DNA of 47,555 bases from Solimonas flava DSM 18980 (GTDB lineage: Bacteria; Pseudomonadota; Gammaproteobacteria; Nevskiales; Nevskiaceae). Both the position numbers and the translations under genes were made by a program. The stretch is taken from contig NZ_AUFV01000020.1 of assembly GCF_000426685.1 (NCBI RefSeq), forward strand, positions 1 to 47,555, read 5' to 3'. A model generated the notes under the pieces. The model had not been told where the DNA came from, searched no databases, and saw nothing but the letters and a program-made list of their open reading frames with translations. Below, piece by piece: positions 1-47,555 of the stretch (the first letter of the stretch is position 1; each line of letters starts with the position of its first letter).

Positions 1-336
1 CTCAAGGCCACGGTCGCCAAGAAGCTCGCCGAAGACAAGGCTTCCCTCGCCGAAGGCGAGAAAGCCGCCGCCAAACAGGCCGGCGGCGACGCGCTGGTCG
101 CCACCGGCCTGAACTACATCGGCTACGGGCAGTACGACAAAGGCATCGCCCTGATGCAGCAGGGCATCGCCAAGGGCGGCCTGAAGAAGGCGGACGACGC
201 CCGACTGCACCTGGGCTACGCGCAGGTGCTGGCCGGCAAGAATGCCGACGCGCAGGCCACGCTCAAGAGCGTCGGCGGCAGCGACGGCAGCGCTGAGCTC
301 GCCCGGCTGTGGGCGATGCTGAAGACAGCTCGCTGA
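1..336 (+). CDS. TPR-like repeat protein, C-terminal part
   Basis: The reading frame is open from the first base and ends with TGA at 334-336, so the gene begins upstream of the window. The visible 111 residues are Lys/Ala-rich and alpha-helical. The segment around residues 30-75 (NYIGYGQYDKGIALMQQGI, then ARLHLGYAQVLAGK) has the spacing of small and large residues seen in tetratricopeptide repeats, where paired helices bind other proteins. The last ~30 residues (DAQATLKSVGGSDGSAELAR) look like a final repeat and cap. No signal peptide can be judged because the N terminus is missing. A strong terminator follows 60 bases after the stop. The cellular role cannot be told from this fragment. Confidence 0.7.
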   Translation, partial: LKATVAKKLAEDKASLAEGEKAAAKQAGGDALVATGLNYIGYGQYDKGIALMQQGIAKGGLKKADDARLHLGYAQVLAGKNADAQATLKSVGGSDGSAELARLWAMLKTAR

Positions 337-395
337 CGGAACGACGGCAAGGGCCGGCAGGTCCGGCCGCGACAGGAAACACGCGACAGAAAACA

Positions 396-422
396 AAGGG
401 CCGCCGCAGGGCGGCCTTTTTT
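396..422 (+). terminator. Rho-independent terminator of the TPR gene
   Basis: GGCCGCC and GGCGGCC form a 7-bp GC stem with a GCAG loop, followed by six T. It lies 60 bases after the stop codon of the upstream gene. Confidence 0.85.
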
Positions 423-628
423 GTGGGACACGTGACACGAGCTGGAGCGTGATCAGCGTGCTCGCATCTACGACACAAATGCGCTGATCCGCCCGCGGCG
501 TCTCGGTTGCGCGGCTCTTCATTGGCGTGCGTCGACACCCGATCGTACGGCGCATTGATGCGCATTGCGTCGAGTCTGCAGCCGTGCCGGACGGGCGCGG
601 GAAAAACACCCAATTGCGGCTTCTATTC

Positions 629-658
629 TTGACGGAGTTTGGGAGGCAAGACTAGGCT
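629..658 (+). promoter_or_regulatory. Probable sigma-70 promoter of the TonB-dependent receptor
   Basis: TTGACG (629-634), an 18-base spacer and TAGGCT (653-658) would start transcription near 665, leaving a leader of about 100 bases before the ATG at 766. The -35 box is good and the -10 box is moderate. This is a pattern call only. Confidence 0.45.
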
Positions 659-765
659 GAAAATGTTGTTATCAGTGCTCGGCTTCGTAAGCGTGGGTGA
701 TCTTGCGAGGCGCAACGACCGAGCCAAAGAAATTGGTTACCGCCATTCACTTGGGAGTGAATAGA

Positions 766-3654
766 ATGAATAAGACGTCGACGCGAACGCGTTCGGAGCG
801 GTTCTTCGCGCTGAGCGCCATCGCTGCCACCGTTGCGAGCAGCTTTTCGATGATCGCGCATGCGCAGAGCACGGCTACGCCTCCGCCGGCTCAGACGGAT
901 GAAATCGAGACCATCGTGGTCACCGGTTCGAACATCCGTCGTACCGACAAGGAAACCGCCTCGCCGGTCGAAGTCCTCTCGCGTGATGCGATCGAGGCAA
1001 CCGGCAAGCAGAACATCGGCGAGATCCTGCAGACGCTGACCGCCAACAACCAGGGCTCGATTCCGGGCTCGTTCACGTCGGGCTTCGCCGGCGGTTCGGC
1101 GGCGGTCTCGCTGCGTGGCCTCGGCGTCAACTCGACGCTGGTTCTGATCGACGGTCGCCGCGTTGCTCCTTACGGCCTCGCTGACGACGGTCAGCGCAGC
1201 TTCGTCGACCTCAACACCATCCCGCTCGAAGCCGTCGAACGCGTCGAAGTGCTGAAGGACGGCGCTTCGGCCATTTACGGTTCGGACGCCATCGCCGGCG
1301 TCGTCAACATCATCCTGCGCAAGGATTACGAAGGCGCCTCGATCGGCGGCAATCTCGGCACGTCCTACAAGGACGACGGCGACGTCAAGCGTCTCTACGG
1401 CAGCTACGGCATTGGCAATGCGGCGACGGATGGCTACAACGCCTTCATCACCGCCGAGGCTTCGCGCCAGGACCGCATCGCGAACACGGATCGCGACGGC
1501 TATCTCGCGACGAACAATCTGCTCGACTACGGCTGGTACGACAATCGTCGTGGTGGTAGCCCTTACGGCTGGGCTGGCGCAACGGGTAGTCTTGTAAACC
1601 CGTACGGTGCCGCGCGGCTTGTCGGTGCAACGTCGACGCAGCGCCGCAACGTCACGGCGTGCCCGGAAACCAGTCCGGCTTCCGGCGACGGAGAAGGGTT
1701 GGAGCCCGTCTGTCTCTGGGATCCGATCGCCTATTCCAGCATTCAGCCGAAGGTCGATCGTGCCAATATCCTGAGCGGCGGCACGCTGCGTATCACGGAC
1801 TCGATTCGTGCCACGGCTTCGCTCGGTTATTTCTACTCACAAACGGAAGGTATGACCACGCCTTCGAGCGTGACGCGCGGCGGCACGTACAACGCGAACT
1901 CGGGTTCGTACTTCAATCCGTCGGTGTCGATGCGTCTGCCGGCGGGCCATCCGGACAATCCGTTCGGCAACGAAGGGCCGGTACTGCTGAGCTATTCGAC
2001 GAATGATTTCGGCGGTCGCCGCGAGGAAGTGACCAATGATGCCTATCGTGCCGTGCTCGGTCTTGACGGTGCGTTCTTCGACACCTCGTGGACGTGGAAC
2101 ACGGGCTTCACCTACAGCCGTGTCGAAACCAAGCGCGAGCTCAACGGCTATATCCTCGGCTCGGTGATGCAAGACGCGCTGAACCGTCCGCTGAATCCGT
2201 TCCGCATCAACAATCCGTCGCTGAACTCGCAATCGGACTACGACGCGATCTCGCCGACGCTGAACGTCACGGCAAAGAACACGCTGATGGCGTTCGACGG
2301 CAGCGTCAACGGCTCGCTGTTCTCGTTGCCGGGTGGCGACGTCATGATGGCAGTCGGCGGCGAATGGCGTAAGGAGAAGTACGACGCGCCGGCTGTCCCG
2401 GGTACCGAGACGGGTGACGTCAACGGACTCGGCTACTCGGCGTTTGCGGACGACCGCAAGATCTATGCCGCTTACACCGAAATCGTGGTCCCGGTCGTCA
2501 AGATGCTCGAGCTCGACGCGGCGGTCCGTTACGACCACTACGATGAGTACGGCAGCTCGACGAATCCGAAGTTCGGCTTCAAGTTCAAGCCGATCGATCA
2601 GGTCGCGCTGCGCGGTACATACGCGGAAGGCTTCCGCGCACCGGGCCCCGCTGAGGGTGGTGATGCAGCGACCTTTGGATACACCGGTATCGCGCTGATC
2701 ACTGCCGGCAATCCGGATATCAAGCCGGAAACCTCGAAGAGCTATACGCTGGGTCTCGTCGTCGAGCCGATCAAGAACATGAGCGCCACGATCGACTACT
2801 ACCTGATCAAGCGCGAGAATGAAATCGTCGGGGCTGACCAGGGGTCGGTGCAAGCAGGCGTTCCGCTGCAGGGCGAACCGGGTACCAGTGTGCCGGGTGC
2901 ACTTCCCAATTCGCTCGTCGTTTACGGCCCCGAGGAATCTGCCGACCCGAACACTGGCCTCGCGAAAGTGACGGCTGTCTATGCGCCGTACATCAACGCC
3001 AACAAGACGAAGACTGACGGTCTGGAAGCCAATATCCAGCAGAGCCTGCGTCTGGCCGACATCGGCAAGATCAAGCTCAACGCCGGCTGGACGCATGTGT
3101 TCAACTTCGAGCGCGACTTTGGCGGCGGCGATGTGCGTGAGTATGCGGGCACGCACGGTCCGTACGCGCTGAGCTCGGCGAGCGGTACGCCGTCGGATCG
3201 GGGCACATTCTCGGTTTCGTTCGAGCGCGCCAACTGGACGGTTACGGCACAGGTAAACTACGTCAGCGGCATGGATCTGATCGATTTCAAGGGGCAGTCA
3301 CTTAATCAGGAAACGGACGAAAACGGTAATCCGATTCCGGTTTGGTACAACGACTCGACGGGCAACGAGTATTCCCTGCCGAACGGTCCGTCGAAGTTGG
3401 CCTGCGATGCCTACACGCCCGACGGCAAGCAGTTCAGCGGTGACTGCCGTCTGCCTTCGTTTACGACCTGGGATCTGTTCGGCAAGATGGATGTGACCAA
3501 CCACTGGACGATCACCGGCTCGATCCAGAACCTGTTCAACAAGGAAGCGCCGTTCGATCCGTACACCTACGGCGGCACGAACTACAACCCGGCCTTCCAC
3601 CAGGCCGGTGCGGTCGGTCGCTTCTTCACGGCGGGTCTGAAGTACACGTTCTAA
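766..3654 (+). CDS. TonB-dependent receptor
   Basis: Outer-membrane gated channel that imports a scarce substrate using energy from TonB-ExbBD. I chose ATG 766 because GGGAG sits 8 bases upstream and the protein then begins with a clear signal peptide (MNKTSTRTRSER, a hydrophobic core and cleavage near AHAQ). A TonB-box-like stretch (ETIVVTGSNIRR) precedes the plug domain at about residues 60-190, which carries the typical phrases VSLRGLGVNSTLVLIDGRR and RVEVLKDGASAIYGSDAIAGVVNI. The rest is a 22-strand-type barrel ending in AGLKYTF with the terminal Phe of outer-membrane proteins. At 962 residues it matches the large receptors common in Xanthomonadales and Caulobacterales. It has its own terminator and no transport partners nearby, so the substrate cannot be named; carbohydrate, peptide and siderophore are all possible. 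Confidence 0.93.
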   Translation: MNKTSTRTRSERFFALSAIAATVASSFSMIAHAQSTATPPPAQTDEIETIVVTGSNIRRTDKETASPVEVLSRDAIEATGKQNIGEILQTLTANNQGSIPGSFTSGFAGGSAAVSLRGLGVNSTLVLIDGRRVAPYGLADDGQRSFVDLNTIPLEAVERVEVLKDGASAIYGSDAIAGVVNIILRKDYEGASIGGNLGTSYKDDGDVKRLYGSYGIGNAATDGYNAFITAEASRQDRIANTDRDGYLATNNLLDYGWYDNRRGGSPYGWAGATGSLVNPYGAARLVGATSTQRRNVTACPETSPASGDGEGLEPVCLWDPIAYSSIQPKVDRANILSGGTLRITDSIRATASLGYFYSQTEGMTTPSSVTRGGTYNANSGSYFNPSVSMRLPAGHPDNPFGNEGPVLLSYSTNDFGGRREEVTNDAYRAVLGLDGAFFDTSWTWNTGFTYSRVETKRELNGYILGSVMQDALNRPLNPFRINNPSLNSQSDYDAISPTLNVTAKNTLMAFDGSVNGSLFSLPGGDVMMAVGGEWRKEKYDAPAVPGTETGDVNGLGYSAFADDRKIYAAYTEIVVPVVKMLELDAAVRYDHYDEYGSSTNPKFGFKFKPIDQVALRGTYAEGFRAPGPAEGGDAATFGYTGIALITAGNPDIKPETSKSYTLGLVVEPIKNMSATIDYYLIKRENEIVGADQGSVQAGVPLQGEPGTSVPGALPNSLVVYGPEESADPNTGLAKVTAVYAPYINANKTKTDGLEANIQQSLRLADIGKIKLNAGWTHVFNFERDFGGGDVREYAGTHGPYALSSASGTPSDRGTFSVSFERANWTVTAQVNYVSGMDLIDFKGQSLNQETDENGNPIPVWYNDSTGNEYSLPNGPSKLACDAYTPDGKQFSGDCRLPSFTTWDLFGKMDVTNHWTITGSIQNLFNKEAPFDPYTYGGTNYNPAFHQAGAVGRFFTAGLKYTF

Positions 3655-3680
3655 ACCGCGGCACGCGGTTGACGTGAATG

Positions 3681-3711
3681 GCCTGGCCCCGAAAGGGGCC
3701 AGGCTTTTTTG
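3681..3711 (+). terminator. Rho-independent terminator of the TonB-dependent receptor
   Basis: GCCTGGCCCC-GAAA-GGGGCCAGGC is a perfect 10-bp stem with a GNRA-type loop, followed by six T. It starts 26 bases after the receptor stop codon. Confidence 0.95.
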
Positions 3712-3771
3712 TTGGATAATGTTTTCGGCCAGCGCCTTCGCCCCAAAGGATCGCGGTAAAACGCACAACGC

Positions 3772-4683
3772 ATGAACGAACGAAAGACCATCGCGACGTA
3801 CGATGGGCGCATCCTCCTGGCCTTTGCCATCGTCTACATCGTCTGGGGCTCCACATATCTGGCGATCCGCATCGGCGTGCACGAGGCGCCGCCGATTCTG
3901 TTCGCGGGCCTGCGTTTCCTGATCGCGGCGCCGCTGATGCTGGCGTACGCGGCCTGGCGCGGGATGCGCTGGCCGACCTCGCGGCGCGATTGGTGGGTGA
4001 TCTCGGTGACGTCGCTGATGATGCTGGTCGGGGCGAACGGCATGGTCACCTGGGCCGAGCAGTGGGTGCAGTCGAATCAGGCGGCCTTGATCGTGGCGAC
4101 CTCGGCGCTGTGGATGGCGGGCTTCGGCACGCTCGGCGCGAGCGGCGAGCCGCTCGGGCGTGCGACGCTGGCCGGACTGGTCGTCGGCTTTCTCGGTGTC
4201 GCGGTGCTGGTCGGTGACGGTTTGCGGCTCGAGGCGGCGCCGTGGCCGGCCTATCTGATGCTGATCCTGTCGCCGATCCTCTGGGCCGGCGGCTCGATCT
4301 TCGCGCGGCGTTATCCGCTCACTTGCGCGCCACTGATGACGGCGGCGCTGCAGATCCTGATCGCCGGCGTGGTGCAGACCGGCCTCGGTCTCGCGCTCGG
4401 CGAAGCCGAAGCGTGGCACTGGACGCCGAACGTCATCGGCGCCGTGCTGTATCTCGCGGTGTTCGGCTCCTGCGTCGCGTTCGGCGCGTACTACTGGCTC
4501 GTGCATCAGGTGACGCCGGCCCAACTCGGCACCTACGCGTACGTCAATCCGGCGGTCGCGGTGGTGCTCGGCTGGCTGTTGCTCGGTGAACGGCTGAGCA
4601 CGATGCAGCTCGGCGGCACGCTGATCATCCTGTTGTCGGTCGTCGCCGTGACGCTGGCGTCGCGGCGACCGCGCAAGGCCTGA
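3772..4683 (+). CDS. yedA: EamA/DMT-family inner-membrane exporter, YedA-like
   Basis: Ten-helix drug/metabolite transporter of 303 residues, the usual length for the YedA branch. Two EamA halves are visible. The first starts with FAIVYIVWGSTYLAIRIG and the second with ILSPILWAGGSIFARR. Near the end, TYAYVNPAVAVVLGWLLLGE is the conserved signature of the second half. ANGMVTWAEQWV corresponds to the NGMVT region of E. coli YedA. The likely role is proton-coupled efflux of a small metabolite or amino acid; the substrate is unknown. No good Shine-Dalgarno precedes ATG 3772, though the alignment with YedA supports this start. Only three bases separate its stop from oppA, so it may be co-transcribed with the peptide transporter. 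Confidence 0.88.
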   Translation: MNERKTIATYDGRILLAFAIVYIVWGSTYLAIRIGVHEAPPILFAGLRFLIAAPLMLAYAAWRGMRWPTSRRDWWVISVTSLMMLVGANGMVTWAEQWVQSNQAALIVATSALWMAGFGTLGASGEPLGRATLAGLVVGFLGVAVLVGDGLRLEAAPWPAYLMLILSPILWAGGSIFARRYPLTCAPLMTAALQILIAGVVQTGLGLALGEAEAWHWTPNVIGAVLYLAVFGSCVAFGAYYWLVHQVTPAQLGTYAYVNPAVAVVLGWLLLGERLSTMQLGGTLIILLSVVAVTLASRRPRKA

Positions 4684-4686
4684 TCG

Positions 4687-6276
4687 ATGCGGCGCCGCAC
4701 GCCTCGGAGGCTCGCGGCTGCGCTGATGCTGGCCATGCTGGCCCTGCCGGTGCAGGCGGAGCCGGTGCTGCGCATCGGCAACGGTCCGGAACCGGAATCG
4801 CTGGACCCGCAGCGCATGTCCAGCGTCAGCGCGCTGAACATCGCGCGCGATCTGTACGAAGGGCTGACGCGCATCGGCCCGGATGGCCGGGCGCTGCCGG
4901 CGGCAGCGCAGGGCTGGCAAGTCGGTGACGGAGGGCGGCGCTACACCTTCCAGCTGCGCCCGGGCCTGCGCTGGTCGAACGGCGAGCCGCTGACGGCGGA
5001 GGACTTCGCCGCCGGCCTGCGCCGTCTGGTTGATCCGCGCACCGGCGCGCCGTTCGCGCAGCTGCTGTCGTGCATCGTCAACGCGCAGGCGATCAGCGAG
5101 GGCCGCGCGCGTCCCGAACAGCTCGCCGTCTGGGCGCTGGGGCCCTCGCAGGTGCAGATCCTGTTGCGCGCGCCGACGCCTTACCTGCCGAGCCTGCTTG
5201 CGCATCCGGCGAGCTTTCCCACCTACCGGCCGGCGCTCGCGCGCTATGGACGCGAGTTCGCGCGGCCGGGCCGGCTGGTCGGCAATGGCGCGTTCCGCCT
5301 CGATCAGTGGGTCGTGCAGGGGCAGATCGAGCTGGTCCGCAATCCGCACTACTGGGACGACGACCGCACCGCGCTCGATCGCGTCCGTTATGTGCCGAGC
5401 GACGATGTTGCCGCCGAGCTCAAGCGCTATCGTGCCGGTGAGCTCGACGTGAGCTCCGAGATTCCGCTCGTGCAGGCGCCGCAGCTGCGCGCGCGGCTCG
5501 GTGACGAGCTGCATGTCGCGACCTATCTCGGCAGCTATTTCTACGGCTTCAACATGGAGCGTGCGCCGCTGGCGGCGCAGCCCGGGCTGCGCCGCGCGCT
5601 GGCGATGGTCATCGACCGCGAACTGATCGTCGCCAAGGTCATGAATGGCCTGGCGCGGCCCGCTTACGGCTGGGTGCCGCCCGGCGTTTCGGGTTACGCG
5701 CCGCAGTCAGTCGACTGGGCAGCCTGGCCGATGGCGCGCCGCCTCGCAGAGGCGCGCCGCCTCTATGCCGCCGCCGGCTATACGCCGGCGCATCCGTTGC
5801 GTGTCGAGCTGCGCTACAACACGCACGATGATCACAAGCGCATCGCGACGGTCGTCGCCGCCATGTGGAAGCAGACGCTCGGCGTCGAGGCGACGCTGAT
5901 CCACGAGGAGAACAAGGTCTTTCTTGCCAAGCGGCGCCTGCGGCGCGAAACGCAGATCTTCCGTGCCGCCTGGATCGGCGACTACGACGATGCGAGCAGC
6001 TTCCTCGACGTACTGGCGGGCGACAACGGCCGCAACGATACCGGCTGGCGCGATCCGCAGTACGACGCGCTGCTGGCGGCCGCGGCCACGGAGGCTGATC
6101 CGGCGCGGCGTGCCGGCCTGCTCGCCGAGGCCGAGCGCCGGGCGCTCGACGCACTGCCGGTGATCCCGATCTACTGGTACGTGTCCAAGCATCTGGTGAA
6201 GCCGTATGTGCGCGGCTGGCGCGATAATCTGCTCGACTACCACTACGGCAAGGACCTGAGCCTCGCGCCCGGATGA
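4687..6276 (+). CDS. oppA: Oligopeptide ABC transporter, periplasmic binding protein
   Basis: Solute-binding protein of the SBP_bac_5 family, 529 residues, normal for OppA. A signal peptide covers residues 1-24 (MRRRTPRRLAAALMLAMLAL, then VQAEP). The family opening LRIGNGPEPESLDPQR and NIARDLYEGLTRIGPDG follows, then TFQLRPGLRWSNGEPLTAEDF. Later come NPHYWDD and the conserved lobe-closing GDYDDASSFLDVLAG near residue 435. It binds peptides in the periplasm and delivers them to OppBC. There is no lipobox, so it should be soluble. It overlaps oppB by four bases (ATGA), a tight translational coupling. Which peptides it binds cannot be read from the sequence; murein tripeptide or a general oligopeptide would fit. 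Confidence 0.93.
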   Translation: MRRRTPRRLAAALMLAMLALPVQAEPVLRIGNGPEPESLDPQRMSSVSALNIARDLYEGLTRIGPDGRALPAAAQGWQVGDGGRRYTFQLRPGLRWSNGEPLTAEDFAAGLRRLVDPRTGAPFAQLLSCIVNAQAISEGRARPEQLAVWALGPSQVQILLRAPTPYLPSLLAHPASFPTYRPALARYGREFARPGRLVGNGAFRLDQWVVQGQIELVRNPHYWDDDRTALDRVRYVPSDDVAAELKRYRAGELDVSSEIPLVQAPQLRARLGDELHVATYLGSYFYGFNMERAPLAAQPGLRRALAMVIDRELIVAKVMNGLARPAYGWVPPGVSGYAPQSVDWAAWPMARRLAEARRLYAAAGYTPAHPLRVELRYNTHDDHKRIATVVAAMWKQTLGVEATLIHEENKVFLAKRRLRRETQIFRAAWIGDYDDASSFLDVLAGDNGRNDTGWRDPQYDALLAAAATEADPARRAGLLAEAERRALDALPVIPIYWYVSKHLVKPYVRGWRDNLLDYHYGKDLSLAPG

Positions 6277-7196
6277 TCGCGTTCGCGCTACGACGCCTGC
6301 TGTCGGCGGTGCCGACGCTTTTCGTGCTGGTCACGCTGGCGTTCTTCCTGATGCGCGCCGCACCGGGCGGTCCGTTCGACGGCGAGCGCACGCTGCCGCC
6401 GCAGATCGAGGCAGCGCTGGCCGCCGAATACCACCTCGACGAGCCGCTATGGCGCCAGTACCTGCGCTATCTCGGCGGTCTGGCGCGCGGCGATCTCGGC
6501 CCTTCGTTCCAGTACGAGGGCTATCGCGTCGGCGAGCTGATCGCGGCTGCGCTGCCGGCTTCGCTGAGTCTCGGCGCCGGTGCGCTGCTGCTCGCGCTCG
6601 TCGCCGGCGGCGCGATCGGCATCGTCTGCGCGCGACGTCCGGACGGCGCTCTCGATCGCGTGCTCGGCACGCTCGCGCTGCTGGGCGTGTCGGTGCCGAA
6701 CTATGTGGTCGCGCCGTTGCTGGTGTTGCTGTTCGCGATCGGGCTGGGCTGGCTGCCGGCCGGCGGCTGGCGACCGGGCACGCTCGCCGACATGCTATTG
6801 CCGACGGTTGCGCTGGCCTTGCCGCAGATCGCCTACGTCGCGCGCCTGCTGCGCGGCAGCCTGATCGAAGCGCTGGCCGCGCCGTATGTGCGCACTGCGC
6901 GCGCCAAGGGCCTGCCGGAACGCACGATCGTGTTCCGTCATGCACTGCGTCCGGCGCTGCTGCCGGTGATCTCGCATCTCGGTCCGGCGGCGGCAGGCCT
7001 CATCACCGGCTCGGTCGTCGTCGAGCAGGTCTTCAACATTCCCGGCCTCGGACGCTACTTCGTGCAGGCGGCGCTCAACCGCGACTACACGCTCGTGCTC
7101 GGCGTGGTGCTGCTCTACGGCACGCTGATCGTCGCGCTCAACTTCGTCGTCGATCTGCTCTACGGCGCGCTTGATCCGCGCCTGCGGCCGGCATGA
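6273..7196 (+). CDS. oppB: Oligopeptide ABC transporter permease, OppB/DppB type
   Basis: Inner-membrane permease of 307 residues with six predicted helices. It begins with the family signature FALRRLLSAVPTLFVLVTL, followed by the periplasmic segment RAAPGGPFDGER and LDEPLWRQYLRYL. The EAA loop that docks on the ATPase is seen as YVRTARAKGLPERTIVFRHA, where the R-A-K-G-L core is intact. It pairs with OppC to make the channel. The ATG overlaps the oppA stop, and its own stop overlaps the oppC start, so oppA-oppB-oppC form one translationally coupled unit. Confidence 0.95.
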   Translation: MIAFALRRLLSAVPTLFVLVTLAFFLMRAAPGGPFDGERTLPPQIEAALAAEYHLDEPLWRQYLRYLGGLARGDLGPSFQYEGYRVGELIAAALPASLSLGAGALLLALVAGGAIGIVCARRPDGALDRVLGTLALLGVSVPNYVVAPLLVLLFAIGLGWLPAGGWRPGTLADMLLPTVALALPQIAYVARLLRGSLIEALAAPYVRTARAKGLPERTIVFRHALRPALLPVISHLGPAAAGLITGSVVVEQVFNIPGLGRYFVQAALNRDYTLVLGVVLLYGTLIVALNFVVDLLYGALDPRLRPA

Positions 7197-8026
7197 ACGG
7201 CGCGCGCATCCTGCTCGCGGATCGGCGGCTGCTCGCGGCCGCGCTGGCGCTGGCCGTGGTGCTGGTGCTGGTGCTGGTCGGCCCGTGGTTCAGTCCGTAC
7301 GCCTGCGACGAGATCGACTTTGCCGGCGATTGGTCGGCGCCGCCGTCGGCCAGCGGCGCGCACTGGTTCGGCACCGACAGCCTCGGCCGCGACCTGTTCG
7401 TGCGCACGCTCTGCGGCGGCCGCCTGTCGCTGCTCGTCGGCCTGGTCTCGACGCTGGTCTCGCTGGCGGTCGGCGTCGCCTGGGGCGCGCTCGCCGGCTA
7501 CCGCGGCGGCCGTCTCGATCAGACGATGATGCGCGTCGTCGACGTGCTCTATGCACTGCCGTTCATGTTCTTCGTGATCGTGCTGATGGTGTTGTTCAGT
7601 CGCCATCTGCTGCTGATCTTCATCGCCATCGGTGCCGTCAACTGGCTCGACATGGCGCGCGTCGCGCGTGGCCAGACGCTGGCGCTGCGCCAGCGCGAGT
7701 TCGTCGCCGCGGCGCGCCTGTCCGGGCTCGACGATTTGCAGATCGTGCGCCGGCACATCGTGCCGAACCTCGCCGGCCTGGTCGTCATCTATGCGGCGCT
7801 GACGCTGCCGCAGGTGATCCTGATCGAATCGTTCCTGAGCTTCCTCGGACTCGGCGTGCAGGAACCGGCGACCAGCTGGGGCGCGCTCGTCAACGACGGC
7901 GCGCGCGAGATGGAGAGCGCGCCGTGGTCGCTGCTGTTCCCGGCCGGATTTCTGACGACGACCTTGCTGCTGCTCAACGTCATCGCCGAGCGCCTGCGCG
8001 CGGCGCTCGAGCGGCCCGGACGCTGA
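7193..8026 (+). CDS. oppC: Oligopeptide ABC transporter permease, OppC/DppC type
   Basis: Second permease subunit, 277 residues. Residues 14-30 form the N-terminal helix. The family motif HWFGTDSLGRDLFVRTLCGG follows, then GLVSTLVSLAVGVAWGALAGY. The ATPase-docking EAA loop is REFVAAARLSGLDDLQIVRRH, and ESFLSFLGLGVQEPATSWG is the conserved C-terminal OppC stretch. It is somewhat shorter than E. coli OppC (302 residues), mainly at the N terminus. It starts inside the oppB stop codon and is followed after 10 bases by oppD. Confidence 0.95.
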   Translation: MNGARILLADRRLLAAALALAVVLVLVLVGPWFSPYACDEIDFAGDWSAPPSASGAHWFGTDSLGRDLFVRTLCGGRLSLLVGLVSTLVSLAVGVAWGALAGYRGGRLDQTMMRVVDVLYALPFMFFVIVLMVLFSRHLLLIFIAIGAVNWLDMARVARGQTLALRQREFVAAARLSGLDDLQIVRRHIVPNLAGLVVIYAALTLPQVILIESFLSFLGLGVQEPATSWGALVNDGAREMESAPWSLLFPAGFLTTTLLLLNVIAERLRAALERPGR

Positions 8027-8036
8027 GGCGCTGACG

Positions 8037-9011
<975 letters not shown>

Positions 9012-9021
9012 TCCGGAAATC

Positions 9022-9051
9022 CCTTGCGCGCGCAAGGTTTTTGCCGATAAT
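9022..9051 (+). promoter_or_regulatory. Probable promoter of the DUF1302 gene with overlapping palindrome
   Basis: TTGCGC (9024-9029), a 16-base spacer and GATAAT (9046-9051) make a good sigma-70 promoter, with a start near 9058 and a leader of about 95 bases. The -35 box lies in a perfect 16-base palindrome, CCTTGCGCGCGCAAGG (9022-9037), which is followed by TTTTT. The palindrome could be an operator, or a short terminator for the opp operon, or both. Confidence 0.5.
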
Positions 9052-9152
9052 CGCGGCAACGGCAGCCACTTCAAGCGGAACACCGCGCGGCGCCGAAACG
9101 GTCGACTCGAATCGGCCGGCACTGCCCAAGTGCGAAAAATGGGGGAGAAGCC

Positions 9153-11792
9153 ATGCGACAGCGTTACGCGTTTGCGTCCGCGGTGATGGCCGCGGGCATG
9201 GTGTTGCGGGCGGGCACGGCGGAGGCGATCAGCTTCAGCCTGCCCTGGGACGAGGCGACGCAGATCGAAGGCGTGCTGAACACGACGGTGACGGCCGGCG
9301 TGGCGGTGCGCATGCAGGAGCGCTCGGACAAGCTGGTCGGCAAGGCCAACAACGATCCGGGCGTCTGCGGACGTATCGACAGCGGCGGCCAGCCACGCAT
9401 CCACTACCAGTCGTGTCAGGGCCTGTTCCGGCAGCAGACCTTTCCGGCCGAGCGGCTGGCGGCGGCACGCGGTCAGTACTCGATCAATTCCGACGACGGC
9501 AACCTCAACTACGATCGCTACGACGTCGTGCAGGCGCCGTTCAAGATCACCCAGGACCTGACGCTCACGCTCGGCGACTGGGGTCTGTTCGCGAAAGGGC
9601 TGTACTTCTACGACGCGGTCAACAACGACTTTCGCGAGTACCACCCGAATCGCATCACGGCCGACAACTATCTGGATGTCGGCTTCGTCTCCAAGCCGGG
9701 CAGCGAACTGCTGCCGATCCCCTTGCCGCTACCGGTCGCGACGCTGATCGTGCGCAACGATTCGCGCCCGTGTCCGGCGTATCGCAATCCGGACGGCGGG
9801 CCCTGCGGCATCGTCTACGGCCCCGGCGGCGTCGTGCGCAACCGGCGCGGCGACGGCGAGACGCTGCGCCAGATCGGCAGCGATCTGCAACTGCTCGACG
9901 CCTATGTCTACGGCAGCCTGCCGCTGCCGTTCGATCGGGAACTGACCGTCAAGCTCGGCCGCCAGACGCTGAACTGGGGCGAGTCGACGCTGCTGGTGTT
10001 CGACTCGATCAATTCCATCAATCCGGTCAACACCAACAACTTCTTTCGCGTCGGCTATCAGGTCGAGGAAGTTTTCACGCCGGTCGGCATGCTGTTCGCG
10101 TCGCTGGAGCCGTTCGAGAACGCGACGCTCGAAGCCTTCTATCAGTACGAATGGCAGCCGCTCGAAGCGCCGGCGCCGGGTTCGTATCTGTCGTTTCTCG
10201 ACGTCGGCACGAACAACGCGATCCGCAATGCCAGCGTCAGCTTCGGTGGCGCCGCCGAGGATCCGCAGGGCCTGGGCCTGCTGCTCGACAATCCGCTGTC
10301 CGGCATCACCAATACCTCGACGACGATCGAGCGGCTCAGCGACCGGCGGCCCGACAACGGCGGCCAGTACGGCGTGGCGCTCAAGTATTTCGCCGAATGG
10401 CTCGGCAGCGGCACCGAACTGGGCTTCTATTTCGAGAACTACCACGCGCGCAATCCGTACGTGAGCTTCTACGCCGTCGAGGAGTCGTGCTCCAAGCACA
10501 CCGCCAGCACCCTGGAATTTCTCGCCGCCTGTTCGGATGTGCCGTTGCTGCATGCGTTGCTTCAGCCGAACGATCCGGAAGGCGCGAGCAGCGATGCCGT
10601 TGGCTTCGACAGCGCCAAGCTGCAGGTCGAGTATCCGGAGAACATCAGGATGTTCGGCCTGTCGTTCAACACCACGCTCGGCGACTGGTCGCTGCAGGGC
10701 GAGCTCGCGTACCGGCCGAATGCGCCGATGCAGGTCGATCTGGAGGATCTGGCGTTCGCCGCGTTCGGTCCGACGCTGAGCAACTGCCATCTGCCGAACG
10801 CCGGCTGCGTCGGCACCGGCAACGGTCTCGGCCTGGTCACCGGCGCCTTGCCGCCGGCGCTGCAGCAGGCGGTCGGCGACCTCGTCAGCCTGCTCGGCCT
10901 CGACAGCGTCGACGCGCTCGGCGGCATCGGCATCTACGAGGACCCCAGTGCGTGCTCGCTGATCCTGAGCGCGGATACCTGCATCTATCGCGGCAGCGAT
11001 TTTGTGCGCGCCGACGGCCGCTCCGGCGGCTTCAACGACACCTACGATCTGCTCGTCGGCCACATGCCGGGTTCGGGCCGCGCGTTCCCGTCGTTCATCA
11101 TTCCGTACCGCGGCACGACCATCGGTACCAATCCGGGCTCGGACCCGGGCCGGCCGTACCAGCACCGCAACCCGGGCTACATCCGCGGCTGGGAGAAGTT
11201 CGACACCTACGAATTCAATCTCGGCGGCACTTACGTGATGGGTGCGACCGACCGCTTCAATGTGTTCGGAGCCGATCAGGTCATCACGCTGCTCGAAGCC
11301 GGTGCGACCTGGGTGCCGGGCCTGCCGAGCCTCGATCGCCTGCAACTTGAGGCGCCGGGCACCTACACGCATGCGAGCGCCGGCGCCGACGGCTCCGGCG
11401 CGGACGGCTCGCGCCAGGCCTGCTCGACGAACATCGCCTGCAGCGTCGGCCCCGACGGCCTGCGTTTCAATCCGCACCAGCAGAATCGCCGCTACTTCCC
11501 GGACAAGCTGTCCTGGGGTTACGTGCTGATCTCGCAGATCAAGTACGAGTCGGTGCTGCCGAACATCTCGCTGATGCCGATGATCGTCTGGAAGCACGAC
11601 GTGCAGGGCACCGCGCCGGGCCTGGCCGCGAACTTCATCGAAGGCCGCAAGCAGGCCGACGTCAGCGTCGAGGCGCGCTACCAGGCGAGCCTGTCGCTCA
11701 ATCTCGGCTACACCTGGTTCTTCGGCGGCGGCGAGGCCAACCTCTATCGCGACCGCGACGTCGCGCGCGTGTTCCTGAAGTATCAGTTCTGA
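9153..11792 (+). CDS. DUF1302 family outer-membrane protein
   Basis: Large exported protein of 879 residues. The start at ATG 9153 follows a strong GGGGGAGAAG ribosome site. A signal peptide (residues 1-25, ending GTAEA) leads into ISFSLPWDEATQIEGVLNTT, the standard opening of DUF1302. LTLTLGDWGLFAKGLYFYD and RQTLNWGESTLLVFDSINSI are family hallmarks, and LKYQF at the C terminus is the terminal pattern of an outer-membrane barrel. Members are probable barrels found with DUF1329 lipoproteins and RND exporters in bacteria that use hydrocarbons, sterols or other hydrophobic substrates. No DUF1329 gene is within the window, so this copy stands alone. It has its own promoter rather than belonging to the opp operon. 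Transport of a hydrophobic compound is family-based inference. Confidence 0.88.
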   Translation: MRQRYAFASAVMAAGMVLRAGTAEAISFSLPWDEATQIEGVLNTTVTAGVAVRMQERSDKLVGKANNDPGVCGRIDSGGQPRIHYQSCQGLFRQQTFPAERLAAARGQYSINSDDGNLNYDRYDVVQAPFKITQDLTLTLGDWGLFAKGLYFYDAVNNDFREYHPNRITADNYLDVGFVSKPGSELLPIPLPLPVATLIVRNDSRPCPAYRNPDGGPCGIVYGPGGVVRNRRGDGETLRQIGSDLQLLDAYVYGSLPLPFDRELTVKLGRQTLNWGESTLLVFDSINSINPVNTNNFFRVGYQVEEVFTPVGMLFASLEPFENATLEAFYQYEWQPLEAPAPGSYLSFLDVGTNNAIRNASVSFGGAAEDPQGLGLLLDNPLSGITNTSTTIERLSDRRPDNGGQYGVALKYFAEWLGSGTELGFYFENYHARNPYVSFYAVEESCSKHTASTLEFLAACSDVPLLHALLQPNDPEGASSDAVGFDSAKLQVEYPENIRMFGLSFNTTLGDWSLQGELAYRPNAPMQVDLEDLAFAAFGPTLSNCHLPNAGCVGTGNGLGLVTGALPPALQQAVGDLVSLLGLDSVDALGGIGIYEDPSACSLILSADTCIYRGSDFVRADGRSGGFNDTYDLLVGHMPGSGRAFPSFIIPYRGTTIGTNPGSDPGRPYQHRNPGYIRGWEKFDTYEFNLGGTYVMGATDRFNVFGADQVITLLEAGATWVPGLPSLDRLQLEAPGTYTHASAGADGSGADGSRQACSTNIACSVGPDGLRFNPHQQNRRYFPDKLSWGYVLISQIKYESVLPNISLMPMIVWKHDVQGTAPGLAANFIEGRKQADVSVEARYQASLSLNLGYTWFFGGGEANLYRDRDVARVFLKYQF

Positions 11793-11802
11793 GGCGGCGG
11801 GC

Positions 11803-12207
11803 TCAGGCGATCGGCGCGCCGTCCGGCGGCGCACCGCCGTCGGCGTCCGGGCTCAGCAGATGCACGCGCCCGTCCGGCGCCAGCGCGCCGAGCACGAGGA
11901 ACTGGCTCTTGAAGCCGGCGATGCGCTTTTCGCCGAGATTGATCGCGCCGACCACGCGGCGGCCGATCAGCTGCGCGGCCGGGTAGTGCGTCACCTGCGC
12001 GCTGGTCTCGAGTACGCCGACCACCGGGCCGAAGTCGACGCGCAGCCGGTAGGCCGGCTTGCGTGCCTGCGGGAACGGCTCCGCCGCCAGCACCGTGCCG
12101 ACGCGCAGGTCGACGGCGAGAAAGCCGTCGACGCCGCAGACGTCCTTGCGCGGCAGCTTGTCCGGGGCGTACGGCAGGGCCGCGCCGTCGATCACATGCT
12201 GGACCAT
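11803..12207 (-). CDS. csaA: CsaA-type tRNA-binding domain protein
   Basis: Small single-domain protein of 134 residues with the OB-fold of the tRNA-binding domain found in CsaA, Arc1p and the MetRS C terminus. FLAVDLRVGTVLAAEPFPQA matches the start of Bacillus CsaA, and the conserved GVLETSAQVTHY and GEKRIAGFKSQFLVLGA segments follow. CsaA is described as an export-related chaperone that binds the tRNA elbow; the exact role in this bacterium is unknown. The start at ATG 12207 has GAGGA about 10 bases upstream and gives roughly 20 residues more than the B. subtilis protein. The gene lies just downstream of ilvE on the same strand and meets the DUF1302 gene tail to tail. Confidence 0.87.
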   Translation of the reverse strand: MVQHVIDGAALPYAPDKLPRKDVCGVDGFLAVDLRVGTVLAAEPFPQARKPAYRLRVDFGPVVGVLETSAQVTHYPAAQLIGRRVVGAINLGEKRIAGFKSQFLVLGALAPDGRVHLLSPDADGGAPPDGAPIA

Positions 12208-12265
12208 CGTTGCGCGATCCTCGAAGAAGCGTCACGCGTGCAGGCGGGAGTGCCGCTGCGCGCGA

Positions 12266-13357
12266 TCATGGGGTCTGCGGCGTCGGCACGGCGACGCGCC
12301 ATTCGCGCAGCGCGTGCGTCGAGCCTTCCTGGACCTGCTTGAGGGCGTCGTAGACGCGCGCCGGCAGGCCGGTGTCGGTGAAGCGGATCGCGCGTTCGCC
12401 GTCGCCGATCTCGCTGACGCTGACCAGGCGCGCGGCGGTGCCGACGCCGAACGCGGCGCCGAGCTGGCCGGCCATCTGCGCGGCGGCGAGCTCGTCGAGG
12501 CTGATCTTCTGCTCCGAGACGCGCAGGCCTTCGGCGCGCAGCAGGCGCAGCACGCTGTCGCGCGTGATGCCGGCGAGAATGGTGCCGTCGAGCGGCGGCG
12601 TCAGCACTTCGTCGCCGATCTGCACGAAGACGTTCATCGTGCCGGCTTCGGCGAGTTCGCGTCGCGTGAGCGCGTCGAGCCAGATCACGTCGTCGTAGCC
12701 GTTCTCCTTGGCGCGCTGCAGGCCGGCGAGGCCGGCCGCGTAATTGCCGCCGGTCTTGGCCGCGCCGAGGCCGCCGGGGGCGGCGCGCGTCAGCTCATGT
12801 TCGGCCCACAGGCGCAGGCGCTTCGGTGCCGGGTCGGCGCTCGGCGTGACGGCGACCGCGAGGCGGTGGCGCGTCGCCGGCCGGAAGCCCAGCGCTTCCT
12901 CTTCCGCATACAGCGTCGGGCGCAGGTACAGCGCGCCGCGGCCGTGCGGCGGCACGTAGCGTGCGTGCACCTGCACCGCGAGCTGGCACAGCGTCATGAA
13001 CAGATCTTCCGGCGGTTCCGGCATCACCACGCGGCGCGCGCTCAGTTGCAGGCGGCGCGCATGGTCGCGCGGACGGAAGAGATGAATCTGGCCGCGCGGA
13101 TCGCGGTAGGCCTTGAGGCCTTCGAACACCGACAGGCCGTACTGCAGGCCGCCGCTGGCGACCGGCACCGGCAGCGCGTTGCGCACGCTGACGGTCGGCG
13201 CGTGCCAGTGGCCGTCCTCGCCATGCTGCGCATGCACGAGATAGGGGCCGAGCACGCGGCCGAAGCCGAGTGCTTCCGGTTCCGGCCAGTCGGCCGGCAG
13301 GGGTGCTTCGTAAAGCCCGGTCGGGGGCGTGTGCATCGTCATCGCTCCATCGTTCAT
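12266..13357 (-). CDS. ilvE: Branched-chain amino acid aminotransferase
   Basis: PLP-dependent fold-type IV aminotransferase that makes the last step of Val, Ile and Leu synthesis, with glutamate as donor. At 363 residues it is the longer BCAT type seen in Bacillus and eukaryotes. The catalytic Lys is K201 in GLGAAKTGGNYA. GLQYGLSVFEGLKAY, ALYLRPTLYAEEEALG and LDGTILAGITRDSVL are conserved family stretches. Three ATGs compete (codons 1, 6 and 8); the last, at 13336, has the best-placed GGAG, so the true start may be seven residues in. It begins 9 bases after the acetolactate synthase stop, so both genes share the attenuated transcript from about 15245. Confidence 0.93.
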   Translation of the reverse strand: MNDGAMTMHTPPTGLYEAPLPADWPEPEALGFGRVLGPYLVHAQHGEDGHWHAPTVSVRNALPVPVASGGLQYGLSVFEGLKAYRDPRGQIHLFRPRDHARRLQLSARRVVMPEPPEDLFMTLCQLAVQVHARYVPPHGRGALYLRPTLYAEEEALGFRPATRHRLAVAVTPSADPAPKRLRLWAEHELTRAAPGGLGAAKTGGNYAAGLAGLQRAKENGYDDVIWLDALTRRELAEAGTMNVFVQIGDEVLTPPLDGTILAGITRDSVLRLLRAEGLRVSEQKISLDELAAAQMAGQLGAAFGVGTAARLVSVSEIGDGERAIRFTDTGLPARVYDALKQVQEGSTHALREWRVAVPTPQTP

Positions 13358-13366
13358 TGCAAAAGC

Positions 13367-15043
13367 TTAACCAAGCGCCTCGATATTGGCGCTGCCCGGC
13401 GTCACCATCGGCAGCACCATTTCCTCGGCCGCGATCGGCGCGCGGATCAGCATCGGGCCCGGCTGCGCGAAGGCCTCGCGCAAGGCCTGTGCCGGATCGC
13501 GCACGAAGCCGAGATCCAGCGCCGGCACGCCGAAACCCTCGGCGATCGCGCAGCAGGACGGCGGCTGCCGGTACAGCGAGCCGCTGTAGCGCGCGTCGTA
13601 GAACAGATTCTGCTGCTGGCGCACGAGGCCCAGCGCGCTGTTGTCCATCACCACGATCTTCACGTTGGCCTGGGTCTCGGCCAGCGTCGCCAGCTCCTGC
13701 ACGGTCATCAGCAGCGAGCCGTCGCCGGAGAAACAGACCGCGCCGGCGCGCGGAAGTGCCAGCGCCGCGCCGATCGCCGACGGCAGGCCGAAACCCATCG
13801 TGCCGAGGCCGCCGGACGTCAGCCAGCGATCGCCGCGCGCGAACGGATAGGCCTGCGCGACCCACATCTGGTGCTGGCCGACGTCGGTGGTGATCGCCGT
13901 CTCCGGGTCGATCAGCGCCGCGATCGTGGCGATCAGTCCATACGGGCGGCGCGGATCGTCGCGCCCGGGCTGGGCCAGCGGGAACTCGCGGCGCAGCGTG
14001 CCGACGCGCGCCAGCCAGTCGGCGCGCAGCTGCGGGCGCACGGCGTCGAGCAGCGCGCGCAGCGCGGCGCCGGCATCGGCCTCGATCGCCAGTTCCGGGC
14101 GGCGCAGCTTGCCCAGTTCGCGGCGATCGGCGTCGATATGAATGACCTGCGCGTTCGGGGCGAAGCGGTCGAGACGGCCGGTGGCGCGGTCGTCGAAGCG
14201 CGCGCCGATCGCGATCAGCAGATCGCATTCGTCGAGCACGAGATTGGTGTAGCGCGCGCCGTGCATGCCGAGCATGCCGAGCGCCAGCGGATGGTCCGGC
14301 GGCAGCGTGCCGAGCGCCATCAGCGTGGTCGTCGTCGGCAGGCCGGCGCGTTCGGCGAAGGCCTGCGCGAGCCCTTGCGCGCGCGCCTGCGTGACGCCGC
14401 CGCCGAGGTAGAGGACGGGGCGCTGCGCGCGCTCGATCAGCCGCGCCGCCTGGGCGATCGCGGCGGCGTCCGGGGCCGGTGCGCGCTGCGGCGGCGCGGC
14501 GTCCGGAACGCGCTCGATGCGCAGGCGCTCGGTCTGCACATCCTTGGGCACGTCGAGCAGCACCGGGCCGGGGCGGCCGCTCTCGGCGATGCGGAACGCT
14601 TCCGGCAGCAGATCGAGCAGGTCTTCCGCCGAGCGCGCCTGGAACTGCGCCTTGGTGATCGATTCGACGATGTGGCCGGTGCGCACTTCCTGGAACGCAT
14701 CGGTGCCGATCAGCGCGCGTGGCACCTGGCCGGCGATGCAGACCAGCGGCACCGAGTCGGCCTTGGCGTCGGCGATCGCCGTCACCGTATTGGTCACGCC
14801 GGGGCCGGAGGTCGCCAGGCAGACGCCGGCGCGGCCGGTGACGCGGGCGATACCCTGCGCCATGAACGCGGCGCCCTGCTCGTGGCGCGCGAGGATATGC
14901 GTCAGCCGCGAATCGGCGAGCGCGCGGTACAGCGGCAGCAGCGCGCCGCCGGGAATGCCGGCGACGAGCGCCGCGCTCGGGCCGACCGCGTCGATGCGTC
15001 GCTCGAGGAAGCGGGTGATCAGTTCTGCGCCATTGATGTCCAT
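13367..15043 (-). CDS. ilvG: Acetolactate synthase, large (catalytic) subunit
   Basis: ThDP- and FAD-dependent enzyme that joins two pyruvates to acetolactate, or pyruvate and 2-oxobutyrate to acetohydroxybutyrate, the first committed step of branched-chain amino acid synthesis. 558 residues, close to IlvG/IlvB. The ThDP-activating Glu is E55 in ARHEQGAAFMAQG. The middle domain has VPRALIGTDAFQE and RTGHIVESITKAQF. The ThDP/Mg motif is CFSGDGSLLMTVQELATL with the distal MDNSALG. A GGAA lies about 7 bases before ATG 15043. It is followed directly by ilvE with no room for the small regulatory subunit (ilvM/ilvN/ilvH), which must lie elsewhere or be absent. Expression is probably controlled by the leader peptide and attenuator at 15101-15224. 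The gene could equally be named ilvB. Confidence 0.94.
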   Translation of the reverse strand: MDINGAELITRFLERRIDAVGPSAALVAGIPGGALLPLYRALADSRLTHILARHEQGAAFMAQGIARVTGRAGVCLATSGPGVTNTVTAIADAKADSVPLVCIAGQVPRALIGTDAFQEVRTGHIVESITKAQFQARSAEDLLDLLPEAFRIAESGRPGPVLLDVPKDVQTERLRIERVPDAAPPQRAPAPDAAAIAQAARLIERAQRPVLYLGGGVTQARAQGLAQAFAERAGLPTTTTLMALGTLPPDHPLALGMLGMHGARYTNLVLDECDLLIAIGARFDDRATGRLDRFAPNAQVIHIDADRRELGKLRRPELAIEADAGAALRALLDAVRPQLRADWLARVGTLRREFPLAQPGRDDPRRPYGLIATIAALIDPETAITTDVGQHQMWVAQAYPFARGDRWLTSGGLGTMGFGLPSAIGAALALPRAGAVCFSGDGSLLMTVQELATLAETQANVKIVVMDNSALGLVRQQQNLFYDARYSGSLYRQPPSCCAIAEGFGVPALDLGFVRDPAQALREAFAQPGPMLIRAPIAAEEMVLPMVTPGSANIEALG

Positions 15044-15100
15044 AGTCGGTTCCGGGAAAGGTGGAACCCCTGGGGCGATGGACCGGCGGATGAGACCCTC

Positions 15101-15144
15101 AAAACAGAAAACCCCCGCCGGTCGTATGCGCCGGCGGGGGTTTT
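15101..15144 (-). terminator. Attenuator terminator of the ilv operon
   Basis: On the minus strand CCCCCGCCGG, a 9-base loop and CCGGCGGGGG form a perfect GC stem, flanked by AAAA and TTTT that extend it to 14 bp, and then CTGTTTT. It sits between the leader peptide (15162-15224) and the acetolactate synthase start (15043). Its upstream arm can instead pair with GCGCCGTAGGGG at the leader stop codon (15159-15170, six plus four pairs around a small internal loop), which is an antiterminator. This is the layout of classical amino-acid attenuation. Confidence 0.88.
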
Positions 15145-15161
15145 GTTTCGTGCAGCAGCCC

Positions 15162-15224
15162 CTACGGCGCGTCGTTAACGACGACCGCTACGAGTACGAG
15201 GGCAATCTGCTTGAACGGGTTCAT
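15162..15224 (-). CDS. ilvL: ilv operon leader peptide
   Basis: Twenty-codon reading frame MNPFKQIALVLVAVVVNDAP ending in TAG. Eight of 20 codons specify Ile, Leu or Val, with Val-Val-Val near the end, which is what an IlvL-type leader needs to sense branched-chain aminoacyl-tRNA. The tandem Val codons lie in a 14-base palindrome (CGTCGTTAACGACG, 15170-15183). The stop codon lies inside the antiterminator segment, so a ribosome finishing the peptide would block it and let the terminator form, while a ribosome stalled on Val would leave it free. No clear Shine-Dalgarno precedes the ATG. The peptide is found here by position and composition, not by homology. Confidence 0.85.
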   Translation of the reverse strand: MNPFKQIALVLVAVVVNDAP

Positions 15225-15252
15225 TAGATGTGACTGAGCTTGAAGCGCGCGC

Positions 15253-15282
15253 AGTCTAGCCGCGTGCCTGAAGCTTGCGCAA
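15253..15282 (-). promoter_or_regulatory. Probable promoter of the ilv leader
   Basis: On the minus strand TTGCGC (15277-15282), an 18-base spacer and TAGACT (15253-15258) give a start near 15246, about 22 bases before the leader ATG. The -35 box lies in the palindrome GCTTGCGCAAGC (15273-15284). The box resembles the TTGCGC promoter at 9024. Confidence 0.5.
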
Positions 15283-15293
15283 GCGGCGGACGC

Positions 15294-15683
15294 TCATGCC
15301 GTGCCTTTCTGGATGAACTCGATCTTGTAGCCGTCCGGGTCCTCGACGAAGGCGATGACGGTCTTGCCATGCTTCATCGGGCCGGCTTCGCGCGTGACCT
15401 TGCCGCCGCGCTGCCGGACCCGTTCGCAGGCCTGGGCGGCGTCGTCGACTTCGAGCGCGATGTGGCCGAAGGCGCTGCCGAGTTCGTAGCGATCGACGCC
15501 CCAGTTGTAGGTCAGCTCGATGACGGCGCCGTCGGCTTCGTCCTGGTAGCCGACGAAGGCGAGCGTGAACTGGCCGTCCGGATAGTCTGCGCGGCGCAGC
15601 ACCTTCATGCCGAGCACGTCGCGGTAGAACTGGATCGAGCGATCGAGATCGCCGACCCGGAGCATGGTGTGAAGGATGCGCAC
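15294..15683 (-). CDS. gloA: Lactoylglutathione lyase (glyoxalase I)
   Basis: Converts the hemithioacetal of methylglyoxal and glutathione to S-lactoylglutathione, detoxifying methylglyoxal. The start is a GTG at 15681-15683 with AGGAG upstream; this gives [20 protein letters not shown], which aligns residue for residue with E. coli GloA. The metal ligands H5, E56, H74 and E122 all fall at the E. coli positions, so this is probably a Ni/Co-activated enzyme. It is 129 residues against 135 in E. coli. [20 protein letters not shown] and [15 protein letters not shown] are conserved. An ATG start seven codons in would lose the first ligand. The ilv promoter begins just after its stop codon. Confidence 0.96.
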
Positions 15684-15698
15684 GGGGGACTCCTGCAG

Positions 15699-15734
15699 AA
15701 AAAGCGGCGGCGCGCAAGGTGCCAGCGCGCCGCT
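15699..15734 (-). terminator. Probable terminator of the DUF2884 gene
   Basis: On the minus strand AGCGGCG and CGCCGCT can pair around a GC-rich 18-base loop, followed by a short T run. It stands between the DUF2884 stop (15760) and the gloA ribosome site. The loop can form a competing stem (GCGGCGCGC with GCGCGCCGC). Confidence 0.5.
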
Positions 15735-15759
15735 GCCGATGCAAGCCGCCGCGCGGCGC

Positions 15760-16545
15760 TCAGAACGAAAAGAGCGCGAAGCCGCGCCGCGCGCGCGTCT
15801 TGGGCGAGGCCGCGCCCGGCTCGACGTCGATCGCGTCGATGCCGAGCGTGCGCTCCAGCGCGTCGAGCCGCGCGAACTGCGCGCACAGCGGCCGCGCCTT
15901 GGCTTCGAGCGCGTCGGCCTTCGGCTGGATGCGGCGCTCGACGATGCGCTCGGTGGCGTCGGCGCGCGCCTCGATCCGGCTCGGATTGACCAGCGCGGTG
16001 AATACCATCGAGGCAATGTTGCCCGTCATGTCGGCGGCGAGGTCTTCGGCCAGCGCGTCGATTTCGGCGTCGAGGCCTTCGTCATCGGCGTCGCCACCGA
16101 GGCTGCCGCGCAGCAGTTCGCGGCCGTTATAGCGCGCATGAATGTGCTCGCTGAGCGTGGTCATGCGTTTTTCGTACTGGCGCAGGTCGTGGCGGTCGCC
16201 GCCGAGCGCCGCGAACGATACGGTCACTGCCTCCAGACCCAGCATCGCGCCGTCGATCGCGATCTCGCTGACCGCCGGCACCATGCGCTGCAGGCCGCGG
16301 CGATAGTCGTCGGCGGTACGGTGCTGGGTGGCGTCGAGCTGCAGTTCGCGGCCGTCGCGAAACACGCGGTCGCCTTCGAGGCGGTAGCGCGCGTCGTCGC
16401 CGCGCAGTTCGACGGCGTCGCCGTCGAGGCGGATATCGGCGCGCAACTCGCAGCGGCAGCCGTCGTCGGCGGCACGGGCGGCGCCCGGCCATGCGAGGAC
16501 GGCGGCGAGCAGGGCGAGCGGGGCAAGGGCGAGCGGCTGAGACAT
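15760..16545 (-). CDS. DUF2884 (YggN-like) exported protein
   Basis: Exported protein of 261 residues of unknown function. ATG 16545 was chosen because GGGAG lies 8 bases upstream and the product then starts with a signal peptide ([10 protein letters not shown] to GAARA). After cleavage come [11 protein letters not shown], then [20 protein letters not shown], typical of the DUF2884/YggN family in which a beta-rich N terminus precedes a long helical region. Residues 100-235 are mainly charged helices ([38 protein letters not shown]) with a late Cys. It probably acts in the periplasm. It is monocistronic and followed by its own likely terminator. The 150 bases upstream contain an imperfect tandem GGCGAATCT and a TCTGGCG/CGCCAGA inverted repeat at 16661-16691, either of which may be regulatory. 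Confidence 0.75.
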
Positions 16546-16699
16546 GGTCGGAACTCCCGTTTCTGGCGTTTGTGCCGGGGAGTGGAGCAAGCCCTTTGCC
16601 AGTTGCTCAGCCTTTATCGATCAATGACTTGTGAATATTTCCGGAGATGGGCGTGGCGAATCTGGCGAATCTCGTGCGTAAATCCGCCAGATCTTGGCG

Positions 16700-17749
16700 T
16701 CATCGAACTTCCATCGGCCCCGAGCCGGGCAGGCGCGAGACCAGGTCGGCGCCGCACAGCTTCGACGGGGTGTAGGCGCCGCCGGCAGGGCGGTGCTGCG
16801 TGAGGAAATCGACCACCGCGAGCGCGCCGGTGATCGTCAGCGCGTAGCCGTTGGCGACCTTGATGCGCGCCGTCCGCGTCTGGCCGGCGGCATTGCGCGC
16901 CTCGCCCCAGACGCAGGTCGCCAGCGTTTCGCGCTGCTGCGCGGTCGGCCCCTTCACGGTCTTGCCGATGCGGTTCTTCAGGAAGCGCTGCACCGGCGGC
17001 AGGCCGAGGAACCAGCGGAAGTAGTTGGCGCGCCGGGCGTTGGCGATCATCGCCGGCGAGCCCGGGATGAAGACCTCGATATTCGGGATGCCGGTGCTGA
17101 AATAGGCGGTGCAGACGTCGCCCCAGGGGATCGTCATCGCCAGCTTTTCGCCATCGCCGAAGTCGATGCGGCGCACGTGATAGGCGAGCGGTACGGCGCG
17201 GATGATGCCGTTCTCGCGCACCTTGCCGCCCTGCGCGAGGCCCTCGACCGAGGTCTTGGCGGTGCCCGGCGAGAAGCCGGAGCGCGAGTCGAAGCCGAGC
17301 GCCAGATGCGTGGCGTCGGGCAGCGCGGCCTTGAGGCTGGCGGCGACGCAGTCGGTCGGGATCACGTCGAAGCCGACGCCCGGGCAGACGACGACACCGG
17401 CCGCCGCGGCACGTTCGTGCTGGCGATGCGCATGCTCGAACACGGAAATCTCGCCGGTGATGTCGAGGTAGTGCGCCTTGGCCTGCAGGCAGGCCTCGAG
17501 CATCGGCGCGCTGGTCGCCGAGAACGGGCCGGCGCAGTGCAGGACCAGCTCGACGCCATCGAGGCCGCGGGCGAGCGCGGCCGCGTCATCGAGGCCGAAC
17601 ACGCGGTGTTCGAGCTGCAGCTCGGCGCCGAGCGCCGCGAGCTTGTCGGCGCTGCGGCCGGCCAGGATCGGCCGGATGCCGCGCCGGACCGCTTCGCGTG
17701 CGATCAGCTCGCCGGTGTAGCCGTTGGCACCGTAGATCATCCACTTCAT
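16700..17749 (-). CDS. Saccharopine dehydrogenase family NAD(P)-binding protein (trans-acting enoyl reductase-like)
   Basis: Oxidoreductase of 349 residues. The Rossmann motif GANGYTGELIAREAVRRG is at residues 7-24 and AGRSADKLAAL follows as the second strand, favouring NADP. LVLHCAGPFSATSAPMLEACL and HYLDITGE are signatures of the saccharopine dehydrogenase-like family. The family includes the mycobacterial trans-acting enoyl reductase and many proteins of unknown substrate, so true saccharopine dehydrogenase activity is unlikely. The start has AGGAG 8 bases upstream. It lies 28 bases behind an SDR gene on the same strand and so may be the last gene of that unit. A role in lipid or acyl-chain reduction is inferred from the neighbouring acyl-CoA genes. 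Confidence 0.82.
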   Translation of the reverse strand: MKWMIYGANGYTGELIAREAVRRGIRPILAGRSADKLAALGAELQLEHRVFGLDDAAALARGLDGVELVLHCAGPFSATSAPMLEACLQAKAHYLDITGEISVFEHAHRQHERAAAAGVVVCPGVGFDVIPTDCVAASLKAALPDATHLALGFDSRSGFSPGTAKTSVEGLAQGGKVRENGIIRAVPLAYHVRRIDFGDGEKLAMTIPWGDVCTAYFSTGIPNIEVFIPGSPAMIANARRANYFRWFLGLPPVQRFLKNRIGKTVKGPTAQQRETLATCVWGEARNAAGQTRTARIKVANGYALTITGALAVVDFLTQHRPAGGAYTPSKLCGADLVSRLPGSGPMEVR

Positions 17750-17777
17750 TGCTGCTGCTCCTGGCGGATTCGTGGGT

Positions 17778-18539
17778 TCAGCCCATTTTAGCGACGAGCG
17801 CCAGCGGCAGATGCCGCATCGCGAAGCCTAACGGCATCCACGGCCAGCGGGGGACGCAGGCGCTCTGCGGCTCGCGGTCAATGGCGTCGGCGAGCAGCCG
17901 GCAGCCGGTCTCGGTGTCGATCATGAACGGCGTCTTTTTCACCTTCTCGTTGATCTCCGAGCGGATGTAGCCCGGGTAGATCGTGCTGACCCGGATCGGC
18001 TTGCCGATCAGGTCGGCGCGGATGCCCTCGGCGAGGGCGGCGACGCCGGCCTTGGTCGCGGCGTAGGTCGTCAGATTGCGCGGCATGCCGCGCATGGCGC
18101 TCATCGATGAGATCACGACCAGATGGCCGGCGTTCTGTGCGCGGAAGATCTCGAGCGCCGCCTCGCACTGCGCGAGCGCGGCGACGAAGTTGGTTTCGGC
18201 GGTCTTGCGGTTGGCGTGGAAGTAGCCGGTGCCGAGCGGCTGGCCCTTGCCGAGGCCGGCGTTGACGATGATGCGGTCGAGCCGGCCGAACTCGTCGCGA
18301 AAGCTGCGGAACACTTCGAACACCTGGCCGTAGTCGAGCACGTCGAGCGCGCGCACGGCGATGCGCAGCTTCGGGTGGCGCGCGGTCAGCTCCGCCTTCA
18401 GCTCGTCGAGCCGTTCGGTGCGGCGCGCGCACAGCGCGAGGTCGTGTCCGCGCGCCGCGAATTCGCGAGCCATGCCGCGGCCGAGGCCGGAGCTGGCGCC
18501 GGTGATGAGGATGGTCTGCCGCGTCGGATGTCTGCTCAT
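17778..18539 (-). CDS. Short-chain dehydrogenase/reductase
   Basis: Classical SDR of 253 residues. The cofactor motif TGASSGLG is at about 14-21, ALCARR at the end of strand 2 suggests NADP, the structural NAG is in IIVNAGLGKG, and the catalytic Ser-Tyr-Lys is in VISSMSAMRG and YAATKAGV. IRVSTIYPGYIRSEI is the post-catalytic segment. The C terminus is hydrophobic (PLGFAMRHLPLALVAKMG) and may touch the membrane. The start has a short GGA at good distance. It is encoded between the histidine phosphatase and the saccharopine-dehydrogenase-like gene. A lipid-derived carbonyl or alcohol is a fair guess at the substrate from context only. Confidence 0.88.
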   Translation of the reverse strand: MSRHPTRQTILITGASSGLGRGMAREFAARGHDLALCARRTERLDELKAELTARHPKLRIAVRALDVLDYGQVFEVFRSFRDEFGRLDRIIVNAGLGKGQPLGTGYFHANRKTAETNFVAALAQCEAALEIFRAQNAGHLVVISSMSAMRGMPRNLTTYAATKAGVAALAEGIRADLIGKPIRVSTIYPGYIRSEINEKVKKTPFMIDTETGCRLLADAIDREPQSACVPRWPWMPLGFAMRHLPLALVAKMG

Positions 18540-18637
18540 GTGGATTTTCCGGAAGATCGTTGACGCGAGCCGCCGGCGACGGCGGCTGGGGTCAACGGAC
18601 GACGGGGGCTCGGGGCGGTGGGGTCATCGGCCGGGAG

Positions 18638-19327
18638 TCAGCGGTACGAAATCAGGCGGCTGTCGTGCTCGAAGTGGGCGTGCTCGTTGAAGCTGGACAG
18701 ATACAGGCCGCGCTCGCCGTAGATCAGCTTGGTGACGGCGGCGTTGGCGAGTGTCCAGTTCAGCTGCGCGGCGTGCAGGTCGGTCAGCGCCAGCCGCTCG
18801 CGCACGACCGCCGTGATCGGGCCGCCCGAGGTGAAGACCAGCGCCGTCTTCGAACGGCCCAGCGTCTCGCGCAGGCGCTGCACGCCGGTCTCGACGCGAT
18901 CGCAGAAGCCGCGCCAGGTCTCCGCATAGTCGGCGTCATGCTCGCCGCAGATCCAGCGCTTCATGCTCTCGGCGAAGATGTCCTGGAACGCGCGGCGCGG
19001 GTTCGGCGTCGCGGCCAGCTCGGCCATCATCAGGGCCTTGTCGCGAAAGCGCGGACGATAGGCCTCGATCATCATTTCGTGGTCGTACTCGTTCCACGCC
19101 GGGTCTTCCTGCCACTGCGCCGTGAGCTGCATCGCCGCCAGGCAGCCTTGCGCGGTCTGGCGGTGACGGCGCAGTTCGCCGCAGACGACGAGGTCCGGTG
19201 TCACGCCGCGCACCGCGAGCGCGCGGCCGAGCACGCCGGCCTGTTCGGTGCCGAGCGTCGAGAGCTGGTCGTAATCGCCGGCGCCGAACGAGGCCTGGCC
19301 GTGGCGGATGAGATAGATCGTGCCCAT
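18638..19327 (-). CDS. Histidine phosphatase superfamily protein with altered second motif
   Basis: Phosphoglycerate-mutase-like protein of 229 residues. The nucleophile motif is YLIRHGQAS at residues 5-13 (H9), and CGELRRHRQTA supplies the next phosphate-binding Arg. The second catalytic His, normally in a SHG motif, should fall in ALVFTSGGPITAVV (residues 162-175); Thr-Ser stands there instead of Ser-His. The protein may therefore be weak or use another acid. It begins 7 bases after the kinase gene, so the two are co-transcribed. Dephosphorylation of a phosphorylated intermediate made by the adjacent APH-type kinase is an attractive but unproven role. Confidence 0.85.
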   Translation of the reverse strand: MGTIYLIRHGQASFGAGDYDQLSTLGTEQAGVLGRALAVRGVTPDLVVCGELRRHRQTAQGCLAAMQLTAQWQEDPAWNEYDHEMMIEAYRPRFRDKALMMAELAATPNPRRAFQDIFAESMKRWICGEHDADYAETWRGFCDRVETGVQRLRETLGRSKTALVFTSGGPITAVVRERLALTDLHAAQLNWTLANAAVTKLIYGERGLYLSSFNEHAHFEHDSRLISYR

Positions 19328-19334
19328 GCGGAGC

Positions 19335-20417
19335 TCAGCGGCGTGACTGGCGCATCAGCCGCCGGCTGCGCCAGATCAGGTAGTTGGCGAGCAGCCAGAA
19401 CTGCTTGAAGGCCGGATTGCGCGTCTGCTTGTGGTGATAGCGGTAGTAGATCTGCTGGATGATCACCGCCAGCCGGAACAGACCGTAGACCTCGTAGAAC
19501 GTCCAGTTCTGCGGCTTGAGACCGGTCCTGGCGCAGTAGTAGTCGACGATCTCGCGGCGCGTCATCATGCCCGGCAGGTGCGAGGGCTGACGGCGCATGC
19601 TCTTGATGAAGCGGTCGTCGTCGGCCTGCGACCAGTACGCGAGCGTGGTGCCGAGTTCCATCAGCGGATCGCCCAGCGTCGCCATCTCCCAGTCGAGCAC
19701 GCCGATCACGCGCGTCGGGTCGTTCGGGTCGAAGACCAGATTGTCGAGACGCCAGTCGTTGTGGATCACACAGGTGGCGACGTCGTCCGGCGTGTTGGCT
19801 TTGAGCCAGCGCATGACGTCGGCGCCGCGCATCACGTTCCAGGTACGCGCCTTCTCCCAGCGGTCGCACCAGCCGTCGATCTGACGCCGGCAGTAGCCGC
19901 TGCCCTTGCCGAGTTTGTCGAGGCCGGCGGCTTTCCAGTCGACGCGGTGCAGCTCGATCAGCTTGTCGAACACGTTCTCGCACAGGCGGCGCGTCTGCTC
20001 GGGCGTCAGCGTCACGCCCGCCGGCAGGTTCTTGCGCGGAATCATGCCGACGATGCGATCCATCACGTAGAACTCGCAGCCGATCACCGTTTCGTCGCGG
20101 CACAGGCCGACCATATTGGCGACCGCCGGATAGACCGGCTTGAGCGCCTTCTGCACCGCGTACTCGCGATTCATGTCGTGCGCCGACTTGGCTTTGGTGC
20201 CCGACGGCGGACGGCGCAGGATCAGGTCGCGGTTCTCGTACTCGAGGCGGTAGGTCCAGTTCGATGCGCCGCCGGCGTACTGCGTGACCTTGGGCGTGCC
20301 GTGCAGCTCGACGCCCTGCGCCTGCAGCCAGGCGGTGACGGCGGCGGCGTCGAGTTCCTCGCCTTGGCGGACTTGGCCGCCACGGTCGATGCGGGCGGAT
20401 TCGGAAGCAGCAGTCAT
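19335..20417 (-). CDS. APH-family phosphotransferase, LvaA/ACAD10-11 kinase-like
   Basis: Kinase of the aminoglycoside phosphotransferase/choline kinase fold, 360 residues from ATG 20417. NWTYRLEYENRDLILRRPP gives the ATP-binding strand and its Lys/Arg. The catalytic loop is VIHNDWRLDNLVFD (residues 218-230) and the metal Asp is in VLDWEMATLGDP (241-252). Homologues next to acyl-CoA dehydrogenases phosphorylate the 4-hydroxyl of 4-hydroxyacyl-CoA: LvaA of the Pseudomonas levulinate pathway and the kinase domain of ACAD10/ACAD11. Here the gene sits between an SDR and a histidine phosphatase in the same direction. An upstream ATG at 20465 would add 16 residues without family similarity and was not used. 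No antibiotic resistance role is suggested. Confidence 0.88.
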   Translation of the reverse strand: MTAASESARIDRGGQVRQGEELDAAAVTAWLQAQGVELHGTPKVTQYAGGASNWTYRLEYENRDLILRRPPSGTKAKSAHDMNREYAVQKALKPVYPAVANMVGLCRDETVIGCEFYVMDRIVGMIPRKNLPAGVTLTPEQTRRLCENVFDKLIELHRVDWKAAGLDKLGKGSGYCRRQIDGWCDRWEKARTWNVMRGADVMRWLKANTPDDVATCVIHNDWRLDNLVFDPNDPTRVIGVLDWEMATLGDPLMELGTTLAYWSQADDDRFIKSMRRQPSHLPGMMTRREIVDYYCARTGLKPQNWTFYEVYGLFRLAVIIQQIYYRYHHKQTRNPAFKQFWLLANYLIWRSRRLMRQSRR

Positions 20418-20708
20418 GGTCTGTCGATGAACACGTCGATCAAGGGGTTGACGGTATCCGGACATTCACATCCGGCCAAGCGCGCGGCGCGCGTCGGGCC
20501 GGCCAGCGCCGTTGCGCGGGCGCGGGCCAGCGGAGATACGCGGTTCTCGCGATTCTCGCGGACGGCGACGACGCGGCGGTTCGGCGCGTGGTGTCGCGCC
20601 TGCGCCGCCCGTCTCGTGCCGTCCGTCGGCCGTCCCGCACAGGACAGCAGCGAGCCCGGCGCCGCACCCTGCCGGCACCCGCGCGCTTGCCCCGTCCGGG
20701 GGCCTGTT
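20418..20708. other. GC-rich intergenic region inside the acyl-CoA cluster
   Basis: About 290 bases between the SDR stop and the kinase start. I see no gene with a ribosome site and no convincing promoter or terminator. It breaks the otherwise tight minus-strand cluster, so the kinase and phosphatase may have their own promoter here. Confidence 0.4.
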
Positions 20709-21542
20709 TCAGCGGGCAGCGTCGCCACGCGCCGCGGCCTTGCCCATCATTTTCTTCGTCGCGCGCTGCATCAGGCTGGCGTAGACCGTGTACGGCAGCA
20801 GGCGCTTGAGCCGCCAGATGCGCGCCTCGCGCTTGTGCGTGAGGATGTGGAAATCGCCGCGCGCGACACCGGCGTAGACGAGCTCGGCGATATCGTCGGC
20901 GCTGTGCCGCGCCTGCGTCACCAGCTTGCTCATCATGCGGTTCGAGTCGCCGTCGGCGGCACGCGCCGACTCGGCCAGGTTGGTGCGGAAGAACGCCGGG
21001 CAGACCACCGAGACCTGGATGCGATCGCGCGCGAGCTCGACTTTCAGCGTCTCCGACAGCGCAACGACTGCCGCTTTGGTGGCGTTGTACGCCGACATCA
21101 GCGGCGGATGGATCAGGCCGGCCATCGACGCGGTGTTGACGATGTGGCCGCCGCCCTGCGCGGCGAGCAGCGGCGCGAAGACCTTGCAGCCGCGCACGAC
21201 GCCGAGCAGGTTGATGTCGATGATCCACTGCCAGTCGGCGATCGGCAGCTCGCCGATCGCGCCGCTGGCAGCGACGCCGGCGTTGTTGAAGACCAGATCG
21301 ACGCCGCCCCAGTTCTGTTGCAGCCACTGCGCGGCGGCGGCCAGGTCCGCTTCCTCGCGCACGTCGCAGCGCAGGTAGTGCGCGCGCCCGCCGCGTGCCT
21401 GCAGCGCCTGCACGGTTTCGGCGCCGCGGGCGTCGTTCAGGTCGGCGATGCAGACCGAGGCGCCGGCGCGCGCGTAGCGTTCGGCCAGCGCGCGGCCGAG
21501 CCCGGACGCGCCGCCGGTGATGAAGACGCGCGACGCGCTCAT
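20709..21542 (-). CDS. Short-chain dehydrogenase/reductase, LvaD-like by context
   Basis: SDR of 277 residues. TGGASGLGRALAERYARAG is the dinucleotide motif (9-27). CIADLND indicates NAD preference through the Asp after strand 2. NNAGV is the structural motif, and the catalytic residues are in NTASMAG and YNATKAAVVAL. After the fold there is a basic C-terminal tail of about 45 residues (KREARIWRLKRLLPY, then RATKKMMGKAAARG) that may be amphipathic. The ATG overlaps the acyl-CoA dehydrogenase stop by four bases, so the two proteins are translated together. In the Lva pathway the SDR interconverts 4-oxo- and 4-hydroxyacyl-CoA; the same step is plausible here. Confidence 0.9.
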   Translation of the reverse strand: MSASRVFITGGASGLGRALAERYARAGASVCIADLNDARGAETVQALQARGGRAHYLRCDVREEADLAAAAQWLQQNWGGVDLVFNNAGVAASGAIGELPIADWQWIIDINLLGVVRGCKVFAPLLAAQGGGHIVNTASMAGLIHPPLMSAYNATKAAVVALSETLKVELARDRIQVSVVCPAFFRTNLAESARAADGDSNRMMSKLVTQARHSADDIAELVYAGVARGDFHILTHKREARIWRLKRLLPYTVYASLMQRATKKMMGKAAARGDAAR

Positions 21543-22789
21543 GCGCGGATGCCGCGCTCGGCCATCAGCTTGGCGTATTTGCCGAGTTCGACGCGGGCGA
21601 TCATGCCGCGGTGCACGGCGTCCGGACCGTCGGCCAGGCGCATCACGCGGGCATTGGCGAACATCGCCGCGAGCGGGAAGTCGTTCGACAGGCCGGCGCC
21701 GCCGTGCATCTGGATCGCTTCGTCGACGACCTGCTGCAGGACGTTGGGCGCCACCACCTTGATCGCGGAAATCTCGGTCAGCGCGGCGAGCGCGCCGACC
21801 TTGTCGATCTTCCAGGCCGCGTACAGCGTCAGCAGACGTGCCTGGTCGATCGCGATGCGCAGCTCGGCGATGCGCTCGCGATTGGCGCCGAGGTTGATGA
21901 GCGGCTTGCCGAAGGCGACGCGCGTCAGACCGCGCTCGATCATCAGCTCCAGCGCGCGCTCGGCGGCGCCGATACAGCGCATGCAGTGGTGGATACGGCC
22001 CGGCCCGAGGCGGCCCTGCGCGATCTCGAAGCCCTTGCCGATGCCCTTGATGAGATTTTCCTTCGGCACGCGCACGTTCTCGAAGTGCACTTCGCCGTGG
22101 CCGTAGGGCTCATCGTACTCGCCGAACACGGTCAGCATGCGCTGGATCTTGACGCCGGGGGCGTCGAGCGGCACCAGCACCATGCTGTGCTGCTGGTGGC
22201 GGTTCGCCTTCGGATCGGACAGGCCCATGAAGATGGCGACCTTGCAGTCCGGATGGCCGATGCCGGTCGACCACCACTTCTTGCCGTTGATGACGACCTC
22301 GTCGCCGTCGAGCACGGCGGTCGCCTGCATGTTGGTGGCGTCGCTCGACGCCACGTCCGGCTCGGTCATGCAGAACGCCGAGCGGATCTCGGCGGCCAGC
22401 AGCGGCTTCAGCCAGCGTTCCTTCTGCTCCGGGCTGCCGTACTTCCACAGCACTTCCATGTTGCCGGTGTCCGGCGCGTTGCAGTTGAACACCTCGGGCG
22501 CGATGAAGCTGCGGCCCATTTCCTCGGCCAGCGGCGCGTACTCGACGTGCGACAGGCCGGCGCCGAGTTCGGCGTCGGGCAGAAACAGATTCCAGAGGCC
22601 GGCGGCGCGCGCCTGGGCCTTCAGCGCGGCGACCTGCGGCGACACCGTCCATTTCTGCCAGTCGCCGCTGCTGCGCGCGGTTTGCTGTTCGTGCAGCAGG
22701 GCCGTCTCGACGGGCGCGACCTGCTCGCGCATGAACTGGCGGACGCGTTCGATGAGGTCCTGTGCGCGGGGACTGTGCGCGAATTCCAT
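21539..22789 (-). CDS. Acyl-CoA dehydrogenase, ACAD10/11- and LvaC-like
   Basis: FAD-dependent acyl-CoA dehydrogenase of 416 residues from ATG 22789, preceded by GGAGGAG. The flavin/substrate motif is AFCMTEPDVASSDATNM, and KWWSTGIGHPDCKVAIFMG and QHSMVLVPLDAPGV follow. QMHGGAGLSNDFPLA is the FAD-binding C-terminal signature. At the position of the usual catalytic Glu (the YEGT motif of medium-chain enzymes) this protein reads LADGPDAVH, with Asp at 387. The ADGPD form is what I recall for ACAD10/ACAD11 and related bacterial enzymes, which eliminate phosphate from 4-phosphoacyl-CoA rather than doing only a plain dehydrogenation. It is first in the minus-strand unit and divergent from a LysR regulator, which probably controls it. 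Confidence 0.93.
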   Translation of the reverse strand: MEFAHSPRAQDLIERVRQFMREQVAPVETALLHEQQTARSSGDWQKWTVSPQVAALKAQARAAGLWNLFLPDAELGAGLSHVEYAPLAEEMGRSFIAPEVFNCNAPDTGNMEVLWKYGSPEQKERWLKPLLAAEIRSAFCMTEPDVASSDATNMQATAVLDGDEVVINGKKWWSTGIGHPDCKVAIFMGLSDPKANRHQQHSMVLVPLDAPGVKIQRMLTVFGEYDEPYGHGEVHFENVRVPKENLIKGIGKGFEIAQGRLGPGRIHHCMRCIGAAERALELMIERGLTRVAFGKPLINLGANRERIAELRIAIDQARLLTLYAAWKIDKVGALAALTEISAIKVVAPNVLQQVVDEAIQMHGGAGLSNDFPLAAMFANARVMRLADGPDAVHRGMIARVELGKYAKLMAERGIRA

Positions 22790-22875
22790 GGCCGTTTCTC
22801 CTCCGGGAGATGGTTTGATGCGCACACCTTACGACGCGCCGGATCATTCGATCCACTAATATTCCTGAATCATTT

Positions 22876-22896
22876 TTCATTCATATGGCGAATGAA
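22876..22896. promoter_or_regulatory. Inverted repeat in the LysR/acyl-CoA dehydrogenase intergenic region
   Basis: TTCATTC-N7-GAATGAA is a perfect dyad with 7-base arms, overlapping the first base of the lysR start codon. A second short dyad, ATTC-CT-GAAT, lies at 22861-22870. The AT-rich spacer between two divergent genes is the usual place for a LysR-type operator, where the regulator controls its neighbour and represses itself. Confidence 0.55.
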
Positions 22897-23807
22897 TGAG
22901 CCGCATCGACCTCAACCTGTTCCGCGTTTTCGACGCCGTCTACCGGGCCGGCAGCCTGACGCAGGCGGCCGCGCAGCTGCATCTCACGCAGCCGGCGATC
23001 AGCAATGCGCTGGCGCGCCTGCGCGCGCAGTTCGGCGACCCGCTGTTCGTGCGCGACGGGCGCCGCATCGCGCCGACCCCGCGCGCCCGTGCGGCGGCGC
23101 CGGAGATCGCGGCTGCTTTGCAGACGCTGCGGCAGACGCTGTCGGCCCCACAGGTGTTCGAGGCGGCGTCAGCGTCGCGCCGCTTCGTGATCGGCATGCG
23201 CGATCTGCTCGAGTTCGCGCTGCTGCCGCGGCTGACGCAGGAACTGTTGCGCGACGCGCCGAAGCTGCAGTTGCAGAGTGCGCGCATCGAGCGGCGCAAG
23301 ATCGAGCGCGAGCTCGCGGCCGGCGCACTGGATCTGTCGATCGACGTGCCGATGCCGGTCGGCGAGGGCATCGTCCAGGAGGCGCTGTTCGAGGAGCATC
23401 TGTGCGTGGCGATGCGGCGCGATCACCCGCTGGCGAAGCGTACGTTGGGCATCCGGCAGTGGCTCGGTGCGCGGCACGTGGTGGTGTCGTCGCGGCGCAT
23501 CGGCCAGGTACTGGAGGATGGCGTGCTGCAGCGCGAGGGTCTGCGCCGCGATATCGCGCTGCGCTGCCAGCATTACTACGCGGCCTGCCATGTCGTGGCC
23601 AGCAGCGATCTGCTGCTCGTCCTGCCGCGCTACTACGGCGAATGGTTCACGGCGCACCTGCCATTGAAGCTGGTGCCGCTGCCGCTGGCCATGCCGAGCC
23701 TGCAGGTCATGCTCTACTGGCCGCGCAACGCCGAGCACGACCCCGGCCATGCCTGGCTGCGCGAGCGCATTCGCGCGCTCACGGCCCGCGGGGCGCCGCG
23801 TCCCTGA
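22896..23807 (+). CDS. LysR-family transcriptional regulator
   Basis: DNA-binding regulator of 303 residues. The N-terminal winged helix-turn-helix is complete: DLNLFRVFDAVYRAGSLTQA, then AAQLHLTQPAISNALARLR and DPLFVRDGRRIAPTPRA. The effector domain runs from about residue 90, with two Rossmann-like lobes (RFVIGMRDLLEFALLPRLTQ and, later, LLLVLPRYYGEWF). Within the family it resembles the NodD/NahR-type branch, in which the linker is followed by RFVIGMRDL. It is divergent from the acyl-CoA dehydrogenase with 106 bases between, so regulation of the acyl-CoA/kinase/SDR cluster by a hydroxy- or oxo-acid derivative is likely. No good Shine-Dalgarno precedes the ATG. Confidence 0.93.
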   Translation: MSRIDLNLFRVFDAVYRAGSLTQAAAQLHLTQPAISNALARLRAQFGDPLFVRDGRRIAPTPRARAAAPEIAAALQTLRQTLSAPQVFEAASASRRFVIGMRDLLEFALLPRLTQELLRDAPKLQLQSARIERRKIERELAAGALDLSIDVPMPVGEGIVQEALFEEHLCVAMRRDHPLAKRTLGIRQWLGARHVVVSSRRIGQVLEDGVLQREGLRRDIALRCQHYYAACHVVASSDLLLVLPRYYGEWFTAHLPLKLVPLPLAMPSLQVMLYWPRNAEHDPGHAWLRERIRALTARGAPRP

Positions 23808-23825
23808 GAGGGCGGTGCCGCGCGA

Positions 23826-24743
23826 TCAGTCGAAGCTGATGGTGGTCGTGCTGCCGGCGGCGACCGTGGCGTTCACGGTGTCGAGAAAGCCGAGACTGTC
23901 GGAGGTGTTCGGGGCGTCGTTGGCCGCCTTGCAGGTCCACGCCACGGTGTAGCTGCCGGCCGGCAGATTGCGGATCTCGAACAGGTACTCGCTGTTCGAG
24001 GAATCGTAGTCGAGCGGCGACGAGGCGAGGGGCTGGTCGCTGTGCGCATTGCTGCCATCGTCGTAGTAATCGGTGGGCGTGACGCCGGAGCCGCTGTAGA
24101 CGTAGACGGCGACACCGCTGCCGGCCGAACTGCCGCAGCTGCCGCCGGTCACGGAGCTTTCGGGGATCGAGCCGCTGATCGTGCCGCCGTTGCCGCTCTT
24201 GACGGCGCGGATGACGGGCGTGAATTCATACCCGGTGCCGGCGCTGTTCTTCACCAGAGAGAACGGCAGTTCGAGCGTCGTGATGATCCGGGCCGAATCG
24301 CCGCTCGACGTGCCGCTGTCGGACAGCGACAGGCTGATGCTCGCGTAGCTGGCCTGGCTCGACAGCGAGATCGGCAGCTGCGCGCCGCTGCTCAGCTGGA
24401 CGTACGCGTCGGTGGTGTCGAATACCGGCCGGATGCCGACGAAATCGCCCGACAGATTGTTTTCGTTGATCAGTTCGAGCTGGCCTTCGTAGCGGTCGTC
24501 GTCGTTGAAGCTTTCCGAACGGCTGTACGGCGTCACGTCGAACGGGTTGTCGATGCCGGTGCCGTATTCGTCGACGCTGCCGTCGTCGGATTCCAGGTCC
24601 ACGTCGGTGATGTTGAGTACCACTTTGCTGACGCCGCTGGGCGCGGCGACGGCCAGGTCGACGCTGAGCTGGGATTCGCAGCCGGCGAGCAGGATGGTGC
24701 CGAGAAGCACGGAAACGGGCGGAAGCTGACGATGAGCGGGCAT
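23826..24743 (-). CDS. DUF4382-like lipoprotein
   Basis: Predicted lipoprotein of 305 residues. The start at ATG 24743 gives a short signal with lipobox LLGTILLAGC, so acylation is expected at the Cys near residue 21. The segment VSKVVLNITDVDLESDDG resembles the opening of DUF4382 domains, which are beta-sandwich lipoprotein modules. The rest is rich in Ser, Thr, Gly and Asp and predicted beta, with a Ser/Gly-rich middle (SVTGGSCGSSAGSGVAVYVY) and a C-terminal beta-sandwich resembling a carboxypeptidase regulatory fold (FEIRNLPAGSYTVAWTC). No ribosome site is visible. It is divergent from the ompR-like gene, which may regulate it. A frame that runs on upstream into the regulator gene is rejected as an antisense shadow. 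Confidence 0.78.
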   Translation of the reverse strand: MPAHRQLPPVSVLLGTILLAGCESQLSVDLAVAAPSGVSKVVLNITDVDLESDDGSVDEYGTGIDNPFDVTPYSRSESFNDDDRYEGQLELINENNLSGDFVGIRPVFDTTDAYVQLSSGAQLPISLSSQASYASISLSLSDSGTSSGDSARIITTLELPFSLVKNSAGTGYEFTPVIRAVKSGNGGTISGSIPESSVTGGSCGSSAGSGVAVYVYSGSGVTPTDYYDDGSNAHSDQPLASSPLDYDSSNSEYLFEIRNLPAGSYTVAWTCKAANDAPNTSDSLGFLDTVNATVAAGSTTTISFD

Positions 24744-24899
24744 GGCGTGCGCGGCATGAAATCGATGACGACACGGTAGACGCTGCGCCCATATCCAGGG
24801 GTTTCGGCCGGTACTGGATTTGTTTCGAAGTGTATCGGCCTGGAACAGCCCGTGGCCGGCGCTGTCAGACTGCGAGGGAGCCTGCCGGAAGTTGCGCGC

Positions 24900-25613
24900 G
24901 TGAACAAAGCCAAAGTGTTGCTGGTCGACGACGACGTCCGCCTGCGCCAGATGATGGCGGAGTATCTGCTGCGCCACGGGATCGAGTCCGAGGGCGTCTC
25001 GACCGCCGCGGCTGCCGTGCGGGCGCTGGCGCGCACGCGTTTCGATCTGCTCGTGCTCGATCTGATGCTGCCGGACGACGACGGTATCGCGCTGTGCCGG
25101 CGGCTGCGCTCGGCCGCGACGCCGATTCCGATCATCATCCTGTCGGCCAAGGGCGACGATGTCGATCGCATCGTCGGTCTTGAGGTCGGCGCCGACGATT
25201 ACCTGGCGAAGCCCTGCAACCTGCGCGAGCTGGTCGCGCGCATCTTCACGGTGCTGCGCCGCATCGGCCAGTCGCCACGCGCCGACGCCGTGTCCACGCC
25301 CAAGCAGGTCGGCATCGGTGAATTCGAGCTCGACTTGTGGTCGCGCACGCTGACCCGACACGGCGACGCGGTGCACATCACCACGCGCGAGTACCAGCTG
25401 CTCGAGGCCCTGGTCCTGCACGCGCGCCGCGTGCTCAACCGCGACGAGCTGATGACCTTGACCAACGGACGCCCGAGCGACTCGCTGTCGCGCTCGATCG
25501 ACATCCTGATCTCGCGTCTGCGTCAGGTGCTCGAACCGGATCCGTCGTCGCCGCGCTACATCCAGACGGTGTGGGGCCGCGGCTACATGTTCGTGCCCGA
25601 CCAGCCGGCATGA
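24900..25613 (+). CDS. ompR: OmpR-type response regulator
   Basis: Two-component regulator of 237 residues. GTG 24900 was chosen because GGAAG lies 8 bases upstream and the receiver then starts correctly at MNKAKVLLVDDD; an ATG at 24852 would add 16 unlikely residues. The phosphoacceptor is D54 in LVLDLMLPDDDG, the switch Lys is in DYLAKPCN, and AKGDDVDRIVGLEVGADDY is nearly identical to OmpR. The DNA-binding winged helix (residues about 135-235) ends with SRLRQVLEPD and RYIQTVWGRGYMFVPD, again very close to OmpR. It probably controls envelope genes in response to osmotic or envelope state. Its stop overlaps the kinase start by four bases. Confidence 0.93.
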   Translation: MNKAKVLLVDDDVRLRQMMAEYLLRHGIESEGVSTAAAAVRALARTRFDLLVLDLMLPDDDGIALCRRLRSAATPIPIIILSAKGDDVDRIVGLEVGADDYLAKPCNLRELVARIFTVLRRIGQSPRADAVSTPKQVGIGEFELDLWSRTLTRHGDAVHITTREYQLLEALVLHARRVLNRDELMTLTNGRPSDSLSRSIDILISRLRQVLEPDPSSPRYIQTVWGRGYMFVPDQPA

Positions 25614-26878
25614 GCCTGCGCTGGTGGCTGGGCCTGCTGGTGGCCGCGGCGGTGATCGCGGTGCCCACGATCAACGTGGTTCTGCTGCATTTCTTCCCGC
25701 CGCCGGTACCGGAGTTCCGGCTCGCGGATTGTCCGCCGGGGCTGGTCGAATCCGGGCGTGCGTCGCCCTGGGCCTGCGCGCACGCCCGCGACGGCGGCCA
25801 AGGCGCGGCGGGGCCGGGCGCCGCGCCGGACGCACCTGATGCAGAACCGGCGCCTCCGGCGCCGGGCGAACGGCCGCCGCCGCGCTTCGCGGGCGAAGGC
25901 GGCGACCCTGCGCTGCGCATGCCGCCGCGGGAACCGCGCGCAAGCGTCGGTTTCGGTGCGCCGCTGGTGATGGCGACGCGCGACAGCTTCGGGCCGAGGG
26001 GCGGGGCGTTCGAAGCGGTCGGCCGGCATTTCCTGTGGATCAATCTGGTCAGCCTCGGCATCGTCGTGGTGCTGGCGATGCTGGCGTTCTCGCTGATTGT
26101 GCGCTGGCCGCTGCGCGGCCTGCTGCTGGCCATCGAGGACGTCGAGCACGGCGGCATCCCGGCGGCCGGCGGCATGATGGCCATGCCCCGCGAGCTGCGC
26201 CAGATCGGCACCGCGCTGCATCGCCTGGCTCGGCAGCTGCAAGGCGGCAACCAGGAGCGCGAAACCATGCTGGCCGGCATGTCGCACGATCTGCGCTCGC
26301 CGCTCGCCCGTATCCAGGCGGCGATCGAACTGCGCGCCCGTCCGGACGAGGACTGGACGCCGGTGCTGCGCGACGTCCACGAGATCGACCACATCATCGG
26401 CCAGTGCATCGACTACGTCCGCGACGGGCAGGACGAGCCGAGCGTGCCGCTGTCGCTCGATGAGCTGGTGCGCGCGGTGATCCGACCGGAATCCGATCAG
26501 GACGTCGAGCTGGCGCTGGCGGCGCCGGAACGGCTGCCGCTGCGCCGGCAGTCGATGATGCGGGCGGTACGGAACCTAATCGACAATGCGCGGGTCCATG
26601 GTTCTGCGCCGATCCGCGTCCGTACCTTCCGCGAGGAGGGGGATGCGGTTCTGAGCGTCGAGGACGAGGGGGCAGGCATCGATCCGCAGCAATGGGAGCG
26701 CCTGCTCAAGCCGTTCGCCCAAGGCGCCCGGGCCCGCAGTCCGGGTGGTGCCGGGCTGGGGTTGGCGATTGTCCAGCGGGTGGCCGCGCAGCATGGCGGC
26801 CGTCTGGTAATGCGGGTGGTGAGTCCGGGGACGCCGTTCGCGGTCCAGTTGCGTCTCCCGGCGGATTCGGTAGGGTAG
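25610..26878 (+). CDS. envZ: EnvZ-type sensor histidine kinase
   Basis: Membrane sensor of 422 residues that phosphorylates and dephosphorylates the adjacent OmpR-like regulator. Helix 1 is at residues 5-27 and helix 2 at about 141-163. The periplasmic part between them is Pro/Ala/Gly-rich and mostly disordered (residues 30-115), with two Cys (C41, C56) that could form a disulfide. A HAMP linker follows. The dimerisation/phosphoacceptor motif is MLAGMSHDLRSPLARIQAAI with H226. The ATPase domain has the N box NLIDNARVHG, the G1 motif DEGAGIDP and the G2 motif GGAGLGLAIVQRV. It is shorter than E. coli EnvZ (450 residues), and its periplasmic domain does not resemble the enteric one, so the signal may differ. 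Confidence 0.92.
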   Translation: MSLRWWLGLLVAAAVIAVPTINVVLLHFFPPPVPEFRLADCPPGLVESGRASPWACAHARDGGQGAAGPGAAPDAPDAEPAPPAPGERPPPRFAGEGGDPALRMPPREPRASVGFGAPLVMATRDSFGPRGGAFEAVGRHFLWINLVSLGIVVVLAMLAFSLIVRWPLRGLLLAIEDVEHGGIPAAGGMMAMPRELRQIGTALHRLARQLQGGNQERETMLAGMSHDLRSPLARIQAAIELRARPDEDWTPVLRDVHEIDHIIGQCIDYVRDGQDEPSVPLSLDELVRAVIRPESDQDVELALAAPERLPLRRQSMMRAVRNLIDNARVHGSAPIRVRTFREEGDAVLSVEDEGAGIDPQQWERLLKPFAQGARARSPGGAGLGLAIVQRVAAQHGGRLVMRVVSPGTPFAVQLRLPADSVG

Positions 26879-27009
26879 TGCGCCTTTTTCTAGGGAGTCG
26901 GCGCTGGTGATACAGTCCGACACAAAGCCATTCACAACGCTGAGCGAGCGGCGCTCATGATATGTTAGCCGCCGTCCGCTCGGCCCCCAGTCTCTTTGCG
27001 AGGAGCATC

Positions 27010-28272
27010 ATGCGTTTCAGTCGTGTCAGCCCGACGTTCCCGTCCGTCACCCGTAAGTCTTTGTCCAAGCCGGCCCTGCTCAAGCCGGCCCTCGCCGCGA
27101 CGGTGGCCGTGCTGCTCGCCGCCTGCGGCGGCGGCGGCGGTGGCAACAAGAAGAATCTCGAGGAAGCCTATACCGTTGTCGGTCAGGCGGACTTCAAGAC
27201 CGGCACCGCGGCCAGCCCGAGTGCCTCGACGCTGCGCAGCCCGCAGAGCAATGTCGCGACCAACGGCACCAAGTTCGCCGTCGCCGACGCCTCGAACAAC
27301 CGCATCCTGATCTGGAACTCGATCCCGTCGAGCAACGGCGCCGCGGCTTCGGTGGTGCTCGGTCAGGCCGACTTCTCGACGCGCACGGCCGCGACCACGC
27401 AGGCCGGTCTGAACTCGCCGCAGTCGGTGTTCATCAGCAACGAGGACAAGCTCGTGGTCGCCGACCAGGGCAACCACCGCGTGCTGATCTGGAACTCGAT
27501 CCCGACCGCCAGCAACACGCCGGCGGACGTCGTCGTCGGTCAGGACAGCTTCACCGCCAAGCAGGTTGACCTCGATGGCGTCGACGGCAAGCCGTCGGCG
27601 CGCGGCCTGGACGGCCCGTACGATGCGATCGTGACGGCGGACGGCAAGCTGATCGTCGCCGATACCAACAACAATCGCGTGCTGATCTGGAATACGCTTC
27701 CGACCAGCAACGGTCAGGCTGCGAACATCGTGCTGGGCCAGGTCGATTTCACCTCGGACGACGACGACGACGAAGCCGACGCGATGAACGTGCCGCGCGG
27801 TCTGTGGAGCGACGGCGCCAAGCTGATGGTGGCCGACAGCGGCAACAACCGTGTCCTCTACTGGCCGAATCTGCCGCAGACGAGCACGGTGAAGGCCAGC
27901 TACGTCGTCGGCCAGACCGATTTCTCGCGCAACACCGCGGGTACTTCGGCTTCGTCACTGCGCAACCCGGTTTCGGTATCGTCGGACGGCGCCGGCTTCT
28001 ATGTCGCCGATGCCGGCAACAACCGTGTGCTGCGCTACGATTCGCTGCCGAGTTCGAAAGGCATGAACGCGGACTTCGTTTACGGTCAGGACAACGACAG
28101 CTTCGCGGCGTCGACGGCCAATGACGAGAACCAGGACGGCAAGCGCGACGACAATCCGTCGGCCAAGACCCTCAGCGGTCCGACCGGCGCCTTCGTCTAC
28201 GACAACAATCTGTACGTCACCGACAGCAGCAACAACCGCGTCCTGTTCTTCAACCCGTTTGCCACCCCATGA
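27010..28272 (+). CDS. NHL-repeat beta-propeller lipoprotein
   Basis: Predicted surface or periplasmic lipoprotein of 420 residues. The start at ATG 27010 follows AGGAG. The signal peptide ends in a lipobox, AVLLAAC, and a glycine run (GGGGGG) follows the Cys. The mature protein is six NHL-type repeats, each carrying a form of VADxxNNRVLIWNSIPT; the Arg of this motif is encoded at 27301, 27478, 27676, 27850, 28024 and 28237. A six-bladed propeller is predicted. The repeat VLGQADF(S/T) precedes each blade. One loop has a run of five Asp (TSDDDDDEAD), perhaps for calcium. Propellers of this type bind proteins or glycans; the partner here is unknown. The stop overlaps the start of the next lipoprotein gene. 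Confidence 0.85.
   Translation: MRFSRVSPTFPSVTRKSLSKPALLKPALAATVAVLLAACGGGGGGNKKNLEEAYTVVGQADFKTGTAASPSASTLRSPQSNVATNGTKFAVADASNNRILIWNSIPSSNGAAASVVLGQADFSTRTAATTQAGLNSPQSVFISNEDKLVVADQGNHRVLIWNSIPTASNTPADVVVGQDSFTAKQVDLDGVDGKPSARGLDGPYDAIVTADGKLIVADTNNNRVLIWNTLPTSNGQAANIVLGQVDFTSDDDDDEADAMNVPRGLWSDGAKLMVADSGNNRVLYWPNLPQTSTVKASYVVGQTDFSRNTAGTSASSLRNPVSVSSDGAGFYVADAGNNRVLRYDSLPSSKGMNADFVYGQDNDSFAASTANDENQDGKRDDNPSAKTLSGPTGAFVYDNNLYVTDSSNNRVLFFNPFATP
27283..28251 (+). repeat. Six tandem NHL-blade coding repeats
   Basis: Six copies of a stretch close to AACCGCGTGCTGATCTGGAA recur at intervals of 177, 198, 174, 174 and 213 bases. They encode the NNRVLIWN core of each propeller blade. The first three copies are nearly identical in DNA and the later ones have diverged, as expected after internal duplication. 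Confidence 0.85.
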
Positions 28273-29606
28273 TGGCAAGTCGTTTCAGCCGCGGCGCCTG
28301 TCTGGGCGCCGCGGTTTTTTTGCTGGCAGCTTGCAAGAACTCGAATCCGGTCGGTGAGGGTACGGGGCCGACGGCGCTCTGGATTCAGTCCGGCACGTCG
28401 ACCTCCGGGGCCCAGATCATCGAGTGCGGCACCACGGCGCTGAGCGCGATCGCGCGCTTCGAGGGTGACCACGATTCGCAGTCGGACGTCAGCTCGCGCG
28501 TCGTCTGGACCAGCAGCAATCCGGGCGTGATCGACGTCAGCAACGGCGATCTCGAGACCTACCCCGGCTCGGGCTCGTACTTCTCGACCGGCACGGTGGT
28601 GGCCCGCACCACGGGCGTCGCGACGATTCGTGCGTCCTATGGCGACGGAGCGCTGATGGCCAGCTTCGGTGTCGATGCCAAGCCGATCAGCGGCATGCGC
28701 ATCTGGCCGGAGCTGACGCGCATGGCGCCGAACTCGCAGGCCAAGTTCTACCTCTACGTGCATCCCGAGAACGATGCGCTCGAGCAGGATCTGACGGGCA
28801 GCGCGGTCTGGTCGATTCCGAGTTCGTCGCCGGCGGCCTACATTGCCTCGGGCTCGACGGTGCAGGGCTCGACCAATCCGCTCGACACGCCGTTCACGCT
28901 CGAGGCGCGGCTGTATACCTGCGACCAGAAGATCACGCGCACGATCAGCCTCGGCAAGGTCAGCGGACTCAACCTGAGCTACGAGCAGCCCGCCGGCAAC
29001 GCGGTGCCGATCGGCATCGACGACCGCGTGCGGGTCGACGCGGTTTTCGAAGACACCTCGGCGATTCCGCAGAATCTCTCGAGCCAGCTCGTCATCAAGA
29101 ACGCCGACGGCTACGACCCGGATATCGCGTCGACTTCGACCACGACGTCCAATACGACCGTCACCTCGGGAACCACGGCGCAGCTGGGGGCCAACGACTA
29201 CCTGCTGGTCGGCGGGCTGCAGGACAAAAAGCCGGTGAAGCTGCAGCTGACCTACGACAAGTCGGGACTGAATCTGGTGGCGCTGACCCGCGAATACACA
29301 TTCGCGAACATCGACGTGACCAGCCTGCGGGTCGATCCGGCGAGCGTCGATCTGACGTTTCCGGACCTCGGCCAGCTGTCGGCCTACGCGACTTTCGAGG
29401 ATGGCATCGAGCGGCCGTTTACCCGCTTCGTCACCTGGAGTTCCGAGAATTCCGATTTGCTATCGGCGGTCGGTAGCGGCGGCATCAACGGCGGCCTGCT
29501 GACCCCGCTGAATGTGGGTGGCGAGGCCAAGGTATTCGCCAATTACACGAGCGATGTCGCGGGCAAGCTTGAGGAGCGGGTGATCGTCAACGTGCATCAC
29601 AACTGA
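28269..29606 (+). CDS. Lipoprotein with Ig-like (Big_2-type) modules
   Basis: Predicted lipoprotein of 445 residues. The signal peptide is MMASRFSRGACLGAAVFLLA with lipobox LLAAC and acylation at the following Cys. RVVWTSSNPGVIDVSNGDLE, then TGVATIRASYGDG, has the pattern of bacterial Ig-like Big_2 domains; a second such stretch is near the C terminus (FTRFVTWSSENSDLLSAVGS, then GEAKVFANYTSDVAG). The regions between are beta-rich and Ser/Thr-rich. The ATG overlaps the stop of the propeller lipoprotein (ATGATGG; a second ATG follows at once), so the two are a translationally coupled pair and may form one surface complex. A perfect intrinsic terminator lies within codons 7-18. The exact function is unknown. 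Confidence 0.82.
   Translation: MMASRFSRGACLGAAVFLLAACKNSNPVGEGTGPTALWIQSGTSTSGAQIIECGTTALSAIARFEGDHDSQSDVSSRVVWTSSNPGVIDVSNGDLETYPGSGSYFSTGTVVARTTGVATIRASYGDGALMASFGVDAKPISGMRIWPELTRMAPNSQAKFYLYVHPENDALEQDLTGSAVWSIPSSSPAAYIASGSTVQGSTNPLDTPFTLEARLYTCDQKITRTISLGKVSGLNLSYEQPAGNAVPIGIDDRVRVDAVFEDTSAIPQNLSSQLVIKNADGYDPDIASTSTTTSNTTVTSGTTAQLGANDYLLVGGLQDKKPVKLQLTYDKSGLNLVALTREYTFANIDVTSLRVDPASVDLTFPDLGQLSAYATFEDGIERPFTRFVTWSSENSDLLSAVGSGGINGGLLTPLNVGGEAKVFANYTSDVAGKLEERVIVNVHHN
28289..28321 (+). terminator. Intrinsic terminator inside the second lipoprotein gene
   Basis: CCGCGGCGCC, a 6-base loop and GGCGCCGCGG form a perfect 10-bp GC stem, followed directly by seven T. It has the full structure of a Rho-independent terminator 17 bases after the stop of the propeller gene, yet it lies within the signal-peptide codons of the overlapping downstream gene; the T run encodes part of Val-Phe-Leu. 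It could end most transcripts after the first gene unless ribosomes re-initiating on the second gene keep the stem open. Confidence 0.8.
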
Positions 29607-29846
29607 CGGAAATTCCGGCTCGCGCGGCAGCCTCCAGCAGTGCTAATTTCGCGGCAGGGCAGGGGGTTCCACTGCGTGGCGGGAACGGTGTACATTCCTA
29701 CTCGCAGTTGCTTCAAGCAAAAGTAACATCGCGGTACACGGGGTCGTGACGTTGGCAGTAAGGACCTCCGGCTACGTTTCTTGATCGCTTCTTGCACTGG
29801 AGTGGGTGTAAGCCCGTTTTTCAATTGACGTCAGAGGGAATGTTGC
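29607..29846 (+). promoter_or_regulatory. Long leader region of the cold-shock gene
   Basis: The 240 bases before the cold-shock gene hold no other gene. They contain an inverted repeat TTGCTT-C-AAGCAA (29708-29720) and a good ribosome site, GAGGGA (29833-29838), before ATG 29847. Promoter hexamers are not clear; TACATT at 29691 is a possible -10 box. Long structured leaders that sense temperature are known for cspA-type genes, which makes one plausible here. Confidence 0.35.
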
Positions 29847-30059
29847 ATGTCTAATGTCTCGACCGGCACCGTCAAATGGTTCAACGATGCCAAGGGTTTT
29901 GGTTTCATCACGCCGGAAGGCGGTGGTGAGGATCTCTTCGCACACTTCCGCGAGATCCAGGGCAGCGGCTTCAAGACCCTGAAGGAAGGCCAGAAGGTGC
30001 AGTACGAAGTGCGCCGTGGCCCGAAGGGCCTGCAGGCCGCCGCGATCCGCCCGCTCTGA
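29847..30059 (+). CDS. cspA: Cold-shock domain protein, CspA family
   Basis: Single-stranded nucleic-acid-binding protein of 70 residues, the standard CspA length. [20 protein letters not shown] contains the RNP1 motif KGFGFI, and DLFAHFREI contains an RNP2 variant (DLFAHF instead of the E. coli form VFVHF). The C-terminal [20 protein letters not shown] is typical. It acts as an RNA chaperone that melts structures at low temperature or in fast growth. It is monocistronic, with GAGGGA as ribosome site and a strong terminator 30 bases after the stop. Confidence 0.96.
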
Positions 30060-30088
30060 GCGAGATCACCTTCGGCAGTTTGCCGATA

Positions 30089-30117
30089 AAACCGCGGCTC
30101 GCACCGCGGTTTTTTTT
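30089..30117 (+). terminator. Rho-independent terminator of the cold-shock gene
   Basis: AACCGCGG, a 6-base loop and CCGCGGTT form an 8-bp stem followed by T's (nine T in all with the end of the stem). Confidence 0.93.
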
Positions 30118-30215
30118 CGCCTGCGCAATGGCCGCGCGCTTCTCGGGCGCTCGGTTTCCATATCGATGATCGTGGTCCGGATCGGAAGCAGGCGTGCTGC
30201 GATTGCGGGGGTGCG

Positions 30216-30620
30216 ATGAGAGCAGCGAGCGCCGTTCGCGTGGTGGCATGGCTCGATCTGGCCGTCACCGCCCCGCTGGCGGTGCCGGGACTGGAAGCCT
30301 GGTGGTTGCGCTTGCTGTTGAGCGGCGGCGGCTGGTGGACGCTGCCGCCGTCGTGGTCCCTGTCGGCCTCGGGGCTCATGCTCGCGCAATTGTCCGGAGT
30401 GTTCGGCATCTGCTGGAACGGGGCTCGGGCCTGCTGGCCGGGCGATCGCCGACTGGTGACGATCGACGGGGTAGCGCGGATCGCGGTCGCCGGACTTCTG
30501 CTGCGTTTCCATGCGCTGGGCGGACCGCCCAGCCTGCTCGTCTTTGTCGTGACCGAACTGTGTGGCGCGGTCATCGCGGCATTGGCGGTGCTGCCGTTAT
30601 CCCGACGAAACCTCACTTGA
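30216..30620 (+). CDS. Hypothetical four-helix membrane protein
   Basis: Small protein of 134 residues with four likely membrane segments, at about residues 7-24, 52-66, 84-98 and 104-126, and short polar loops. GWWTLPPSWSLSASGLMLAQ lies between the first two. The last residues, PLSRRNLT, suggest a cytoplasmic C terminus. GGGGGTG a few bases before ATG 30216 is a fair ribosome site. I do not recognise the family. It stands alone between the cold-shock gene and a convergent SET-domain gene. Confidence 0.55.
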   Translation: MRAASAVRVVAWLDLAVTAPLAVPGLEAWWLRLLLSGGGWWTLPPSWSLSASGLMLAQLSGVFGICWNGARACWPGDRRLVTIDGVARIAVAGLLLRFHALGGPPSLLVFVVTELCGAVIAALAVLPLSRRNLT

Positions 30621-30664
30621 AGCCGTGCGCGATGCCGAGCGCGTCGGGATCGAGGCGGTTGCCT

Positions 30665-31144
30665 TCAGCTTGCGCGCTTGCGCTTCGGCCGCAGCATCGT
30701 GCCTGTGCAGCGCTTCTTGCCGCAGCGGCATGCCCAGATCTTGCGCAGGCGCGGCGTGTGCGGCTCATCGAGCGTGATGCCGTAGTCGTACGTCAGCTCT
30801 TCGCCGGCGCGGACCGGTTTGATGGTCTCGATGAAGATCCGGTCGTGCGCGCGCCGCCCCTTCGGGTCCTCGACGATCACGGCTTCGCAGTTCGGCTCGC
30901 AGCTGGTGTTGATCCAGCGCGCGATGTTGCCGCCGACATTGGCATCGACTACGTACTCGTCGTTCAGCGTGAACAGAAAGGTGTGGCCGGAGTCGTAATC
31001 GCCGCCGTAGCAGTCGTCGACCTCCGAGTGACTGCGAAGCTGGCCGCGATAGCGGACCAGACGGGTGCCGGCGGGTAGGTCGCAGGCGGCGAAGACGCCG
31101 TTGCCGTGGATGGGAGAGCGACGAAGAACGAGCTTGCGGGACAT
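30665..31144 (-). CDS. SET-domain protein-lysine methyltransferase
   Basis: SAM-dependent methyltransferase of the SET family, 159 residues from ATG 31144. The opening SPIHGNGVFAACDLPAGTRL is SET motif I. The pseudoknot motif WINTSCEPNCEAV (residues 77-89) corresponds to the eukaryotic NHSC-x-PN. GEELTYDYG (114-122) supplies the catalytic Tyr. A post-SET zinc motif CRCGKKRCTG (139-148) follows, with one further Cys (C86) inside the SET core completing a Zn site, as in histone methyltransferases. The basic C terminus RPKRKRAS might bind nucleic acid. Bacterial members modify ribosomal or DNA-binding proteins, or are of unknown target. It is a single gene on the minus strand. An ATG at 31183 is an alternative start. 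Confidence 0.88.
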   Translation of the reverse strand: MSRKLVLRRSPIHGNGVFAACDLPAGTRLVRYRGQLRSHSEVDDCYGGDYDSGHTFLFTLNDEYVVDANVGGNIARWINTSCEPNCEAVIVEDPKGRRAHDRIFIETIKPVRAGEELTYDYGITLDEPHTPRLRKIWACRCGKKRCTGTMLRPKRKRAS

Positions 31145-31468
31145 GTGGGGCGGTGCATTTTCGGGGGCGCCATTCTCCCGCAAATTCCGTGCAGCGGTAT
31201 CGCGGCTGGATGCCTGCCGCGGTACTGCTTGTCGAGCCGCGGGGCCTGTTGCGCGTACGGCGGTGCGGATCGACCGCCGGCCGGGGCTCGATCACCACTG
31301 GGCCGAATGCATCCGGCGATTCGGCTTGCCGTTCGCGGCAGACGTCGGGCGTTGTGCTCGCAGCCGGGATTGCGCGCTGGCCGGCCGGACATCGATGTCC
31401 AGCCTTCGGCGATGGCGGTGCGCGCGGCGGCTTCGTAAGCTCGGCAGCGACTTCAAAGGATTCGCGTC
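31145..31468. other. Intergenic region without a gene
   Basis: 324 bases between the divergent SET and hydrolase genes. No frame here has a ribosome site or recognisable domain. AAGGA at 31457-31461 is the ribosome site of the hydrolase. I see no clear promoter. Confidence 0.5.
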
Positions 31469-32365
31469 ATGCCGCAGCTGAATGCCAATGGCCTGTCCCT
31501 GCACTACGAACTGTCGGGACCCGAGGACGGACCTGCAGCGCTGCTGATCATGGGCCTGGGCGGACAGTTGATTACCTGGCCCGAGCCGTTCTGTGCGGCG
31601 TTGGCCGCTGCGGGCTATCGGGTCATCCGCTTCGACAATCGTGATGCAGGCCTCTCGACGCGATTTACGTCGTTGGGCAAGCCGAACCTTCTGAAGGCCG
31701 GCGTCGCCAGTACGTTGCGCTGGCCGCTGCGCGCCCCGTATTCACTCGACGACATGGCGGCCGACGCGCTGGCCTTGCTGGATGGGCTCGGCATCGCGTC
31801 GGCGCACGTCGTCGGCATTTCGATGGGCGGCATGATTGCGCAGCTGATGGCCTTGCGGCAGCGCGAGCGTGTGCGCAGCCTCAGCCTGCTGATGACGCAT
31901 TCGGGCCATCCGTGGCTGCCCGGGCCGCGCTGGCCGATTCGCTGGCGCATGGTGCGGCGCCCTGGTCTGCGCGAGCGCGAAGACATCATCCGCTACTCGA
32001 TGCAGACCTTGCAGCTGATCGGCAGCCCCGCTTTCAGGCCCGATCCCGCGGCGCTTTACGCGCAGATCGCCCGCCAGTATGACCGCAGCTACCATCCCGC
32101 CGGCGTCGCGCGCCAGACCGCGGCGATTCTCGCCGCGCCGGATCGCAGCGCGGCGCTGCGCGCATTGCGAGTGCCAACGCTGATCCTGCATGGGCAGCAA
32201 GATCCGCTGATTCCGGTGGCGGCCGCGCACCAGCTTCTGCGTCTGATGCCGCAGGCGCGGCTCGAACTGTTCGAGGGCATGGGCCACGATCTGCCGGCGC
32301 CCTTGCTGGAGTCCCTGGCCGCCCACATCGTCGCGCACTGGGATTCGAGCACGTCGGCGGGCTGA
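31469..32365 (+). CDS. Alpha/beta-hydrolase
   Basis: Serine hydrolase of 298 residues with the complete fold. The oxyanion region is LLIMGLGGQLITWP, the nucleophile elbow is VVGISMGGMIAQLMA (S118), the acid is D in HGQQDPLIPV, and the His is in FEGMGHDLPAPL near residue 270. YRVIRFDNRDAGLSTRF is the conserved strand-loop of the aclacinomycin methylesterase/haloperoxidase-like branch. It has no signal peptide, so it acts in the cytoplasm, probably on an ester or lactone. AAGGA precedes the ATG. No neighbour suggests the substrate. Confidence 0.88.
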   Translation: MPQLNANGLSLHYELSGPEDGPAALLIMGLGGQLITWPEPFCAALAAAGYRVIRFDNRDAGLSTRFTSLGKPNLLKAGVASTLRWPLRAPYSLDDMAADALALLDGLGIASAHVVGISMGGMIAQLMALRQRERVRSLSLLMTHSGHPWLPGPRWPIRWRMVRRPGLREREDIIRYSMQTLQLIGSPAFRPDPAALYAQIARQYDRSYHPAGVARQTAAILAAPDRSAALRALRVPTLILHGQQDPLIPVAAAHQLLRLMPQARLELFEGMGHDLPAPLLESLAAHIVAHWDSSTSAG

Positions 32366-32441
32366 CGCAAGCGGTTCAGCGGCGATCAAGCCGGTGGCGG
32401 CAAAGCTTCCGCGCCTTACTGGAATCAATGCGGGAGGATGC

Positions 32442-33002
32442 GTGAACACTGCCAAGCTTCGTAAAGCCGGGCTTCGTCTCGGCCTGATGGCGCTACTCGG
32501 GGCCCCGGTGCTGGCCCAGGCCTACGATTACAACTATCTCGAAGGCGGCTACCTCAATCGCGATCAGCCGGGCGACGATAGCGGCTTGCGCGTGCAGGGC
32601 AGCTTCGACATCGCGTCGCCGATCGCGATCTTCGCCGAGTACGCCGATGTCGATCACTACGACCAACTCAGCATCGGTGCGCTTTACCACACGCCACTCG
32701 ACCGTACGCTCGACCTCGTGCTGGGGGCATCCTTCGAAACCCATGACGACGGCCACGACGACGACAGCGGTTTCGGCCTGCGCGGCGGCTTGCGCTGGAC
32801 GCTGCCGCAGACCCGGCTCGAACTGAATCCCGAGTTGCGCTACGTCGACTACGGTCACGACGACGGTCTGTCGCTGCGGCTCGGTGCGGTGTATCCGCTG
32901 ACGCCGGCGCTCGCGCTGCAGGGCGGCGTGCAGGCCGGCGACGACGATCGCTTCGACATCGGCGTGCGCTACAGCTTCGGGCCGCAGCGCGCCTATCGCT
33001 GA
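32442..33002 (+). CDS. Small outer-membrane beta-barrel protein
   Basis: Exported protein of 186 residues. The GTG at 32442 was chosen for its GGGAGGA ribosome site and because the product then starts MNTAKLRKAGLRLGLMALLG with signal cleavage after AQA. The mature protein alternates polar and hydrophobic residues in eight likely strands (YNYLEGGYLNRD, SGLRVQGSFDI, IFAEYADVDHY, LDLVLGASFE, FGLRGGLRWTL, PELRYVDYG, SLRLGAVYPL, FDIGVRYSFG), consistent with an eight-stranded barrel. It resembles the small barrel proteins common in Xanthomonadaceae. Loops are rich in Asp and His (THDDGHDDDS), which could bind metal. Function unknown. Confidence 0.8.
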   Translation: MNTAKLRKAGLRLGLMALLGAPVLAQAYDYNYLEGGYLNRDQPGDDSGLRVQGSFDIASPIAIFAEYADVDHYDQLSIGALYHTPLDRTLDLVLGASFETHDDGHDDDSGFGLRGGLRWTLPQTRLELNPELRYVDYGHDDGLSLRLGAVYPLTPALALQGGVQAGDDDRFDIGVRYSFGPQRAYR

Positions 33003-33065
33003 CGGACGCAGGCCGCTTCGCTCATGGGGGCGAGGCGGCCGCGCCGGGTTCGGACGGCCGGGTGT

Positions 33066-33524
33066 TCAGAAAATGCCGGCAGCCAGCCCCGCTGCCATGG
33101 CCTCGCCGAGTTCGCGGCATTGCGCGAGCGCGGCGTCGTCCGGCTCGCCGATGACGATCAACGGCTCGGCAACCGCCTTCCAGCGATAGCCGGTGGCGAT
33201 CCGTTCGACGGCGCGCGCCGTGCCGCTGCCGTCGTTGCCCGCGCTGACGAACAACGCATAGGGAAGCCCGAGTGTGCGGCCCTCGGCTGGATAGAAAGTC
33301 CGGTCGAAGAAATCCTTCAGCAGCCCCGCCATGTAGCCGAGCTTTTCGGGTGTGCCGATCAGCAGGCCGTCGGCCCACAGCAGGTCATCCACGGCCGCCT
33401 GTTCGGCGCGCACGTGGCGCAGTTCGATCGCGGCTCCGGATTGCTTCGCGCCTGCCGCAACCGCCGTGCCGAGTCTGGCGGTGCGGCCGGATTCGCCGAC
33501 CTGGATCAGGAGCAGGTGCTTCAT
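33066..33524 (-). CDS. Flavodoxin-fold NADPH-dependent reductase-like protein
   Basis: Protein of 152 residues beginning at ATG 33524 with MKHLLLIQVGESGRTARL, the FMN-phosphate loop of flavodoxin-like proteins (here GESGRTARL rather than S/TxTGxT). ADGLLIGTPEKLGYMAGLLK and DFFDRTFYPA match the second FMN loop of the NADPH-dependent FMN reductase/WrbA-like family, and YALFVSAGNDGSG the third. It is likely a small cytoplasmic flavoprotein involved in quinone or disulfide reduction. No good ribosome site is visible. It lies downstream of the ComEA-like gene, whose terminator separates the two. Confidence 0.8.
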   Translation of the reverse strand: MKHLLLIQVGESGRTARLGTAVAAGAKQSGAAIELRHVRAEQAAVDDLLWADGLLIGTPEKLGYMAGLLKDFFDRTFYPAEGRTLGLPYALFVSAGNDGSGTARAVERIATGYRWKAVAEPLIVIGEPDDAALAQCRELGEAMAAGLAAGIF

Positions 33525-33553
33525 GGCGCGATGGTGCCACGCGGCGCGCCAAC

Positions 33554-33580
33554 AAAAAACGGGCGGAAGATCCGCCCGTT
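33554..33580 (-). terminator. Rho-independent terminator of the ComEA-like gene
   Basis: On the minus strand AACGGGCGGA, a 3-base loop and TCCGCCCGTT form a 10-bp stem whose trailing T's continue to a run of about six. It lies 19 bases after the HhH gene stop. Confidence 0.9.
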
Positions 33581-33598
33581 CTAGAAGAGTTTCATCGT

Positions 33599-33865
33599 TT
33601 ACTTCGCCGCCTTCGCCCCGCCACCGACCGTGATCTCGGATTCGAGCATCTTGTAGGTCTTGTCGCCGATGCCGTCTACCTTCTTCAGGTCCTCCTTCGA
33701 CTTGTACGGCCGATGCTCGATGATCGCCTTGGCTTTCGCCGGGCCGATGCCGGGCAGCTTTTCGAGTTCCTTCTGGCTCGCAGTATTGATGTCGACGATT
33801 GCGAAGGCCGGCATGCTCACTGCCACGGCGATGCCCAATGCGAGTGCTCGGATGAATCTGTTCAT
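33599..33865 (-). CDS. ComEA-like secreted helix-hairpin-helix protein
   Basis: Exported protein of 88 residues from ATG 33865, with GGGGGA as ribosome site. The signal peptide is MNRFIRALALGIAVAVSMPA with cleavage near FA-IV. The mature part is one pair of helix-hairpin-helix motifs: VDINTASQKELEKLPGIGPA (the ComEA signature) and DLKKVDGIGDKTYKML. Such proteins bind double-stranded DNA in the periplasm and pull it in during natural transformation; others have roles that are not known. It lacks a membrane anchor, as is usual in Gram-negative ComEA. Together with the type IV pilin 1.6 kb away it hints at competence. Confidence 0.9.
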   Translation of the reverse strand: MNRFIRALALGIAVAVSMPAFAIVDINTASQKELEKLPGIGPAKAKAIIEHRPYKSKEDLKKVDGIGDKTYKMLESEITVGGGAKAAK

Positions 33866-33969
33866 CGCAAATCCCCCAACCAGCATGCACATGCATGCGC
33901 GGCCAATATTTTCTCTATCCGAATCGGGGGCAAGCGCGCTTTGCGAAGTCGATCACTGTCGCGGCAAGT

Positions 33970-35430
33970 TTATTGCGGCGGATTGAGACGCGGATCAATG
34001 TATTCACCCGGAGGGAGCGCGGATATCGACCCCTCGGGGGGCATACGACAGGTCTTTGAATAAGGAATCAGTCCTTGGGACCACAGACGAGGGAATACGG
34101 TGCTGCCGCGAGGCAACTGGACCGAGTCGGGTTGAATGCAGGTTCTGCCAAGCGATATCGCCATTCCTGATGCGGCGAGACAGAACACGGCGAGCACGCT
34201 CCGGAGCAGGCGGGAACGCCCTTTCGTCAGCTCAACAGCATTTCTCCGGGAAGGTATAGAGATGCCGATGAGCAAGACGGCGATCAGCTGGCTGACGGGA
34301 TCGTTGAAGACGTTGGCAACGAGGCCGTGTACGAGCGCGGCCGTTGCCCCCGCAAAGATGGCCGTATCGATCGCCGCGTCCCTCTTTTCGGTGGGCTGGC
34401 CGGCAGCATTTCGAAGCCTGATGCTTTGCGCTGTCGCCCAGAACCACCACGCGCCTAGCGCAAAAAGCATCATCGCCGCGGGGATTCCCCACTCCGCGGC
34501 GAACTGCAGCGCAAAGTCGTGGGTGCCGGCGCCTAGAACCGTCGGATGGCGATCGACGGCCGAATATTGCATGGGGCCGATGCCGATCCAGGGTGAGGAC
34601 TGGACGTCGGCCCACGCTGCCGCATTGAGCTGGGCTCGCCCGTTCAGTGCAGTCATCGCCAGGCGACGCGAGGTCGCCAGTCCAAAACTCGTTTCCACGA
34701 CGCGCCATAGCAGGAAGCCAAGCAGGCCGATCAAAACTTGCCATCTGGCGTAAGAGCGGCCGGTCTGGCCTAGAAACAGGCATGCGAGCATCGCCATTCC
34801 GATTCCCACCACAGCGCCACGGCTACCAGTGCCGATGACTTGCGCGCTCATCGCAACTGCGGCGGCCGCGCAGCAGAAGCGGGTGATCGTTCGATGTCGG
34901 TCGAGCAGCAGGGGGGCGCACCAGAGCAGCGGCAAGGCCCATGTGGCCGCTTTGGCGAAGAAGCGTGGCGTGGTGAACGGCAACCATGCCGAGACGAGTC
35001 CGCGTGCGTCGGATGTTGCAAATGCTGCAATAAAATCGATCAACAAACGGGTGCCGAGCACCAGCGCGCCGGCGCTCGTGACCAATATGATCAGGGGACG
35101 CAGGTTGCTATGCGTGGCCGTCCATTCGCGTGCGGCCAGACCTGCGCACACCAGGGCACTCATCAGCCCAAGTTCGACGAATCCGTATGTGGGGAACTCG
35201 GCGAAGCTGGCGGAAACCACTCCGATGGTCAGCAGTGCGAGAAAGGCGGCACGCGAGCCGCGCGGCAATGGCGCTCCGAATTTGGCAAAGAGCGGGATCA
35301 GCAGTGCGAACAGCGCGAACTGTGCGATCCGGACCTCGTCGTAGCGTGTCTGCAGGAACTCGATGGGTTCCCAGCCAGATATCGCCCACGCTGCGCCCGC
35401 TGCGAGCAGGAAAATAGTCAGAGTTTGCAT
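33970..35430 (-). CDS. O-antigen ligase/pilin O-oligosaccharyltransferase-like membrane protein
   Basis: Integral membrane protein of 486 residues with about 11-12 helices. GTGSRGAVVGIGMAMLACL and SSPWIGIGPMQYSAV, then GTHDFALQFAAEWGIPAAM, are the Wzy_C/WaaL/PglL-type signature in the large periplasmic loop. Enzymes of this fold move a lipid-linked glycan to LPS or to a pilin. It is the next gene after pilA on the same strand, an arrangement typical of pilin glycosyltransferases (TfpO/PilO, PglL), so pilin is the probable acceptor. The ATG lies 6 bases after the T run of the pilin terminator, with no visible ribosome site, so expression depends on read-through or is low. The C-terminal tail (about 60 residues) is periplasmic and Pro-rich. 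Confidence 0.82.
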   Translation of the reverse strand: MQTLTIFLLAAGAAWAISGWEPIEFLQTRYDEVRIAQFALFALLIPLFAKFGAPLPRGSRAAFLALLTIGVVSASFAEFPTYGFVELGLMSALVCAGLAAREWTATHSNLRPLIILVTSAGALVLGTRLLIDFIAAFATSDARGLVSAWLPFTTPRFFAKAATWALPLLWCAPLLLDRHRTITRFCCAAAAVAMSAQVIGTGSRGAVVGIGMAMLACLFLGQTGRSYARWQVLIGLLGFLLWRVVETSFGLATSRRLAMTALNGRAQLNAAAWADVQSSPWIGIGPMQYSAVDRHPTVLGAGTHDFALQFAAEWGIPAAMMLFALGAWWFWATAQSIRLRNAAGQPTEKRDAAIDTAIFAGATAALVHGLVANVFNDPVSQLIAVLLIGISIPSRRNAVELTKGRSRLLRSVLAVFCLAASGMAISLGRTCIQPDSVQLPRGSTVFPRLWSQGLIPYSKTCRMPPEGSISALPPGEYIDPRLNPPQ

Positions 35431-35436
35431 GGCAAC

Positions 35437-35469
35437 AAAAAAAGAGCCGCCCCATTGGGGCGGCTCTTT
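35437..35469 (-). terminator. Rho-independent terminator between pilA and the ligase gene
   Basis: On the minus strand GAGCCGCCCC-AAT-GGGGCGGCTC is a perfect 10-bp stem followed by seven T. It ends 6 bases before the ligase start codon, so it also controls entry into that gene. Confidence 0.95.
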
Positions 35470-35500
35470 GCCGACAGTGGCCAGCACGCCTGATTCAGGA

Positions 35501-35929
35501 TCAGGTGCCGCGGCAGTTGGCCGGGAGGTACTTCTTTTCAATCGTTGAAGTCGTGCACGACCAGGAAAGAGGCTTCGAATTGTCCGAACCTTCCGTGGGC
35601 TTGAGCACAAACGTCTTAGTGTCGACACCGGCGCCGATGCCTTGCGCCGTAACGGTGATGAGCCCGTCGGCGCCTACTTCAAGCTTATTCACATATTGCG
35701 TAGCGTTATTATTGCAGCCAGCAGCGTCGATCGTGTCCGGCAGAGAGCCCTGCGCTTGATAGTATTCCGCGACAGAGGTCTTGCAGGCGTCGGCGGCAGT
35801 GACGAGTTCAGTTACCTTCGAGCGCTTGATGTAGTCCTGATACGCCGGAATCGCGATGGCGGCCAGGATGCCGATGATCGCGACGACGATCATCAGTTCG
35901 ATCAGCGTAAAGCCCTGCTGCTTCTTCAT
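35501..35929 (-). CDS. pilA: Type IV major pilin (PilA type)
   Basis: Type IVa pilin of 142 residues from ATG 35929 (GGAG 7 bases upstream). The prepilin leader is six residues, MKKQQG, cleaved before Phe by PilD. The N-terminal helix FTLIELMIVVAIIGILAAIA has the conserved Glu at position 5 of the mature protein. Two Cys pairs are present: one in the globular domain (ADACKTS and DAAGCNNN), and the C-terminal D-loop pair in SWSCTTSTIEKKYLPANC. The protein ends CRGT; a terminal hydroxy amino acid is where TfpO-type enzymes attach glycan in some pilins. It builds the pilus fibre for twitching, adhesion or DNA uptake. A sigma-54 promoter precedes it and a strong terminator follows. Confidence 0.96.
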   Translation of the reverse strand: MKKQQGFTLIELMIVVAIIGILAAIAIPAYQDYIKRSKVTELVTAADACKTSVAEYYQAQGSLPDTIDAAGCNNNATQYVNKLEVGADGLITVTAQGIGAGVDTKTFVLKPTEGSDNSKPLSWSCTTSTIEKKYLPANCRGT

Positions 35930-35990
35930 GTGGATCTCCATAAGTGGTGGTTCAAACCCCGCTGGGACGGCCCCGCGTAGGAATCTTCGG

Positions 35991-36005
35991 GCAAGGGATA
36001 TGCCA
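35991..36005 (-). promoter_or_regulatory. Sigma-54 promoter of pilA
   Basis: On the minus strand TGGCATATCCCTTGC has the -24 GG and -12 GC of RpoN promoters at the exact 12-base register, matching TGGCAyr-N4-TTGC with one deviation. It would start transcription near 35979, about 50 bases before the pilin ATG. RpoN with PilR controls pilA in Pseudomonas and relatives. Confidence 0.8.
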
Positions 36006-36089
36006 GGGTTCGTACATCAATAAAACCTACTACTTGCATGTTCGCGCCCGGAGCGGAGCTGACGTGACCGGTCGCTTTGTGGTCAGTTT

Positions 36090-36110
36090 GTGACGTAGAA
36101 CGTCACTTTT
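36090..36110 (+). promoter_or_regulatory. Inverted repeat upstream of the MntA/HepT pair
   Basis: GTGACGT-AGA-ACGTCAC is a perfect dyad with 7-base arms, followed by TTTT. It lies about 90 bases before mntA, between divergent pilA and mntA. It may be an operator for the toxin-antitoxin operon or a weak terminator. Confidence 0.45.
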
Positions 36111-36197
36111 GGGCAGTCGGTAAGGGTGAGGGCCGGGTGGCGTTGATCCGCCCGAGCCGGTTCTTCGCCAGCGAGCGGACTGCTTTAAGATTCCGAC

Positions 36198-36604
36198 ATG
36201 AGCCGGCATTCCCAGGCAGTCGAGATGTCCCCCGATACGCGGGCGGCGATCGTGGCTGTGCTTTCCAGGCAGCCCGACATTCGCTTCGCGATGCTGTTCG
36301 GTTCGGCCGCCGCCGGTCGCCTGCGCCCGGGCAGCGATGTCGATCTCGCGGTGCTGGCGGAGCGACGGCTGTCCGCCGCACGGAAAATGGCGATCATCGG
36401 CGACGTCGCGGAGGCGACGGGGCGTCCGGTCGATCTGATCGATCTGCAGGCGGCCGGTGAGCCGCTGCTGGGCCAGATACTCCGGCATGGCGTGCGCCTG
36501 TTCGGCGACGATGCCGATTACGCGGCCCTGCTGCGGCGGCACATGTTCGATTCGGAAGATTTCCTGCCGTATGTCGAGCGCATGCTGGCGGAAAGGCGGC
36601 GGGC

Positions 36605-36617
<13 letters not shown>
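36198..36617 (+). CDS. mntA: MntA-type nucleotidyltransferase antitoxin
   Basis: Minimal nucleotidyltransferase of 139 residues. The active-site motif is FGSAAAGRLRPGSDVDLAVL: G35-S36, then S46-D47 and D49, the pol-beta metal ligands. In the type VII toxin-antitoxin system MntA neutralises HepT by adding AMP to a Tyr near its RNase site. RPVDLIDLQAAG and RHGVRLFGDDADYA follow the core as in the family. The gene overlaps hepT by 13 bases in another frame. ATG 36198 is used; an ATG nine codons later is possible. No strong ribosome site is visible. Confidence 0.9.
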
Positions 36618-39813
<3,196 letters not shown>

Positions 39814-39824
39814 CGAGGCCGCCC

Positions 39825-39950
39825 ATGGCGCGAATTCGTCTTCCGAAAGAACCCCAGGGCAGCGCTCCCCGGCCGTCTGCTCGCCGGGCGCGAAGGCCGT
39901 TCACGGCACTCGCGCTTTGCCTTGTTCACTTGGGCAAGCTCGTCGCATGA
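39825..39950 (+). CDS. Possible small ORF coupling leuS to lptE
   Basis: A 41-codon frame starting MARIRLPKEPQGSAPRPSAR and ending with TGA that overlaps the lptE ATG (ATGA). It starts 12 bases after the leuS stop and has GAGG in front. The product is basic in its first half and hydrophobic at the end (FTALALCLVHLGKLVA). Start-stop overlap with lptE suggests translational coupling. No homologue is recognised, and chance is possible in high-GC DNA. Confidence 0.35.
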   Translation: MARIRLPKEPQGSAPRPSARRARRPFTALALCLVHLGKLVA

Positions 39951-40501
39951 AGGCGCGCGCGCTCCTGCTGTTGTTGCCGCTGCTGCTGCTCGGCGGCTGC
40001 GGCTTCCATCTGGCCGGCGCGCGACCGCTGCCGGCCGACCTGAAGAAGGTCTATGTCGACACGGTGACGCCGTACAAGGTGTCGGAGCCGCCGGTCGAGG
40101 CGCAGCTGCGCGCGATCCTGCAGCGCCGCGGCGCGGGAATCGCCAACACGCCGGGCGAAGAGATCACCACGATCCGTCTGTCGGACCTCAAGGAAACCCG
40201 CGAGGTCCTGTCGATCGGCACCGACGGCAAGGCCATCGAGTTCCGCCTCGTGACGCGCGTGCACTACGAAGTGTTCCGCGGCACGACGACCCTGGTGACG
40301 CCGGGCGATCTGGTCGCGACGCGCGACTACAGCTTCAATCCCGAGCAGGTGCTCGCCAAAGAGGCCGAGGAACAGCGCCTGCGCGAGTTCATCCAGACGC
40401 AGCTCGCCGAGCTGCTGATGATGCGCATCGACGCCGCGCTCACCTATCGTTCGGCCACTGCCGGGCCAGCAGCGCCAGAGGGTGCAGAACCGGCACGTTG
40501 A
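39947..40501 (+). CDS. lptE: LPS-assembly lipoprotein LptE
   Basis: Outer-membrane lipoprotein that plugs the LptD barrel during insertion of lipopolysaccharide. 184 residues from ATG 39947. The signal peptide MKARALLLLLPLLLLGGCGF has its lipobox at LGGC, and the mature N terminus CGFHLAGARPLPADLKKVYV is the LptE signature. The central sheet has REVLSIGTDGKAIEFRLVTR, and the C-terminal helix runs AEEQRLREFIQTQLAELLMM. Gene order after leuS is conserved in many Proteobacteria. The last 62 bases overlap the 3' end of glcF on the other strand. The tail after the conserved helix (SATAGPAAPEGAEPAR) has the composition of a recent extension. Confidence 0.93.
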   Translation: MKARALLLLLPLLLLGGCGFHLAGARPLPADLKKVYVDTVTPYKVSEPPVEAQLRAILQRRGAGIANTPGEEITTIRLSDLKETREVLSIGTDGKAIEFRLVTRVHYEVFRGTTTLVTPGDLVATRDYSFNPEQVLAKEAEEQRLREFIQTQLAELLMMRIDAALTYRSATAGPAAPEGAEPAR

Positions 40502-41687
40502 GGCCGCGCCGGCGCAGGCCGGCGGCGAGATGCAGCGTGCAGCCGATGTTGCTGCTGACCAGATAGTCCGGTCGCAGCGCCGCAAGCGCATCAAGCTTGT
40601 GCTCGAGCAGGCGGTCGGCCATCGCCGGCTCCGACAGGAAGTAAGTGCCGGCCGCGCCGCAGCAGTTGTGCTGCAGATCAAGCGGCTCGATCGTCGCGCC
40701 GGGGATCTTGCGCAGCAGTGCGGTAATGGCCTCGCCGCCGCCGGTGACGTTGCGCTGCGTGCACGGCAGGTGCACGGCGATGCGCGCATGCAGCGGCCGC
40801 AGCGGCGGGGCCTCCGGCCACAGCTCCAGCAACAGACGATGCGGGTCCTGCACGCGTTGTGCAAAGGTGGCGCCATCGGCGCCCGCGCCGGGTGCGCAGA
40901 CGCGCTCGTATTCCTTGAGCGTCGCGCCGCAGCCGCTGGCGGCATAGACGATCGTGGCGTCGCCCGCGAATGCGGCGAGATTCTGCCGGCCGAGTTCGCA
41001 GGCACGGTCCGCCTCGCCGGCGTGCTGATGCAGGGCGCCGCAGCAGGTTTGCGAGTCCGGCTCCTCGACGCGGACACCGCAGCGTTCGAGCAGGGCGCGC
41101 AGGCATTCCAGCGTCTCCGCGTCCGCGATCTCGCCGACGCAGCCGCGGAACAGCTGCACGCTGCGTCCACTCGCGGGCAGCGCGAACGTGCCCGGTGCCG
41201 CGAGGCGCTGGGCGGTCGGGGCCAGCGACAGCCAGCGACCGATGCGGGGCGCGCGCAGCAGGCCGAGCGCCGTCAGCAGAGACTGCAATCCGCTCGCCTG
41301 ATAGGCACGCAACAGCAGGCGCGCGAGGCGCCGACGCTGGCGCGAGACGAGCCACGGCCCGAGCCAGCGCGTCAGCCGGCGGCTGCCATGCGCCTGCGCC
41401 TGCAGGGCGCGACCGGCATCGATCAGCTCGCCGTACGGGACCTTGGCCGGACAGACGCGCTCACAGCTGCGACAGCCGAGGCAGCCGTCGAGATGCGCTT
41501 CGAGTGCCGGTGTCCAGTTCACCAGGCCGCTCGCCAGCCCCTGCATCAGCGCGATGCGGCCGCGCGGCGAGTCGGCCTCGTTGCGCGTTTCCTGGTAGGT
41601 CGGGCAATGCGGCAGGCACAGGCCGCACTTCACGCAGAGGTCGGCCTTTGCCATTGGAAACAGCTTCGCGGGTTGCGCTTCCGTCAT
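40440..41687 (-). CDS. glcF: Glycolate oxidase iron-sulfur subunit
   Basis: Iron-sulfur subunit of the GlcDEF glycolate/lactate-type dehydrogenase, 415 residues (E. coli 407). The two 4Fe-4S motifs are LCVKCGLCLPHCPTYQETR and CLGCRSCERVCPAKVPYGEL. Two CCG domains follow: DSQTCCGALHQHAGEA, and DLQHNCCGAAGTYFLSEP, which in related enzymes bind a further cluster. It passes electrons from the flavin subunits to the quinone pool. The glcD and glcE genes are not nearby, so the other subunits are elsewhere. The gene runs against lptE and overlaps its end by 62 bases. ATG 41687 is used; the frame could also start at MAKADLCVKC. Confidence 0.9.
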   Translation of the reverse strand: MTEAQPAKLFPMAKADLCVKCGLCLPHCPTYQETRNEADSPRGRIALMQGLASGLVNWTPALEAHLDGCLGCRSCERVCPAKVPYGELIDAGRALQAQAHGSRRLTRWLGPWLVSRQRRRLARLLLRAYQASGLQSLLTALGLLRAPRIGRWLSLAPTAQRLAAPGTFALPASGRSVQLFRGCVGEIADAETLECLRALLERCGVRVEEPDSQTCCGALHQHAGEADRACELGRQNLAAFAGDATIVYAASGCGATLKEYERVCAPGAGADGATFAQRVQDPHRLLLELWPEAPPLRPLHARIAVHLPCTQRNVTGGGEAITALLRKIPGATIEPLDLQHNCCGAAGTYFLSEPAMADRLLEHKLDALAALRPDYLVSSNIGCTLHLAAGLRRRGLNVPVLHPLALLARQWPNDR

Positions 41688-41741
41688 CGTCGCCAATAAT
41701 AGGTCCTCTTCCTTCTTCCCCCAATCCGGAGTTGCACACAG

Positions 41742-42467
41742 ATGCGCCAAGCCAAAGGAATTGCTTTCGTCGCCGCTTTCGGTCTGATGCCGATGATCGC
41801 CCATGCCGAGCCCTGGTCGGGCGAATTCGCACTGGGCTATCTGGCGACGACGGGCAATTCCGATACGAGTTCGGTCAACGCCAAGGGCGCGCTGGTCTAC
41901 GCCGCCGAGCGCTGGAAGAACACGCTGACGGCGTCGGCGATCAATACCTATGCCGATCGCGAAAGCTCGGCCGAGAATTACGCGGCGACCGAGCAGGCCG
42001 ACTTCAACTTCACCCCGCGCGACTATGCGTTCGTCGCCCTCGAGTGGAACAAGGACCTGTTCGCCGCGATTCGCGAGCGCACGTCGGAAACCACCGGCTA
42101 CGGCCGGCACGTGCTGGTCGGGCCGGCGCATTTGCTGGACCTCGAACTCGGTGCCGGTGCGCGGCAGCTGCAGACCAACGACCACCCGCGCGAGCGCGAG
42201 AGCGACTTCATCGGCCGCGCCGCGCTGAAGTACCAGTGGAACATCACGCAGACCGCGACGCTGCATCAGTCGCTGAAGGTCGAGGCCGGCGAATCGAATA
42301 CCTACACCGAGTCGGTCACGCGGCTGAAGCTGTCGATCATCGGCAACCTCTTCGCGAATTTGTCGTATACGCTGAAGAACAACAGCAATACCGCGCCCGA
42401 CACCGAGCAGACCGATACCGAGACCGCGGTGACGCTGAGCTACCAGTTCGGCAAGGACCAGGGATAG
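41742..42467 (+). CDS. DUF481 outer-membrane protein (YdiY-like)
   Basis: Exported barrel of 241 residues. The signal peptide MRQAKGIAFVAAFGLMPMIA ends at AHA, and EPWSGEFALGYLATTGNSDT is the standard DUF481 opening. Repeated amphipathic strands follow (YAFVALEWNKDLF, LLDLELGAGARQL, DFIGRAALKYQWNI), and the C terminus VTLSYQFGKDQG keeps the aromatic end of outer-membrane barrels. Family members include the salt-induced YdiY and many proteins of unknown role. GGAG precedes the ATG. It is divergent from glcF with only 54 bases between, so the two promoters must overlap. The ferredoxin gene follows after 4 bases. Confidence 0.87.
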   Translation: MRQAKGIAFVAAFGLMPMIAHAEPWSGEFALGYLATTGNSDTSSVNAKGALVYAAERWKNTLTASAINTYADRESSAENYAATEQADFNFTPRDYAFVALEWNKDLFAAIRERTSETTGYGRHVLVGPAHLLDLELGAGARQLQTNDHPRERESDFIGRAALKYQWNITQTATLHQSLKVEAGESNTYTESVTRLKLSIIGNLFANLSYTLKNNSNTAPDTEQTDTETAVTLSYQFGKDQG

Positions 42468-42471
42468 CGCC

Positions 42472-42786
42472 GTGAGCTATTACGAGCACCACGTTTTCTT
42501 CTGCTGCAACCGGCGGCCGCCGGGCGAGCGCACCTGCTGTGCCGACAAGGGTGCCGACCGCGTGCGCGACTACGCCAAGCAGCGCGTCAAGGCCCTCGGT
42601 CTGGCCGGCCCCGGCAAGGTGCGCATCAACCAGTCCGGCTGCCTTGATCGCTGCGAGGAAGGCCCCTGCATCGTCATTTACCCGGAAGGCGTCTGGTACA
42701 CCTACGTCGACGAGGAAGACGTCGACGAGATCATCGAGCGGCACCTGCAGCAGGGCCAGGTGGTCGAGCGGCTGCGGCTGAAATGA
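42472..42786 (+). CDS. Thioredoxin-like [2Fe-2S] ferredoxin
   Basis: Small electron carrier of 104 residues with a thioredoxin-like fold, beginning at GTG 42472 (AGGGA in front). The cysteines are in [20 protein letters not shown], and in [20 protein letters not shown]; the C-x10-12-C and C-x3-C/C-x7-C spacing is that of this ferredoxin family and of NuoE-like proteins. [17 protein letters not shown] is the conserved C terminus. It overlaps the deformylase gene by four bases, so they are translated together. The redox partner is unknown. Confidence 0.9.
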
Positions 42787-43313
42787 TCCGCGACGTGCTG
42801 AGGATGGGCGATGCGCGGCTGCTGCGCGTCGCGGAGCCGGTCGAGGATTTCGGCTCGCCGGAACTGCAGGCGCTGGTCGAGGATATGTTCGACACCATGC
42901 GGCATCTGGACGGCGCAGGCCTCGCCGCGCCGCAGATCGGCGTCGGCCTGCGTGTCGTCGTCTTCGGTTTCGCGGCCAACGCGCGCTATCCGGATGCACC
43001 GGCGGTGCCGGAAACCATCCTCGTCAACCCCGTACTCGAGCCGCTGTCGGACGAAATGGAGGAGGGCTGGGAAGGCTGCCTGTCGGTGCCGGGCCTGCGC
43101 GGCGTCGTCGCCCGGCATCGCCATCTGCGCTACCGCGGTTTCGATCTCGACGGCCGGCCGATCGAGCGGGTCGCCGAAGGTTTTCACGCGCGCGTCGTCC
43201 AGCATGAATGCGATCATCTCGACGGCATTCTCTACCCGATGCGGGTTCGCGATTTCAGCCGCTTCGGTTTCGCCGACGTGCTGTTCCCGGGGCAGCCCCT
43301 CGCCGACGACTGA
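42783..43313 (+). CDS. def: Peptide deformylase
   Basis: Metalloenzyme that removes the N-formyl group from new proteins. 176 residues. The three motifs are complete: [10 protein letters not shown] (44-53), EGCLSVPG (97-104, with metal ligand C99), and QHECDHLDG (140-148, ligands H141 and H145 with catalytic E142). RVVVFGF and [14 protein letters not shown] lie between. The gene begins inside the ferredoxin stop. It is not next to fmt, the usual partner, so it may be a second deformylase; only the rest of the genome could tell. Confidence 0.95.
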
Positions 43314-43487
43314 GGCCGCAGCCGGGGCGCTGCGCCGGCGCGCCCCCCGGTTCGTCGCGAGCGCCCGTGCGTTTCACGCCGATGCGGATGTCGGATGCCA
43401 TCGTGCGGGAAGACCCTGGCGTAGCGGCATCGCAATGGCCCGAGGCGCGGAGGCGCGAGGTCTCGGCCTTCCGCACAGCCGTGCTGG

Positions 43488-45002
43488 CTAAAGCACCGGC
43501 GAGTTGATGTTCAGCGGATTCTGCTGCTCGTCCTTCTGTTCGTCCTTCTTCTGCTCTTCTGCGGCTTCGAGCGGCGTCAGCGGCTCGGCGTTCTTGTCGC
43601 GCGTGATCCACACCAGCATGTCGTAGTACGAGCGGATGTTGCCGACGTAGATCGCGGCCTGATGGCCGCGCGCGTAACCGTGCTTGGTCTGCGCATACCA
43701 GCGCGGCTGCGAGAGCAGCGGCAAGGCGTTGCGTACGTCGAGCCAGCGATTCGGATCGCCGCCGAGCTTCTTGGTGAGGATGCGCGCATCGAACAGATGT
43801 CCGACGCCCATGTTGTAGGCGGCCAGCGCCATCCAGGTCCGGTCGGGTTCGGGGATGTCGGTCGGCAACTGGTCGGCGATCTGCTTGAAGTAGCGCGCGC
43901 CGCCGAAGATGCTTTGCGCCGGATCCTCACGGTCGTCGAGCTTGAGGAAGTTCGCGGTGTCGGTCGTCAGCTGCATGATGCCGCGCACGCCGGTCGGGCT
44001 GGTGGCGTCCGAATCCCAGTGCGATTCCTGGTAGCCGATCGCGGCGAGCAGGCGCCAGTCGAGATCGTTCTTCGCGGCGGCCGTCTGGAACGCCTGCCGG
44101 TAGCGCGACAGGCGCGTGTCGACGTGCGTCGCCAGCGCCAGCGCGCCTTGCGTATCGACCTGCTCGACGTGGCCGAAGTAGCGATCCTTCACACGCGCGA
44201 ACTCCTTGGCGCCGAGCGCCTCGAAGAAGCGTTCGACTTCCTCGCTCAGGCTGGTATCGCGGCCGGCGCGGAACGCCCAGGCGACGTCTTGCGCATCGGC
44301 GACCGTGAAAGCGACGCGCAGGTTCGGGTAGTAGCGCTGGTTGATGGCCAGCAGGTCGGAATTGGCGATCGTGTAATCGAGGCTGCCCTCGGCGACCTGA
44401 TACAGCAGCTCTTCGGCGACGTCGTCCTCGGTTTCATCCCACTGCAGATTCGGGTAACGGGCCTGCCGCAGCTCGCGCAGTGTCTCGATCGGCGCGCTGC
44501 CCTTGACCACGCGCAGCACGCCCTGCAGGTCGCCGAGGTTCTTCGGGCGCGGCTGGCCGAGGCGGTAGACCAGCGTCGGCACGACCTTCAGCAGCGGGCG
44601 CGAGAAGCGCACGAGCTTGCGGCGGCTGTCGGTGATCGTGATGCTCGCGGCCGCCATCGGTACCGCGCCCTCGCGCACCAGCTCGACGGCGGCCGGCGGG
44701 TTCGGTGCGACGACCAGTTCCAGGCGCACGCCGAGCCGGTCGGCCAGCTGCTTCAGCAGATCGTACTCGAAGCCGATCGGCTCGCCGCCCGGGCCGATGT
44801 AGTAGACGGTCGGACTGTTGACGGTGGCGACGCGCAGCACGCCGAGGGTGCGGATCTCGTCGAGCGTCGAGCGCCGCGGCGAGCAGGTCCCGAGCACCGC
44901 CAGCAGTATCAGCAGGACCGCGAGCAGCAGCCACCGGCCCCAGCCGGCGGCGGGGGGCGGTTTTTCTTGTGTGGGGGTGGTAGGCGTCGCGCCCGGGTTC
45001 AT
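43488..45002 (-). CDS. mltF: Membrane-bound lytic murein transglycosylase F
   Basis: Cell-wall enzyme of 504 residues that cleaves the MurNAc-GlcNAc bond with formation of 1,6-anhydromuropeptides. Residues 23-39 form a membrane anchor (WLLLAVLLILLAVLGT) with a Cys after it, close to a lipobox. The ABC-binding-protein-like SBP_bac_3 domain (about 50-270) begins LGVLRVATVNSPTVYYIGPG. The lysozyme-like transglycosylase domain (about 300-450) has the catalytic Glu in AAIGYQESHWDSDATSPTGV and the conserved GIMQLT. Both domains in this order define MltF. The C-terminal tail (EQKKDEQKDEQQNPLN) is charged and probably flexible. It is divergent from tRNA-Ser. Confidence 0.95.
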   Translation of the reverse strand: MNPGATPTTPTQEKPPPAAGWGRWLLLAVLLILLAVLGTCSPRRSTLDEIRTLGVLRVATVNSPTVYYIGPGGEPIGFEYDLLKQLADRLGVRLELVVAPNPPAAVELVREGAVPMAAASITITDSRRKLVRFSRPLLKVVPTLVYRLGQPRPKNLGDLQGVLRVVKGSAPIETLRELRQARYPNLQWDETEDDVAEELLYQVAEGSLDYTIANSDLLAINQRYYPNLRVAFTVADAQDVAWAFRAGRDTSLSEEVERFFEALGAKEFARVKDRYFGHVEQVDTQGALALATHVDTRLSRYRQAFQTAAAKNDLDWRLLAAIGYQESHWDSDATSPTGVRGIMQLTTDTANFLKLDDREDPAQSIFGGARYFKQIADQLPTDIPEPDRTWMALAAYNMGVGHLFDARILTKKLGGDPNRWLDVRNALPLLSQPRWYAQTKHGYARGHQAAIYVGNIRSYYDMLVWITRDKNAEPLTPLEAAEEQKKDEQKDEQQNPLNINSPVL

Positions 45003-45139
45003 TTACAATAACGGTCTTGGCATGGCGGCCGATTAGACGTCACGCTAGCACAAACAGTTTCGCTCCCGCTCCGCAGCCGTTCCCGGATGCCTGCAGGCGA
45101 AACCCGTGCAGCGCGATCCGCCACATGCCAGTCGAGTTC

Positions 45140-45229
<90 letters not shown>

Positions 45230-45235
45230 ACAGGT

Positions 45236-45297
45236 GTCCGTCAGACGAAAATCTGACGGACTTCGGCAAAAAAGCCCGCCATGTGCGGGCTTTTTTG
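45236..45297 (+). terminator. Tandem hairpins ending in an intrinsic terminator after tRNA-Ser
   Basis: The first is GTCCGTCAGA-CGAAAA-TCTGACGGAC, a perfect 10-bp stem at 45236-45261. The second is AAAAAAGCCCGC, a 5-base loop, then GCGGGCTTTTTT (about 45268-45296). The second is a strong terminator that works in both directions. Confidence 0.9.
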
Positions 45298-45420
45298 CGT
45301 TCAAAGAATGGGAAGATGCCCGACAGTTATAAAAATCCTGGTGGTATCGTCGCCTCAGAATGAGAGAGACAATTCCGGAAGGTCGCTTCTGTTCTGATGC
45401 ATAAATCATTGGCCGCTTAG

Positions 45421-45453
45421 CCCCACTTTTGGCGACCGCTAAAAGTGCGGGGG
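45421..45453 (+). promoter_or_regulatory. Hairpin covering the ribosome site of the membrane/HEPN operon
   Basis: CACTTTT (45424-45430) pairs with AAAAGTG (45441-45447), and CCC (45421-45423) with GGG (45449-45451) around a bulged C. The best Shine-Dalgarno (GGGGGA, 45449-45454) is within the stem, so the stem could hold translation of the two-gene operon low. Confidence 0.5.
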
Positions 45454-45464
45454 ACCACCAAGCC

Positions 45465-46139
45465 ATGCAAGAGAATCGTCTTTCGCATCTCCTGTCCCTC
45501 CTTCCTTTGGTGACGGCAGGGAGCTACTTCTTCGGTCTTGTCTACTATCAGGCATACATGGGGCAACTCGGGATTGAGGAAAGCCTGATCCAGTTGAGTT
45601 TTCATCGCACCCTCTTTCAGGGCTGCGTAGCGTTAATTGGTGTGGGACTCCCGGGGCTCCTCTATGCCCTGATCGCAGCCGAATTGATCTATTTCGGATC
45701 AGAGCTAGTGCTGCTTCTGGCTTCCCGAGAGCGAGTGGCGAAATTGCTCGCAAGAATCCGCGCCAAATTGAAGATTGAGTCGAAGAAAGTCGTAGATCCC
45801 GCGAATGCCACTTCAGATTTCTCGAAATTATCCTTCAGGATGTTTCTCATTACTGGCGCGATCTTCTCCATTGTGGTGCTATTGCTACTGATCGGGCTGA
45901 CGGCAGATAAGAGCGGGCGCGCGGCCGCCGAAAAGTTCATTCAAAGGGCTGAGGACGGGAAAGTCGCATTCAAAGAGGTTTGGGTGAAAGGCGATGAAAA
46001 ACCGGTGATCGGCATTCCAATGGGATGCGGCGAAGCGTTCTGTGCTTTCCGAATGGCACATGCCTCGATTCTGATCGCGCAAGGTGACATTGCACGGATT
46101 TCACCGATCGCCTCGACTTCAGCAGGTCGAAATGAATGA
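45465..46139 (+). CDS. Hypothetical membrane protein next to a HEPN-like protein
   Basis: Protein of 224 residues from ATG 45465. Three hydrophobic segments are seen at about 9-31, 51-86 and 126-147. Between the second and third is a positively charged stretch, ASRERVAKLLARIRAKLKIE, expected in the cytoplasm. After the third helix, residues 148-224 form a soluble domain that should be outside the cytoplasm (DKSGRAAAEKFIQRAEDGKV, later IGIPMGCGEAFCAFRMAHAS with two close Cys). I recognise no family. The gene overlaps the next by 8 bases, so the two are translated together. It begins the lower-GC region downstream of tRNA-Ser, which suggests acquisition by transfer. Confidence 0.72.
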   Translation: MQENRLSHLLSLLPLVTAGSYFFGLVYYQAYMGQLGIEESLIQLSFHRTLFQGCVALIGVGLPGLLYALIAAELIYFGSELVLLLASRERVAKLLARIRAKLKIESKKVVDPANATSDFSKLSFRMFLITGAIFSIVVLLLLIGLTADKSGRAAAEKFIQRAEDGKVAFKEVWVKGDEKPVIGIPMGCGEAFCAFRMAHASILIAQGDIARISPIASTSAGRNE

Positions 46140-46782
46140 CTCGGTGGAAGACCCGCTGCGGCCGCTAGCTGATTTACTGCTTCCCGATAAGCGGAATCAG
46201 TACTTCAGGGGCACGCTGGAGGAGCTTCACGCTAGGCTTTCGGTGCTGGAACTGAATGGCAATGTGCCCACGTCTGCGCGGCAGCTATTCGAAACGGCGA
46301 AGAACGTATCGCTGTATGCGTGGTTCGTTTACCGATTCCATCAGGTATCCGAGATGACGGCGTATGCCGCGTTGGAGTTGGCATTAAGAATCCGAGCCGG
46401 TGAAAGCGATTCATTCCTCGATCGAAAGAAGAAGCGCCCGCCAAGTCTGCGGGACTTATTGGAGAAGGCCATGGATGAGAGATGGATATCTCCGACGAAC
46501 TTTTCTGCGATGCGAAGCTTGGCCGCTATTCGGGCTGCAGACAACATTGTGCGCGAGACTATTCGCGGACTGCAGCCTGGCGACGAGGCGGTGGTGAGAT
46601 ATCCCAGTGAAGCTGAAATTGCAGCCGAGCTGGGAAAGATGGATGTCTCTACGCTCCTTCGGTCGATCCCGGATATGCGCAACGATCTCGGGCACGGATC
46701 GACGACCTTGTCGAATAGCAGCGTCGGAACACTGCAGATCGTTGCGGAGATCATGAATCAGATATTCGCTGATCCAAATTAG
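46132..46782 (+). CDS. HEPN-like helical protein with R-x4-H motif
   Basis: Cytoplasmic protein of 216 residues from ATG 46132, overlapping the membrane protein gene by 8 bases. It is nearly all alpha-helical. TAYAALELALRIRAGESDSF (77-96) has the conserved acidic residue of the second HEPN helix (E82 region), and SIPDMRNDLGHGSTTL (178-193) contains R183-N-D-L-G-H188, the R-x4-6-H RNase motif with the Asn after Arg that is usual in HEPN toxins. The N-terminal 70 residues and the long linker (about 97-175) are outside the known minimal domain. A role as an RNA-cutting effector held or triggered by the membrane partner is inference. Base composition is lower in GC than the core genes. Confidence 0.68.
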   Translation: MNDSVEDPLRPLADLLLPDKRNQYFRGTLEELHARLSVLELNGNVPTSARQLFETAKNVSLYAWFVYRFHQVSEMTAYAALELALRIRAGESDSFLDRKKKRPPSLRDLLEKAMDERWISPTNFSAMRSLAAIRAADNIVRETIRGLQPGDEAVVRYPSEAEIAAELGKMDVSTLLRSIPDMRNDLGHGSTTLSNSSVGTLQIVAEIMNQIFADPN

Positions 46783-47180
46783 TATTTTCAGCCTCTGCCT
46801 TCCTGATCCCACAACGTCCACAGGCGTCAGGGCAACGAAATATGTCGTGTTGTCATTGCCCAACTGGCCGTTGCCGCCAATGCCCCAGCAGACCATCGAG
46901 CCGTCGGCTTTGAGCGCGCAACTGTGATCGAAGCCGGCCGCGAGGGCGGCGGCATTGGTGAGGCGGGAAACCGCTGCGGGCGTCGTGCCGTCCGCCGTGC
47001 TTCCGTCGCGAAGTTGACCGCCTACCCCCAGGACGTTGCTTCCCCAGCAGGCGGCCGTGGCGTCGGCCTTGAGTACGCAGCTGTGGACATCGCCCGCTGC
47101 AATGGGCCGCTGCATCGGCGAGGTCCGAGACCGCTACCGGTGTGGGCTGTCCGTTGGTAATCCCCCCGCCGAATAGCTGA
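46783..47180 (-). pseudogene. RCC1-repeat protein remnant, truncated at both ends and frameshifted
   Basis: On the minus strand the phrases [20 protein letters not shown], then [20 protein letters not shown] and AAGFDHSCALKADGSMVCWG, then GNGQLGNDNTTYFVALTPVD are typical RCC1-type repeats (TPVxVxxL-x-AxxIAAGxxHSCALxxDGxxxCWG). The first and second pieces are in different frames; one extra base in the GGG at about 47104-47106 explains it. The repeat stops near 46800, just after the HEPN gene, and on the other side at the IS3 end near 47178. It is a leftover of a larger, probably exported, repeat protein and should not be functional. Confidence 0.75.
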
Positions 47181-47224
47181 CGTCAGAAGTGGAATTTTCT
47201 CGTAGTCTTTCCCGAGGAGGTTCC

Positions 47225-47491
47225 ATGAAGAAGTCTCGATTCACCGACAGCCAGATCATTGCGGTCCTGAAGCAGGCGGAAGCCGGCACGCCCGTGCCGG
47301 AGTTGTGCCGCGAACACGGCATCAGCTCAGCTACGTTCTACAAGTGGCGCAGCAAGTTCGGCGGCATGGATGCGTCGCTGATGTCCCAGCTCAAGGAGCT
47401 TCAGGACGAAAATCGGCGCTTGAAGAAGATGTACGCCGACGCGCAACTCAGCGCCGATCTGCTGAAGGAGGCGATGTCAAAAAAATGGTGA
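47225..47491 (+). CDS. IS3-family transposase OrfA
   Basis: DNA-binding subunit of 88 residues. The start follows GAGGAGG. It begins [20 protein letters not shown], the standard IS3/IS407-group opening, then the helix-turn-helix [20 protein letters not shown] with [10 protein letters not shown]. The leucine-zipper part [20 protein letters not shown] mediates oligomer formation. The stop TGA follows MSKKW. OrfB is reached by slippage on the A run, so OrfA alone and an OrfAB fusion are both expected. Confidence 0.94.
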
Positions 47492-47555
47492 GGCCATCTC
47501 AGCGCCGGGAGATGGCCCGATGGGCAGTCGAAGGCCGGCGCACGAACATCCGGCA
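47485..47555 (+). CDS. IS3-family transposase OrfB, N-terminal fragment
   Basis: In the -1 frame relative to OrfA, translation reads [20 protein letters not shown], then RTNIR to the end of the window, the typical start of the DDE integrase subunit. Entry is by slippage on A-AAA-AAA (47479-47485) or at ATG 47485. The catalytic domain is beyond the window. Confidence 0.85.
   Translation, partial: MVRPSQRREMARWAVEGRRTNIR

Follow-up and report, generated by a model that had tools for sequence, protein, structure and literature searches.

The textbook picture of an attenuator has four segments. The described system closest to the locus studied here is the ivbL leader of Escherichia coli, annotated ahead of ilvB-ilvN, which is reported to respond to valine and leucine (PMC11187965). 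Deletion of RF3 is also reported to lower ivbL-controlled expression of E. coli in rich medium, which its authors ascribe to occupancy over the stop codon (PMC5373646). Branched-chain attenuators have been predicted in Shewanella, a non-enteric gammaproteobacterium, where the sources name ilvG, ilvI and leuA (PMC2659441, PMC3223726). In Corynebacterium, Mycobacterium and Streptomyces, a branched-chain leader ORF and a terminator lie before ilvB; there the ORF overlaps the terminator, and codon changes in the upstream ORF of S. coelicolor are described as having no effect (PMC1262725). Another amino acid, operon and RNA are involved in Sinorhizobium meliloti trpL, whose attenuator ORF has no Shine-Dalgarno region: the rnTrpL RNA is reported to begin at the ATG, which makes it a precedent for a leaderless attenuator ORF (PMC7298713).

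We analysed a stretch of 47,555 nucleotides of Solimonas flava DSM 18980 (contig NZ_AUFV01000020.1), called the window below, in which an attenuator element occupies the minus strand between the end of gloA (15294) and the start of an acetolactate synthase gene (15043). The leader ORF (15162 to 15224; ATG at 15224-15222, TAG at 15164-15162) encodes in 20 codons the peptide MNPFKQIALVLVAVVVNDAP*, with eight Ile/Leu/Val codons, one of them for Ile. Its control codons GTC GTC GTT (Val14-16, 15177 to 15185) belong to a Val-rich run beside strand 2 that recurs in relatives, and they overlap a perfect palindrome, GTCGTTAACGAC (15171 to 15182), that can form a mini-hairpin (1:2). Strand 2, the 5' arm of the antiterminator, is GCGCCGTAGGGG (15159 to 15170) and holds the leader stop codon. 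Strand 3, CCCCCGCCGGCGC (15128 to 15140), is common to the antiterminator and the terminator. The arms of the latter run from 15140 to 15131 and from 15121 to 15112, the second being strand 4, CCGGCGGGGG (15112 to 15121), followed by the U-tract TTTTCTGTTTT (15101 to 15111). A simple pattern scan of both strands from 14700 to 15700 returned no terminator and no promoter; the terminator was probably missed because its loop measures 9 nt and the scan permits 3-8. The original prediction had placed a 20-residue leader with eight Ile/Leu/Val codons, a palindrome, an antiterminator and a terminator in this order, the last two excluding each other through a shared arm, and each of these elements was recovered from the minus-strand letters where it had been placed.

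The same prediction had called the downstream genes an ilvG-ilvE operon, and in this it was wrong. The synthase (13367 to 15043, minus strand) is 55.7% identical to E. coli IlvB; its identity to E. coli IlvG is 43.9%, and that to the IlvI of the same genome 39.9%. It passes TIGR00118, its best NCBIfam model is NF006016 (PRK08155) at 810 bits, under that model's own cut-off of 870, and a midpoint-rooted FastTree tree of 58 sequences, shown without support values and with the window present twice, places it in the IlvB clade. The next gene is ilvE, for the branched-chain aminotransferase (12266 to 13357, minus strand), 9 nt away. Since the synthase is of the IlvB type and ilvE follows it, the operon is ilvB-ilvE. 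An attenuator of the ilvL (ilvGMEDA) type, as the earlier label implied, would share with this locus a branched-chain leader peptide, one Ile codon in the leader and an ilvE gene in the same operon; the two differ in the leader peptide and in the synthase clade, no ilvM lies in the 9 nt gap between synthase and ilvE, and the leader end and antiterminator fit IvbL (...VVVVVGNAP*) and not IlvL (...VVVIIIPPCGAALGRGKA). We thus consider this identity highly improbable and discarded it on the synthase comparison, the tree and the leader end. No small-subunit gene adjoins ilvB: ilvE takes the place that ilvN has in E. coli, a difference that concerns the E. coli operon and not its attenuator. The only TIGR00119 match of the 4.46 Mb genome sits on a different contig, followed by ilvC and divergent from ilvI. 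The same model gave one match in 54 of the 58 genomes of the window's family and none in 4, a count from which short IlvM-like proteins may escape. At the locus L154 (about 1350 and 1501), ilvI and ilvH are divergent, with a -10-like TAAGAT ending 9 nt before the ilvH ATG, and ilvH there may, by eye, also be nearly leaderless. A gene resembling CsaA or a tRNA-binding protein (11803-12207, minus strand) follows ilvE in the window by about 60 nt on the same strand and is possibly part of the operon. Among relatives, ilvE was found within the 1.5 kb downstream region at 19 of 26 loci, the exceptions being L092, L099, L101, L104, L105, L107 and L108.

Judged from its sequence, the leader RNA is a homologue of the enteric ivbL-ilvBN attenuator and not of the ilvGMEDA leader. 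By blastn, the window RNA aligns with E. coli ivbL over 45 nt at 84.4% identity; the same kind of search gave no hit for another family member, L159. Both have a Val-rich leader ending xAP-UAG (enteric relatives end ...VVVVRVVVVVGNAP-UAG or near), a GC terminator, ilvB directly downstream, and the antiterminator GCGCCGUAGGG(G)/CCC..CGGCGC with the stop codon inside strand 2. They differ in leader length, 20 codons here against 32 in E. coli, and in the region ahead of the leader, where AAGG is visible by eye in E. coli and no Shine-Dalgarno-like motif stands here. The core is therefore the known ivbL type in another lineage, with the gene label corrected from ilvG to ilvB. That lineage is indeed not enteric, as the original prediction had stressed, but attenuation outside the enterics is not new in kind, given the leader peptides and attenuators predicted in Shewanella (PMC2659441, PMC3223726). 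The Shewanella cases are set apart from ours by gene names and not by their RNA: ilvG, ilvI and leuA are named there and not ilvB, which has 0 occurrences in the text of PMC2659441 that we searched. The actinobacterial ilvB leaders, with their ORF overlapping the terminator, contrast with the conserved antiterminator found here. Among the matches listed in a literature search, no title or beginning of an abstract named an ilvB or ivbL leader in a non-enteric gammaproteobacterium; an earlier prediction is possible (e.g. Vitreschak et al. 2004).

We then looked at the conservation of the element. At E<=1e-150 the synthase was found in 9 of 11 genomes of the genus and in 26 of 58 genomes of the family, genus counted in. 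All 26 loci carry an open V/L/I-rich leader frame and a GC terminator, with GGG at or just past the stop codon. A first covariance model, trained on 25 of these 26 leaders (alignment A1; L084, a near copy of L083, was omitted), matched 32 times at E<1e-9 among the 58 genomes of the family, the window included, and none at this threshold in 26 other genomes of the same order. Seven of the 32 lay outside the training set, one of the seven (G010) being a near copy of the window. All 32 have an open leader frame of 19-22 codons, a terminator, and a strand 2 containing the stop codon, so that the small frame and the alternative pairing are kept in relatives as had been anticipated. Twenty-nine of the leaders precede ilvB-type genes, three of them found through the model only (two cut at contig ends, and one, judged by eye, in a 79% complete genome). 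Two others, L137 (G040) and L139 (G006), have ilvE, and not ilvB, as their next gene; here the attenuator may outlast the loss of the gene that it first controlled. At L134 (G043) the leader precedes a remnant of about 114 codons that has, by eye, the look of a piece of an acetolactate synthase.

These data bear on a simpler explanation, namely that the terminator is the ordinary 3' terminator of gloA, the small ORF being incidental and the ilvB promoter lying further downstream. The end of gloA is on the same strand, about 70 nt ahead of the leader ATG, and four weaker covariance-model hits that we inspected (L141-L144) were indeed ordinary gene-end terminators and were set aside. On the other hand, leader and terminator are followed as a unit by ilvB, ilvE or an ilvB-like remnant in 32 genomes, although what lies upstream varies visibly, by eye, from one genus to another; and strand 2 covaries with strand 3 (see below), for which a plain terminator has no need. 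In view of this linkage and of the 2:3 covariation we rejected the gloA terminator, an explanation that we find very hard to credit.

The covariation of homologous leaders, one of the checks proposed with the original prediction, was measured on a second alignment that includes the antiterminator (A2: 39 sequences, 38 of them distinct, made up of 31 of the 32 family copies and 8 outgroups picked for carrying the motif; L084 and L009, a near copy, were omitted). Five further loci with branched-chain-rich frames (L003, L025, L031, L149 and L153) lacked, by eye, the stop/antiterminator arrangement and were rejected. Over the 38 distinct sequences, 94.2% of the cells of the antiterminator (2:3) were paired and 5 of its 10 pairs had changed on both sides (0.8 in shuffled alignments); for the terminator (3:4), 97.1% of the cells were paired and 6 of 10 pairs had changed on both sides (shuffled, 2.0). 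Because both pairings carry compensatory changes, ribosome-mediated attenuation is well supported, and the classical reading of the locus held. The 1:2 hairpin was paired in 83.7% of cells and its covariation was not significant (319 of 500 shuffles reached the value); in the predicted fold of the window it is compatible with the antiterminator, both being present. The palindrome over the Val run is therefore not a third exclusive structure, and a part for it as exclusive protector is not supported. In one genus (L104, L105 and L107), strands 2, 3 and 4 change in concert, and the last residue of the leader goes from Pro to Ser with the pairing preserved; on this pattern, the RNA and not the peptide seems to be selected in these three.

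The other proposed check was folding with and without a ribosome. In folds of the RNA ending at the terminator loop, 6 or more antiterminator pairs formed in 26 of 32 leaders with a stalled ribosome, in 0 of 32 with the ribosome at the stop codon, and in 21 of 32 without a ribosome. In the six leaders outside the 26 (L089-L092, L106 and L108) the automatically chosen stall codon was too near strand 2. E. coli ivbL behaved alike in these folds. Once the RNA was complete and folded at equilibrium with no ribosome on it, the terminator was the dominant structure in 31 of 32, so the antiterminator must act kinetically. Since 21 of 32 leaders form the antiterminator without a ribosome, starvation may shift output only modestly if initiation is weak.

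Taken together, these results make it very probable that an ivbL-type ribosome-mediated transcription attenuator controls the ilvB-ilvE operon; sequence, conservation, covariation and homology to E. coli ivbL argue for the attenuator, and from them we infer its operation in Solimonas flava. With charged Val-tRNA (and Leu- or Ile-tRNA) in ample supply, the ribosome would reach the UAG stop inside strand 2 and cover this strand, leaving strand 3 to pair with strand 4, and transcription would terminate at 15111-15101. Under valine shortage, it is at the Val/Leu codons that the ribosome would stall; the free strand 2 would then pair with strand 3, and transcription would proceed into ilvB-ilvE. 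Without any ribosome the window leader is predicted to form the antiterminator, and for this reason the ribosome at the stop codon would be the OFF signal. Such a signal agrees with what is reported for E. coli ivbL upon RF3 deletion (PMC5373646). After read-through, a fifth segment could pair with the freed strand 4 and might stabilise the read-through fold (see below).

This scheme depends on where transcription and translation of the leader begin. A lenient scan picked a candidate -10, TAGACT (15253 to 15258, minus strand), with a predicted 5'UTR of about 22 nt, and a candidate -35 region of weak consensus, TTGCGCA (15276 to 15282), of which the scan took TGCGCA (15281-15276), 17 nt from the -10. 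Hexamers resembling TAGACT, TACACT or TAGTCT occur near the same place in many of the 26 relatives. A transcription start downstream of 15160, against which the original prediction had been staked, was not seen: the best promoter-like site in the lenient scan puts the predicted start upstream of the ATG. A Shine-Dalgarno-like 4-mer precedes the leader ORF in none of the 32 leaders, and frequent translation of the leader is thus an assumption; ahead of the downstream gene such a 4-mer is found in 20 of 32, the ilvB of the window being outside those 20. In 8 of the 32, promoter-like sites place the predicted 5' end 0-3 nt from the leader ATG, and the leader ORF may be nearly leaderless in these relatives, the window excepted. 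S. meliloti trpL resembles our leaders in lacking a Shine-Dalgarno region (PMC7298713) and differs in that a leaderless start is here a prediction for 8 of 32, outside the window.

The fifth segment, strand 5, is CCGCCGGTC (15081 to 15089, minus strand), complementary to the end of the terminator loop together with arm 4 (15123-15115). Its core lies about 10-27 nt past the terminator stem, or 37 in L106, which lacks the pairing. When each strand 4 was scored with its own strand 5, the total was 725; shuffled tails gave 465 (sd 14), and swaps between species 631 (sd 14). The comparison with swaps ignores relatedness, and in it 0 of 20000 reached the observed value. On an alignment of 31 of the 32 sequences (A3; L084 omitted), 86.6% of the 4:5 cells were paired against at most 52.0% when one strand was slid, and 13 cells were double-changed against 3.8 in shuffles, the covariation score being reached by 0 of 500. 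Strand 5 covaries with letters of the terminator loop that do not belong to strand 3 (GATA/TATC, ACAT/ATGT and AAAG/CTTT). By an additive estimate, the energy of the read-through fold relative to the terminator fold has a median of -2.1 kcal/mol when 4:5 is counted and of +13.4 when it is left out; the two folds come within 5 kcal/mol of each other in 28 of 32 leaders with this pairing, and in 1 of 32 without.

Strand 5 also repeats the CGCCGG core of strand 3, and it could be a functionless remnant of a duplicated strand 3 or a chance match of GC-rich sequence. We give this explanation somewhat less than an even chance. In its favour, shuffled tails yield about 9 of the 14 kcal/mol observed for 4:5, the probability of 4:5 does not exceed 0.20 in any of the 32 when the whole RNA is folded at equilibrium, and 87 of 500 shuffles reached the 3 doubly changed pairs counted on A3. 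Sequence by sequence, 18 of 32 were matched by at most 5 of 100 shuffles and 14 by more than 5; L106, L134 (85 of 100 shuffles as good) and L139 are without the pairing. A test with one sequence per genus, drawn from 30 of the 32 (L089 and L090 are without the searched core), was marginal (median p 0.032, mean 0.046). Against it stand the covarying loop letters outside strand 3, the double-changed cells and the paired fraction on A3, and the species swaps, relatedness being ignored in the last. Outside the family, the shuffles of 100 that did as well numbered 14 in E. coli, 64 in L004, 21 in L007, 3 in L009, 1 in L152, 63 in L145, 82 in L150 and 39 in L151; the pairing is significant as a set here, in contrast to E. 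coli. Strand 5 looks lineage-specific from these comparisons, and the role we infer for it takes the form of a five-segment attenuator in which the 4:5 pairing, restricted to this lineage and to the read-through RNA, would contribute about 14 kcal/mol (additive estimate) and make the read-through fold about as stable as the terminator fold. It would lock the mRNA open or tune the fold at the ilvB ribosome-binding site, behind a leader that is free of a Shine-Dalgarno sequence, leaderless in some genera, and ON by default without translation. We regard this extended model as tentative and, taken whole, unlikely.

The ilvB ribosome-binding region is itself enclosed by a hairpin, GGTTCC/GGAACC (15048 to 15068, minus strand). 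It is favoured only when the 32 sequences are taken together (-275 against -225, sd 10, for shuffles); in the window alone it was not significant, 72 of 200 shuffles being equally stable. This weaker hairpin, too, looks lineage-specific.

A second, broader model, built on the 39 sequences of A2 and including the antiterminator, was run on larger sets of genomes. It found the leader in 6 of 370 genomes of the class (2 in the window's family and 1 each in four other families), all 6 from the training set, and in 11 of 397 genomes of the phylum (the window's own and ten in one enteric-like family). At all 16 loci, six of them from training, the gene directly after the leader is of the ilvB type. 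Because the large genome searches, those with the first model included, ran under stricter filters and each scored a small number of candidates, they may have missed weak copies. A class-level protein search at E<=1e-180 gave 6 of 276, which is no gauge of ilvB frequency because this cut-off is strict. In one family of the window's class, ilvB shares 72-94% identity with E. coli IlvB across the compared region. A Myxococcales MAG (L010, about 2790-2929) has a leader ending ...VVVVVVDAP* ahead of an ilvB-type gene that groups beside the window's family in the tree, possibly by transfer or through a binning error. In Rfam, no leader family matched the window at the gathering score, its sole match there being a tRNA at 45140; below threshold, sodF_sRNA (22.3 of 46 bits) and His_leader (20.9 of 49) appeared at the leader. 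Two enteric ivbL loci and two other loci gave none at the gathering level either, and Ile/Val attenuator motifs are described as characterised yet outside Rfam at the time of writing of PMC3766115.

Altogether, these data place an ivbL-type attenuator outside the enteric bacteria, with a core that can be recognised in one further family of gammaproteobacteria and, sporadically, in four others. The E. coli cousin is a textbook switch, in which the ribosome senses valine shortage and switches on the valine-making genes, and the extra pairing is not clear there. The set of leaders provides natural data for telling constraint on the RNA from constraint on the peptide, as in the genus where Pro has become Ser and the pairing is kept. 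Finally, the Shine-Dalgarno-free leader and the covarying fifth segment, with the functions that we suggest for them, would be testable departures from the four-segment textbook picture.
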